A DNA stretch of 64,000 nucleotides from Dermatophagoides farinae. Its lineage: Eukaryota; Arthropoda; Arachnida; Sarcoptiformes; Pyroglyphidae. The stretch's first letter is position 1; the number at the start of each line of letters is the position of its first letter. A model generated the notes under the pieces. The model saw only the letters and a list, made by a program, of their open reading frames with translations. It was not told the origin of the DNA and ran no database searches. This document shows, in pieces, positions 1 through 64,000 of this stretch. The position numbers were made by a program, and so were the translations under genes. The DNA lies in NCBI RefSeq assembly GCF_024713945.1, contig NC_134680.1, positions 3,682,001 through 3,746,000 on the forward strand. Reading direction: 5' to 3'.

Positions 1-666
1 CTATAAAATTTTGACAAACAACAAAAATTTCGGCCGATTCATTACGTGATGCTTGTGGTTTAGTAGCTAGTACTTTTTTGAAGAATTTATTCATAACCCA
101 AATCAATGCATTATAATCTTTGGAACGAAAAACTTTTGTTATGAACCAACCACCTTTGACAAGAAAATCACAGGCCAAATGTAATGCCGATAATGTAAGA
201 CGATTCTGTTCGAATGCATCATGTATCCAACTTTTACCAACATTTGGTGCACCATCATTGAGTACAACATCAGCTTTCCATGTTTTTAGATTTTTCTTCA
301 ATGAACTTCGACATTTTTGTGTAGTTATATCCTCTTGTAATGTGATAACATTATGAATTGGTTTGATTGGCACTAAATCCACACCGATTATAACGCTTGA
401 AACGGGCATATATTTTTGTGCCACCTGTAGCCAGCCTCCTGGTGCTGCACATAAATCAATTAATACTTTGGACTTTTGTAGAAATTCAAATTTTCGATTC
501 AATTGTATCAATTTGAATGAGGCACGTGAACGATATCCTAGTTTAACAAAAAATATTAAAATCAAATAATATTATCTCCATTTCAAATATATCTCTTACC
601 AGTCTCTTTGGCTAATTGATAATATTTATCTTTACGTTGTTTACCCACTTTTCCTTTTTTACCCAT
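1..666 (-). CDS. FTSJ3: FTSJ3/Spb1-type pre-rRNA 2'-O-methyltransferase, N-terminal part
   Basis: Nucleolar SAM-dependent methyltransferase of large-subunit rRNA maturation (Spb1/FTSJ3 family). The minus strand starts with [20 protein letters not shown] at 666, the family signature. A 62-bp intron (538-599) with GT/AG ends splits the codon for the Gly before YRSR. After it come the SAM-binding block [13 protein letters not shown], then GVDLVPI, then NDGAPNVG with the conserved catalytic-domain Asp, then TKVFRSKDY and [13 protein letters not shown]. The gene runs off the left edge, so only about 200 residues of a protein that is normally 800 or more are present; the Spb1 C-terminal domain lies outside. 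It is divergent from the HAD gene, with about 850 bp between starts. The family assignment is firm. Confidence 0.93.
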
Positions 667-1512
667 TTTATTCGTTTGTTTTCGTAAGAAACAAAATAAA
701 TTTAAATTTAAAAATATGAAATTCTAAACACACAATAATCGTCGTGTGTTTATGTGACCACATGGCTATCCATCAATCATGAACGCCATCTTTCAGTCAA
801 ATCGTGTAATATAATTTTTTTTCAAATAATTCTTGTGCGGATTTGATTTAATTTTGATCCAATTCCCACATTGGCAGCCGATCACTAATCAAAAGTTTTT
901 ATCAAATGTCAACAAGACGTTTCCTGATGATTATGGTAAATTTTGAAAGGTGTCAAAGCCTTGTCACTGATAACAAGGAAATAATTGATTCGATAATTTT
1001 CTTCGCCTATATTAGGTTTATGAAATCATGCCTTCATGAAAAAAACTTTTGATTTTTTCCCTACTTTTTCAACTTTGAAAGCAGGATCAATCAAAAGATT
1101 TTCAGCCATGTTATTTGCGGTTCACGGTAATTTTTTAAAAATTTAATAAGCCTTTTCAAATGTGAATTGGCAGTGGAAAACGCAAATTATCATTTTTATT
1201 ATCAAATGCATTTACGAAATTTAGCTGCGAGCATTTCAGCCTCATTCAACAGCTGAAGCAATATAATAAACGGCATTGTTCTCAATCGATAGCTATTTCG
1301 ATATATCGTTTAGCCGCTCTATCAAAATCAAGATTTCAATTTTGGAAAGTGTTCTTCGACATGTATTTTCTGTTATATTTATTCACATTCATAAAAGTTT
1401 GATTTAGTTTTTGAAAAATAAATCAACAAGTTGGAAACTTCTTTTTAAATTTCAAATTTTTTTGCTTCTTCATTCATATCATTTGTGTTGAATATATTTG
1501 TTTGTGAAAAAA
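667..1512. promoter_or_regulatory. Divergent intergenic region between FTSJ3 and the HAD gene
   Basis: About 850 bp of AT-rich DNA with no credible reading frame. It must hold the promoters and 5' leaders of two divergent genes. Two TATCGAT/CGATA-like stretches lie around 1285-1310; they resemble arthropod DRE-type sites, but this is only a visual match. Confidence 0.4.
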
Positions 1513-2220
1513 ATGGACCAACAAAAATCACATGGAATAACCCATGTAATTTTCGATATGGATGGACTTATATTTGATACGGAAACTTTGTATGAAAAAG
1601 CTTATAAAAATGTACTTGGCCGTTATGGAAGTGAATATACATTAGATTTAAAAATTAAAATTATGGGTCGTCCTGGTTTAGATGGTGCCCGAATTCTGAT
1701 TGATGAATGTAAATTACCATTGACCATTGATGAATATCTAGCCGAAATGACTATTGAACATGATAAAGTTTTTAGTGGTCATGTACCATTGATGCCCGGT
1801 GCTGAACGTTTAATTCGACATCTTTATGATCATCAAATTCCAATTGCCGTTGCAACCAGTAGTAAACGTTATACATTCAAATTGAAAACCAAAGAACACG
1901 GTGAATTATTTAAATTATTTGATCATATTGTTATTGCAAGTGAAGATCCTGAAATAACGGCTGGTAAACCGGATCCACAAACATTTTTAGTTTGTGCTAG
2001 ACGTTTTCGGCAACCACCATCAACAATGACTTCGGTGCTCGTATTAGAAGATTCAACAAACGGTGTACGAGCAGCAAATAAAGCCGGAATGATATCGGTT
2101 TGGGTACCCGATCCACAGATTCGATCACGACAACAGATTGATGCCCATTATACATTGGATTCCTTGCTTGATTTTAAGCCTGAACAATTTGGCCTGCCAC
2201 CATTTTCAATTAACCATTAA
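1513..2220 (+). CDS. PUDP: HAD-family phosphatase, pseudouridine-5'-phosphatase-like
   Basis: A 235-residue single-exon enzyme of the haloacid dehalogenase superfamily. All four HAD motifs are visible: motif I FDMDGLIFDTE with nucleophile Asp and acid/base Asp (residues about 16-26), motif II VATSSKR, motif III Lys in AGKPDPQTF, and motif IV VLEDSTNG. The order, cap type and length fit GS1/PUDP, which removes phosphate from pseudouridine 5'-phosphate; the substrate is inferred from family likeness. I start at the ATG at 1513; a longer frame would need a TTG start. An AATAAA follows about 100 bp after the stop. It lies in the same direction as the mutarotase gene, 264 bp upstream of it. Confidence 0.85.
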   Translation: MDQQKSHGITHVIFDMDGLIFDTETLYEKAYKNVLGRYGSEYTLDLKIKIMGRPGLDGARILIDECKLPLTIDEYLAEMTIEHDKVFSGHVPLMPGAERLIRHLYDHQIPIAVATSSKRYTFKLKTKEHGELFKLFDHIVIASEDPEITAGKPDPQTFLVCARRFRQPPSTMTSVLVLEDSTNGVRAANKAGMISVWVPDPQIRSRQQIDAHYTLDSLLDFKPEQFGLPPFSINH

Positions 2221-2484
2221 AAAAAATTTAAAAAAAATATAGACCTATTATTACTTATTGAACTATAGAAATAATAAATTGTTTTTTTTTCTTATCTTTA
2301 TAATAATTTACATTTATATTGAATAAAATATTGATTTGATGATTTGATTATTGTTTTGGATAAAAATATTTTTTTTTATTTTGGGTGGGGGTCCTGTGAA
2401 TGATTTTTGTGAAAGTTTTCTTTGTATCAATTTACTCACTTGTTGTTTTACTCAGAGTTGAAATTTTCAATTTTCTTTTAAACG

Positions 2485-3594
2485 ATGCCAATCGAAAAGA
2501 CAACATTCCACGAAGGTGGTGATAATGATAATGTTGTTACATTATATTCATTGACCAATGGACGTTTAACGGTCAAAATTATTGATTATGGTGCGACAAT
2601 CATACAGATTCGATATCCTGATCGTGATCACATTGAACGTGATGTTGTACTTGGATTCGATGAATTTGCCAGTTATAAATCGAAACTGAATCCATATTTT
2701 GGTTCGACAATTGGTCGTGTTGCAAATCGAATTGCGAAAGGAACATTTCGTTTGAATGAACAACAATATCAACTATATCAGAATAATGGTGAAAATAGTT
2801 TACATGGTGGCCTGATTGGATTTGATAAACGACAATGGAAACTTTCGAATGAAGCAGATAGATCAATAACATTGATGTATGAATCATTCGATGGTGAAGA
2901 AGGCTATCCTGGAACCTTAATCATTAAGGTTCGATTCGAAATAACCGATTCGGATGAATTACAAATCGAATATGAAGCTCAACTCAAAAATCAAGATTTG
3001 TTGAACGTTAACAAAACAATTGTTTCATTAACAAATCATTCATATTTTAATCTAAATGGATGTTATGATCAAGATTCGTTGAACGTTCTGGATCATAAAA
3101 TTTGTCTTTATGCTCGAGAATTTCTTGAAGTTGACGACGATCTAATTCCAACTGGCCGTATATTACCGATAAAAGATACCGTTATGGAATTTGCCGAACA
3201 ACCACTTCGAACAATTGGTGAACGTAAATTTCCATATGATCATTGTTACGTGCTTGTGAATGATTCAATCGAATGGAAATGTACAACCAGGCGACCTTTA
3301 CGATTAGCTGCAGAAGTTTATTCACAACGAACTGGAATAAAAATGTCATTCATGACCGATGAACCGGCATTTCAATTCTATATCGGCGGTTTCATACCAG
3401 AACACGGATTACAGACGAAAAAAACACAAACATCCGAGATGATCTCATTGGGAAAAAATTCCGGTTTCTGTCTCGAAGCACAACGATTCCCAGATGCTAT
3501 CAATCATGATGGCTGGCGTAAGCAGGTAATTCTGGCCACAAACGACATCTACAGACAACAAACTATTTATCAATTTAAAATAGCTAATATTTGA
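2485..3594 (+). CDS. GALM: Aldose 1-epimerase (galactose mutarotase)
   Basis: A 369-residue single-exon cytosolic enzyme that interconverts alpha- and beta-D-galactose/glucose at the head of the Leloir pathway. Visible signatures are NPYFGSTIGRVANRIAKG, NGENSLHGG (catalytic-site His), NHSYFNL (second His) and FCLEAQRFPDA with the catalytic Glu near the C-terminus. Length is typical of the family. The ATG at 2485 gives MPIEKTTFHEGG, with no signal peptide. Codon use matches its neighbours. Assignment is firm. Confidence 0.95.
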   Translation: MPIEKTTFHEGGDNDNVVTLYSLTNGRLTVKIIDYGATIIQIRYPDRDHIERDVVLGFDEFASYKSKLNPYFGSTIGRVANRIAKGTFRLNEQQYQLYQNNGENSLHGGLIGFDKRQWKLSNEADRSITLMYESFDGEEGYPGTLIIKVRFEITDSDELQIEYEAQLKNQDLLNVNKTIVSLTNHSYFNLNGCYDQDSLNVLDHKICLYAREFLEVDDDLIPTGRILPIKDTVMEFAEQPLRTIGERKFPYDHCYVLVNDSIEWKCTTRRPLRLAAEVYSQRTGIKMSFMTDEPAFQFYIGGFIPEHGLQTKKTQTSEMISLGKNSGFCLEAQRFPDAINHDGWRKQVILATNDIYRQQTIYQFKIANI

Positions 3595-3738
3595 ACTGTT
3601 TTTTTAATTTGTACGAGAAGAAAAAAAATCAATTGCACACTTATTGATCAGCTTAGAATAAAAAATGAATGGGAGAGAAAAAATTGAAGAATATTCACTA
3701 CTAATCGATCGGAATAATTTAGTCATCAGATTTTATCA

Positions 3739-4539
3739 TTATTTCAACGGTTGTTGCTTCAATGATTGATTATAGTTGTTGTTGTTGTTGTTGTTGTTGT
3801 TGCTGTTTGAATTGTGAAGTTTCTTATTGTTAGCCAATTGTACCAATAACCAATCAATACCTTCCTGTACGCCATCACCGGTCAATGCATTTGATGATTG
3901 TACATGCCATTGTTTATGTGGTAGTTGATGTAGACCCAATGTTTGGCTAATTTTTACTGTTGGTAACGCTTCTTTAAGATCCATTTTATTAGCAAAAAAC
4001 AAAATAGGAATATCCTGTTTCGATGATGTCGATCGGTCATTATTGATTGATTGATTCATATCTGTTGATAAATCCTCATGATTAGGACCATTCTTGTTAG
4101 ATTCATCATGACCATCATCATGTACACCATTTTGTTTATCATTCATTCGACTTTTATTATCCAAAACAACTTGCTGATGTTTGAGCAACATTTCCAATTC
4201 ATCACGAGCAACGACTAATCGTAAGGCATCGGTTGAATCGACAACAAAAATAATACCTTCAACACTATCATAATAATGTTCCCAAAGATTACGATAACGA
4301 CCCTGGCCAGACATATCGAACGCTGTCAATGCAATACCCGAGCGATTACGTTCTATGCCGGATAAACGTTCGACAGTATAGCCAACAGTCGGTACAATCT
4401 CTTCTACTTGATCTTCTTTACGTTTCAAATAATTCAATATGGTAGATTTTCCCGAGTTATCTAGGCCGACAACCAAAACATTTGCTTCACGACGTTTTAG
4501 ACCAAGAATGGTGAGAAATCGTCCAAAAAATGATGACAT
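3739..4539 (-). CDS. ARL6: ARL6 (BBS3) small GTPase with a polar insert
   Basis: ARF-like GTPase of 266 residues. ARL6 recruits the BBSome coat for ciliary membrane trafficking. The G motifs are present: GLDNSGKST (P-loop), FDMSGQGRYRNLWEHYY (switch II, nearly identical to ARL6) and FFANKMDL (NKxD), ending with the GDGVQEGIDWL helix. Two oddities stand out: a polar, Asn/Asp-rich insert of roughly 45 residues before the DIPILFFANK strand, and an Asn-rich tail from an (AAC)n/(GTT)n run at 3775-3805. The typical length is about 186. The usable ATG is at 4539 (MSSFFGRFLTILGLKRRE); the frame extends to a TTG 12 bp upstream. Mites have few ciliated cells, so sensory neurons are the likely site (inference). 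Confidence 0.9.
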   Translation of the reverse strand: MSSFFGRFLTILGLKRREANVLVVGLDNSGKSTILNYLKRKEDQVEEIVPTVGYTVERLSGIERNRSGIALTAFDMSGQGRYRNLWEHYYDSVEGIIFVVDSTDALRLVVARDELEMLLKHQQVVLDNKSRMNDKQNGVHDDGHDESNKNGPNHEDLSTDMNQSINNDRSTSSKQDIPILFFANKMDLKEALPTVKISQTLGLHQLPHKQWHVQSSNALTGDGVQEGIDWLLVQLANNKKLHNSNSNNNNNNNNNYNQSLKQQPLK

Positions 4540-5133
4540 CTTGATCGACAATCGGATTCAATGTTTAGTGACCAAAAAATTAAACAAACAAAAAGCTGTT
4601 GACGATGACACAGTGAAAAACATGAACCAAAATTACTAAAGAATATTGAAATATAAAAAACATGACAACAAACAAACAAAAAAAGATCGAATGTATTCGG
4701 GAAAAACTCCGTTGTCACGGAAACGGGAACCAAAAAAAATTTTGAATGTAAAACCAGCATAAAACACAATTCATTCCAAATACACACACACACACACACA
4801 CACACACATATGAATTACATTCGTATGATGACATTGAAAATCTTAATTTTTTTCTACTTAAAATTCGATCGATAAGAAACTAAAGGAATTGAATTGAATG
4901 TGAATAAAAGAAGGTCAAGGTGTATTCAAAATTTTTATTTTCAAAAATTCAAATTTCAATATGTTCGATTAAAAAAGAATGAAATGAAAATGGATAGAGA
5001 AATTGGGAAAGAAAAAAAAAATTAATTTCGTTTTTTGTGGGCATAAGTGGTGTGTGATTGAAAATTCTGGTTTTAAACTGAAAAAACTGATTACAGAAAA
5101 AACGGTAAAAGAATTAATATGGATTTTCATAGA
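4540..5133. other. Intergenic region with CA microsatellite
   Basis: About 600 bp between the ARL6 start and the end of the CCAR1-like gene. A (CA)n run lies at about 4783-4808. It should contain the ARL6 promoter and the CCAR1 3' UTR. No gene seen. Confidence 0.5.
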
Positions 5134-8100
5134 TTATTTAGTTCCACTGGTTATTTCCGGCGTAGCGGCAGCGGCAGTTGTAGCAGAAGTCGAATTTGTT
5201 GCTGTAGTAGTAGTAGGAGTATCCATTGATGATTTTATCGGATCATTTGAACCTTCGAGTGTTTTCATCAATCCATTCAAATCGTTCACAGATTTCAAAC
5301 AAAATTTTTTCAATTGTTCATACTATAGAATTGAAAAAGAAAAAACGGTCAAAGTGGTCATAAATCAGATATTGTTTGAAATTTACCTTTGATTTGATTT
5401 GATCACGATCACGTTTTACAGCACAAAGTTCCTCATTTTGTCGGCCAGTGGCAGCTGTCATTTTCTTTTGTTTAGTTTCCAATTCTTGTACATAATTTTC
5501 CAAATGAGCTAGATAATAGATTAGAAAAATTTGGATTTTGTTAACAACAAAACGAAAATGAAATAATTATTGAAACCCTTACCAATCTTTTTTGTTGTTT
5601 GCGTCATTGAATCCTGAAGACAAACTTTGATCTTTTGATCCTGTTCCGATTGTTTTATCAATTCCTCAACATTATATTGTATAGAATTTCTTTCGATAAT
5701 CAGTGTTTGATCCTTAGTATTATCAGCCGAACCAATGGCCATATTTCGATTAGTTGACGAACACGATGAGTATGATACGGTTGGATAATGTATCTGTCGT
5801 GGTATTAATTGTGATGGTTGTGGAAAAAATATGTACATTATTCTTTCATTCATCAATGATGATGATATATGAATATTGGCCAACGATAATAATGATGAGA
5901 CTAGTGATTGAAATGTTTTCTTCGATTGTATGAATCCAGTCGATTGTAACAATGTATTGAGATCATCGGCCAACATATAGCCACAATGACCTTTTTCAAA
6001 ATATGAGAATGCCAGATGAACATAATTGATTGGTGTTGGTATACGACCACTTGTACTATTGGTATCCGTATTTGCAGCAACCGGTAATGTTGCTGGTATA
6101 ATCGATTTCTGTTGCTGTATGCATTCAAAGATGGAAGACAGAATATAACGGGCAAAATGCATGGTCAATGAATCTCGAATGAATTCGGCAACAATAATCA
6201 ATTCAAATTGATCAAAACGATGTGGATTCAATGCCGATTGTAATGTTACTATTGATAATGGTTGTTGACCCGATCCAGTTTTTACTTTTATCGACGATGG
6301 TATGGCTGTAAAATTATTATCCATCAATTGTTTTTTATGTTGTTTGAATGGTGATTCTTCTATTTTTGAATCATTCGATTCTTGTTCATGTTGTTGTTCA
6401 GATTTAGATTTTTTCATAATTGTTTCCTTCGACTTTGATTCATCTTCATCATCACCATTAGCAAGATTATCATCATCATAATTAGCAACTTTAGAATCAT
6501 CGAGTTTTCGTTTCTGACCAGACAACAATATCAAATCTTCATTATCATCCATTTGAGAATTCAGTGGAGATGATTGATTTTCCTCATAATGATCATCAAT
6601 CATATTGATATCTTCAGATTTGCCAATAGTCAAATCTTGTTGTCCATCAATTCCGATACTATGACCATGGCCACTATCTTCACCGGAAAGAATTCGCAAT
6701 GATTCTTGACATACTTGTTGCAAACGTTGAAATAATTGTTCTTTTTTCCAACGACTTTCGAAACGTATATAAAATTTTTCTAATTCATTTTTTAATTCAG
6801 CCACTTTAAGACCAGCCATCGTTTGCAATAATTTCTCTATATATTCTTTTTTCTCTTCATTCGGCACATCTTTAATGCAAACACGATCAGTAGATGAAAG
6901 TTTCAATGAAACTGTCACATTGTCATCAGTGTTTGTTTCCATTTGTTCTACTTTTTTGGATTCAACTTTCGATTTTGTTGATGATTCATTGGATTCTGGC
7001 TTTATATCACTAGTCTGTTTACTGGTCGTTGATTTCAAATCTGTAGTAGTGGGGATTGAAATATTATTCGAATCTTCTATATCATTTTTAAATGGACGAT
7101 AAATACTATCAAATGATGACCAAATATCTGGAAAATAAATTTTGGTCACCTCATAACCAGAATTTAATGGATCAATTGAATTGTCACGATTATATATGAA
7201 TGTAGAGAATACACGCCATTGTCGACATGATGATAGATTGAGACCAGTTTGTTCCCAAACAATTCGTATAGCCGTATTGATTAGATTCGGTTCATCATTA
7301 TCCATGTAGCCATCCAGATCACGCTGAAATTTTCCACCAATCAATGAATATCCATCATTACTATTACGTGTGACTAATAATTGAAATAACTTATGAAAAT
7401 GTCCAACATGATTTGCGGATTTATGACCACCGCCACCACTTTGTGGACCAGGAAATTCTGATCCAAATAAACGTTCATAAATTTCAGCCAATGATGGTAA
7501 TGATATAAGCAATACTTTTACATTGAATTTATGGCTCAAAACTTTTACAGATTTCTTCGAATGTTTCGTATCTTTTTCTCCATCTTTATGTTTAGAAGAT
7601 TCATCCGATTCTGCGCATTTCTTCATTTCTTCATTTGTTTTCATTTTGATTTTATCATCATGTTCATGTTCATCATCATCATTATCATCAACATCGGTAT
7701 CAACATCTATTTTAGCATTTGTTTCATTTTCCGTTTTAATTGATTGTTGATTTTCGATCGATTGTTTTTCTGTGTCATTTGATTCTTCCTCTTTATCCTG
7801 TTCTTCCTTATCAACTTCCTCTTCTTCGGGTGTTTGTATTGTTGATGCGTCTGCAGTTGTTGGTGGCTGATCCACTTCCATAGTCGATGCAGATTTGATT
7901 GATGTATCGGTTTGTAATTGTTGTTCATTTTCTATTTTCTTATCATTTTGGCCGATTTCATCCATTTTCTTATCACTACTTTCTTCCTCTTGCGGTTTTG
8001 GCTGCTGTTGTGATTTATCCGATTGCTTTTCTTTATCGTTTTCATCTTTTGAAATTTCTTTTGTATCCTTATCTTTTTGTGTCGGTTTAATATTGTTTGT

Positions 8101-11100
8101 CACTTGGGAAGATTTTGAAATCCTTGAATTTTCCTTATGATGATGATGTAATGACGATGTATCTTTTTTAACTGGAACAATAATTTTATAAAGGATTGGT
8201 TTAGGCATATTGAATAAATCAAAATCATTTTCAACGTCGTATATGATTTCCTTCAAATCTGATGGTACATGTACAGTATTGGAACCGAAACGTGATTTCA
8301 ATTCAGTTGAATTGTATCGATTTCTATTCATGGGAAAAAACAATGTAATAAACATAAAGTTATGATATTGAAATATTCATCATACTTGATTATCGATGAT
8401 TTCGGTATGTTACATGGTTCATAACGTCGTTTAGGTAGATAGGACATTAGATTCGATGCCGATGATGATTCATTACGACGATTCGATGTACCACCAGCTG
8501 TACTATTACTAGTTAAACTTGGTGATGGGGAAATCGAACGTTTTGATGTTCGATCTCGTTCACGATGATCTCGGCGATTTTCGCGACGATGTGAATCATT
8601 TTGTCGTTCCAAGTTTTTATGAATATTATTATCCACTTGTTTCGGGTCACGATCACCACGACGATTATCATGACGAAAATCTTTATCCCTTTGAAATCGA
8701 CCTCGATCTTCGTTGAACGAATGTTGATCACCAAGACTACCACCACCACCAGTTGATTGTAGCAATTTTCGTTGATTAGCACCTAATGAATAATCCGGAC
8801 CACTACGACCAAAATTCGTAGGTTGATTAGGACCTTGTTGATGTAGGGGTTGTGAAGGTGGCGGCTGAAATCGTTCCGGAACAGCATCACTAAATCGAGA
8901 TGGTTTCGAACCAAAACGGTTAGCTGAACGTGGATCTTCACGACTAGGGCCACGAAGACCACCACCACCAGTACGTGGATCATCACGTTGATGATCCCAT
9001 CGACCAGATCCTTGTCTTGAAGGTCCCCCAGTACCAGGAGCAGTTGGAGGTTTTGACTGTTGATTGAATGGTGAACTTATAAAAGCTGAACCTATTCAAA
9101 AATGTTTAGAAAAAAATCAAATTATAATAAAAATTTTTGAAAAAAAAATCTCATCAGAACAAGTTTTTCAATAACCTAAAATAAAAATGAACGTTATTAT
9201 CCCGTTATTCTATTCTATGTATTATAATAATAATGGAAAGAAAAAATTAACGACAATTTTGTTGACAATGAAACATCATCATTAATGGATCGACAAAAAC
9301 AAATATTAAAGGGAAAAATGATAAAAGACAAATTGAATGAAACAATTAATACCAGGTGTTGATGTATATTGTAAAGAACCAGGATGATGGCCTGGCCCTC
9401 CTCCACCACCAACACTGCCATATTGTCCAGATGGATTCGATTGTTGTTGTCCCACAGTACTATTAGTAACCGGATTTGCTGTTGTACAATATTGGGATAA
9501 TTGTTGAACAGCAGCAGCCGCTTTAGCCAAATCTACAGGTGACACGGTTGCTGCAGCAGCAGCTGCTGCGGCCGCAACTGTTGAATTATTTGTCGATGTT
9601 ATCGATCCGGTTGTTTGTGACGATTGTATACCACCGGATGTAGCAGATGGATGATAAGCAACTGTTGGATTATAAACCTGTGGTGGCTGTGATGGTGGCG
9701 GCTGAAGACTTGCCGTACCATATGGTGAGGGTTTTTGACCACTATTTAAAGATGATAATTGTTGCTGTTGTTGTGTATGATATGGGTGACCCAAATGACC
9801 ACCAGCAACAGGCGATGAGTATCCTAATTGTCCGCCGGATAATGGATGATTTGTAGGTTGTACATGTTGTTGCTGTTGTTGATGAGGAAGATTATGTGAA
9901 TGATACATATTCGTTTGTTGTTGTGTTGCCGGATTATTATTTGTATTACTATTAATTGTATTCGATTGTAATGATGATGATGATGATGATGATGGTGGTG
10001 TTTGTGAAGGATTATAAGATGGATGAGATGGCGCCACACTATGCAATGATTGTTGATGATGATGTTGCTGTAACGATGCTGGTGATGATTGAGTATGTTG
10101 ATATGATTGTGATGTTTGATGTAATGAAGGTGGTGGCTGTGGTTGTTGTTGAGATGGCTGTTGATGGATCGGTTGTACAATCGTTGCGTTCCAATTGAAT
10201 GGTAAATTTTTCGAATATGTACATTCGAAAAATACTTTATCACCAACTTTTACTTGTGATGCACCACCTTTGACAACACTAAATCATTTGGAAACAAATT
10301 GGAAAAAATTCCGAATCCGAAAAAATAGGTGAAAAAATGAATGTAACCAATATGATTCGATATGTGGTGTTAGTGGCCATTCGATTAAATATTGTTTCAA
10401 TATTATTTAAGGGAATGATAAACCATCCATATATGTCATCCAGGAATTATTATCAATCAATGATGAATGATCGATTTCATTTACCAAGTTTCAAATGTGT
10501 AAACACAACACACAAGCACATTTTGTTTTGGATACGAATATCACATAAATAATAGTGAATAATCACAAATAACGATCAATGGAATGAATACGAAAATGAA
10601 TGAAGAATCCAAATATTTGTGTTTAATATCCATACAAACACATATATCCGGGAATCGAATCCAAAACGGGTGTAAAGCAAAATTTGAAACAAAATCGAAT
10701 CATTTTTCATCATCATTAATATATATAATACGTTTTAAACAATTTGTTTGAATTTAAATTATCCATAATTTTTTTTTGTTTTCATTGTGGTGTTTTTTTG
10801 TTTGACCATCCCATCCATCCAATCGTTCGATTCATGTTAATGATTCAAATAAAAATCGAATAGAAAGAGAAGAGAATAAGAGAGAGAGAGAGAGGAGAAA
10901 TAATAATTAGGTCTAAAATAATAAACAAAAATCATTCAATTCCAATATTTTGTGTTTCATCCAACTACAAATATCCGTACGAAATACATGTGGCTATATG
11001 AGAAAAAAAGATTGGTAAATATAGTTATTCATCCAATTGTTGTTTTGACCAATGATCAACATTTCAAATTCATGTTCAATCAACGAATAATGAATAAGTA

Positions 11101-11350
11101 GTGAATGAATGAAAATCGTGAATAGAAAAGAAATAAAAGAAACAAATACCTCAATGGAAAGAAAACAGAATCGTCGATGAAGCCAAAATTGTCAAGAATT
11201 TTCGTTATCGTTCCTGTTGATTGTTTTGTTGGTCCTAATTGCAAACAGGAAAAAAAAGTGAAAAATTTTGAAAAAATTATTCGAATCTTTCATACCTAAA
11301 TTCGATTGCTGTGAATTATTCGATTGTTGTTGTTGCTGTGCTGATAACAT
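5134..11350 (-). CDS. CCAR1: CCAR1/DBC1-family transcription and splicing co-regulator (7 exons)
   Basis: Nuclear Mediator-linked coactivator family. Exons on the minus strand: 11296-11350, 11150-11234, 9353-10278, 8386-9076, 5583-8323, 5387-5508, 5134-5322. Phases agree and give 1,602 residues, longer than the usual ~1,150. The second intron is long (871 bp); the others are about 60-280 bp. Domains in order: S1-like module (GTITKILDNFGFIDDSVFF, then VGDKVFFECTYSKNLPFNWNA, residues ~25-75); a Gln/Ser/Ala-rich stretch; an Arg/Asp-rich region; a long acidic-basic linker; the DBC1 nudix-like inactive domain from ~856 (LLISLPSLAEIYERLFG); SAP-like helix pair ~1086-1129; degenerate EF-hand ~1356 (FEKGHCGYMLADDL); C-terminal coiled coil. 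The acceptor at 9076 was chosen because the neighbouring AG at 9092 leads to a stop. Head-to-head with TFIIIA. Confidence 0.88.
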
Positions 11351-11735
11351 TCTGATGAAATGAAGATGGTGATAATACAATCGAATCACATACACACTCA
11401 CATATACAAGTTATGTGATGAGAATGAATTTTAATGAAATTTAAATGAAACAAAAAAAATTATTATTTCTAATTTCAATTTTTTTTAGCCCAACTTGATA
11501 AAATGTGTGAACAAAGTAAATTATAAAATACATGCTCGCCTTCGCCGCTCATTGAGCAAAGTTAATTTCTTTTTGTTGGCACCTCCCTCCTTGATCGTTC
11601 TCGATAAAAGAATCATTTCATTGGGGACCTTTCATTGATTCTGTAATATTCTAAAATGCAAGCGTGATATTTTTTTCATTTTTTTTGAATGTTTAATTTT
11701 CCTGTTTCAAATGAATTTGTTTTAATATTTTAATC
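11351..11735. promoter_or_regulatory. Short bidirectional promoter, CCAR1-like / TFIIIA
   Basis: 385 bp separate the start codons of two divergent genes, so both core promoters must lie here. No clear TATA box was identified. A GC-richer patch around 11530-11550 stands out from the AT-rich background. Confidence 0.5.
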
Positions 11736-12908
11736 ATGATTTTTAATGATAATATGGATGAACCGGATATTATTGAAAATATAAATGCTGATATGTTGGT
11801 GATCAATGATGTTGATGATAACGATAAGCTTGTAAATAAGAAACCAAAAAAAAGAAGAAAAAATTTTCAATGTCCATATGAAGAATGTGATGGATGTTTT
11901 GTAAAGAATATTCGTCTACAAACTCATATCCGTATCCGTCATACCGGTTATGTATGTTTTTTATTTAATTTGAATAATTTTTAAAATTTTATTAAATTTT
12001 CAAATAAAATTCAGGCACCGTACGAATGTCCACGCGATAATTGTCGTGCATCGTTTGCATGTCAATCCTATCTTAATAAACATTTACGTCGACATGATAA
12101 GGAACCATCGAAAAAATCTCGTCAACGTCGTGAATATGCATGCACAGAATGTCCTGAATTATTGTTTCGAAATAAAACTCAACTAAAACAACATCAAGCA
12201 AGTGTACATAATCAAATGCCATTTAAATGTGAACATTGTGAACGTGGATTCATTGTACGTTCGAAATTAAATGCTCACCGACGTCGTCATCGTGGCTATC
12301 AATGTGGCCGTGAAAATTGTAATTATCAAACTGATAAATGGACTGATTTACGTAAGCATTTAGCCAAAGAACATCGAAAACTTGAATGTAATGTCTGTAT
12401 GAAAACATATTCATCATCATATCATCTACGTGTACATCGACAGACAGCTCATCCGGACGAATCAATAGAAGTACCGAAATTTCATTGTCCACATACCGAT
12501 TGTGATCGAAGTTATACCCGTTCGTCTTCTCTACGAGGACATTTACTAGCTAATCATTGTGATCCGAAACATTGCTGTTCAAATTGTGATAAACGATTTC
12601 GACATAAAAAAACATTGGTGGCACATTTGGATCGTTGCCATTCGAGCAATAGTGGCAATAATGAACGAAAAAAAGTGATATCGAAAAAAACTTCAAAGAT
12701 TAAATTAACCAAAGCTAAATTGGATAAATTACTTCGAGTAAAATCATTGTTTCAGCCCAAACAATCGAATACTGAAGAAACCACCGATACAGATTGTAGT
12801 GAAAATATCAATCACAGTGATGGTTATGATGATAATAATGACAGAATCGATTATGATATGTTAGCCGAATCGAATCTCATGTCCGATATGTTAAAAACCA
12901 ATCAATGA
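11736..12908 (+). CDS. GTF3A: Transcription factor IIIA (C2H2 zinc fingers, 2 exons)
   Basis: 5S rRNA gene transcription factor that also binds 5S RNA. Exons 11736-11951 and 12015-12908 flank a 63-bp GT/AG intron in phase 0 and give 369 residues. Eight C2H2 fingers are readable, from FQCPYEECDGCF to HCCSNCDKRFRHKKTLVAH. TFIIIA usually has nine; the ninth may be degenerate. Diagnostic TFIIIA features are the finger GYQCGRENCNYQTDKWTDL (like human GYPCKKDDSCSFVGKTW), the unusual finger LECNVCMKTYSSSYHLRVH, and FHCPHTDCDRSYTRSSSLRGH. An acidic N-terminus and a Lys-rich C-terminal tail flank the array. A second in-frame ATG (MDEPD) lies 21 bp downstream. Confidence 0.87.
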
Positions 12909-13888
12909 AGGCAGGCATTCTAAACGAATCAAAGTCAAATGAAAACAAAAATTAATCAATCAATCATTCGATTTGAAACAAAAAAAAATTGACCGAATGA
13001 ACTTGAAATTATTTCAATTCAATCCAATCATAGGTCACACACACATACAAAAACACTGATAATCAATCAATTGGTAATCAAAATTTTTTTGAAAACAAAA
13101 TTAATTGAATAATATTTGGCAACACTATCAATATATATGGTGAAAATTGTTGAAATTTAAATTAAAACTTTTGTCAAAGAATGAATAAATTGAATTTCTC
13201 CCAAAGGGGGAAGAAGGAACACAAGATGGAAGGAAAAAATTTAAATTAAATCATTTTCAATTTATATGCGTGTGTGTGTGTGTGTGATCCAGGATCGATG
13301 ATGGATTTTTTTGCCATCGACGGAATCCGAGGAGCCTGTTGAACCGTAACTTGTTGTTACCATTAGGTTTGGATGATAATTTTTAAATTAGATGATGATA
13401 ATGTTGATCTTTTATTAGGGATTTTTTATTTATTTTCTTCAATTCGAACTAGTCAACCATGAACACACAATGAATGATATAAAGGAATGAAAAAACCTCT
13501 AATAAACGAAACTTTTTTCTCACCAAATTTTCTCATTTTGATTTTTTAGTTCGTTTTCGATATTTTTCCGCTTTCTATGTTGATGTTGATTGCTATATAT
13601 AATGACAAAAAAAAACAATCCCGAAACGAATAGATCCATGTTGTTAATATGTGTTCGATATTCGAATGATAATCATTTTTTTCGTTCCAATACTAGAAAA
13701 TGTATCATAATCTTGGGTGTCGCTACAAAGTTTCGCATTCGATCTTTATTGATTGATTGATTTACTTTGATTTTAATCGTCTGAAGTGAATTTATTCGTT
13801 TGATTGAAAAAAGCATTTTTTCGACAAAAAAAATTATTCATCATTCGTGATCATCATCTCGTTCAAAATAAAAATATCATACGAACGA
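12909..13888. other. Intergenic region
   Basis: About 980 bp of AT-rich sequence with a (GT)n run at about 13270-13286. Likely the TFIIIA 3' UTR and the upstream region of the next small gene. A TATAAA occurs near 13481, too far upstream to assign with confidence. No gene seen. Confidence 0.4.
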
Positions 13889-14240
13889 ATGAAAAAAATG
13901 TTCCATACAACAAAACGGATATTATCAATATCAATATCTTTATTCGTTGTGGTCATCATTTTTATTATCATCGTTGTTGATGCATCGATTGGTTATAAAA
14001 AATTTCTTAAAGGTTTAATTGTTGGTGCACTTTTAAGCAAAGGTAAAGGTGGTGGTGGTGGCAATTATCAAGATCAACATCATTATTTTTATCCGGTTAG
14101 TTATTATCCAACATAGTAAGTAAATGAAAAATGATGATGATGATTTTAACTTGGCAAATAAACTAAAAAAAAAAAACTTTATTTTTTCATACAGCAGCGA
14201 TAGCTATGATGATTCATATGATTCATGTTCATATCGATAA
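13889..14240 (+). CDS. Small Gly/Tyr/Asp-rich secreted or membrane-anchored protein (2 exons)
   Basis: Predicted 90-residue protein from exons 13889-14115 and 14195-14240, joined by a 79-bp intron with GTAAG and CAG borders. The N-terminus is basic, then strongly hydrophobic (ISISLFVVVIIFIIIVV), ending in DASIGY: a signal peptide or signal anchor. The mature part has GLIVGALLSKGKGGGGGNY and a Tyr/Ser/Asp tail (YYPTYSDSYDDSYDSCSYR). I do not recognise the family; short Gly/Tyr-rich secreted proteins in arthropods are often cuticular, glandular or antimicrobial, but nothing here decides. The start could also be the second Met, 9 bp on. Confidence 0.6.
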
Positions 14241-14510
14241 TAATCGAAAAATAATAATGTTGTTCATCTCTTTTCATTATATTTCCTTCAAGTTTTTTTT
14301 ACACTATTTTTCAAAAATTTATTCACCTTCACCTTAAACACACCCACACACAAATTTATATGACAGGAAAATTAGCATTTGTAAAATAATAAAATAATAT
14401 ATTTTTCACCTAACAAACAAACAAACAAACAAACAAACAAGCAAAAAAAAAACAATTTAAAATTTTTTTTTTGACAATTGAAAAACAAAAGGAAAATCAT
14501 TCGGTAGTTA

Positions 14511-16408
14511 TTATGATGATTGAAATCGTTCACGATTAACATCGATAGATATGTCAATTAGATCGGAACCGAGAAAAAAATCACCGGCAACAATATTCGT
14601 ACAATTTGACCAACGATAACGGAACCATTGTTCATAATTCATATTGACTAAAGCGGCCATTTCACGTAAACCATGATAACGACGAAATAGTACACCTTCA
14701 ACTGTTGGTGTTAATTCAGCCATCATCGAACGCAATAGATGTGTATTATGAAATGATCGTGATGGTTTACATATCTGTTCCTGAATATATGATTCCAATT
14801 CGATTAATTTATCCGTATCAGCCCATAAATGTTGTACTGGTGGCCATAACATTATCGAATCTGGTAATTGGCGAACATCGAATTTATATGCATAACAAAT
14901 CAATACGCGTTGATTACGTGCAATCAAATTACCAATGGTTGGTAAACCTTTAGAACTGTGTATGATTAAATCAAATATAATTGATAAAAAATGAATGAAT
15001 GATCGATTAAAGAGAGAAACAAAAATCAGGAACAATTATCTAACCCTATTTCCTATTGGATATATAATCATAATCATAATATTATATATAATGATTATGT
15101 TTATAATTACAATGTAATAACAACAAAAACAATTGACAAAAGTTCAAACCAATAATTGTCAACATATATTATATGATGTCGATGGTAATAATCAATTTTT
15201 TTCTTTCTATTTCTTTTGTCAGTTCATTTCACACTTGGATAAACCATTTCATCGGTGATTCATTTGTTCATTACCTGTATGGAATAAGATATGGGCCAAG
15301 TTGTTGATGTATGATGTCGATAAATGTCTGTAAACGTTGACGCATAGCTTGTAAATCATTTTCACCATCAAATCCATGTACAAATCGATGAAAATCAATA
15401 ATAATAATTTCGTGTGTTGTACGTGTTAGAAATTTTACAACTTGGCGTATGGCCTGTTTCAATGTAATACAATTACGTTGCATATCATGTACCATCCAAT
15501 ATTCTTCAATCCAATTAAATGTCTGGCTATCCGTATGATTTGTTTGATTATAGACGGCAACACGCCAATCCATATATCGGATACCGTAGGCAAGTTGATT
15601 GTATAAGCTTTCATCCTGTGTATATTGAAATCGGCTTAAAACTATTGTTATAAAAAAAAATTTATCCATTTTAATTAATTTTAAAATCAAATTGATGAAA
15701 ATTACTACCATCAAGTTCATAGATATCGTAGGAATATTTTTCATAACTACTTGCATCATGTGTTCCGGGTATCATCAATTCGGATAATCGATGATCTTTA
15801 ATACGTTCAAATAATTGTTCCATCCATCGAGCTTGCATTCGAATACAATTTCTTGATTCAATATTTTCATGATGATTTACATAGACAACCATATATTGAA
15901 GACAATTTTCATAAGGATCATCTTTATCGGTTTTATTAAGATTCGTTAGATTTTGATAATTAAATTCTAAATCACTTTTATAATAACGTGGAAATGTACG
16001 ATTCGTTTTCGTATCGATCAATGGAAATGTTCGTATCTGTACAGAATCATTTGTCCGATAAATGGCTAAATAATCACCAGGTTGTGGTGGTACCGGACGT
16101 CGCCAATGTATTTCCAATGCACGAATTAATAGATCACGATTATGATCCTTTGAATCATGTCCAGTTACATTCACCACCGATGATATGGTAAGCCATACAC
16201 GTGTTTGTGATAGCTGTGATTCATAATGTTTTAAACGATCATGATATCGACGTTCATGTTGATCATTTGGATTCTTAAGATCTTTAAGGAAATCGGAGAA
16301 TCGATTAAACAATCGTTCGAATGGTGATTGATCTGAAGACAAAACTGTATGACTAGATAGAAAATGTTGAATAACAATAATAGTGATGATGAACACGATC
16401 CTTGTCAT
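14511..16408 (-). CDS. Secreted PI-PLC X-domain protein (3 exons)
   Basis: Exons 15709-16408, 15275-15641 and 14511-14955 splice in agreeing phases to 503 residues. The N-terminus (MTRIVFIITIIVIQHFLSSH) is a signal peptide, and several N-glycosylation sequons follow (NVT, NDS, NRT, NLT), so it enters the secretory pathway. Residues ~200-480 form a phosphatidylinositol-specific phospholipase C X-type barrel: LMIPGTHDASSY with the first catalytic His, GIRYMDWRV, then IIIDFHRFVHGF with the second His region. No Y domain, PH or C2 domain is present, which places it with the PLCXD group. The substrate is unknown; those catalytic segments that are visible look intact. Confidence 0.85.
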
Positions 16409-17012
16409 TGTGAAATGAACGGAAATTTAAGATGAACGAATCAACAAATATTGAAGAGAACACAATCAGAGTATCGAATTTTAATAGAATGTAAACATGA
16501 ATTCAATGCGGATATGTTAAAATGACAACAACAACTATGATGATGGTGTTCCACAATTTAGAAAATAATTATCTAAATTCAACATGTAGAAAAAAATGAT
16601 TAAAAAAATATAAATGTATATGGATGAGTTGTTTAAAGCCTCTATCATGGGGAGGGGGAAAAATACATTTCTCAATAAGTCAAGCGAATGCGTTGTTTTT
16701 GCCATCATAATCATTGATCACAATCAAAATAATGTTGATTAATATTAATATATATATGAGGATGCTATTTTATCATTTAACAAGTTTATTGGTCTATGTT
16801 TATTTGTTTCAATTTGATACTTAGATGGCTTTAATAGCTGTGCATCACATGCACATTTGATTAGGATGTAAATCAATTGTATAGCATCAATAAATCGTTG
16901 ATATGATACATAAGAAGAAATCATCATGGGATTTAATAACATTGAGAAAAATTGGCACGAGTCAACAAAATATAAATGAATTTTCATTTCAAAATCATTC
17001 GAATGATGAGGA
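16409..17012. other. Intergenic region upstream of the PLCXD-like gene
   Basis: About 600 bp of AT-rich sequence. No gene seen. It includes a short G run near 16650 and an AT-alternating stretch at about 16740-16757. Confidence 0.35.
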
Positions 17013-18026
17013 ACTTGGATTCAAATAAAATTGAATGACATTCAATGTAAATGAATATTGGTGATGTTTTTTTTTTGAAAATTATATTATACCAGCCCGG
17101 TACAGGCGCTTCGCGCCTGCCCCAGACTGGCCCTGCGGGGCTGACTCCTGACAGTCAATATAGCTGGATACCCGCAGGTGTGGCGGCTGCGCCACCCCCC
17201 TGCTTGGTACCCAGCCAAAGGTGTCTATTTTAACGCTTCGTGCCTGACGGTGGGTTTCTATGCACGGCGTGTTGCTTCCGGCCTTCGGTTTGGTACCGCA
17301 GGGTCAGCCATCACTTGTGCATTGCACCTGATACCGTTGAAAAAGTTGCGCACACCGAACAGCATAATTATTATTGCTAATCGAAAAGTTGAAGAAATGC
17401 GATATTTTTGGTATAGATAATGTGGTCATTGTTGATCTTTTCCTAAATTTCCTGAACAAAAATCTTCAGATTATAAGGATTTTTGCAGCGGCAAAAAGCC
17501 ACATAAATCATTCCATGTTGCAATACTGGTGTAGAAAGGTACACACTTATTTTATCGAAAGATTTCCCTTAAAACATTAATTAATTGTCAGAGCAAAAGC
17601 CAATACGACAGGAAATCGTCCACGCACCGATTGGTATAAGATCTCATCGTTTTGCTGCAAAATGAATCATAGCCTCCTTGTCAATATTGAGCTTCAATGC
17701 TGCGTCTATTATTTACAAATAAACGCGTGCCATTGAGCAAACCACTTTGTGGTTCAATATTGCGACTGAACATGATAATCGATCCAATGTTTAATCCAAG
17801 TTTGTGTCTATAGATTCTATAGGATAACCTTGTGGGTTCATCGCCAGAAGACACTCAACATTGAATCTTAAATGCATTTTAAATGAAAAAAGTTATCAGG
17901 TATTTTAGGTATAATCAGGAATTTAGATCACATTTCAAAATCATCATCGAATACACATGAGAAAATCACGTGTGACACTTGGATTCAAATAAAATTGAAT
18001 GACATTCAATGTAAATGAATATTGGT
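17013..18026. repeat. 50-bp direct repeats flanking a Helitron remnant
   Basis: The same 50-bp sequence, starting ACTTGGATTCAAAT, occurs at 17013-17062 and 17977-18026. Weaker similarity extends about 30 bp upstream of each. The copies flank the Helitron fragment, so the element either landed inside a small tandem duplication or the duplication arose with it. Confidence 0.8.
17092..17890 (-). mobile_element. Helitron remnant: helicase C-terminus and 3' end
   Basis: Rolling-circle transposon fossil read on the minus strand. Pif1/Helitron helicase C-terminal motifs appear in broken frames between about 17430 and 17810: IGSIIMFSRNIEPQSGLLNG, RGRFPVVLAFAL, KSFDKISVYLSTPVL and HGMIYVAF. The downstream part, 17092-17345, is strikingly GC-rich. 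At its end the minus strand reads a perfect 7-bp-stem hairpin (CAGGCGC-GAA-GCGCCTG), then 7 bases, then CTGG followed by T: the canonical Helitron 3' terminus (hairpin, then CTRR before a T). The 5' end was not located. It is not autonomous. Confidence 0.8.
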
Positions 18027-18422
18027 AGAACAATGATGCTACATACCACAGAATTTTTTTTTCAGCGGCATTCAAAAGTTTTCCCGCATTCAGACACACA
18101 CACACAACACACACTGAGTAGCTCATACCAAATAGTTAGGTTTGTACTGAAAATACTTCGCCGCAGTTTACAGACATCCTTAGCCTCTTAAAGAGTAGAT
18201 GACGCTTTGACGTTTATAATCCTTAACATCCGCCAATGAAAAAAAAAATTCATTCCAGTAATGAACAACATTATCGATAGTGTGTGCATATTCATTTCAT
18301 AATTCGATTGTATATATCCATTGGTTTATGTTGTGGATTTTATATTCGAATTTTGTAATCAAATTTCATTTCAAAGTATTAATTAATTAATGTAATCATT
18401 ATTCGCTTGTCATTTGTGATTT
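18027..18422. other. Intergenic region, promoter side of the CUT-IQ gene
   Basis: About 400 bp with a short (CA)n tract near 18095-18112 and otherwise unremarkable AT-rich DNA. It may contain further decayed Helitron sequence. No gene seen. Confidence 0.35.
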
Positions 18423-19777
18423 ATGATCATGGCCGACCATCATCGAAATGATGATGTGAATAATATTTCAAGGGATTCCAATGACGATTGCTCATCTTCA
18501 TTGTCAGCTGTAAGTTTGAGCAATTTTTTGTTAAAAAGTTTATTTACATTTTTTTTTAATTTAAGGCTAGAGAAGATTTTAATAATGGAGATGATGAAGA
18601 AGAAGAAGAAGATGATGATGATATCGTACTCATGGAGATTGGAAACAAAACAGAATCTTCCATAGAAACGCCGACAACAACAAAGCATCACGATCAAGCA
18701 ATTGAATTGAATTGCAATCATATTCTAGAATCTTATGATACAGATCTCGGTAATCAAGATCATGTAAGATATACGTTGAATTCGAATGTCGTAAGAATGA
18801 AAAAAGCTCGCCAAGAAGTGGAAATGGAACCGTTTCCACATGATATTGTATTTGATCGAAATAAAATTGATACAATAGCTTTGGCTCGAGTAATGATAAC
18901 CGAACTTGGCCGTTACAAAATTCCACGATCAGCATTTGCCGATCATATACTTCATTGTTCACGATATACTTTGTCAAGAGCTTTGAAAGATCCACGGCCA
19001 TGGAGTGAAATGACCAAGGCAAATTTTGATTCAACAAAAGCACTTTATGTACAGATTAAAAAATGGTTACAAAAACCGCTCATTGAACGGCGACGAGAAT
19101 ATATTGCTGTCAAAGCTTTGCTATTGGAAAATATATCCGAATCGAATGATGTGACACCAGCCACAAAGCGCTCTACAGATTCATCAAATCGCGATTCGAA
19201 TGATACCAGTTTTACTGCCACAACTTATACTCCGTTCGCTGTAATCATACAGAAATGTTGGAGAGGATATAAGGTTCGAAAACGATTAGATTGTGAAACG
19301 CCATCATTCAGGATCATACGACAACGTTTACGATTCATCGAACAAGATCGTATGCGTCAATATCGGAATAATGGTGGCGATCCGGATATTACCCGTCAAT
19401 TTTTACAAATATCACGCACAATAGAACAGATACTTAGGCGAGATACACATAGAAAAACTTTTGAATCAATACAACTTAAAATGCAACAGGTACAGAAATT
19501 ATCATTGAAAATTTTCGAAATACTAAATCAGCACAAACTCGATAAACGTGATGGACAAATAGCCAAAATAAAAATCGAACATGAACAACGATTACAGAAT
19601 CTACAGCAAGAATATTGTCAACAAATTGAACAGATTCAAAAACAATTAAGAGAAAGTCAAGAACAGAATATACAAATTGTACAAAATGAACATCCAGCCA
19701 ATTATATTCAGACACAATCAACAACGATACAACCGACACAATTCTATCATATTAATTATGAACCATATCGGTATTAA
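18423..19777 (+). CDS. CUT-domain protein with IQ motif and coiled coil, no homeodomain (2 exons)
   Basis: Exons 18423-18509 and 18566-19777 (56-bp intron, phase 0) encode 432 residues. After an acidic N-terminus, residues ~129-201 resemble a CUT DNA-binding domain: IDTIALARVMITELGRYKIP, SAFADHILHCSRYTLSRALK, DPRPWSEM. These line up with the helices of ONECUT/CUX cut repeats (leading L-x-T-x-x-I segment, FA-x-x-V/I-L, S-Q/R-x-T-L-S, P-K/R-P-W). Instead of a homeodomain, residues ~254-271 are an IQ motif (AVIIQKCWRGYKVRKR), the calmodulin/myosin-light-chain binding type, followed by long Gln/Glu/Lys-rich coiled-coil heptads and a Tyr-rich tail. I do not know this combination. A diverged ONECUT relative is possible. 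Confidence 0.7.
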
Positions 19778-19863
19778 AATTTTTTTAACACTTTTAACAT
19801 ATCTGTATTTTATTCCATCAACATGAATATTAAGGAAATTGTTTATTTATCAATCCTAAATTC

Positions 19864-21258
19864 TTAAATTAAGCTTGGTTTCGCTAATCCAGAATCTAAT
19901 GTATAAACTGGATGTTCATAAACACGATTTTCACCAAGATCACCATCATAAGCACCATTCCATTTCCAAGCGGCCAGTAAAAATGGCCAATGGTCTTCAA
20001 TATGCTGTAATCGTACACCTAGATCGGTTAATTGTAAATTTTTGGATACTTCATCACTGATCGCTTCCTATATTGAATCGAAATTAATTAATTAATTGAA
20101 TGATCAAATGATCCATTTACCCTTTCGATACGTTCCCAACAGGTTTTCGGTTTTTTAAACACCGATTTTAAATTTGACCATAAAAATAATCGTGGACGTA
20201 CTTGTAGATCCCAACGTAAATTGGTCACCCTAAAACCACAATCGTGTTGTTTGCCAATTATATCATTAATGTATAGGGCTAGCCGACGTAGTTCATATCG
20301 TCGTGGCCTAATATTTCAATCAAATTGTAAATAAATTTGAAGAATGCATAAATAAATTCACTGACCCGACAGCATCAAACGTCTGACCAATGGCTGCATC
20401 ATCAGTAATGGAATTGACAATGCCTTCGGCTAGGTCCGATACGCTTACAGGTGTTTTTGTTATACCATAACCACCACTGGGTAATGGAAACGTACGGAAT
20501 CCACGTCGATGTGGAAAACAATAATACCAAAGAAAATTATCGCATTCACCATATACATCGGCCGGTCTAAATATAGTTACATCGGGATATTCTTCACGTA
20601 CTGCAATTTCACCCCAATATTTGGATTTTAGAAATTTGGATCCACCTTTTAAATAATAAGCAGGTGGATTTGGCGATGAATTCAATGATGATACATGAAT
20701 CAAACGTTTAATGCCGAGTTCACGAGCTATTCGAGCTATGGTACGCGGACCTTCAACATGAATGGTTTCGAAATCAAAATTATTCGTTTCATTACCACGG
20801 CCAATTAAATTAATCACAACATTAGAATATTTCATAGCACGATATAAAGTGTCCACATCGTTCAAACTATAAGGTACGAAAAGGATTTGTCCAAGATCTC
20901 CGGCTAATTTCAGATTTTTCGTAAAAAAAGAATCACCACGATATGGACAAATAACCTGTGAACCACATTTGGCAAGATTATTGACCACTGATTTTGCAAT
21001 GAAACCAGTGGCCCCAAATACGGTAACAATTAATCCGTTAAAACTTGATCGATAACCGGTACCACGTTTAAGTTTCAATGTTTCAACATCAGGAAAAGTA
21101 TCCTTATTCAATACGCGTGGGAAGAAATCGGCTTTACGTTCGGCCGGAATTGTTGATAAAAATCGAAGATGAACATAATGATTTTGGTGATGGTAGTGCC
21201 CTGAACATCTGAGAATGTTGTTCAATTTAATCAAATTATTCATTGTTACCGTCGACAT
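19864..21258 (-). CDS. NDUFA9: NDUFA9, complex I 39-kDa subunit (3 exons)
   Basis: Exons 20366-21258, 20121-20307 and 19864-20067 give 427 residues. This is the SDR-like accessory subunit of mitochondrial complex I at the matrix side near the Q-module. Visible are a presequence-like Ser/His/Arg-rich N-terminus, the Rossmann motif VTVFGATGFIAKSVVNNL, the segment RGTGYRSSFNGLIVTVFG characteristic of the family, IHVSSLNSSPNP, SKYWGEIAVREEYPDVTIFRPADVYG, and the C-terminal GLEDLG-like block LTDLGVRLQHIE. The tail ends GLAKPSLI. It is head-to-head with TUFM, another mitochondrial gene. Confidence 0.92.
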
Positions 21259-21494
21259 AATTCAAGTTTGTAATGAGGTGAAAAATCCACCAACACAAAT
21301 TTTTATTTTTATTTATTATTATGTCTTTCGATTGTAAAACAAGGACTCGATATATCGATTAAAATACAAACAATCGATTGTCATATGTTCACAAATACAT
21401 GCACATGTTTTTCGTTTTGGCTTGTCGAGATAATTATCAATACAATATATATCGATCATAACGGGATCAATTTATCCATCTGTTTCAAGAAGGA
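21259..21494. promoter_or_regulatory. Bidirectional promoter of NDUFA9 and TUFM
   Basis: Only 236 bp lie between the start codons of two nuclear-encoded mitochondrial genes. The interval contains CGATATATCGATT around 21350-21362 and ATATATCGATC around 21447, DRE-like palindromic sites (TATCGATA class). Shared regulation is inferred. Confidence 0.55.
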
Positions 21495-23081
21495 ATGTCT
21501 ATATTAATATTGACACGAATTTTTAATGGTGCTGGCATATCCGCCGCAACTTTGTCACTTGGACGTAATCGTTTGGCTGTGTTTAATGGTGCACAGCTAA
21601 ATTTGATTCGATCTCTATCGGTTCCACCACCACCTGGTCCAGGAGGTGCTAAAGTATTCAAAAGAGATAAACCACATATGAATATCGGTACGATTGGTCA
21701 TGTTGATCATGGTAAAACTACGTTGACCAGTGCCATCACTAAAATATTGGCTAAACATAAATTGGCTAAAGTAAAAGAATATGATGAAATTGATAATGCA
21801 CCAGAAGAAAAGAAAAGAGGAATTACCATTAATACAGGTATGATCGATCATTGAGGAAATTACAGATGATGTTTGCAAATGTAACCATTTTGTTGTTTAT
21901 CAATTAAATAGCACATGTTGAATATGAGACAAAAAAACGTCATTATGCTCACATGGATTGTCCCGGTCATGCTGATTATATTAAAAACATGATTACTGGT
22001 GCTAATCAAATGGAAGGTGCCATCCTGGTTGTAGCTGCTACTGATGGTGTTATGCCACAAACTCGTGAACATCTTACTCTTGCCAAGCAAATTGGCATTG
22101 AAAATATAATTGTCTATATAAATAAAGTGGATGCTGCCGATACTGAAATGGTGGAATTAGTTGAAATGGAAATACGCGAACTATTGACCGAACTTGGTTA
22201 TGATGGTGACAATGTGAATTTTGTTCAAGGTTCAGCATTGGCTGCTATGGAAGATAAGAAACCCGAAATTGGTGAACAATCGATTGAAAAACTTATGCAA
22301 ATGGTGGATGAAGTATTTCCCGATCCTATTCGTGAAGTCGATAAACCATTTTTGTTGCCAATCGAACATGTTTATTCGATTCAAGGACGTGGTACAGTCG
22401 TCACTGGCCGTTTAGAAAAGGGTGTAATCAAAAAGAATACTGAATGTGAAATTATCGGATATGGACGTCATCATAAAAGTGTAATCACTGGTATTGAAAT
22501 GTTCAAGAAAATCTTGAACGAATCACAAGCTGGAGATAATTTGGGAGCATTATTACGTGGTATTAAACGTGACCAGGTTCGTCGTGGTATGGCCGTTGTC
22601 AAACCGGGTGAATATCGAGCTGTTGATCATGTGGAAACACAAATCTATATGTTAAAAAAAGAAGAAGGTGGAAAAAATCTGCCATTTTTGTCAATGCTTC
22701 GTGGACATTGTTTCTGTCGTACGTGGGATTGTGCGGCCGAATTAAATATTGTCGGTAAAGATATGATTATGCCTGGCGAAGATGCCAAAGTCATTTTAAA
22801 GGTAAACAAAAATATTGTTTCAATTTTACTAATCTAAATGAAAAAAAAATTTAAACCTCTTATTTTAGATTCTACGACCAATGGTCATGGAGAAAGGATC
22901 CCGTTTCACAATCCGTGATCAGAAACAAACAATCATGACCGGTGTGGTTACGGATTTATTAACCGATCTAACACCGGAAGAAAGAGCCAAATTGGAGAAA
23001 GGTCGCACTAAGAAAGAACGCGAAGAAATGGAAAAACGAATGAAAGAAATTGAGGAAGGTTTTGCTGAGAAAGAAAAATAG
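21495..23081 (+). CDS. TUFM: Mitochondrial elongation factor Tu (3 exons)
   Basis: Exons 21495-21837, 21912-22801 and 22869-23081 give 481 residues. The protein delivers aminoacyl-tRNA to mitoribosomes. It has an Arg-bearing presequence, then the GTPase motifs [10 protein letters not shown] (G1), RGITINTAHVEYE (switch I, spanning the first intron), [12 protein letters not shown] (G3), NKVD (G4) and GSAL (G5), followed by domain 2 ([13 protein letters not shown]) and domain 3 ([16 protein letters not shown]). The C-terminus is extended by a charged helix ending FAEKEK, longer than bacterial EF-Tu. Mite and nematode EF-Tus can carry C-terminal extensions linked to truncated tRNAs; whether that holds here is inference. 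Confidence 0.95.
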
Positions 23082-23185
23082 ACGCAATAACAGCATCAAA
23101 TGTCATTCACATATGAATATTTGATTCTTAAGTAGTTGTATTTTGTATTTGTAACTATTAATTAAAATAATCATTGAAACAATTA

Positions 23186-24685
23186 TTATATGGATTCGGG
23201 TTGTATATTAGTACTACAACGACCGTATTGAACAACGATAGGGCGATCATGGAACATAAAGCCATTAGTTGATGTTAATGCTAAGCTAGCTTGTGTCACT
23301 TCGGGATAGGTGACAAAAGCCTGACCACGCATTCGACCTTTTTCCATGTAGACGATGCCAAATTTATCTACATGATCATAATTATCAAGATGAATGTAGC
23401 GAGCAAATAATCGATACAAATCTCGCAGTAAAACTTTTCGATGGATATTTTTCACATAAAGCCGATGACTTTGATGATCACCCATTGAATAATTTTTGAA
23501 TACGGGATATTCTGACCATTTGTCTGTAGGTATTCGATTTGATTCCAATTCCTGATCAGTAATCAGATCCTCTGGACGTAATAGACAAATATCAAAAGTA
23601 TTATCACTGATCGATGATGGCTTCGATTTCAATCGAGGTGGTGAATTTGGTTTGACTAGAGATCCGAAACCATCGGAAGTGGTAATATGTTCAATAATCG
23701 AATTGGATGACGATGGAATTGAAGTAGAATTGTTGTTAACAGTTAAATTTATCGAAAGTTTTTTTGATATTGGAACTGTATCAAAGATTTGCTCGATTTC
23801 TGTAGTGATTTGGTTTTTAGTATTGGTTGTTGTTGGATGAAATGATTCGGCATTGTCACCAATGAATCCTGTTTTTAGCCGCTTTCTACGACGTCGACGA
23901 CGTTTCATTTCGAATTCCGGTGCTTCACTGTGATTGAGATCATTGATGGTGATATTGGTTTCCAATTCAGATTCTTCATCTGAATCTGGTGGCAATAAAA
24001 TTGTAGATAAGTGATCATTTTGCTTGGTGAACGATACATCCAGACCAAGTTTAATCATTATTGTGACGACATATTTATAAAATTTTTCATTGTTTAACAA
24101 ATGTTGTCCGATTTGTTCGATAATTAGTGTATCGGCTTTCGGGATATCTTTGAAAGTTGAATTAAAAATACTGTCAGGAATGGATTGACGTTGCAATTGT
24201 TGGATATGATCACGAAACGCTTGAAATTGGTCTTGCTCAATCTTACTATAAGAAATCGAAAGTAAATTGATTATATCTTATTATATTGGAATGAGAAAAA
24301 TACCGTTTGAGTGCTTGATCACAGACATGATGACTTGGAAGACGACGAATCTGTTCTGGTTTTGCAAATTCAACACGTAAACGTCGGCCATTCCATTGAC
24401 GTTGGTGTAACAACCGAATTACCATATGACATGCAAGTTCATCCGTAAAAAAAGCAACCGAATAATATGGCTATAAGTGTGATAAAACAATCCTGACATG
24501 AATTCAATGTGTTTTTGATCAAACTATAAATATAACGAACATACATGATTATGAACAGAAGTAGCACCTAGGCCATATAACATTTCATTCCGATCAAAAT
24601 AAGAAAATTTGGTGGTCAAATTACGAATTTCCAATGCCGGAATGACCGGTTCCAAGGAGATGGTCGATGTTGCCGGCACATTCAT
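23186..24685 (-). CDS. RNPC3: RNPC3 / U11-U12 65K minor-spliceosome protein (3 exons)
   Basis: Exons 24545-24685, 24304-24470 and 23186-24245 give 455 residues. RNPC3 bridges U11-59K and U12 snRNA in the U12-type spliceosome. An N-terminal RRM spans the first two exons (IPALEIRNLTTKFSYF, then YYSVAFFTDELA and RRLRVEFAKPEQI). A low-complexity middle with an Arg-rich nuclear-signal-like run (KRRRRRRKRLK) leads to the C-terminal RRM with its family N-extension (HRLYVKNIHRKVLLRDLYRL, GQAFVTYPEVTQA, RPIVVQYGR). I start at ATG 24685; the frame extends upstream only to a TTG. Its 3' end faces that of TUFM across 104 bp. Confidence 0.88.
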
Positions 24686-25907
24686 CTCGTTGACACAACA
24701 TACATAAGACAAAATGATTATGACATTGAACAATAGTAGAATTGAAGAATAGTCAATGAATGAGAATTCATTTAGACAAATTTTTTAAAATTATAAACAT
24801 CAAGTTTAGAATAGTAAAATCATATATGATTTTATTTAATTTAAATCATCATATGATTTACACACACACACATGGTTTCAATCAGATTTGGAAATTTATA
24901 CTGACACGTGATTTATGAATGGATCAATTTTATTCGTTGTAAAAAAAAAATGCGTAGTTATTCGAGTTTGTGTGAGTCAGCCATGTATATGTATTATATA
25001 TCTATATATATATTCACATTCGGACAAACCCAACCAACGCACACACACACACTCATATAATATATAATTTTGTATTGAGCGAATGAATAAATAAAAAAAA
25101 TGAGAAAAGCAAATAAAGATTTCGTCGAACAGAATACAATACATAATACACGTTTTAAATAATACAGCCACCACAACCGAAATATAAAAAAAACTCTCCC
25201 TCAATATATATTATATTTGCTCTCTTTTTTTTTAATGTTTGTATATGTGTTTGATTTACTGTTCTGTCTGTTGTGTGTGTATGTGTGTGTGTTATGTTTT
25301 GTTTGAGTGGCACAGAACAACCAAATGTGTTATGTTATGTTGTGTTGTGTTGTGTTATGTTGTTGTTGATCACGAGATTTTTAAATCTAGTATTTTTCAC
25401 AATTCATGAATTGTGAAAAATTATAAAAATAATGATTCATAAATTGTTTTAATTAATCTTTTCAGTTATTCATTCATCTATTCATCGATTATTATCAACA
25501 ATTATTCATTGATTTGAATTTTTTTTATCAATAATAACGACGAATATATTTTTTTTGGTGAAAGAGACCCGCGCGCGCGTAATTTTTTTCTCTGTCTATC
25601 ATCCACATCCACAATGTCGTCTGCGATTGTTGTTTGTTTTCATTTTTTTCACATTCACCTATCATCATTGAAAAATTGAACATTGAATTTTCTTAATAAA
25701 AACAATTTGATTGTAATTGACAATTATTATCCAAAATCAGAATTTTATTCGTGAAGTGAGTGTGTATGAAAGAGAGTACGTGTAGAGATTGCTTAATGAT
25801 TACATCAGTGAAGATCATATGGGCGTTCATCATCATCATCAGTGTTTTTGTTTTTATTTGTGAAAATCTAACAAACATCTGATTTTGTTTTTTTTTCATT
25901 TCGAACG
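24686..25907. other. Intergenic region, microsatellite-rich
   Basis: About 1.2 kb between the divergent RNPC3 and zinc-finger genes. Contains CA/GT runs (24860-24872, 25038-25052, 25270-25290), a TGTTGTG/TTATG array at 25325-25365, an inverted AATTCATGAATTGTGAAAA stretch near 25400-25420, and an alternating GC run (CGCGCGCG) at 25570-25580. Likely a long 5' UTR or promoter. No gene seen. Confidence 0.45.
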
Positions 25908-28900
25908 ATGGATACATCATCGCATGATCCTGGTACGACCATCTCAATGGCTACCGAGTCGGCCACGCCCACTACCACCAATGTAATATTGACATCGAAT
26001 GAATCATCATCACCACCAATGATTCCAGCAACATCGACGACAACGACGACAGAAACGATATTGTCAACAATGAAATCTGAAACTTCATCAGAAACGTTAC
26101 CCCCAAATACCGCTAATAGTAGTAGTGGGAGTGGTGGTGGTGGTGGTGGAAGTAGTGAAAAACCTTTAGGGCTATTAGCACGTGCAGCCATCATGAAACG
26201 TCAGATGGATATGGAAAAAGATAATGAACAACAACAGCAACAACAAACATCAATATCATCAAATTCCAGCGGTAATGACGAAAAAACTGTCACAGTTGAA
26301 CCAACAACCACTGTCACCAAAAAAGCCAAGGTAAATTATTATTATCCTCTTTGTTTAATATTCTAATTTTCGCGCTTTTTTTTGTTCAAACAAAAACAGA
26401 AAAGTTCAACGTCCAGTAATGATAAAAAGAGTTCATCACCATCATCATCATCATCCTCATTAACTGCAACAAGTTCATCAACAATTGAAGCTGTTGCTAC
26501 TTGCAATCCTCAATTTACGCTAAAACAAGTATCGAAATTTTCGGATAAACGATTATTATCAACATTTGTTGAATATAAACGCGATGTAAAAACAAAACGT
26601 TGTTCATATAGTTGTCATTTATTGCCCCAGCAATGCCAACAACGTTTTGAATCGGTATTTGGCTCGGCCGAAGCTGAAAAATCAAAAAAGGATATTGTTG
26701 ATCATCTTCGACAACATTTGTGCAATCTTGAACAAACTATGCCAAATTTAAGGCTTAATTCATGCCGTAAAATTCGAAAGACCGCTTTGGATAAAAAAAC
26801 AACATCAGCAAAACAGATTAAAAAGGAAACGGAAAATGTTCATGTTACAGTTTCGATTGCGTCAACAACAGCAACGACAACATCGACATCATGTTCACCA
26901 TTGACAACAACGAAGACGACAGTGGTTGCAGCCGAAAATGATATCCTAAAACAATCGATAGCAAACGCTGAGATTGAAGAGGAAATCTTTGGTCTGATGA
27001 ATGTTGAGAATCACCAACAAAGACAACTTACCCAACAACAACAGCCTGGATTAATAGGAACTGCTACCGGAGCAGTTCATCATATATTGAATACATCATT
27101 ACCAATATCTACGTTTGTTGTTGCAACACAAGCAGCGATGGCTGGTCAACCATCACTAATGCCGCATCATACAATCGAGGATGTATCTCAAACGGTCGAA
27201 GTTATTTCTTCAACAGATCCGATTGTTATGGATCAACATCAAAATCAGTCTCTATCCGGAACATTTTCATCAGCGACAATGACCACAGCTGCAACCACAG
27301 CGACTACAACAACGTTGATGAATGCGGCTGATCCATCAATGCCAGCACATCAACTTCGTGCATTAGCATTGGATTATATTGATGATATCAGAAAGAAAAG
27401 CTCATCGGCAGCACGTTCTATAATTGTTAATGGTGATAAATCGGTCATATATCAGTGTAAAATCTGTCCAGATAAACAATTTACCTCAACAAATGGTTTG
27501 ATATTTCATTATAAAAAACATGCCGGCCTAAAGCCTTATGTATGCGATCTTTGTTCGGCAACATTTACTCGTCAACATTCATTAAATTATCATATGTTAA
27601 TACATTTGAACAAATCACGTTTTATTTGTTCCGAATGTTCACGCCATTTTCGTCATCCATCACATTTCAAAGAACATATGCGCCGTCATACGGGTGAAAC
27701 TCCATTCCAATGTAGCGATTGTCTTATCAAGTAAGTTTCGGTTAGTCTGTTTCAAAAAAAAGTAAAACAATTATTATTATTATTATTTAGATTCAAAACG
27801 CGAAACACCTACAAACGGCATTTACAGACTAAACATTCAAAAATATTAACATCAAAAGGAATCATAGAAGTTACGCCTGGATCACAACAGCAGCCGCCAT
27901 CTCAACAACAAATGACAACAACAGTGCCTACGCCTATAACAGCAACGACTGCAACGAAAAAAATTCTTGCAACCAAAGGTGGAAGTGGAAATATTATGAC
28001 TGCTGCATTATCGACAACACCGATGGCACATACACAATTGATTGGACAAGTTGTAGCGATTGGTCCATCAACATCAACAGTACCTATTATAGCAGGAACT
28101 ATGGCCACAACATCGGCATCAAATACAACATCGACAGCAAAACCACGAAGAAAATATGGCATCAAATATTTACATAAAAACATTGAGACAATGACCAAAT
28201 ATGAACAACAACAACATCAACAGACAGCCACATTAATAGCGACAAATCATCCTGCCGCATTGACAGCCAATACGGCGGCAGCCATACATCAACCACAGAA
28301 TCAAACATTGACGGCCATAACGGATCCGACAACAATAACCGGTACATTAGGCGCAGCAGCAACGGCACAAACAGCGCCTGGATCAAATATAACAATTTTA
28401 CGGATGCCACAATATCCATCTGTTCATATACTAGATAACGGTGGTGGTACTACAGCAACGGCAAATGCTGCATTAGCTGCCACAATGGCTGCAGCCATAC
28501 CAACCGGAACGGCGACAACGACGACGACAACAGCAATAGCTCGAAAGACTACATTGTTGAATCGTTGTCAACAACAACAACAACCATCACTATCAACACA
28601 ATCATTATCATCATTACAACCACCACTACCGGGTCAACAACAACAACAAACATTAACGTTGGTTACTGTGGGACCAATAGGTATCGATTCTGAAGGTAAA
28701 CCGATATTTCAGATAACTGGTCAACCGAATGCAACCACAACTGACCATCTGACAGCATCATCGTTGATACCAACATTTACTACAAATCAAGCGCATGAAA
28801 TTCTACATGATCAACAATCACAACAACAAAGTTTAACCGAATTAACATCGGCAATACCATTGACAACGACAACCATTGGTAGTCATCATCCACATCATCA

Positions 28901-29075
28901 TCAATTAATCTATCATAATCAACCACATCAAATATTATCTATACATCCTCAACCTATGACACCATCGGTAACATCAGCAACAGTAATACCAACAACACAA
29001 TCATCATCAACAGCAACGAATGATAATTTTATGTGTCTATTAGAAGCAATCGAAATGACCAAAGATGAAGAATAA
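25908..29075 (+). CDS. C2H2 zinc-finger transcription factor with Gln/Thr-rich arms (3 exons)
   Basis: Exons 25908-26330, 26400-27730 and 27791-29075 give 1,012 residues with agreeing phases. About four C2H2 fingers lie at residues ~494-620: YQCKICPDKQFTSTNG, YVCDLCSATFTRQHSL, FICSECSRHFRHPSHF, and FQCSDCLIK continued after the last intron as FKTRNTYKRHLQTKH. HTGETPF is a classic finger linker. Upstream, residues ~200-235 hold a Cys-rich block (YKRDVKTKRCSYSCHL, QQCQQRFESVFGS), which is conserved-looking and outside the fingers. The rest is Thr/Ala/Gln/Ser-rich, typical of activation regions. I do not recognise the orthologue. Likely nuclear DNA binding. Confidence 0.85.
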
Positions 29076-31390
29076 AACATTTTTATTATTATCTACTAGT
29101 TGTAATTATTTTGGTCATTTATATCACGGGAAAAGTATCGATTATTATTATTTTGTTTGAGATACTTGAAAAAATTGATTGTGTTCATTTCATTTCTTAC
29201 ATCTTATCATCATCATCATTGTTCATTCATATATTTCACATGTTCACACATTTTTTATTTTATTCATCATGACTTTTTTTTGCAACTACATTCATTATTA
29301 TCACACACACACGAAAAATCCATGTATGATTCAGCAAAAAAAAAACTATAAAAATATGGACATCATACACACACATGAATCATAAACAAAGATCCAGAGA
29401 GATATTATTGTTATATATCCCTTATTGTTTATTATTGTTGCTGCTGATAAATAAGTGAGGTGTGTGAAAAACAAAACAAAATTAATGTGTATTTATGAAT
29501 CGAAACAGACACACACACACACACTCACATCGTAATATAAAGAATTGAAACATGTTTAAAATCATTAATCTAAATTGATTGATTGGTTGATCATATATGC
29601 TAATTATTCTAATTAATTCTTTTTGCTTTTTTGCTATTTTTCTATTTCAAACACTATATATACCACCACCACCACACACATCTTACAATGAAAGAAAACA
29701 CAAGGAATATCACCATTTAATGGATGAAATTTTTAGAGAAAAATTAGCTCATTGTTTTCTCAGATTTGTTTTTTTTGTCATCATTGATACACACACATAC
29801 ACAAATACTAAGAATATTGGCATTCTAAAACAAACACACACACTCATTACTAATTCTTTATCATTATTGGATTCTAATTCACACAATTCATCATTGATTA
29901 TTATTATTGTAAACAAACATCATAACAACAGGAAACAATTGAATCGAAAAATTTAGTTCGGAATGTTTCTTGATCGTTATCATTTGTTTGATTTTTTCAC
30001 ACACACACACACACACACATCATTTGCAAAACATTATTTTATTCTTTAATTTAAAAAAAATTGCATCTTTTTCACATTGTTACAATGAAGTTTGGTCATT
30101 TCTGATAATTGAAAAAAATGGAACAAAACTATAATAATCATAAATAATAAAATGAAAAAAAAATATAACTGGTCTAATTGTCTAAATAATAAGTTCAAAA
30201 TACAAAAAAAGAAACGAGACTTACCAAAAGTTTATAGGTAATCCGATTCGAATTTTATAATTATGTGGTAAGAATGTGTCTAAAAATTGATTAATTAATT
30301 AATTAGTATATTTAAGATTTAAGAATAAATCATGGAAAAAACTTACAAATTTCAATAGAGTATATCTATGAGAATCTGAATGAATGGTATTGTGACTTAG
30401 AGGATAGATATGGAACAAAAATATTAATTTTTTTTAATATGATTATATATGGTTTTTTTACTTACATTTTATTTTATTCTTTCAACATTTCTTATTATCA
30501 TTGCTGCTGTTGGCTATATGTGTATGTATTTTATGTGTGTGTGTGTTTCGATAAATCGAGCAACAATGAAAGAGAGAGAGAAAGAGAAAAAAAGTGGTAA
30601 AGAAAAACCGTGAGACGACTCTGTGTTCCACAATGTTATATGATGATGATGATTGCTTTTGTATGCTATGCATTATTATTATACGATGATGATCATATTA
30701 TGCTATCTATCTCTTTTTACTATTAAAAAGCAAAAAATACACACAATTCTCATCGATAAATAAGAGCAAAGTGGGAAAAAAAATAAATCAAAAATGGCTT
30801 GGCTCAAAATCAAAATGTGTTTAGTTGGTTGATTTGTAAAGGTGAACCAAAGGGGGAGTGTATGATGGAGGAGAGTAGGTTAAGTAAATGGAACTCAATA
30901 AAATGTAATTCAATCATGATTTTGGACCTTATGGCATGGGAGAGTTAGTGGATGAAATATTGTGGGGGCCCAACACACATAATGATATTTATTATCAAAG
31001 ATCTTATCACAGACACAAACGATATAAATAAATTTCAGATGTCAAAACTTTTTTTTCTATTCGATAAGGACTGTATCAGCTAACTTTTTTTTGTGAGGAA
31101 ATGTAAATGATTCATGAATTGAATTGTAAGAAAAAAAAATTAGTTTGAACTGATGATGATGGTGTGTAAAGTACCTAAACACATTAACAGCATATATACA
31201 ACACACATTGGTGGAAGAAGAATGAATGAAAAAAAAATGAGTATTTTTCTCTGAGCAACCCGAGCCAAACAACATAAACCGAACCAATCAAGCAAACAAG
31301 AATTCCCTTCTCTCTCTCTCACACACACATGAACACAACCATTATAATGCCAACAAAATACATACCATACATAACTAATGTTTTCATATA
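29076..31390. other. Gene-free AT-rich region
   Basis: About 2.3 kb, probably a long 3' UTR and intergenic DNA. Holds (CA)n tracts at about 29508-29527, 29998-30018 and 31318-31328, an ATTAATTAATTAATTAA run near 30290-30305, and a GAGA run near 30570-30600. No credible coding frame seen. Confidence 0.45.
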
Positions 31391-32381
31391 TTAGGAAATT
31401 TAGAAAATACTGTCGTTTTTTTGTATAACATTTTTGAACGACTGTTACAAAAATATGGTAAAGGTTTCGACATCGGGCATGACCTCGATTTATTCTTCGA
31501 TGACCATGCTTTAATTTAAGAATAAATTTTTTCCAACTTTGACCACCGGAAGTGGTGGCTGGCCTCTGTTTTTCGACCCATTAAAAATCAAAATTTTAAC
31601 CATTTTGATTTTTGCTCGTGGTGACCCCGAACAAAGAGTTAAAATTCATCTGACCACTCAATGCAAATTCCACATGTCCTGGGAGTTGAAAAAAATTATG
31701 GGCATAATTCTTCCTCAACTCATCCTTTCTCAAGAGCGGATCAAAATCCGGTCGGCCGCTATCAACATTCAATATAGACTGCTAGCAATTTCAATGGGCA
31801 ATGCCATTGGCAGAGTGGCTGACGGCACATGAATTGCATGGACGGTTATGCGATTTTCAAAATTGGAAAAAATTTGGAATTTTTGGTCAACCAAATTTTT
31901 TTGTTGACTTTTTGGTTAGCGGAAAACGTGTCGTGCGATAATTGATCAAAATTTTTTAAAAATTTCATTTTGACGCATATTTTTCCTATGGCTGAATAAC
32001 ACAGTGGGTGATAGCGACCGACCGGATTTTGATCCGCTCTTGAGAAAGGATGAGTTGAGGAAAAATTACGCCCATAATTTTTTTCAACTCCCAGGACATG
32101 TGGAATTTGCATTGATTGGTCAGATGAATTTTAACTCTTTGTTCGGGGTCACCACGAGCAAAAATCAAAATGGTTAAAATTTTGATTTTTAATGGGTCGA
32201 AAAACAGAGGCCAGCCACCACTTCCGGTGGTCAAAGTTGGAAAAAATTTATTCTTAAATTAAAGCATGGTCATCGAAGAATAAATCGAGGTCATGCCCGA
32301 TGTCGAAACCTTTACCATATTTTTGTAACAGTCGTTCAAAAATGTTATACAAAAAACGACAGTATTTTCTAAATTTCCTAA
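31391..32381. mobile_element. 991-bp foldback DNA element with ~370-bp terminal inverted repeats
   Basis: The ends read TTAGGAAATTTAGAAAATAC and its exact reverse complement. The arms 31391 to about 31760 and about 32005 to 32381 are near-perfect inverted repeats around a 240-bp centre. TA dinucleotides flank both ends, consistent with a TA target duplication as in Tc1/mariner-type or related foldback elements. No transposase frame is present, so it is non-autonomous. The frames seen inside read the arms themselves and are not genes. Confidence 0.88.
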
Positions 32382-32506
32382 TAATTTGGACACATTTGGA
32401 TAATTAAAACGAACCAAAAAAAAAATGATAAAATTTTAAACCAAAATTGATAGAAAAATGACCATATCAAAAGAAAAACATTTACCAGACTTTTTAGTTA
32501 TGATGC

Positions 32507-32532
32507 CGTTGTTGTTGTTGTTGTTGTTGTTG
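32507..32532. repeat. (GTT)n trinucleotide run
   Basis: Short GTT/TTG tandem run in non-coding DNA. Confidence 0.8.
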
Positions 32533-32654
32533 TCAAAATCAAAAAGGATATATTTCCAAATATTTATTGGTTTCGGCTCATCAGTGAGTGTGTCTGTGTT
32601 TTCACTTGTTGTTATTCACATTTTGGCCAATAAATGAAAAAAAATTCAATCATA

Positions 32655-32656
<2 letters not shown>

Positions 32657-32720
<64 letters not shown>
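32657..32720. repeat. (GT)32 microsatellite
   Basis: An uninterrupted GT run of about 64 bp, the longest dinucleotide tract in the window. The Cys/Val reading frames over it are artefacts of the repeat. Confidence 0.95.
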
Positions 32721-32723
<3 letters not shown>

Positions 32724-33049
32724 TGGCGATGGATGGAAAAAAAGTGTGGCAGTCAATCCACATGCACACTTCAAACTAAATCTCTCCATCCTAATTGCCA
32801 TTATTCAATGCAACAGCTAAAGAATTCTTTCAGTTTTTTTTCTGTGATTACCATAAAAGATACGTATAAAAAGAAGCTTGGTAAGACTTGTGTGTATTCA
32901 TTGTGTACATTGTGTGAAGAATTTTTATTCCATCAGAATACATATTCATCCCGGAAGTTAAAATTGTTTGTTTGATGTACACTATTTTGATCGAAATCAT
33001 CATCATCATCATATCATCATCATTATCATTATCATTATTATTAATATAA

Positions 33050-33405
33050 TATGGCTAATTGAAGTTGGAGTTACAAACAAAGACCGCCTAAAAGAAACCG
33101 AAATCGAAAAAGGACGTAAATACGAACTACTAGCTAATGAGCTAGAAATGACTTATCATGCAAAAGTCTTCCAGATTCCTGTCGTGATCACTTGGGACGG
33201 ACTAGTAACCCACCACCACCGAAAACACCTACAGAAAATTGGGGTGGATAAAAGGCTACAAGCTTACCTTCAATACATAACAATCAAAAGAACGTGTGAA
33301 ACGGTGCTCATAGATGCTAGAGCAGAACGCCCGTGTCATGATAAGGATTTAAATGAGTTGTTCGACGTTGCCGAACAACAAGACGAAAATTTGATACATA
33401 TTTAA
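33050..33405 (+). mobile_element. LINE-type retrotransposon, C-terminal fragment
   Basis: A frame reads VGVTNKDRLKETEIEKGRKY, YELLANELEM, IPVVITWDGLVT, HRKHLQKIG, AYLQYITIKRTCETVLID. This spacing (ITWDGLVT, then AY-Q, then K+T-E) matches the region downstream of the reverse transcriptase in non-LTR elements common in invertebrates; the exact clade is not decided. Related pieces occur at 35540 and 59310. Upstream RT sequence is absent, so this is a 5'-truncated copy. AAT/ATC-rich simple sequence at 32998-33050 precedes it. Confidence 0.6.
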
Positions 33406-33915
33406 CTTTTTATTTCCATTTGTATTTTTTGATGCTCTTAATACCATAATAAATTAAATTCATTATCATTATTATTATCATTACTTTATATAAAAGAGTA
33501 AGCCAATTAGTGTCTGTGTGTATACATCCAACAGTAGGGAATGCCTTTGAGCAGTGCTTTTCGAGAATGCTTTCAGCGTCATCTGTCGGTAAAAAGTTTC
33601 TGAAGTAGTGAGATGTAGCTTTGTTAATGCTTTTTTAAAAATTGTTTAAGCTTCGCGCGTTGATGCAGCTTCTGCATCAAATAGGGTTGCGGGTTAGAAT
33701 AGCCAAATTGGAAATAGCCAAGGCAGAAAACAGCCAAATCTGAAAACAGCAAAGTCTAAAAATAGTCAAAACTGAAAATAGCCAACCATTGAATTGAGCC
33801 AAAAAATAAAAGATAGCTAAGTAAATTAGCGCAATAAAAAATAGCGAAAAATAACACGTTATATATGAAAGGTCGTGGCACAGCACGTATGTGTTCCTTA
33901 CACAGAAAAAAACTA
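33406..33915. repeat. Spacer with degenerate AATAGCCAAA array
   Basis: Between 33695 and 33850 the motif AATAGCCAAA/AAACAGCCAAA recurs about a dozen times with variation, a degenerate short tandem array. The rest (33406-33690) shows no gene. Confidence 0.55.
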
Positions 33916-34114
33916 CAGTAATACCCCGCTTAACGCGGGGGTTACGTTCCAAAAATTCTGAGCGTTAAGCGAAACAGCGCTAAGCGGGGCTATCTTTACA
34001 TAATGCATTTTTACCCTTCATATACAATGTAACAATGTAATGCAATGTAGGGTAATTATACAGCGTTATATCGAATCAGCGTTAAACGGGGCAGCGTTAA
34101 GCGGGGTATGAGTG
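33916..34114. mobile_element. Pogo/Tigger-like MITE, copy 1
   Basis: The terminal inverted repeat starts CAGTAATACCCCGCTTAACG and TA flanks both ends. Internal GCGTTAAGCG/CGAAACAGCGC motifs recur. Related copies are at 38805-39014 and 48498-48707. The TIR type and TA target fit TcMar-Tigger/pogo MITEs. Confidence 0.75.
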
Positions 34115-34119
34115 TACTC

Positions 34120-34360
34120 TGAAAACTTTTACCTGTAGCAGTCAACTGGCTGCGCACGCTCCTGCCTATTGCCACCTCTTCCTATTTCGACCGAGAATGT
34201 CGGTGAGAGAAACGAGCATGTTTCCAACCGAAAATTCCGAGTCCGCATATAGTTGAACACACACACTCGAACACACCTAGTGATTTCGGTTTCTCAATAA
34301 AGTTCAAATTCGATTAAAAAACTTGTCGACATTGCGACATACCAATCTTTCAAAACAATT
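34120..34360 (+). repeat. Dispersed repeat beside the MITE (LTR-like promoter segment)
   Basis: Shares CTGCGCA-GCTCCTGCCTAT and CGACCGAGAATGTCGGTGAG with 39045-39200 and, inverted, with 48290-48465. An AATAAA-type signal follows (CAATAAAG at about 34297). The association with the MITE is conserved in all three places, so the two moved or were duplicated together. Family unknown. Confidence 0.5.
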
Positions 34361-34539
34361 TAACTGTTAGTGTGCAAAGTTTGCCTTCTTTTTCAACGCA
34401 ATATTACAAATGTAATCAGCTTTTTTGCAAAAAACGAATCATAGTAAACGACAATCGAATAATGGAAACACCATTATCAAAAAAAAGAGCATAATCATGA
34501 TCCATTAGTCGACGATATTGAAAAAGAGGAAAAATTAAC

Positions 34540-34980
34540 GAAATAAAAAAGATCGCAGAAAAAACAAATGAATCAACTTCTCGGATCATTTCAAAATTAC
34601 CAAAATTAGAAGATGCATATGATGCTGGATCAATGAATTCGCTTGAATGTACATTGATAGTGACCGAAGGAGATTCAGCGCATACGATCGTTAATAGTGG
34701 AATCAGTGTTGTAACCGCAACAAATTTGGCATTTTCCCCTTGAATGGAAAATTCATAAACGTACGAGAAGCTAACAAAAAACAAATAATGGGAAATGTTG
34801 ATATAAAATGTTTAGTGGAAATACTTGGACTAAAATACAACATAAAATATACAACAGAAGAAAGCATGAAATCACTGCGATACGGTCGATTAATGATCAT
34901 GACAGACCAAGATCCAGACTGTAACGGATTATTTGAAGAGGCTTCACAGCTGAAGAAAGAAAGAAGCTTGAACTGTTGAT
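34540..34980 (+). pseudogene. TOP2: Topoisomerase II fragment, TOPRIM region
   Basis: Reads KLPKLEDAYDAGSMNSLECT, LIVTEGDSAHTIVNSGISVV, GKFINVREANKKQIMGNVDI, SMKSLRYGRLMIMTDQDPD across two frames. These are the TOPRIM signatures of eukaryotic DNA topoisomerase II (EGDSA; RYG-LMIMTDQD-D). The piece is short, frame-disrupted and isolated, hence a gene shard. Other TOP2 shards lie at 36709 and in the two palindrome arms. Confidence 0.85.
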
Positions 34981-35450
34981 CAGCATTGACAGATCACAAA
35001 CATATAAAAGACAAAGACATGATGACAAGATCATCTCCTTTCTTGTGAGTATTTGCTTGTTCTTGTGTTTATTGATTATGTTTTTCTAGTGTTACATTCA
35101 TGTATTCATGTCCTGGTCTTCACGTCTAGATATTTTCCGTCTCAAAGTGGTCATCTCATGTTATTCGAAATATTATCAAGTAATCTACATAGTTCTCTCA
35201 ATACCGTCGTCTGGATTCCTTTTCATTCAAACAACCTTCCATGAATCATTATTATCAACGTATCCAGCAATCATTGTTTAAGCTATTATTTCCATATTTT
35301 TCATATTCATTTTTCATTTTAATTATTCAATAAATATTTTTAAATACAAACGTCTTTTTCTCGAAGTTCGCCTTGTTTCTGTTACAAGACGGTACGCATA
35401 TTACAGGACTAATAATAAATTTCATCCACTATTATTGGCCTACATTGATT
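34981..35450. other. Non-coding spacer after the TOP2 shard
   Basis: May include a little more decayed TOP2 sequence (to about 35040). The remainder is AT-rich with an AATAAA near 35330. No gene seen. Confidence 0.3.
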
Positions 35451-36230
35451 AACCCATTAATGCCCATCATCCTATACGTATGGTAACCCTAAGAATTTCT
35501 ATGCCAATTTCTATATGTTATTTTGAACAAGAGGATTGACGAACTGCTGTCCAACGAACTGAAATCTATGTATGAAAGTAAAGTGACCACAGTGCTAATT
35601 GTATTGACGTGGGATGGTTTGGTCACAGGATACTTCAGAAAGGCATGGGGTTAACAGAGAAATTCCAAGCGTATATCCAAGGTCAGGTGTTAAAGAGAAC
35701 CATGGATAGCTCCCAGGAATAAACATGATATAAAATAAACTGAATGTGTATTGGACCAAACTCTTTTATATGTAATTATTTGTATATATTCGTAATTTTA
35801 AGATTTAATAATATTGTAATGCTATTCAATTAGATGTAAATATTTTCAATGCTCAAATAAAAAGATATTCAGGCTTTCGAACAATACTGGAATCGATTCA
35901 CAAATCAGTCTAAAACGATGGTCGTAACAACAAAAAAACATGACCATCAAACAGCCAAAGTTGATTTTGGATTATTTGAGTAATATGGGAGATGTTGTTT
36001 AGTAAAATATTTCTAATTACCATTTATCAATAAAATCGAGGAAGTAGTATTTTTTGCTATTCACTAATTCAATCGATTTAACCATTCATTCACCGATTCA
36101 TGCATTTTATTGTATTGTAGACCCAAGAGAAAAAAAAATTTCTTGAATATAAAAGGTCAATTTCAAAAATTTATTTATCATTGGACTCATTTTCAAAATT
36201 AAAAATCTTGGTCGACCAAGACATTTTAGC
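35451..36230 (+). repeat. Dispersed composite repeat, copy A (includes LINE 3' piece)
   Basis: Starts TTAACCCATTAATGCCCATC, resembling a piggyBac-type end (TTAA plus CCC). From about 35540 it contains a second LINE C-terminal piece (ELKSMYES, VTTVLIVLTWDGLVTGYFRK), then non-coding sequence. The stretch from about 35520 is duplicated in the same orientation at 59280-60020 with few differences. Confidence 0.65.
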
Positions 36231-36239
36231 CTCGGTGAT

Positions 36240-36513
36240 TGGTGAAAATAGTAAGGAGTGACGACATCAATGAATGGACCCCGTGAGAGGGCGATCGAGA
36301 TAATGGAAAGCAGCGTGGTGTGATCACAGAGCAGCAGTTGGTTTTCTGGGCAGCGACGATGAGGACGACGAAAAAAGACGACAACGGACGACCAGATAAA
36401 CATTGATTTTTTTATTATTTTATTTTGTTAATATCTACTCGAAATTTCATGTTATCTTTAATTTAGTGTGCCATCAATTTTCTAATTCAATAAAACTTAA
36501 ACTATTTATACCA
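36240..36513. mobile_element. Solo LTR (274 bp) with 5-bp target duplication
   Basis: The insert begins TGGTGAAAATAG, ends TATACCA (TG...CA), and is flanked by GTGAT on both sides (36235-36239 and 36514-36518). The paralogous site at 60015-60019 has a single GTGAT and no insert. An AATAAA lies near the 3' end. This is an LTR-retroelement fossil reduced to one LTR; the superfamily is not decided. Confidence 0.82.
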
Positions 36514-36708
36514 GTGATGAATTATTAAATACAGGGAATCATTTCATCATCAAGATACAAGATCACAAACAAAGGACATGCCATGTTTGTAAAAAAATCA
36601 CCGTATCAATGGATCTTGTACAACAAAAGTTTCTGCTTAAATGATTTTAAATAATATCATAGTAAATTATAAAATAAATACGCTACAAATTGATGTATTT
36701 TTAATGCC
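36514..36708 (+). repeat. Composite repeat copy A, continuation
   Basis: Continues the dispersed repeat after the solo LTR; near-identical to about 60016-60200. A partial third copy is at 37427-37812. Confidence 0.6.
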
Positions 36709-36850
36709 AACCATAATCAAAATGGGGCAAAATTTTGTTGGAACTAACAATCTAAACCTTTTTCAAACCCAAGAACAATTCGGGTTAAGGCTGAATGGCG
36801 GCAGTGAAGAAAGGCTTTATGGCGGCAGTGATGAAAGCAATTTGAAATTA
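36709..36850 (+). pseudogene. TOP2: Topoisomerase II fragment, catalytic-core segment
   Basis: The frame reads IIKMGQNFVGTNNLNLFQT then EQFGLRLNGG, clearly the type II topoisomerase segment A-QNFVGSNN-NLL-P-GQFGTRL-GG. It follows the TOPRIM shard in natural order on the same strand, but everything between is repeats. Confidence 0.85.
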
Positions 36851-37230
36851 TTGGTCATAATCAGAAAAAGATTATCGTGCATGCTAATCAAATGAAATCG
36901 TATATCGGTGATTGTTCTGATTCTGATCTGTACCAGCTCGTGGAAGACCAAGAGAGTCCATCTGAAAAGGGGGTGTAATGATATTTATGAATGTACTCTC
37001 TTGCTCATAGTTTAAAAATATGTTCTTTGAGCTCACTCCAATTTTTATATATTATGATCATTGAATGATTTGCCTTGATTGAAGTATATTCATATTTTCT
37101 GTCTTTGTGTTTAATTGAAATAAAAATTATTCCGTTTATGAAATAAACTTGCGTTATTTTCATGTCGTGCTAATTAATCTCTCGGTACTCTATCCAACTT
37201 TATTATTGCAGCATAATTCGGTAAAAAATC
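36850..37230 (+). mobile_element. Gypsy-like LTR-retrotransposon tail
   Basis: The end of a pol-like frame (KKIIVHANQMKSYIGD) runs to a purine tract with GGGGG, then TGTAATGATATTTATGAATG, a plausible LTR start, with AATAAA-type signals further on. Only the 3' end is present; a broken fossil with no body. Confidence 0.5.
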
Positions 37231-37426
37231 GTTATCTATGAATGGTGCCAGAGCCGAGCGCGCTCAACGAATTTCGCGCCAACAAGAGAAACACAAGACA
37301 GAAACACACACACACACGTAAATCAATAAATTGATGTTTTTCATTTTTTCACAAATCGTTCTTTTTCAATAAAGTTAATTACAAACATTCGGGATCGAGT
37401 TCACATTCCTGTTCAATTATAGAACA
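37230..37426. repeat. Second LTR-like tail
   Basis: Begins near TGGTGCCAGAGCCGAGCG, with a (CA)n tract at about 37300-37315 and an AATAAAG near 37370. It resembles the repeats at 34250-34340. Family unknown. Confidence 0.35.
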
Positions 37427-37812
37427 TAAAAGGTCAATTGCAAAAATTTATTTCTCATTGGACTCATTTTCAAAATTAAAAATCTTGGTCGACCAAGACA
37501 ATTTTTGAATACAATGAATCATTTCATCATCAAGATATCAGATCACAAACAAAGGACATGCCATGTTTGTATAAAAAAACCAGAGTATCAATGGGTCTTG
37601 TACAACAAAGGTTTCTGTTTAAATGATTTTAAATCATATTATAGTCAATTATAAAATAAAGACACTGCAAATTGATGTATTTTTGATTTATAAAATGATT
37701 TCTATGAGAAAAACCAAATATATCAATTGTATTTGATGAAATAACAATAATATCCAATACAATATGCAATTTTTGTTGTTTGTGTGCCCATGATCTTATA
37801 TATAGGATGAAA
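37427..37812 (+). repeat. Dispersed composite repeat, partial copy C
   Basis: Matches 59930-60330 and part of 36160-36700 with moderate divergence, ending GTGCCCATGATCTTATATAT. Clearly older than copies A and B. Confidence 0.6.
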
Positions 37813-38133
37813 GTTCAAAGTTCAATTTCTCGAAATATAAAAATTTTAAAAATGAAATGTCATAATTGTTTTTATCTCATGACTTATTTTCCTGTTTGCA
37901 AATGTATCTGATGTTTTACAAATTTTTACCAGTCCCGCCAACACTTCATCAATATTTTTTGCCGCCAGTGAATCAATAGCTTCTCGGTGTTTTTCGAATA
38001 TTTCACCAATTTCTTTTTTTCGCCTATGATAAAAATTTAAGGCCTCGCGATTTTCTCGGCCCTGTGTACTGGTATGTATTATTATACAATTAAATTTAGA
38101 AGAAAATTTAGATATTATAAATGTGTATGTAAA

Positions 38134-38618
38134 TAATTGGGGGGCAAATTTATAAGTGATTGGACAATTATGGTCCATACCACCATCCTCCCCAACAAAT
38201 AGGTTTTATAAGTGAGGGGAAGGCAAATTTATAAGTGATTGTTCACTATCCACCCCCAACACTGACTATTTTTTAAATTACTTTATGCGCAAGTGTAAAT
38301 GTGTATATGAATAATTGGGGGGCAAATTTATAAGTGATTGTCCACTATCCTCCCCAACAAATAGGTTTTATAAGTGAGGGGAAGGCAAATTTATAAGTGA
38401 TTATGCGCAAACCACTATCCACCCCCAACACTGACTATTTTTTAAATTACTTTATGCGCAAGTGTGTATGTGTATATAAATAATTGGGGGGCAAATTTAT
38501 AAGTGATTGTCCACTATCCTCCCCAACAAATAGGTTTTATAAGCGAGGAGGAGGCAAATTTATAAGTGATTATGCGCAAACCACTATCCACCCCCAACAC
38601 TGACTATTTTTTATATTA
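38134..38618. repeat. ~170-180-bp tandem satellite, left arm
   Basis: Units start TAATTGGGGGGCAAATTTAT at about 38134, 38312 and 38481, each with TATCCTCCCCAACAAATAGG and ACCCCCAACACTGAC. The mirror array is at 48898-49376, and one further unit at 51976-52130. Confidence 0.85.
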
Positions 38619-38660
38619 ACCCAGGCGGCCGCGATGGGATTTGAACCGACGTCGAATGTG
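38617..38660 (-). repeat. tRNA-like B-box fragment (left arm)
   Basis: The minus strand reads GGTTCAAATCCCATCGCGGC, matching the RNA polymerase III B-box / T-arm consensus GGTTCRANTCC. No matching A box or full cloverleaf was found, and the T-stem is imperfect. Probably a tRNA-derived SINE relic. Confidence 0.4.
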
Positions 38661-38804
38661 TATATGCGTGTGTATGTGTTAATGTGTGTAAATGGGGGAG
38701 GCAAATTTATAAATGATGGGGTAATTTTCCCCCAGACCATTATCCTCCCCCATAATATAGAAAGTAATTATGGTCGTATATAACAATCATATTTTACGAC
38801 ATTA

Positions 38805-39014
38805 CAGAAATACTTCGCTTAACGCTGCCCCGATTAGCGCTGTTTCGATATAACGCTTTGCAATTACATTGCATTGCAATACATTGTTACATTGTATATG
38901 AAGAGTAAAAATGCATTATGTAAATTATGCAAAAAAAACCCCGCTTTGCGCTGTTGTTTCGCTTTACGCTCAATATTTTTGGAACGTAACCCCGCGTTAA
39001 GCGGGGTATTACTG
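38805..39014. mobile_element. Pogo/Tigger-like MITE, copy 2 (left arm)
   Basis: 210 bp with TIRs CAGAAATACTTCGCTTAACG and CGTTAAGCGGGGTATTACTG and a TA on each side. Mirror copy at 48498-48707. Confidence 0.85.
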
Positions 39015-39339
39015 TATATTTGTATTATATCACTGTATATATGTAGCATTACTGGCTGCGCATGCTCCTGCCTATTTCTACTTTCCCCTATTTCGACCGA
39101 GAATGTCGGTGAGAGAGAACGAGCACGTTTTTCAGCCGAAAATTCCGAGTCAGGAACACTAACACACACAACTCGGCAACAAATAAAAATTCGATTTTCA
39201 CAAACGATCCCACGACATATTTATTATTAAATATTGTTCGTTTTGCATTCAATTGATTCTCACTACAACAATGGTTCATCATTATTATCAATTTGTAGAA
39301 ACCATAAAGGTGATAGTCCAATTGTATCAGTAAAAAAGA

Positions 39340-39890
39340 TGAATAGGTTTGTTAAATATTTATATGTTTCAAATTAAATTGGTTATAATTTTTTTTCTGT
39401 TAGCTGTTCGCTATTTTTAGGCATTGGTAATCTTTTGGTTTGGTTTCCATTATTACGTTATTTTGCCTATTTTCAATCATACAACATTCTCTTATTGTAA
39501 CATTGAAGAAATCTTTTCCAAACGTTTTGCGGTTCTGTCTCTGTGCATTTTTAGTTTATGGGTTAGTGTAATTGTTCATCATTAGTTTATAAAAAAAAAT
39601 TGTTTAAAAATTTTATCATTTTACAGAGGATTTTGTTTTTGTGGTTGGGTCGTTTTGGGTCCTCATCATCTCAAATTTCGTACGCTTAGTTCAACATTGG
39701 AATGTTTGTTTTCACTTATAAACGGTGATGATATGTTTGCTACATTTTTTCCACTGATGTGAAAAAAGTCTTATATGGTGGTTTAGTCGCATTTATCTTT
39801 ATCTTTTCATTTCATTGTCCATATATGTGATAGTCTCGTTGCCATAATACTCGATGCATACGAACGGTTCCTATTTTTTTTTTAATAACA
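39340..39890 (+). pseudogene. MCOLN: Mucolipin (TRPML) fragment, left arm
   Basis: Two pieces separated by an intron-like gap read NLLVWFPLLRYFAYFQSYNI, FPNVLRFCLCAFLVYG, then [19 protein letters not shown] and [16 protein letters not shown]. This is the transmembrane-5 to pore region of lysosomal TRPML cation channels ([12 protein letters not shown] is the selectivity-filter signature). Frames are broken and the flanking exons are missing. Retention of the intron shows DNA-level copying rather than a processed pseudogene. Confidence 0.88.
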
Positions 39891-40269
39891 TGAAAACTTT
39901 TTTTAATTTTTATTTAAGAAACTTTTATTTATGATTGAAATTTTTGAAAACAAAATTTTAAAAATACTTGCGCATTCACTGTCTGATCAGACAATTTGCA
40001 TCTTATTTCTTAAAGATCAATGTCATTGGAGACAGTGAAGCGCAAATGATGGTTTTAACAGCAATTGGTTCAAAAAAAAATACTTAAAACAATAATGTGC
40101 AACAATTGATTGATAATATATAATCATAAAATTTGAATTAGTAATTAAAAAATAGGAAATAAAAGAAAAGTATCACATATTTTGTTGTGTATGTCAGGGA
40201 ATTTTATGAAAACCATAACAATCCCACAGATCGAAATCCGAATGATCGAGCATCAAAGGATGCGACAAA

Positions 40270-40800
40270 CATTCATAAACATGTAAATGTAAATATAATT
40301 TGTTAGAATTACATTTGTTCTTTAAGTGTATCGAGCAATATTAATATTGCTCGATACACTTCTGGTAGATAAATTTTATGTTTATGTTGTATTATTTGTT
40401 ATTGTAATACAATTTGTTGTAATAAAATTGTTATATTGTGGTTATTTTGTAACGTCAATAAAAATAGTATATCGAATTATCGAATATTCGGAGTATTGAT
40501 TTTTATGATACTGAATCAAATGATCCAAATTCATAAATTGTTTATGTAAAACTGTTGGAATTATTTGTTCAATAATTCCAACACTCCTCTTGTGGAAATA
40601 AAGATTGGAACGTCACAAAAACTACAACAAATGACTTGACTTCCAACTTTGACCATAGAAAGGTTCCCTTTACCGCAATATCGATATGGTTGCCTTTCTA
40701 GGATTAAACCAGTCCACGTCTATGACTTGCTCTTTGAACAAATTTCCAATCATATGATATCTAAAAACGATATATTTCAATCTTGAGGCAACAGCCACTT
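40270..40800 (-). mobile_element. Copia-like fossil, left arm (LTR plus RNase H end)
   Basis: Mirror of 46740-47260. A purine tract next to TGTTGGAATTATTG marks an LTR start at about 40584 on the minus strand. The adjacent sequence resembles a Ty1/copia RNase H C-terminus. Broken fragment. Confidence 0.55.
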
Positions 40801-40959
40801 GTTTTTATCATCAAATGTTATTGGTGAAATCAATAGCTGAACCGATGCAGAAGCAAATGATGTCATTAGACCATCCATTTTTTTAGGTAATAACCATTTG
40901 CCTAGTAGTCTTTTTAAAACCTTTTGGTTTTTGAAAAAAGTAGGAGCTTCACTGTCTTC

Positions 40960-41623
40960 GATGACATTGATCAATAGTGGACCAATAAGCTCGCCAATGA
41001 TTTTTGAAACAATGACAATTGGCTATTTGTCCGTTATATTGAAAATCAAAATCAAGTGTCGTGTTTCGTGGACGATGTAAATAAAAATTTTTGCTTGATT
41101 TGATGAATCCACCACTAGTGTATCGAGCAAAATTTAATTTAGCTGTGAATTTTGAATGGAACCATCAATTACCACTAATAATGGGATCCTATTTGTGTAA
41201 TCATATACACTTGTAGCGTTATTATTAATACAATTTAATGATGATAAAATATTGCCAAAAATCCTTGTTGTGAAAACAATTGTTTCAGCACCATTTATAT
41301 CTTGATGTGGGATCAGAAACGTTCTTCCACGGCCATTGTTAAAAAAAATTATTTCATCACTTTACATATTGATTTCGATTTTAATAATGGTCATTTTTTG
41401 ATCACAAATTTTATCATCAGCAATATTTACAAGAATTTCATCAAAAATTTTATATAATTGGGGCACATATGAAACATCACGTAAAACCATTCCATCTTGA
41501 CTGTCATATACCCACATTTGCTAATGATAATAAGATTTATCAATTAAATGATTGAATTCTTAATGATCAAAAGATATCTTACCTTGGTGACTTTCTCAAC
41601 GGATCCAATATTTGGACGTATGT
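40960..41623 (-). pseudogene. TOP2: Topoisomerase II fragment, ATPase end (left arm)
   Basis: Minus strand reads RPNIGSVEKVTK, intron, then QMWVYDSQDGMVLRDVSYVP, QLYKIFDEILVNIADDK and FFNNGRG: the GHKL ATPase N-terminus of TOP2 with the conserved DEILVN Asn. An AT-rich intron with GT/AG borders is retained. Homology fades after the IFGNILSSLN block (human IFGQLLTSSN). Confidence 0.88.
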
Positions 41624-41855
41624 AACATTCACAATTTATAAACTTTATTTCTGGAATTGAATTATTGAATAATAAATTATAATTACAATGATTAAAAATA
41701 GATTACGTACCATATGTTGGTATCGTTTTTAAATTCACAAAAATCAAAAAAATCAATATAATTTAATATGACAAACACTCATCACTCTCTGACAAAAGTT
41801 CGATACATGTGCTTTTTTATATTTTATCTTCATTCATATATGACGTTCCGCTACA
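41624..41855. other. ~230-bp insertion unique to the left arm
   Basis: The right arm runs continuously through TTGTTACGTCCAAATATTGG, while the left arm is split here. ACGTA occurs at both junctions, a possible 5-bp target duplication. The inserted sequence is AT-rich and unrecognised. Confidence 0.55.
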
Positions 41856-41878
41856 GACGTAACAAGATATGTTCTATG

Positions 41879-44800
41879 TTTCCTCGATTTTTGTCAAGTT
41901 GTTTTAACTATCAATGCAAGTTCCAACACGTATTCAAAGGCTGTATGGACATTTTCGATCTTTGTGTGGTCACTAATTTTGTTCTATCCAGATAAAAATG
42001 GTGCTAAAGTAACTATAATTGATCAATTCGATTTCTAGAATTTTATTATTTTTCAAAATTTGCTTTTCCACTAACATTATCTTTTTTTACTCTAGTTTTT
42101 TTTTCGAAGAGTCGGCCAATGAACAGCATAATAAATCTAATAATGTTTGAAAATAAATCTAAACAATCGGAAAAACAGAACCGAAAAATAAGGATAAACC
42201 TTTGGTCAACGAAATTTCATTTCGAAAGAATGTAATCATCAATTCATTCACGGATAATATCCTTGTTGACATATTGAAACATGACTATCAACTTTCAATC
42301 ATACACGAATTCATCTACTTGTCTTATTCTGTTTAATAATGAAACAAAGAATTTATGTGCTAAACAAATTGCTCAATCATATAATCGTTGAATCATCTTA
42401 TTGATATGTTGGAAAATGGATCATATTTGTGGATTATTACATATGAGAAACAAAAAACGATCAATTTCGACTTACCAAAAATGGATGTGGCATCATCAAT
42501 TCTATTGATTGATTATTAATCGTCAAATTGTTGTCTTATATGGAAACATTTTGATAAATGATACAATTCGTTGGTCAGCATATCAAACTGTATACGATAT
42601 CCAGAAATCGACAAATCATGTTTTCTGTTGATACATAGAATGTATGCTTTTTCGTCGAAAAGAATGGCATAAGTCGTTTGTTGGAAATATCATCACAATG
42701 CTTTATTTTTCCTGGTTCTATTCCAATGGCTACCTTGATCATTCGTCATATGATCGAACACAGTTTATTATTGAAAACATCAATGGATATGATTCTTTGT
42801 GCTCAAACAAATCCACCACCGAATTCTATACGTGAACTAAGATTATTTGTATTGTCGTTTCAGTCTCGCTGTCCATATATTGTGATAGTGATATATCTAA
42901 AAAATCGACATTCAATTTTATAATGTACTACACTCACTGACTGCATCGCACCAAATGACACAGGTATCATAACAATAACACAATCATCAGGTAAGTAAAC
43001 TTTGGTTATTTCATTGTGTCAAATTTTTGAATAACCAAACTTTTTATTCCAATTTTAGCTCCACCTGCTTACGATACGAATGGTTGACCATTCCAAGTTG
43101 ATGGACAGACATGCAAGCTTTTCGGTTAGAAATGTTGATGGTTCTAGTTATGGTTATGGCAGCAGCAAAGGGTAGTTTCAGTCATCAATTCTCTAATGCA
43201 ATTTTACTACCGTTGTTCATTTCGAGGAAAAAAACCTATAAGACTACAAGGCCCTTTCATCTATTTTGGCTCTTGGTCCTAGTGATCATTCATGATAGTC
43301 AAATCAGTTCAATTTGATTCTTTCTGTGTAAATCGACAGAGGATCATCATCTTATAGTTCAATCAAAAAGACCGATACAATCAGAACCAGATCTACCAAC
43401 GATTTGAACCAACCAACAATCTTAATTATTCGTCTGTGAAAATGTTTTGAACATGATTATATTTCTTTGGCCCAAACTTTTCCTGAACAATTATCAATAG
43501 AAGGAAATAATAATGTTCATGTATAGACTGGTTTACAATAAAAACTAACCGATGACAAGAAACGAGTCAGCGGTCAAAAGAAAACGATCATGATCTGGCG
43601 TTATTTCATTTTTTTAAAACTATTTGTCTGTTTTCCTATAAACTGTTGTTTTAATTATTTCATTATGTTTAAAGTCGTTTATGAATAAAGATCATCTTTT
43701 AAAAAATTCCCTAAACGGTTCGTTTGTTTGTTATGTTTGCTAAATCAAAGATCAACAAAGAAGAGTGGTATTGAGAAACCACCCCCAAATTTTTTTTTAT
43801 TTTTTTTTTAAATTTTTTTTAAAAAGCAAGTAATTCCATTCTAAGCTTTCTTTGTTCAAAATATATCGAAATTCTAATATTTATTCAATTACTATCTTTT
43901 TTTTCATTCTTTTAGCTACATCATTAAATTTTCAAACTGTATCTTTCATGGAAAATCATATCATTTAATTAAGAAAAGCTCTGTTTGAAATTAACTGATC
44001 GTTTCATTCGCATAATTACACATATTATTACAATGGCATTAACACCCCGGCTGCTGATAATCAAGATCATTTGTTGGCCATACTCGAATTTTAGAATTTG
44101 ATGTCAAACGACGATATTTCCACCAAGATAGTAAGTTACCCGTCAATATTCACATGTTTTAGAAGATGAAAATTTTAAATATTTGCCATATTCATTTCAC
44201 TTTTAACTCAATGACCAATAATAATGATTTTTAATGTTCAAATGAGAGAATACAGATAGTGAGACAAAGAGACAAAAAAAAGAACGAGACAGAATGGTTG
44301 TTTTGTTTGAAAATGTATTTTTAAAATAATTTTTGAGCAATTTATGAACCAACAAAAAGAATTTTTTGCTTTGTTTTGCAAATATAATCACAATTAAGAT
44401 CAATCTATTAGATCAAATCAATGTTGTGGTTTATGATTTTTTCAACCAAATCCAAAACCTTTGAAACATTCGTAGATTTCTTTTAGTAGCATCATACGTG
44501 ATTTATCATAAGTTTCATAGTTAAACAGGTGGTAGGATCCAATTGATTGATACTAAAATTTGACCAATAAAAAAAATTAGTTAACTTTATCAGAAATTGA
44601 AAAAAACTTATCATGTTTGTTAATCGATCATCTAAATGGATCTGAAATTTTTGTTGACCATTCACACATACACCTAAACTGTGCAGTGAACCATTTCGAT
44701 GTGTCGGTCGATTCTGGTAATTATTTATACAATGAAATAGATTTCGAATTAATTCGACGAAAATTTTATGTTGTCGTTGTCGTTGTTGTCGTCGTTAGCG

Positions 44801-45892
44801 ATATCTTTGTCTTTGTTCGCAACAGCGTTGTTATTGTTGTTGTTGTTGATGATATAATTGGATATAAACAACATCGATCCATACGATTAATACGTTGTTC
44901 TGGATGATGACGATGATCCGGCTGCTGTGTTATTATTGATCCAGCCTGTTTCAGTTGATGATGTTGAACATCATTTGGGTTATCCAATTGATTATTTAGA
45001 TCGATAGCAGAACATGTTGCATTTGTTCGCATATTGGCTGGCTGGTGTCCATCACTCGTTAAGAAAATCTTTTGATCGAATTTTAATAATGATTAACATT
45101 TTAGTATTGAAAAAAAATTCATATTCTTTTTTATTGAGAATAGGAATAATAATGAAATTTTGATCGCAGTAAACTATTTCTACTTAAGCAGGGTTATTGG
45201 TTAAAATAACCAAATAAACAATAGCGAAGCAAATATTATCAATATTTTAACCAACAAGCAGATTTTCTTTGTTCGTTTTCAACTAAATTTTTTTTTGGTT
45301 TTGTAATTTCATCATCATCGATCTGCCAAAAAACATACACACATAATCATTCATCAACAAATTAGTGAGATTGAAAGAAAAAGCCAACGATAAAATTTTT
45401 TTCCCTTATAATGGATGATTTTCCCAATAGACCTCTGAAGGTTTGTATGCGTGTGTGTCATTCGATTATTGATCATAAATTTATCATCAAATTGTTGATA
45501 GTGGTAGTGGAATCAAAATACAAATATTTTCCATATAAAACATATATTTAGCATCATATCATTTATGATGCTGTTGATGATGATGAAATTTCATCATCAA
45601 TATAATTTTTCATTGTTTTAATTATTTAGCTATTAGTATAGAAAAATTCTGATCGAATGAATCCAATTCGATTAATTAGATTAATAAAATCTCAGGATGT
45701 CATTGAATTGTTCATTTTGTCTACAACAACGACGGCGATTGTTTTTGCAAACAAAATATTCTTATCAATTTGTCTGCAGAAATATTGTAATGAAATCCTT
45801 CGATAATCTGCTAATTTTCTAATTTTTCATCCATTCACACAGGCACAAGGCAGTAGTCAAAAAAGTCGAATAGACGAGCCATGTCAGATAGA
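41879..45892. other. Loop between the palindrome arms
   Basis: About 4 kb of single-copy, AT-rich DNA. It contains exon-like pieces with splice-like borders (for example 42960-42995 and 43060-43160, with AATTTTAG before CTCCACC) and a frame reading FIFPGSIPMATLIIRHMIEH near 42700, plus a poly-T/A tract at 43790-43825. At 44780-44870 a (GTT/GTC)n-rich region gives Val/Thr runs in either strand. None could be assigned to a family; these look like decayed host-gene pieces. Confidence 0.4.
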
Positions 45893-46430
45893 ACATATCT
45901 TGTTACGTCCAAATATTGGATCCGTTGAGAAAGTCACCAAGGTAAGATATCTTTTGATCATTAAGAATTCAATCATTTAATTGATAAATCTTATTATCAT
46001 TAGCAAATGTGGGTATGACAGTCAAGATGGAATGGTTTTACGTGATGTTTCATATGTGCCCCAATTATATAAAATTTTTGATGAAATTCTTGTAAATATT
46101 GCTGATGATAAAATTTGTGATCAAAAAATGACCATTATTAAAATCGAAATCAATATGGAAAGTGATGAAATAATTTTTTTTAACAATGGCCGTGGAAGAA
46201 CGTTTCTGATCCCACATCAAGATATAAATGGTGCTGAAACAATTGTTTTCACAACAAGGATTTTTGGCAATATTTTATCATCATTAAATTGTATTAATAA
46301 TAACGCTACAAGTGTATATGATTACACAAATAGGATCCCATTATTAGTGGTAATTGATTTCCATTCAAAATTCACAGCTAAATTAAATTTTGCTCGATAC
46401 ACTAGTGGTGGATTCATCAAATCAAGCAAA
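45842..46430 (+). pseudogene. TOP2: Topoisomerase II fragment, ATPase end (right arm)
   Basis: Exon 45842-45940 reads SRIDEPCQIEHILLRPNIGS then VEKVTK; the intron ends TTATTATCATTAG; the next exon reads as in the left arm to IFGNILSSLN. EHILLRP is the TOP2 N-terminal signature. The start of this shard lies outside the mirrored part, so the right arm keeps slightly more of the gene. Not a working gene: a small deletion disrupts the second exon and the rest of TOP2 is absent. Confidence 0.88.
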
Positions 46431-46739
46431 AATTTTTATTTACATCGTCCACGAAACACGACACTTGATTTTGATTTTCAATATAACGGACAAATAGCCA
46501 ATTGTCATTGTTTCAAAAATCATTGGCGAGCTTATTGGTCCACTATTGATCAATGTCATCGAAGACAGTGAAGCTCCTACTTTTTTCAAAAACCAAAAGG
46601 TTTTAAAAAGACTACTAGGCAAATGGTTATTACCTAAAAAAATGGATGGTCTAATGACATCATTTGCTTCTGCATCGGTTCAGCTATTGATTTCACCAAT
46701 AACATTTGATGATAAAAACAAGTGGCTGTTGCCTCAAGA

Positions 46740-47260
46740 TTGAAATATATCGTTTTTAGATATCATATGATTGGAAATTTGTTCAAAGAGCAAGTCATAG
46801 ACGTGGACTGGTTTAATCCTAGAAAGGCAACCATATCGATATTGCGGTAAAGGGAACCTTTCTATGGTCAAAGTTGGAAGTCAAGTCATTTGTTGTAGTT
46901 TTTGTGACGTTCCAATCTTTATTTCCACAAGAGGAGTGTTGGAATTATTGAACAAATAATTCCAACAGTTTTACATAAACAATTTATGAATTTGGATCAT
47001 TTGATTCAGTATCATAAAAATCAATACTCCGAATATTCGATAATTCGATACTATTTTTATTGACGTTACAACATAACCACAATATAACAATTTTATTACA
47101 ACAAATTGTATTACAATAACAAATAATACAACATAAACATAAAATTTATCTACCAGAAGTGTATCGAGCAATATTAATATTGCTCGATACACTTAAAGAA
47201 CAAATGTAATTCTAACAAATTATATTTACATTTACATGTTTATGAATGTTTGTCGCATCC
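46740..47260 (+). mobile_element. Copia-like fossil, right arm (RNase H end, purine tract, LTR)
   Basis: A piece resembling the end of a Ty1/copia polyprotein (LFKEQVIDVDWFNP, like the RNase H segment of the family) is followed by the tract ACAAGAGGAG and, at 46937, TGTTGGAATTATTG, the typical Copia LTR start. The far LTR end was not fixed. A broken fossil with no body. Confidence 0.6.
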
Positions 47261-47634
47261 TTTGATGCTCGATCATTCGATTTCGATCTGTGGGATTGTT
47301 ATGGTTTTCATAAAATTCCCTGACATACACAACAAAATATGTGATACTTTTCTTTTATTTCGCATTTTTTAATTACTAATTCAAATTTTATGATTATATA
47401 TTATCAATCAATTGTTGCACATTATTGTTTTAAGTATTTTTTTTTTTTTTGAACCAATTGCTGTTAAAACCATCATTTGCGCTTCACTGTCTCCAATGAC
47501 ATTGATCTTTAAGAAATAAGATGCAAATTGTCTGATCAGACAGTGAATGCGCAAGTATTTTTAAAATTTTGTTTTCAAAAATTTCAATCATAAATAAAAA
47601 TTAAAAAAAGTTTTCATGTTATTAAAAAAAAAAT

Positions 47635-48180
47635 AGGAACCGTTCGTATGCATCGAGTATTATGGCAATGAACAACGAGACTATCACATATATGGACAAT
47701 GAAATGAAAAGATAAAGATAAATGCGACTAAACCACCATATAAGACTTTTTTCACATAAGTGGAAAAAAATGTAGCAAACATATCATCACCGTTTATAAG
47801 TGAAAACAAACATTCCAATGTTGAACTAATCGTACGAAATTTGAGATGATGAGGACCAAAAACGACCCAACCACAAAAACAAAATCCTCTGTAAAATGAT
47901 AAAATTTTTAAACAATTTTTTTAATAAACTAATGATGAACAATTACACTAACCCATAAACTAAAAATGCACAGAGACAGAACCGCAAAACGTTTGGAAAA
48001 GATTTCTTCAATGTTACAATAAGAGAATGTTGTATGATTGAAAATAGGCAAAATAACGTAATAATGGAAACAAAACCAAAAGATTACCAATGCCTAAAAA
48101 TAGCGAACAGCTAACAGAAAAAAAATTATAACCAATTTAATTTGAAACATAAATATTTAACAAACCTATTCATCTTTTTT
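47635..48180 (-). pseudogene. MCOLN: Mucolipin (TRPML) fragment, right arm
   Basis: Mirror copy of 39340-39890 with the same pore-region segment and the same retained intron. Confidence 0.87.
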
Positions 48181-48497
48181 ACTGATACAATTGGACTATC
48201 ACCTTTATGGTTTCTACAAATTGATAATAATGATGAACCATTGTTGTAGTGAGAATCAATTGAATGCAAAACGAACAATATTTAATAATAAATATGTCGT
48301 GGGATCGTTTGTGAAAATCGAATTTTTATTTGTTGCCGAGTTGTGTGTGTTAGTGTTCCTGACTCGGAATTTTCGGCTGAAAAACGTGCTCGTTCTCTCT
48401 CACCGACATTCTCGGTCGAAATAGGGGAAAGTAGAAATAGGCAGGAGCATGCGCAGCCAGTAATGCTACATATATACAGTGATATAATACAAATATA

Positions 48498-48707
48498 CAG
48501 TAATACCCCGCTTAACGCGGGGTTACGTTCCAAAAATATTGAGCGTAAAGCGAAACAACAGCGCAAAGCGGGGTTATTTTTGCATAATTTACATAATGCA
48601 TTTTTACTCTTCATATACAATGTAACAATGTATTGCAATGTAATGTAATTGCAAAGCGTTATATCGAAACAGCGCTAATCGGGGCAGCGTTAAGCGAAGT
48701 ATTTCTG
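48498..48707. mobile_element. Pogo/Tigger-like MITE, copy 3 (right arm)
   Basis: 210 bp, mirror of copy 2, with TA on both sides and CAGTAATACCCCGCTTAACG at its left end. Confidence 0.85.
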
Positions 48708-48861
48708 TAATGTCGTAAAATATGATTGTTATATACGACCATAATTACGTTCTATATTATGGGGGAGGATAATGGTCTGGGGGAAAATTACCCCATCATT
48801 TATAAATTTGCCTCCCCCATTTACACACATTAACACATATACACGCATATACACATTCGAC

Positions 48862-48898
48862 GTCGGTTCAAATCCCATCGCGGCCGCCTGGGTTAATA
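48862..48898 (+). repeat. tRNA-like B-box fragment (right arm)
   Basis: Contains GGTTCAAATCCCATCGCGGC on the plus strand; mirror of the left-arm piece. Confidence 0.4.
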
Positions 48899-49376
48899 TA
48901 AAAAATAGTCAGTGCTGGGGGTGGATAGTGGTTTGCGCATAATCACTTATAAATTTGCCTCCCCCTCGCTTATAAAACCTATTTGTTGGGGAGGATAGTG
49001 GACAATCACTTATAAATTTGCCCCCCAATTATTTATATACACATACACACTTGCGCATAAATAATTTAAAAAATAGTCAGTGTTGGGGGTGGATAGTGGA
49101 CAATCACTTATAAATTGGCCTCCCCCTTGCTTATAAAACCTATTTGTTGGGGAGGATAGTGGACAATCACTTATAAATTTGCCCCCCAATTATTTATATA
49201 CACATACACACTTGCGCATAAATAATTTAAAAAATAGTCAGTGTTGGGGGTGGATAGTGGACAATCACTTATAAATTTGCCTCCCCCTCGCTTATAAAAC
49301 CTATTTGTTGGGGAGGATAGTGGTAGGGACCATAATTGTCCGATCACTTATAAATTTGCCCCCCAATTATTTATTA
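48898..49376. repeat. ~170-180-bp tandem satellite, right arm
   Basis: Mirror of 38134-38618 with a slightly different unit composition, so the two arrays have begun to diverge. Confidence 0.85.
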
Positions 49377-49484
49377 AACAAATTAATCTCAAGTATCAAA
49401 ATATGACTTTATTGATGGAACGACAAAAACGAATTAATAATTACAACTATCATTTAAATCACACAACACTTTATGTGTTGACTT
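49374..49484 (-). repeat. Inverted partner of 51872-51974
   Basis: Reverse complement of the segment that ends the last Dscam-like cassette, with the polyadenylation-like AATAAAGTCATATTTTGATA and TTAATTTGTTTAATAAATAA. Together they bracket the Ig cassette row. Confidence 0.75.
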
Positions 49485-49689
49485 TTTGTACTCGCTGTCT
49501 TTGTGCAAAAATGCTCGTTTTTTCTCAAGTTTCGTCTTGTTCATTTTTGATGAAATGATCATGAAATTCTCAACCATATCGAGTTATGATGATTATTTGG
49601 TACTGACAAATGTTAACCAATATTTCGGGTATGTCTCATGTTATGATAAATTTCACCTTGCAGTGTACACCGCAGACTTTCGTCTCTGT

Positions 49690-49930
49690 GTCTCTGTGCA
49701 GAAGTTAATCAAATTGAAAACGAGGTTTATGAATATTTCCTACGTGACCTATCACATGGAACAAAATATGAAATCTTTGTTAAAACTTAAATTTTGGCCG
49801 GAAGTGGACCACAATCACAAGTAGTGCTGAAACGTACACTTGATGGAGATATACCACCTGCACAACTTCTAATTGCAAAAGGAAACCACGTCAAATTCTA
49901 TTTCATTACGATGGCATCAAGGAGATAATC
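49690..49930 (+). pseudogene. FNIII-like exon of a Dscam-type gene, decayed
   Basis: After an acceptor-like CTCTGTGCAG the frame reads EVNQIENEVYEYFLRDLSHG, TKYEIFVKT, then AGSGPQSQVVLKRTLDGDIP. The Y-(x)-L-x-x-L-x-x-GT-Y and G-GP-S patterns are those of fibronectin type III modules in Dscam/L1-type proteins. A stop interrupts the frame. It lies upstream of the cassettes, as the constant part of a preceding gene would. Confidence 0.6.
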
Positions 49931-50034
49931 GTGATTCGATTACAAAAAAAACAAGACAAGGTTTGCTTTTAATTTAATTGTGGTATCGAATTTGAGGTTT
50001 AGATTAAATTCTAAATTTTTCATCATAATTTTCA

Positions 50035-50050
50035 CCAAAACGCGGCGCTA
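50035..50050 (+). promoter_or_regulatory. Candidate cassette promoter box, copy 1
   Basis: CCAAAACGCGGCGCTA, a 16-bp GC-rich word in an AT-rich setting, 103 bp before the start codon of cassette A. Identical to 51493-51508 ahead of cassette D. The conserved CGCT core recalls the CSE promoter element of clustered protocadherins. Its function is inferred. Confidence 0.55.
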
Positions 50051-50153
50051 ATTATCTTATTCAAAACTTGATTTTGAATTTTCTGTCCAAAATACTTTTT
50101 TCGATTGTGTTACTCACATTCAATGTTTGGTTACAAGAAATTTGCCTGTGAAA

Positions 50154-50410
50154 ATGCTGAATTTTATTTCCAAGTTTTTCGCTTTGATCATTTTTATTTC
50201 ATCTGTTCACAGAGATGGTAAGTCTGTTTGTCAATTATTCATTGCTTCAATTAATTCAATTTTTTATCTTTTTAAATCTAGAATCTCCAGTACTCGTTAA
50301 ACTTTATTCAAAAAATGAACAAACCAAAGGTTCAGACCTTGTGTTGACTTGTAATGTTGCCAAAGGCAGTAAACCATTACGCAACATTTCACAAACAATG
50401 TATATTAATG
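50154..50410 (+). pseudogene. sDscam-like cassette A: signal exon plus truncated Ig exon
   Basis: The signal exon 50154-50217 encodes MLNFISKFFALIIFISSVHR and ends in phase 1. After a 64-bp intron, the Ig exon starts at 50282: ESPVLVKLYSKNEQTKGSDL, VLTCNVAKGSKPL (strands A-B with the first Cys). It then breaks and runs directly into the signal exon of cassette B, so the rest of this Ig domain is lost. Confidence 0.7.
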
Positions 50411-50851
50411 AACAGGACTGAGGGAGAAACCATTGATTTATTAACAATAATAATTTTATTAACGGTGATTTTTTCAACTTTTTACTTTCATTCAATTGCT
50501 GCTGGTAATTCATTTGAATTTTTGTTTTCGATGTTTCTGAATAATTATTTTCGATAATAATTTTAGCCAAACCAATTTTGAATAAATTTCCTTCATCTGA
50601 AATTAATCTTTCCATTGATTCATCATACATATTACCATGTTCCATTTCATCAGGATCGACATCAATATTTTTTGAATGGTACAAATATGATCATAAGAAA
50701 TTATCTTCGATTGAATATAAAATTGATAATTATGATACAATGTCATCGATTGTATTCAAACGTCTTAATTCAAATGATACCGGAACCTATACATGTAATG
50801 ACAGGAATGTTCATGGTACTGATTCGATTACAACAAAACTTGTCATACAAG
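50411..50851 (+). CDS. sDscam-like cassette B: signal exon plus intact Ig exon
   Basis: The signal exon (ATG about 50411, ends 50504) has the hydrophobic core DLLTIIILLTVIFSTFYFHS then IAAG; its first residues may derive from the deletion joint. After a 62-bp intron, exon 50567-50851 (285 bp, phase 1 at both ends) encodes a complete Ig domain: AKPILNKFPSSEINLSIDSS, YILPC, FFEWYKYDHK, then NDTGTYTCNDRNVHG with both Cys, the Trp and the D-x-G-x-Y-x-C motif. The donor GTTTGA is weak. The constant exons it would join are not in view. The A-strand (P-I-L-N-K-F) is typical of Dscam Ig1 exons. Confidence 0.65.
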
Positions 50852-51027
50852 GTTTGATTGCTATTTATTATAATCGTGATTTGCTTGACCAATAGGTGGC
50901 CCTTTTAATGCATAATTTGTTTTACCAAAAATTAATTTTTTCTGGTCATCTTCATTTTTTTCTACTTGAATTGTTTATCATTTTGTTGTTGTTGTGATGT
51001 GTTGTGAAATGTTTAAAAACATTCACA

Positions 51028-51442
51028 ATGTTTAAATTGTTGCTGTTTTTCTGTATTTCATTTACGGTTATTTATGCTTCAAAAGGTTGGAGAATTTTTT
51101 TTCTAATTTTACGTTTCTAATGTAAATCCCTTGTTTTCCCTTCAGATGCGCCTCGAATTTCTAAATTGTTTTCAACAGAATTGAATCAATCTGAAGGATC
51201 AGTATTGAATATTCCATGTTCGGTTATCAGTGGTTCAACACCACTATCGTTCAAATGGTTTAAAAATGAATAAGAATTACTTAGACATAGAAATCCGGAA
51301 TTATCATATCAGATTAAAACAGATAATTTTCTATCATTTTTAACCATTTTGAAATTGAAAGCTTCTGATTCTGGAAATTATTCCTGTATCGTAGGCAATC
51401 AGTTTGGAATCGATATTCAATGGACATTGCTTCAAGTGAAAG
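51028..51442 (+). pseudogene. sDscam-like cassette C: signal exon plus Ig exon
   Basis: Signal exon 51028-51085 encodes MFKLLLFFCISFTVIYASK, phase 1. The Ig exon 51146-51442 (297 bp, phase 1-1) reads DAPRISKLFSTELNQSEGSV, LNIPCSVISGSTPLSFKWFK, LKASDSGNYSCIVGNQFG and ends LLQVK. All core Ig residues are present, but a stop codon interrupts the exon shortly after the core Trp, so this copy is dead unless edited or a sequencing error. No copy of the 16-bp box was seen upstream. Confidence 0.7.
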
Positions 51443-51492
51443 GTAGTTGTTTGTTTTTCCGTTTGTTTGTTTGTTTTTGATCATGTTTTCGG

Positions 51493-51508
51493 CCAAAACG
51501 CGGCGCTA
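51493..51508 (+). promoter_or_regulatory. Candidate cassette promoter box, copy 2
   Basis: CCAAAACGCGGCGCTA, identical to 50035-50050, 113 bp before the start codon of cassette D. Confidence 0.55.
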
Positions 51509-51621
51509 TTGATTCAGTTTTAAATCATTATTTTTTTTATCTAAATTTACCATTGTTTGATTGTTTTCACATAATGCTGTCTCTTTCTGTTCATCATAAT
51601 AATCATAAGGCATTTTTCAAA

Positions 51622-51871
51622 ATGTTTTGTCGGTTTAGTGGTCATATCATTTTAAAATGGTCTATTCAATTCATCATTTTGTTAATATTCCACACGTTAA
51701 TTATTAACGGAAATGGTAAGTTAAAACTAATTGAATTCACTTGACTTGAATTAATTTATTTCCTCTGTTTTTTTCTAACAGAATCACCATTACTTTTGAA
51801 ACAATTTGCTCATTTAACTTCGGTAAAAGGATCAGATATAGTGTTCACTTGTAATGTGGCCAAAAAGTCAA
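51622..51871 (+). pseudogene. sDscam-like cassette D: signal exon plus truncated Ig exon
   Basis: Signal exon 51622-51715 (MFCRFSGHIILKWSIQFIIL then LIFHTLIINGNG), phase 1; intron of 66 bp; the Ig exon from 51782 reads ESPLLLKQFAHLTSVKGSDI, VFTCNVAKK and is cut off at about 51870 by the repeat that also flanks 49484. It is very like cassette A (ESPVLVKLY / GSDLVLTCNVAKG), so A and D are recent paralogues. Confidence 0.7.
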
Positions 51872-52131
51872 CACATGAAGTGTTGTGTGATTTAAATGAT
51901 AGTTGTAATTATTAATTCGTTTTTTTCGTTCGATCAATAAAGTCATATTTTGATACTCGAGATTAATTTGTTTAATAAATAATTGGGGGGCAAATTTATA
52001 AATGATTGAACAATTATGGTCCATATCACCATCCTCCCCAACAAATAGGTTTTATAAGCGAGGGGGAGGCAAATTTATAAGTGATTGTGCGCAAACCACT
52101 ATCCACCCCCAACACTGACTATTTTTTATAT
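51872..52131 (+). repeat. Repeat ending the cassette row, with one satellite unit
   Basis: 51872-51974 matches 49374-49484 inverted; 51976-52130 is one unit of the 170-bp satellite, ending TTTTTTATATTAACCCA as at 38610-38622. Confidence 0.75.
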
Positions 52132-52280
52132 TAACCCATTAATGCCCATCATCCTATATATAGGATATTTACTTGAAGATGAATAATTTCAAAACTATTC
52201 ATTCAATTTTTATAAAATTAAAAGCGTTTTATTTCACGTTTATTTAGCTTAAAAATGATATATAACTCATCTGTATTATC

Positions 52281-52509
52281 TGTCGTGAAGCGGGTCGTCC
52301 TCGATGAACGGGCCTTGCTTTTGGCGGCTAATCCTACAGAAAAAGAGCGAGCAAGTGTGTGTTCAGCCTGAAAAATTGTACATGTGCTTTGTTTTTGAAG
52401 TTTTTTGTATTTATTGTATTTATTTTGATTTTTGAATTGTATTAAGATACAATCATTTAATAAACTACGTTTATTTAACTAAGAAGTTTGTCTTGGTTAT
52501 TTTTTCACA
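52281..52509 (+). repeat. BEL/Pao 5' LTR (229 bp)
   Basis: TGTCGTGAAGCGGG...TTTTTCACA. Same length as, and by eye identical to, 58034-58262. Flanked upstream by ATTATC (52275-52280), repeated at 58263-58268 after the 3' LTR: the target duplication. Confidence 0.92.
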
Positions 52510-53879
52510 TTTATTAAATGATTTGTACTGTGATCGTGATCATCTATTGATTTCGAATATTGACTTTGACGTAATTCAAGTATTACGAAGATTTTGGATC
52601 GTGATAATTTACTGGTTACGATTGTTGTGATATCGACAGCTTTTGGACGTAGCTCAATCATTACGAGAATTTTGGACTTAGACTTGGATGTAATATTGGG
52701 TACGATTGTCGTTTTCACGTTTTGGACGTAGCTTAATTATCGCAAAATTTGGACAAAGACGTAATACATTGGTTACGACAGTTGATTTGTATTTGGATCG
52801 TGATCAATTTGTGGTTGCGAATATATTGAAATTGATTCGGATCGTGGTACTCGTATCGCGAATTTTTGAAATTTGGTTTTAGTATTGTATCACCGGTATT
52901 GATTTTGGAAATTTGAATATTTGGATAACGGTTACTTCTTGGAAACGTATTGAATTTTGGACGGTACTGTTACGATCAACATATAGTAAAATATGTTGAC
53001 AATTCCGGATGATGTGAAGCAACGATTGGCTTCGGCCAGAAGTAATGTATCCCTTCTTCATGTAAGACGTTGGGACATGGCTCGGACAGAACTATTACGT
53101 TCTGAATTAGATGAATTGAACCAGAAATTGATCGAGCTAGTCGGAGAAGAAGAAATTCCCGAAGAGGAATTAAAAAGGATGAGCGACTACAACACGAAAT
53201 TAGATTTGTATATTGAACATATCAAAAAGATGAATGCGGTAGTGGTTCGAAATCAATTTGATGATCTGAACGGTACTGGTAGTGTTCATCGTAGTTCAAC
53301 CCGGTTCAATACAATCGTCCACGATTTAGCGGATACATCATTATCGAATAGATGTCGACCAGTTAAGATGGATCAGTTACCGACTTTTGATGGTAAATTC
53401 GCATTTTGGAATGCATACAAGATCATGATCAAAAATCTGTTGATTGACAACACATCGATCTCGGAAGATTTAAAGAAGTCGATGTTGTTGAAGACAATGA
53501 AAAATGAACCGGAAAGATTGGTCATGAATCTCATTGGACAACGGTTATCGTTATCGGAAATTTGGACTAGAATTTGTGCAAAGTTTGACGATCCTCAATG
53601 CGCAATTCTAGAAATCAAAAAGGATTTAGAATCCATTCCAAGAATTGAATCAGAAAATGATGTCCACAATTTGAAAAGGACAAAAGATATAGTAGAAAAT
53701 GCCAATTTGGCAATCAAAAATTTGGTTTCGGATGTAATGTTCTACACCAGGGGTCGGCAACCTGCGGCCCGCGGGCCGCATGCGGCCCATTGCAACTTTT
53801 TGTGCGGCCCACCAAAGCACCAACATAATTTGAGGAAAAATATTAAATTAAAAAAATATTGTGTCGACAAATTTGCAAC

Positions 53880-54845
53880 AATCAACATCACAAATGACAA
53901 ATCCAACCTAACACGATCAGTTCAGAATTCAAAATTCAAAATCGAGAAAATAACAAGTCCAAACTAACACAATCAATTCAGAATTCAAAATTCAAAATCC
54001 AGAAAATAACAAGTCCAAATTAACACAATCAATTCAGAATTTAAAATTCAAAATCCAGAAAATAACAAATCCAACCTAACACGTCTAGTTGAGAATCGAG
54101 AAAATAACAAATCCAACCTAACACGACCAGTTCAGAATCGAGAAAATGGCAAATCCAACCTAACACGATCAGTTCAGAATTCAAAATTCAAAATCGAGAA
54201 AACATCAAATCTAACCTAACACAACCAGTTCAGAATTTAAAATTCAAAATCGAGAAAATAACAAGTCCAAACTAACACAATCAATTCAGAATTCAAAATT
54301 CAAAATCCAGAAAATAACAAGTCCAAATTAACACAATCAATTCAGAATTTAAAATTCAAAATCCAGAAAATAACAAATCCAACCTAACACGTCTAGTTGA
54401 GAATCGAGAAAATAACAAATCCAACCTAACACGACCAGTTCAGAATCGAGAAAATGGCAAATCCAACCTAACACGATCAGTTCAGAATTCAAAATTCAAA
54501 ATCGAGAAAACATCAAATCTAACCTAACACAACCAGTTCAGAATTTAAAATTCAAAATCGAGAAAATAACAAGTCCAAACTAACACGACCAGTTCAGAAT
54601 CGAGAAAATGGCAAATCCAAACTAACACGATCAGTTCAGAATTCAAAATCGAGAAAACATCAAATCCAACCTAACACGACCAGTTCAGAATTCAAAACCG
54701 AGAAAACATCAAATCCAAACTAACACGACCAGTTCAGAATTCAAAACCGAGAAAACATCAAATCCAAACTAACACGACCAGTTCAGAATTCAAAATTCAA
54801 AATCGAGAAAACATCAAATCCAACCTAACACAATCAATTCAGAAT
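53880..54845 (+). repeat. 42/56-bp minisatellite, forward array
   Basis: Units such as AACAAATCCAACCTAACACG... of 42 bp, and longer 56-bp units with an added TTCAAAATTCAAA. A block of about 308 bp is repeated in order (for example from 53951 and again from 54259), a higher-order repeat. Confidence 0.85.
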
Positions 54846-55184
54846 TCATCACGAATTATCACGATTCATAACACAAGTGATAGAAATTCTAAAATTATTC
54901 ATATTTACTTTCAAGGTATGAATATGGTCATTGAGAGAGCGGAACATATGTTCTGTGTCAGTTGTGCTATTTATTCTATCCGATTTGTTTTTATGGTGAT
55001 TTCGAATAAAATTCATTTGTTTTATTTATAAATTTGTGAAAATTGTGAATTATCGATAAAATCAATTAATATAAGCCTCAACGTAAGTCGTATTTTGATC
55101 TTTTGCTGGTTGCTCATCAATATCTTTGTTGAAAATGATTTATTTTCAGAATTGCAAGAACAGAAGAGTACGAATCAATTAAAA

Positions 55185-55905
55185 TTCTTGCAGATCGGTT
55201 GGATTTGTCATTTTCTTGATTCTGAACTGGACGTGTTAGGTAGGACTTGTTATATTCTCGATTTTGAATTTTAAATTCTGAACTGGTTGTGTTAGTTGGG
55301 ATTTGTTATTTTCTCGATTCTGAACTGGACATGTTAGGTTGGACTTGTTATATTCTCGATTTTGATTTTTAAATTCTGAACTGGTTGTGTTAGTTGGGAT
55401 TTGTTATTTTCTCGATTCTGAACTGATCGTGTTAGTTTGGACTTGTTATATTCTCGATTTTGAATTTTGAATTCTGAACTGGTCGTGTTAGGTTGGATTT
55501 GTTATTTTCTCGATTCTGAACTGATCGTGTTAGGTTGGACTTGTTATATTCTCGATTTTGATTTTTAAATTCTGAACTGGTTGTGTTAGTTGGGATTTGT
55601 TATTTTCTCGATTCTGAACTGATCGTGTTAGTTTGGACTTGTTATATTCTCGATTTTGAATTTTAAATTCTGAACTGGTTGTGTTAGTTGGGATTTGCCA
55701 TTTTCTCGATTCTGAACTCTGAACTGATCGTGTTAGGTTGGACTTGTTATTTTCTCGATTTTGAATTTTGAATTCTGAACTGGTCGTGTTGGGTTGGACT
55801 TGTTATTTTCTCAATTTTGAATTCTCGAACTGGTCGTGTTAGGTTGAATTTGTCATTTTCTCGATTCTGAACTGGTCGTGTTAGTTTGGACATTTGCCAT
55901 TTTCG
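55185..55905 (-). repeat. 42/56-bp minisatellite, inverted array
   Basis: The same monomer family on the opposite strand (TTGTTATTTTCTCGATTCTG and so on), making the element a long imperfect hairpin. Confidence 0.85.
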
Positions 55906-58033
55906 AATGAAATTTTATTGTGGCACGTTACATATTTAAATAGGAATTTTTATGAATTTGTGGCACGGACATCAAAAAAGGTTCGCCATCCCTGTCGTAT
56001 ATGATATAAAAGCACTATTTAAGTTATATTTGAATATGCGGCCCACATAAAAAAATTTTATTTTGAAAATGGCCCGCTGTCCGAAAAAGGTTGCCGACCC
56101 CTGTTCTACACGATCAACCTGATTCAGGCAGTAGCCGCCAAATTCTACTATAAAGCCCATCGTCATATGTTGGCCAAGATAAAAGACTTTGATCAATTAG
56201 TCAGCTATATTGATAAGCTATACGATGAAGCTCTTTGTTATGATTACAATAAGATTCGTAAAGATAGTCCATTGAAGAAACAAGAGCCACCGATGATATC
56301 GAATAGCACAGCCGCCATCACGACTAATTGCTGTTTCATTTGTGATAAATTGCATCGAAATAATTTTGAATGTTTGAAAAATTATGATGTCAAAACAGTA
56401 GCCAATCTTATCAAATCAAAAGGATTGTGCTTTAGATGTTTGAAAAGAGGACATTTAAGTAAGAATTGTCAAATGTCATCGAAACTTAAATGTGATAAAT
56501 GTCCACGTCTTCATGCTACCGAAATGCCTGAAGTGATTATTGAATTGTTTCAAACGAAACCCAAAGTGATCGACGAATCTAGTCCAGCTACGGAAGAATT
56601 AACGGTTGGAAATACAGCAGCGATATCAGTGGTTGATCAATCGAAAAATGTTTTTGAGATCAAAAAGAATTCTAAGTCAGAAAGTCGACCGTTATTGTAT
56701 GGGTCATGTAATGGAATTCAGAGTCGTATGCTGTTTGGTTATGGTTCGGATGTTTCGTTGATCGACAAAGAATTGGTAAAAGACAAATCAAATGATTCTG
56801 ACAAAAATCGTATCGTCTATTCGTCGTCACCACTAGTAGGAACGGAAGCAAGTCGACGAAAAGTATCGTTGGAAAAACATAAAGCCAATTTATGTAATGT
56901 AAATATTTGTACCAGACCAATCATCGATTTGCCAGAAAATGAAAATATTGATGAACCAATTATTGAAAATGATAAAATTATTGATCATTCTATGAATGAA
57001 TTATTTTTGAAATCTGATCCTGAATTATTGAAGTTTGAAATTGAAAATGATTTGAACGTTAACGACGAAGACGTTGACGATGATTTGAAAATTGTACGAA
57101 AAGAGAATGGACGATATGAGGCTCGATTGCCTTTTCTTTCAGATATTCGTCCAGCCAATGATTTTGATAAGGCTCTTATTGTATGGAATAAATCGTTCAA
57201 ACAATCAGAAAATAAGAGCATGAAAAACGAATATGAAAAACAATTATTGGCTTATGTTGCTAACGATCAAGCAATGGTAACGGACGATCCAAACGGCTAT
57301 TTGTTGCCGTACCATCCGATTTATCGAGAATCCGCGTCCGCACCGTTGTGTATTGTTTTCAACGGATCGTTTGGATTTGACGTTTCGAATCAGTTGCTAT
57401 GGAAAGGCCATGCACACGGTCTTAACATTTTTGATCATCTCATGAAATTCCGCAAAGGAAAATTCGCCGTATCTGCCGATCTGTCAAAGGCGTTTCTGCA
57501 AATGAAAGTTTCAACATTCGGGTTAGTGTCTTCACCCGTGATATTGACATCGGTTACTAAAAAATTATTGTGTGAACAAAATTTTGGAACTATTGCTAAA
57601 TCCCGAATCAAACAGCATCATGAAATGTTATTGCATGATGGTATTGAAACTACCATTCCTAATTTGTATCATATTGAAAAGAAATCTGTTTATTATAGTA
57701 AATTTTGTCAAATTGAAAAGCGAAAACCTGTCGATCAACCATTTACTCAATTACCATCAACCCGAACAAGTTTTGTTGCTATTCTTGAAGCTGTATGTAT
57801 TGTTTTCTTTGATCTATTGCGATATCGGAACAGAAAAAAGTTTTTTGGTTTGTTGGTCATCGGTCTTGGTTCTTGTAATCATGATCTCTTAATGAAAATC
57901 GAAAAACTATGGAAGCAAAAGTATTTCGATTCATTGATTCAACGTAGACGTTGTGATTGGCCATTGAAATTCAAATTCTTTGAAATCTTCTACGATCGGT
58001 TACGGACATATCCTTTTGGAATCGGCGGGGGAG

Positions 58034-58262
58034 TGTCGTGAAGCGGGTCGTCCTCGATGAACGGGCCTTGCTTTTGGCGGCTAATCCTACAGAAAAAGAG
58101 CGAGCAAGTGTGTGTTCAGCCTGAAAAATTGTACATGTGCTTTGTTTTTGAAGTTTTTTGTATTTATTGTATTTATTTTGATTTTTGAATTGTATTAAGA
58201 TACAATCATTTAATAAACTACGTTTATTTAACTAAGAAGTTTGTCTTGGTTATTTTTTCACA
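58034..58262 (+). repeat. BEL/Pao 3' LTR (229 bp)
   Basis: Matches the 5' LTR; preceded by the purine tract GCGGGGGAG and followed by ATTATC. Confidence 0.92.
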
Positions 58263-59277
58263 ATTATCTTTATCTAAGTACAGTTAATTTGATCTTGATT
58301 GTCGAAAAGTCGGATTTTCTGAATGACTAGAATTCAAAGTGTTGTAAGACCATTTTATAATCCGAAAATGATAACAATTTATATTAGAAAAATGTAAAAT
58401 GATCTTCAAATAACATTTTTAATTAGGAGTTATCAAATTAAAATTAGATCTAATTACCGCAATGATGATTTTCCGGTGATCCTATATATAGGATCATGGG
58501 CATTCAAAGTACTAAAATATCAACTTCTGTTATTATTGAAACCTATGTATTACATCGTAGTATCTCTTGTTTTCTATGTAGGACTAGCATATTTTTTCAA
58601 ACAAAAATCTGTTTAATCTATTTATCAGTGTTTCTCAACCATAGGGTCACCATCAATACAAGACAAGACAATCAATACAAGATTATTACAAAAATTCCGG
58701 ATATTTCCGGACTAAATCCAGACGTATGGTAACCCTAAGAATTTCTATGCCAAATTGTTAGAGTGCTATTCTTTTTATTAGTGAGAGAAACAAATTATTC
58801 AAACTCCACACCAGCAATAAGAATCGCATTTTATTCTGAATCTGGCCATTGAAGATCGACAAAGAAAGTGAAAAATTAGATTATAGTTATAATAAACTAC
58901 GATGTTCCATAACATCGTAGTGATCGTATATCGATAATACGTTCGCAGTCATGATTGGGAATTGAACACTATTGAAATATTTGTGGATAAAATAAAGCTT
59001 TATTGATCAAGTATACGCAGATCATAGATCCCAGATACTCGATGGATAATGATAATTTGGGATGGGTTTATATACTAGATTACAATCAATTAGAAACATT
59101 AATTAGGTTATAACATTCATTAAATCAAAGTCGAACATTCCATTTAAAATATTCAAACATCACAACTTTGATCATTAACATTCCAAAACAATCATGTTTT
59201 GGATTTCCAACGTTACATAGTTTTGATAAGAAAAATGAACTGTTTCTTGTAGGTTGAAAAGATAATAAAACAGTATA
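58263..59277. other. Repeat mosaic without genes
   Basis: Contains the piggyBac-like right end (about 58478-58505), a hAT-like terminus CAGTGTTTCTCAACCA at about 58627, and a piece shared with 35478-35510 (CGTATGGTAACCCTAAGAAT). No gene seen. Confidence 0.45.
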
Positions 59278-60330
59278 TGTTATTTCGAACAAGAGGATTA
59301 TTCCGAACACAGAATTGACAAACTGCTGGCCAACGAACTGAAATCTATGTATGAAAGTAAAGTGACCACAGTGCTAATTGTATTGACGTGGGATGGTTTG
59401 GTCACAGGATACTTCAGAAAGGCCTGGGGTTAACAGAGAAATTCCAAGCGTATATCCAAGGTCAGGTGTTAAAGAGAACCATGGATAGCTCCCAGGAATA
59501 AACATGATAAAATAAACTGAATGTGTATTGGACCAAACTCTTTTATATGTAATTATTTGTATATATTCGTAATTTTAAGATTTAATAATATTGTAATGCT
59601 ATTCAATTAGATGTAAATATTTTCAATGCTCAAATAAAAAGATATTCAGGCTTTCGAACAATACTGGAATCGATTCACAAATCAGTCTAAAACGATGGTC
59701 GTAACAACAACAAAAAAAACATGACCATCAAACAACCAAAGTTGATTGAGGATTATTTGAGTAATATGGGATATGTTGTTTAGTAAAATATTTCTAATTA
59801 CCATTTATCAATATAATCGAGGAAGTAGTATTTTTTGCTATTCACTAATTCAATCGATTTAACCATTCATTCACCAATTCATACATTTTATTGTATTGTA
59901 GACCCAAGAGAAAAAAAATTTCTTGAATATAAAAGGTCAATTTCAAAAATTTATTTATCATTGGATTCATTTTCAAAATTAAAAATCTTGGTCGACCAAG
60001 ACATTTTAGCCTCGGTGATGAATTATTAAATACAGGGAATCATTTCATCATCAAGATACAAGATCACAAACAATGGACATGCCATGTTTGTAAAAAAAAA
60101 TCACCGTATCAATGGATCTTGTACAATAAAAGTTTCTGCTTAAATGATTTTAAATAATATAATAGTAAATTATAAAATAAATACACTACAAATTGATGTA
60201 TTTCCAATTTGTAAAATGATTTCGAAGAGAAAAACCGAATATATCAATTGTATTTGATAAAATAACAATAATATCCAATATATCCAATATATGCAATTTT
60301 TGTTGTCTGTGTGCCCATCATCCTATATAC
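59278..60330 (+). repeat. Dispersed composite repeat, copy B (includes LINE 3' piece)
   Basis: Same-orientation near-copy of 35520-36239 plus 36514-36700, without the solo LTR. Begins with the LINE C-terminal piece (ELKSMYES, VLTWDGLVTGYFRKAWG) and ends GTGCCCATCATCCTATATAC. Confidence 0.8.
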
Positions 60331-60635
60331 ACAGAAAAGAAAGTGCGCGAGTACTCGCGATTTTGGCGAGTATTTCGGCTATTTTTTGGTGACTATTTGA
60401 GTGTATATAGCCGAACAATCGAAATTTTGCGAGTACTCGCATTTTTCGCGAGTACTCCGACTATATCCACACAAAAAGTCGCTAAAAAATAGCCGAATAC
60501 TCGCAAAAATCGCGAGTACTCACAAAGTTTCGATTGTTTGGCTACATACACTCAATTAGTCCAGCAAAATAAAGTGTAAATAGCCTGTTTACACGCAAAA
60601 ATCGCGAGTACTCGCGGTAATCGTGTGTAAACAAA
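60331..60635. repeat. Palindrome cluster with repeated GCGAGTACTCGC
   Basis: Perfect 12-bp palindromes at about 60347, 60429 and 60604, imperfect ones at about 60447 and 60515, and larger inverted repeats (CGGCTATTTTTTGGTGACTA against its near-complement at 60470-60500). High CpG for this genome. Probably a MITE; family unknown. Confidence 0.6.
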
Positions 60636-60939
60636 AGTTTTCGATTGTTTAATTTGATTTCGATGTTTAACATTTTAATTTTTGTTTGGATACGGAATTA
60701 TTTCGAATCATAAACTAATGGATTAGAATTATGTCGATAAAAATGGTAATTTGGTACAAAACGATCCAACTATTCCAATTCAAAAAGGTCTTCAATGTGA
60801 TGGAAAAAAGATTTCACATTTCATTTTTCTGTAAGTTGAATATGATATTTTCGTGCAGACATTTATGTTAATAATAATGTTGAATTTTATTTTATTTTAG
60901 TATTACGAAGGAAATCTTATAAATTCAAATGGCACATTT

Positions 60940-61326
60940 GTGCCGGATAATTATGAATTCCCGGTATTTGATGATGACTTAAACGTATTTTTGCTGAATC
61001 CGAATTCGATTGCCAGCTTTAAGATATTGAATTCAATTATTCTTTCGATTATCAGATCAATCGTTAAACATATTTGCGGAACAAGTAACGACTGCTTGTA
61101 TATGACAAGCATTCCTAAAAATACGATGCTCATCATTTTAAATAAAATAGACGCCAATTACCCAATTTTACCCAAAAAATATAATGAACTAAATTGTGAT
61201 GCAAAAAAATGGAATTTGTATTTCATGTATTTTTTCAGAAATTTGTATGGTACACTTATAAAAATATCAAACGGTCTAATGACCAAAAAAAGAAAGACAA
61301 ATGAAAAAGAATCCTTTATAAATTAA
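60940..61326 (+). CDS. Hypothetical 128-residue protein or exon
   Basis: Open frame starting MPDNYEFPVFDDDLNVFLLN and ending KRKTNEKESFIN, compositionally protein-like rather than repeat-like. The frame is open upstream to an AG after a pyrimidine stretch (TTTTATTTTAG at about 60890-60900), so it may be a terminal exon (YYEGNLINSNGTF before the Met). An upstream open stretch (VDKNGNLVQNDPTIPIQKGL) ends at a GTAAG near 60831, but the phases do not join cleanly. No family recognised. Confidence 0.4.
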   Translation: MPDNYEFPVFDDDLNVFLLNPNSIASFKILNSIILSIIRSIVKHICGTSNDCLYMTSIPKNTMLIILNKIDANYPILPKKYNELNCDAKKWNLYFMYFFRNLYGTLIKISNGLMTKKRKTNEKESFIN

Positions 61327-61549
61327 ATTGTATTTTTATAAGTCAATTATAAATAAAATGGTTACATTGTTTGAGCTTAATCGTTCATGACTATCATGAT
61401 TAAGATAGAACAAGAAAAAGCGATGAGTGTCATACGATATTTTGTCCGAGGTCGACTATAAATTTATTTAATTCTAAGGAAGAACAAAGTGATAACTCTT
61501 GGTCATCTGTTGATCAATTCTGTTGTTTTTGCTTTTTGTTTTTAAAACA

Positions 61550-62110
61550 CTCAGAATTCAAAATAAAGAAAATGACAAATTTCCAAACTAACACGACCTG
61601 TTCAGAATCGAGAAAATGACAAATTTCCAAACTAACACGACCAGTTCAGAATCGAGAAAATGGCGAATCCAATCTAACACGACCAGTTCAGAATTCAAAA
61701 TTCAAAATCGAGAAAATAGCAAGTCCAACCTAACACGACCAGTTCAGAATCGAGAAAATGACAAGTCCAACCTAACACGACCAGTTCAGAATTGGTTGGC
61801 GATGCTTTATTGATTACTTTCCCAATGATTGTAGTGGTTTCGATTTGCTCATCGCTGTCCACAGTGATATTATGGTCCCACACCACGGCATTTTCTTTTG
61901 TCACTTCATCTTGTTCGTTTATTACTGCTGCTGGTGATTTGTCATTTTCACAATTCTAAACTGGTCGTGTTAGTTTGGACATTTGCCATTTTCTCGATTT
62001 TGAATTTTGAATTCTGAACTGGTCGTGTTAGTTTGGGAATTTGTCATTTTCTTGATTTTGAATTCTGAACTGTTCGTGTTAGGTTGGATTTGTCATTTTC
62101 TCGATTGTCA
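61550..62110. repeat. Second locus of the 42-bp minisatellite, opposed arms
   Basis: Forward units at about 61552-61795 and inverted units at about 61945-62105, separated by about 150 bp. Same monomer as inside the hAT element, but no hAT TIR was found here. Confidence 0.75.
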
Positions 62111-63590
62111 CTGGATAGATTTCAACATCACACATATAATTCAACTTTGATTCAATTTTGTTGGTCATTATTTCGGTCTCATAAAAACCAAACATTTTTC
62201 AGAATCGATATATTTGTTTTCACTGGGTACAATCTCATTCTCATTCATTTCATTATATCTTTTGAAAAATATCATGATCATGATTTATAATATAAGATGG
62301 ATAATGAGTGAAGATGGCAAAGTTACTAAAAAATTTTTCCATCTGTATATGGTCGTAAAATAATTGTTATTGATCTACATTTTGTGTTCACTCAATTTTT
62401 ATCGGGACATGTAAAATTCAATGTTTACCTGCATTGGCTAAATTGGCTATCGTTATAAGACGTCTTGTTTTTGTGGTAATACTGCTCAAAGTTCTATTCA
62501 TCTGATTTGTTTATTTGTGCGGAACGAACTTTAATTGAAAATCAATGTGATGTAAATCTACAAGATCGACATGAAGAGAATTTATGTATTTGGCTATAAT
62601 TCTTTAAATATGATTTTAAAAATTTATAATTTATTTTCTTCCCCCATTTTTGAGGTATAGGGGTTTTTATTGAATAAATAAATAAATAGCTCGACTTTGA
62701 ATGAAATAACTGTCCATCAATCAATTAATCCTGACAAATTGACACCAATTTATCAAACAGTGGCGAAAATTCTTTTGCTCAAATCACTAATCATCAACAT
62801 GTGATAAAGAACAATTTTTACGTTCCATTGAAATTACATAATTTTTTTCATCAATTATGCATCTGATATGATAATATCTATCATATCATGAGTGGATTTT
62901 TTTATTCATTTTTCATGCTAAGTCTACAGCAAAAATAATGCATTCATTTTGCCGCCAAAAATTTCAACTCAAAGTACAACTAATGGGCAACTGCGCATAG
63001 TCAAATAGTGGTAGTGCAGCTAACTATTTTCAATGCAAATGTCGCGCGCTTCTTTTCCCCTTCTATTCTCCATACAAATTTGAATTTGATCGTTGGAAAA
63101 TCGAACATTCGAACTCAACGGTCGTCGAAGACGGTTGTCCTCACTTCGAGCTATTTTTCGTGATCATGTCGTGATATTTTTTCATTTTTTTCTATTTTAA
63201 TCGTGGATTTTTGCAGTAAATTTTGGAACAAAGAAATTAATCGATTCAAGATTATCGTTGTTAAAACATATTGCGGTCTAAGATCAAAAATTGGCCCCGA
63301 AATCGATGAAGATCGTTTGGTTCGGTCATCATGTAATTATGATTCAAGTTGGCGAACAAATCCCATTTTCGGTGACTTTCAAATGTATTTATGACATTTT
63401 GTTTTTCATCAAATTGTATTCAATCACATCCTTTTCAAGTTTTCTTTTTTCAGAGTCCATTATTATAATTGATGTATGATAATTGGAATTCGGATTAATA
63501 TATGAAAACATGGTCAATGAGGTAATTTACATTTTGCCTTTGATTGAAAATGCTAACAATTTTCCTTGTCTTTTGAAGCATAAAATTTTC
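62111..63590. other. Gene-poor AT-rich DNA
   Basis: No reliable gene. A CpG-richer patch with GTCGCGCGCTTC at about 63040-63055 could be a promoter for the exon-like pieces that follow; this is speculative. Confidence 0.3.
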
Positions 63591-63619
63591 ATTGATGATC
63601 AATGATCATTAGACATATA

Positions 63620-64000
63620 ATTGGTGCCGTCTTTAGAAAAACGATCATGGTAATGATGCCGAGCATTACAAATTTATTGGTGGATATCTGGTCACTAACA
63701 TGGTACGATGTCCAACGAAACATTATGTTCGTCGTCAGGTAACTTTGGAATTTCGTTATCAATCAATAATTCTAACACTTACATTTCTCAAAAGTCTATT
63801 CAGAACATGCCTGCATTGAATTGTCGGAACAACTTATTCGGTAAGTCGACATATTCATTCTTCATATCTAAAGATTGATAAAGATTGGTCTATCTTTTTT
63901 TATTAGGTTCGTTCCTGAAATTTTACAATCATCAAATTGAAATTCGATTGATGATTATGTTCGAGATCAATTCGGCGGTTCCATTGTTCATCAGCATCCA
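63620..64000 (+). other. Possible exons of an unidentified gene, running off the right edge
   Basis: Three pieces with splice-like borders: NDHGNDAEHYKFIGGYLVTN then MVRCPTKHYVRRQ, ending at GTAACTTTGG (about 63738); SYSEHACIELSEQLIR, ending at GTAAGTCG (about 63840); and FVPEILQSSN after a TTAG acceptor. The sequences look protein-like, but I could not name the family and one piece has a stop. Confidence 0.3.

Follow-up and report, generated by a model that had tools for sequence, protein, structure and literature searches.

A decaying row of sDscam-type cassettes between inverted repeat arms in Dermatophagoides farinae, probably a detached gene fragment

The sDscam genes are the arthropod system nearest to the clustered protocadherins in layout. 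In the sDscam-alpha arrays of Chelicerata, as described in the two reports on which we draw (PMC4835542, PMC5775551), cassettes with one Ig domain and two exons stand in tandem and are joined through phase-1 splice sites. Each has a promoter before it, the genes themselves tend to be clustered (a Tetranychus urticae pair lies 4 kb apart in the same orientation) and scorpion sDscams show joins across cassettes (PMC4835542). In the clustered protocadherins, most alternative first exons have a CTCF site in forward orientation, with a CGCT box, ahead of them at a similar distance (PMC7811963, PMC6881428, PMC4978886). A live sDscam gene would start transcription separately at the promoter of each cassette and join that cassette's leader and Ig exon, in phase 1, to a common set of constant exons, yielding alternative homophilic N-terminal Ig domains. 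A different kind of system also bears on the present locus: foldback-type elements and transduplicating DNA transposons have long inverted arms, with a variable number of direct repeats, around fragments of host genes.

Here we describe a row of sDscam-type cassettes in a 64-kb window, the whole stretch of D. farinae DNA that was analysed. The family is already known; what is new is the detached, repeat-bounded state of the row and a candidate promoter element within it. Our literature search found no match for sDscam cassettes in mites, and the one match for Dscam together with Dermatophagoides concerns trombidid mites.

Anatomy and decay of the cassette row

Four tandem units, A to D, occupy positions 50154-51862 of the + strand; in each, a short intron separates a leader exon from an Ig exon in phase 1. 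They lie in a segment between two inverted arms, hereafter the island, and are preceded by the tail of a further Ig exon, which we take from its alignment to be a fifth unit, Z.

49489 to 51860: cassette island, between the inverted arms
49907 to 49960, + strand: putative cassette Z, end portion of a fifth Ig exon, followed by its donor at 49961; the left limit is uncertain and overlaps the right end of the FNIII exon described below
50154 to 50217, + strand: cassette A leader exon, from its ATG
50282 to 50421, + strand: Ig exon of cassette A, cut short, with a stop at 50419-50421
50408 to 50504, + strand: cassette B leader exon, own ATG lost; the only in-frame ATG found (50408) sits in the remnant of A's Ig exon
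50567 to 50851, + strand: cassette B Ig exon, frame intact over 94 full codons with no stop
51028 to 51085, + strand: cassette C leader exon, from its ATG
51146 to 51442, + strand: cassette C Ig exon, with a single in-frame TAA at 51271-51273
51622 to 51715, + strand: cassette D leader exon, from its ATG
51782 to 51862, + strand: cassette D Ig exon, ended by the right inverted arm (cut at 51861)

Leader donors at 50218 (A), 50505 (B), 51086 (C) and 51716 (D), with Ig acceptors ending at 50281, 50566, 51145 and 51781, delimit introns of 64, 62, 60 and 66 bp, and phase 1 was read at the end of the leader exon in all four units. The initial annotation had proposed four such units with phase-1 leaders and introns of 60-66 bp, and the exon coordinates, the leader control below and the Ig matches confirm it. 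Its account of the damage, with a full Ig exon in B, one stop in C, and A and D truncated, was likewise borne out by the stops at 50419 and 51271 and the cut in D at 51861. The Ig donors that it placed at 50851 (B) and 51442 (C) actually begin one base later, at 50852 and 51443.

Only B, one unit in five, retains an intact Ig exon. At B's base composition, a run of 94 stop-free codons has a chance of about 0.0006, which suggests that B may have decayed late or may still be in use. B's own start and upstream region are nonetheless gone, and A's Ig exon runs into B's leader.

All four Ig acceptors are preceded, at 50-75 bp, by a phase-1 GT that closes a strongly hydrophobic leader opening with ATG (10-residue hydropathy 2.64-3.22). 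For A the best reading took a GT lying 12 bp within the annotated intron, in frame with the donor at 50218, and for B the ATG used belongs to A's remnant. Of 938 AG sites taken as controls from gene-poor stretches of the window, 1.9% had an equivalent leader at a hydropathy of at least 2.5, and the notion that the leaders are an artefact of AT-rich sequence was rejected on this control.

The units are related at the DNA level. Alignment of A with D scored 96 and that of B with C 103, neither score being reached in 500 Markov shuffles, and A and D, like B and C, are DNA sisters; the weaker A-C alignment (score 57) was reached by one shuffle in 500, and A-B, B-D and C-D were not significant (P 0.54, 0.28 and 0.62). 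Promoters are included in this homology: 50016-50362 in A aligns with 51474-51862 in D, and 49996-50417 in A with 50851-51275 in C. Because both alignments run from the promoter to the Ig exon, the unit of duplication was probably promoter, leader and Ig exon together. The stretch 49907-49982, which holds Z, aligns with the tail of B's Ig exon and the start of the following intron at a score of 51 (maximum of 37 in 2,000 shuffles and 38 in genomic stretches), and its donor at 49961, ACAAG/GTTTG, matches B's. Against the tail of C's Ig exon, Z gave no signal (P 0.81).

Kinship with the sDscam family

Pfam placed the Ig exon of B in I-set (5.6e-10) and that of C in Ig_3 (7.5e-12), with a marginal match for A (0.06) and none for D. 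For comparison with the PDB we ranked single-Ig chains, defined as those of at most 126 aa, with sDscam entries identified by their codes from PMC10154414. With C as query, five of the six single-Ig chains among the best 60 of 232 matches were sDscam Ig1; the best listed were 7y5j, 7y4x, 7y95 and 7y54, at 42.6-37.6 bits, followed by neuregulin-1 at 37.2. With B, sDscam accounted for four of six among the best 60 of 162 matches, 7y5j (35.5 bits) and 7y73 (33.0) being the best listed, followed by CAR at 25.0. Titin tops the whole-chain lists for both exons with matches spread over several domains, and the best titin domain listed for C reached 27.0 bits against 42.6 for single-domain 7y5j. The margin is thin under a joint B+C profile, which gave 45.8 bits to 7y5j and 45.6 to neuregulin-1. 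An AlphaFold model of B, built from the B+C alignment, has an Ig fold (mean pLDDT 79.7 for the best of five models, 55-62 for the others); Foldseek with this model was non-discriminating, sDscam taking 4 of 50 places among the matches listed, at ranks 3, 10, 17 and 35.

Upstream of the cassettes lies one further exon of the family, which runs directly into Z's tail.

49702 to 49935, + strand: broken sDscam constant exon, FNIII2 to FNIII3, with a stop at 49788-49790 and a frameshift near 49900; right limit uncertain, overlapping Z

Its reading covers FNIII2 from about the middle onward and then the beginning of FNIII3. Once one stop had been masked and the two frames had been joined by hand, it had 16 PDB matches, of which the best two were 7y8s and 7y6e (FNIII1-3 and FNIII2-3 of sDscam beta2v6) at 1.3e-10 and 2.9e-10, followed by receptor phosphatase delta at 4.6e-6. 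Left unjoined, it gave Pfam matches below the cut-off to the Dscam C-terminal Fn3-like family (0.033) and to fn3 (0.037).

The single-Ig ranking of B and C, the FNIII match and the two-exon layout together support the initial annotation's assignment of the row to Dscam-type Ig exons and sDscam cassettes, and as judged from these comparisons that reading is most likely right. The annotation had itself named a best match to titin-like or lachesin domains as what would count against this assignment, and that objection did not materialise: in the PDB comparison single-domain sDscam came ahead of the titin domain. A titin-like or other Ig family was rejected on the single-domain ranking and the FNIII exon, the near tie with neuregulin-1 being noted. 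We find it scarcely credible that the row is an array of alternative promoters with Ig exons from a different family of cell-adhesion proteins: titin does lead when whole chains are ranked, many Ig families score, neuregulin-1 nearly ties with 7y5j under the joint profile and the fold search does not discriminate, but the single-domain ranking and the FNIII2-3 match favour sDscam, and PMC4835542 describes the sDscam-alpha unit as just such an array of two-exon, leader-plus-Ig cassettes.

Set beside the sDscam-alpha arrays in the descriptions cited (PMC4835542, PMC5775551), the row shares tandem two-exon, single-Ig cassettes, phase-1 splice sites, homologous upstream regions and a nearby FNIII exon of the same family. 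It differs in having only five units, with Z, A and D truncated and a stop in C, in an FNIII exon that stands upstream instead of downstream and is nearest to a beta gene, and in that no constant Ig exon was found for it in the window. Its subfamily appears ambiguous, with FNIII nearest to a beta gene and a cassette layout that is alpha-like. We call the island a fragment, rather than a complete member, of the sDscam family because its sole constant exon seems to be in the wrong place and no Ig or FNIII match follows downstream in the window.

How far the fragment extends was examined by a scan of 2,222 six-frame fragments of at least 18 aa across the whole window. The queries were the B+C Ig profile and the A, D and FNIII peptides. 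No convincing Ig or FNIII piece of an sDscam turned up outside the island, the best matches having E values of 0.083 (B+C profile) and 0.82 (A peptide), and the 12 kb that follow the cassettes up to the end of the window yielded no constant exon of either the Ig or the FNIII kind. When the segments 33.0-37.95, 41.5-51.4 and 58.5-63.45 kb were read in six frames against Pfam, with E of at most 0.1, they gave only Ig families at B and C and a weak Axin motif (0.034); these scans missed the FNIII exon and the topoisomerase and mucolipin pieces described below and are a weak negative compared with the 2,222-fragment scan. A pattern search of prokaryote genome contigs (298 matches) and viral contigs (377) produced no relative.

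Inverted arms and the origin of the island

The island is enclosed by two inverted arms, and a larger inverted duplication adjoins it.

49223 to 49488, + strand: left inverted arm of the island, made up of the last unit of a repeat of about 165 bp and 115 bp of unique flank
51861 to about 52133-52138, - strand: right inverted arm of the island, pairing with 49223-49488 at 93.4%
38130 to 41620, + strand: left arm of the large inverted duplication, 97.8% identical to 49373-45904 over 3,504 columns (about 3.5 kb)
45904 to 49373, - strand: right arm of the same large duplication; the island's left arm shares the repeat array at 48889-49373

Identity between the island's arms ends after TTTTTG at the island's edge, and both share the same 115-bp inner flank and the same stopping point. 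Tandem Repeats Finder measured the repeat unit at 161 and 169 bp, and the repeat is present in two arrays and, elsewhere, as a lone unit. The large duplication has the same end repeats as the island. Within its arms are broken fragments of mucolipin (1.7e-28 for the left-arm copy, with two exon pieces joined) and of N-terminal topoisomerase II (9.6e-17 for the right-arm copy, the one tested), and a TOPRIM fragment of topoisomerase II stands apart from these, at about 34.54-34.93 kb (3.1e-34, two frames joined). To the right of the island, at 52281-58267, is an LTR retrotransposon with 234-bp end repeats that are 99.6% identical. We take it to be BEL/Pao-like on a weak match to DUF1759 (0.0012, below the Pfam cut-off), a domain associated with that group. 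The cassettes thus sit in a mosaic of broken host genes between inverted repeats.

We consider it probable that the island is a detached, decaying fragment of a chelicerate sDscam gene. One deletion would have fused the FNIII2-3 exon to Z's tail. Such a deletion may have run from the constant region of one clustered sDscam gene into the cassettes of the next, leaving FNIII before the cassettes, an order that the same-orientation genes 4 kb apart in Tetranychus, as PMC4835542 describes them, make explicable. A further deletion would have fused A's Ig exon to B's leader. C is broken by its stop, and D is cut by the inverted repeat arm. Foldback-like capture or palindromic rearrangement could have moved the fragment into the gene-fragment mosaic, or left it there, as we infer from the inverted repeat copies, the adjoining duplication with the same end repeats and the other broken host genes. 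Expression of the cassettes in the manner of a live gene is unlikely here, since the window shows no constant exon, Ig or FNIII, following the cassettes, though such exons may lie beyond it; expression would presumably have been lost.

The island resembles foldback-type and transduplicating elements, and gene-capturing transposons generally, in its long inverted arms with direct repeats (about three units against one) around host sequence, with host gene fragments within. Unlike those elements, it has no recognised transposase. Capture by a mobile element is unproven, because no target-site duplication was seen by eye at the island, no second copy of the cargo lies in the window and no sharp ends were found.

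Two other readings accept the sDscam assignment. The row might instead be the 5' end of an sDscam gene at its original locus, flanked by two insertions of one repeat in opposite orientation. Two insertions from one family would also yield inverted arms, the repeat does occur as two arrays and a single unit, and clustering of sDscam genes, as PMC4835542 reports it, would explain an FNIII exon upstream of the cassettes. We nevertheless hold this to be rather unlikely: D's missing half and further Ig or FNIII exons are absent beyond the repeat in the window, the 115-bp inner flank and the stopping point are common to both arms, and the adjoining block has the same end repeats around unrelated gene fragments. 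The initial annotation had pictured a cluster shattered by repeats. Repeats do bound the island and D ends at an arm, but a cluster shattered in place fits less well than a detached fragment, and that part of the picture is probably not right.

It is also conceivable that a chimeric cassette still works, with A's promoter and leader (strong donor GTAAGT) spliced to B's Ig exon, past A's dead one, and on to a distant constant region. A retains its upstream element, ATG, leader and donor, in B the Ig exon is open and has both its acceptor and its donor, the latter in phase 1, and cross-cassette joins are known in scorpion sDscams from the account in PMC4835542. Against these, only B among the five units has an intact Ig exon, the 12 kb to the window's end yielded no Ig or FNIII exon, and the BEL/Pao-like retrotransposon and other repeats intervene; we think such a cassette very unlikely. 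On the detached-fragment reading, the island suggests that promoter-bearing cassettes can be cut loose and parked amid broken genes, which bears on how chelicerate arrays grow, move and die.

A candidate promoter element before three cassettes

Homologous upstream regions precede A, C and D, each with a GC-rich element; the upstream region of B is deleted.

50035 to 50050, + strand: candidate element of cassette A, CCAAAACGCGGCGCTA, starting 119 bp before the ATG
50889 to 50904, + strand: candidate element of cassette C, CCAATAGGTGGCCCTT, in register with those of A and D, starting 139 bp before the ATG
51493 to 51508, + strand: candidate element of cassette D, a 16-mer identical to that of A, starting 129 bp before the ATG

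CCAAAACGCGGCGCTA occurs exactly twice in the window, with no other occurrence at up to three mismatches (shuffle mean 0.04). When MAFFT aligned the three upstream regions without guidance, the elements fell in one column block, and the GC-richest 12-mers fall inside the element in all three. The identity of the A and D 16-mers has a run-length chance of about 0.06 at a background identity of 67%. C's element matches them at 11 of 16 positions (P 0.005 in random 200-bp stretches, 0.0035 in the Markov control), a match partly expected because the upstream regions of A and C are homologous anyway.

We scored the elements against the CTCF consensus. C's element, which contains AGGTGGC, matched it at 12 of 14 positions, and the A/D element, which contains GGCGCT, at 10 of 14 by hand count. 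At two mismatches the consensus had three matches in the window against 1.27 expected, and 15 of 100 shuffles gave at least three. The element may be proposed as a candidate promoter element resembling the CTCF-binding CSE/CGCT box; we hold it at that level because of the chance of about 0.06 for the A-D identity, a likeness in C close to the homologous background, and the dead state of the cassettes.

As described for protocadherins (PMC7811963, PMC4978886, PMC6881428), the CSE/CGCT box is likewise rich in GC, points forward and keeps a more or less constant spacing from the alternative first exons that follow it. The island's element differs in standing 119-139 bp, not about 200 bp, before the ATG, in belonging to an unrelated protein family and in being a sequence-based candidate at only three sites, one of them just 11/16 like the others. 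We judge it improbable that every cassette promoter of this array had a CTCF-type element, forward and fixed in position, as its counterpart of the CSE/CGCT box. Were it true, arthropod sDscams and vertebrate protocadherins would have converged beyond per-cassette promoters, sharing also the DNA switch by which promoters are chosen stochastically, and this fossil cassette row would preserve that switch.

A search for literature on insulators together with CTCF in mites and Chelicerata returned no match, and one on Dscam with CTCF in chelicerates gave two papers, one of them an sDscam paper that has CTCF in a reference title. In the main texts of two sDscam papers the word 'motif' does not occur, 'CTCF' appears in one reference title only, and no DNA element that selects cassette promoters is named; the element before A, C and D offers a concrete, testable candidate.

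The large inverted duplication and nearby fragments

Adjoining the island of decayed sDscam-type leader/Ig units on its left, we observed a 3.5-kb inverted duplication (97.8% identity, 4.3-kb spacer), the outward ends of which are tandem arrays of the ~165-bp repeat common to the island arms.

38130-41620 and 45904-49373: arms of the inverted duplication, within which lie broken pieces of mucolipin and topoisomerase II

Distinct from the N-terminal topoisomerase II fragment at 45.9-46.6 kb, a broken TOPRIM-region fragment lies at about 34540-34925 (DNA topoisomerase 2-alpha match, 3.1e-34). The same gene-poor stretch contains a further short palindrome, the 389-bp inverted pair 31377-31764/32009-32396 (97.7%).

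The LTR retrotransposon and a shared motif

On the right of the island, an LTR retrotransposon (52281-58267; 234-bp terminal repeats, 99.6% identity), probably BEL/Pao-like and recent, contains large ~56/42-bp minisatellites (53.9-55.9 kb), and minisatellites resembling these lie at 61.6-62.1 kb. A terminal-like motif around TGCCCATCATCCTAT is common to 52130-52166, 35448-35476 and 58479-58504; perhaps the retrotransposon entered a small inverted-repeat element whose ends these sites represent.

A dispersed repeat

Copies of a dispersed repeat (about 97%) occupy 35518-36239, 36514-36700 and 59298-60203, with a short ORF that includes TWDGLVT. Neither of the two ORFs tried matched Pfam. A diverged relative lies near 33.1-33.3 kb.
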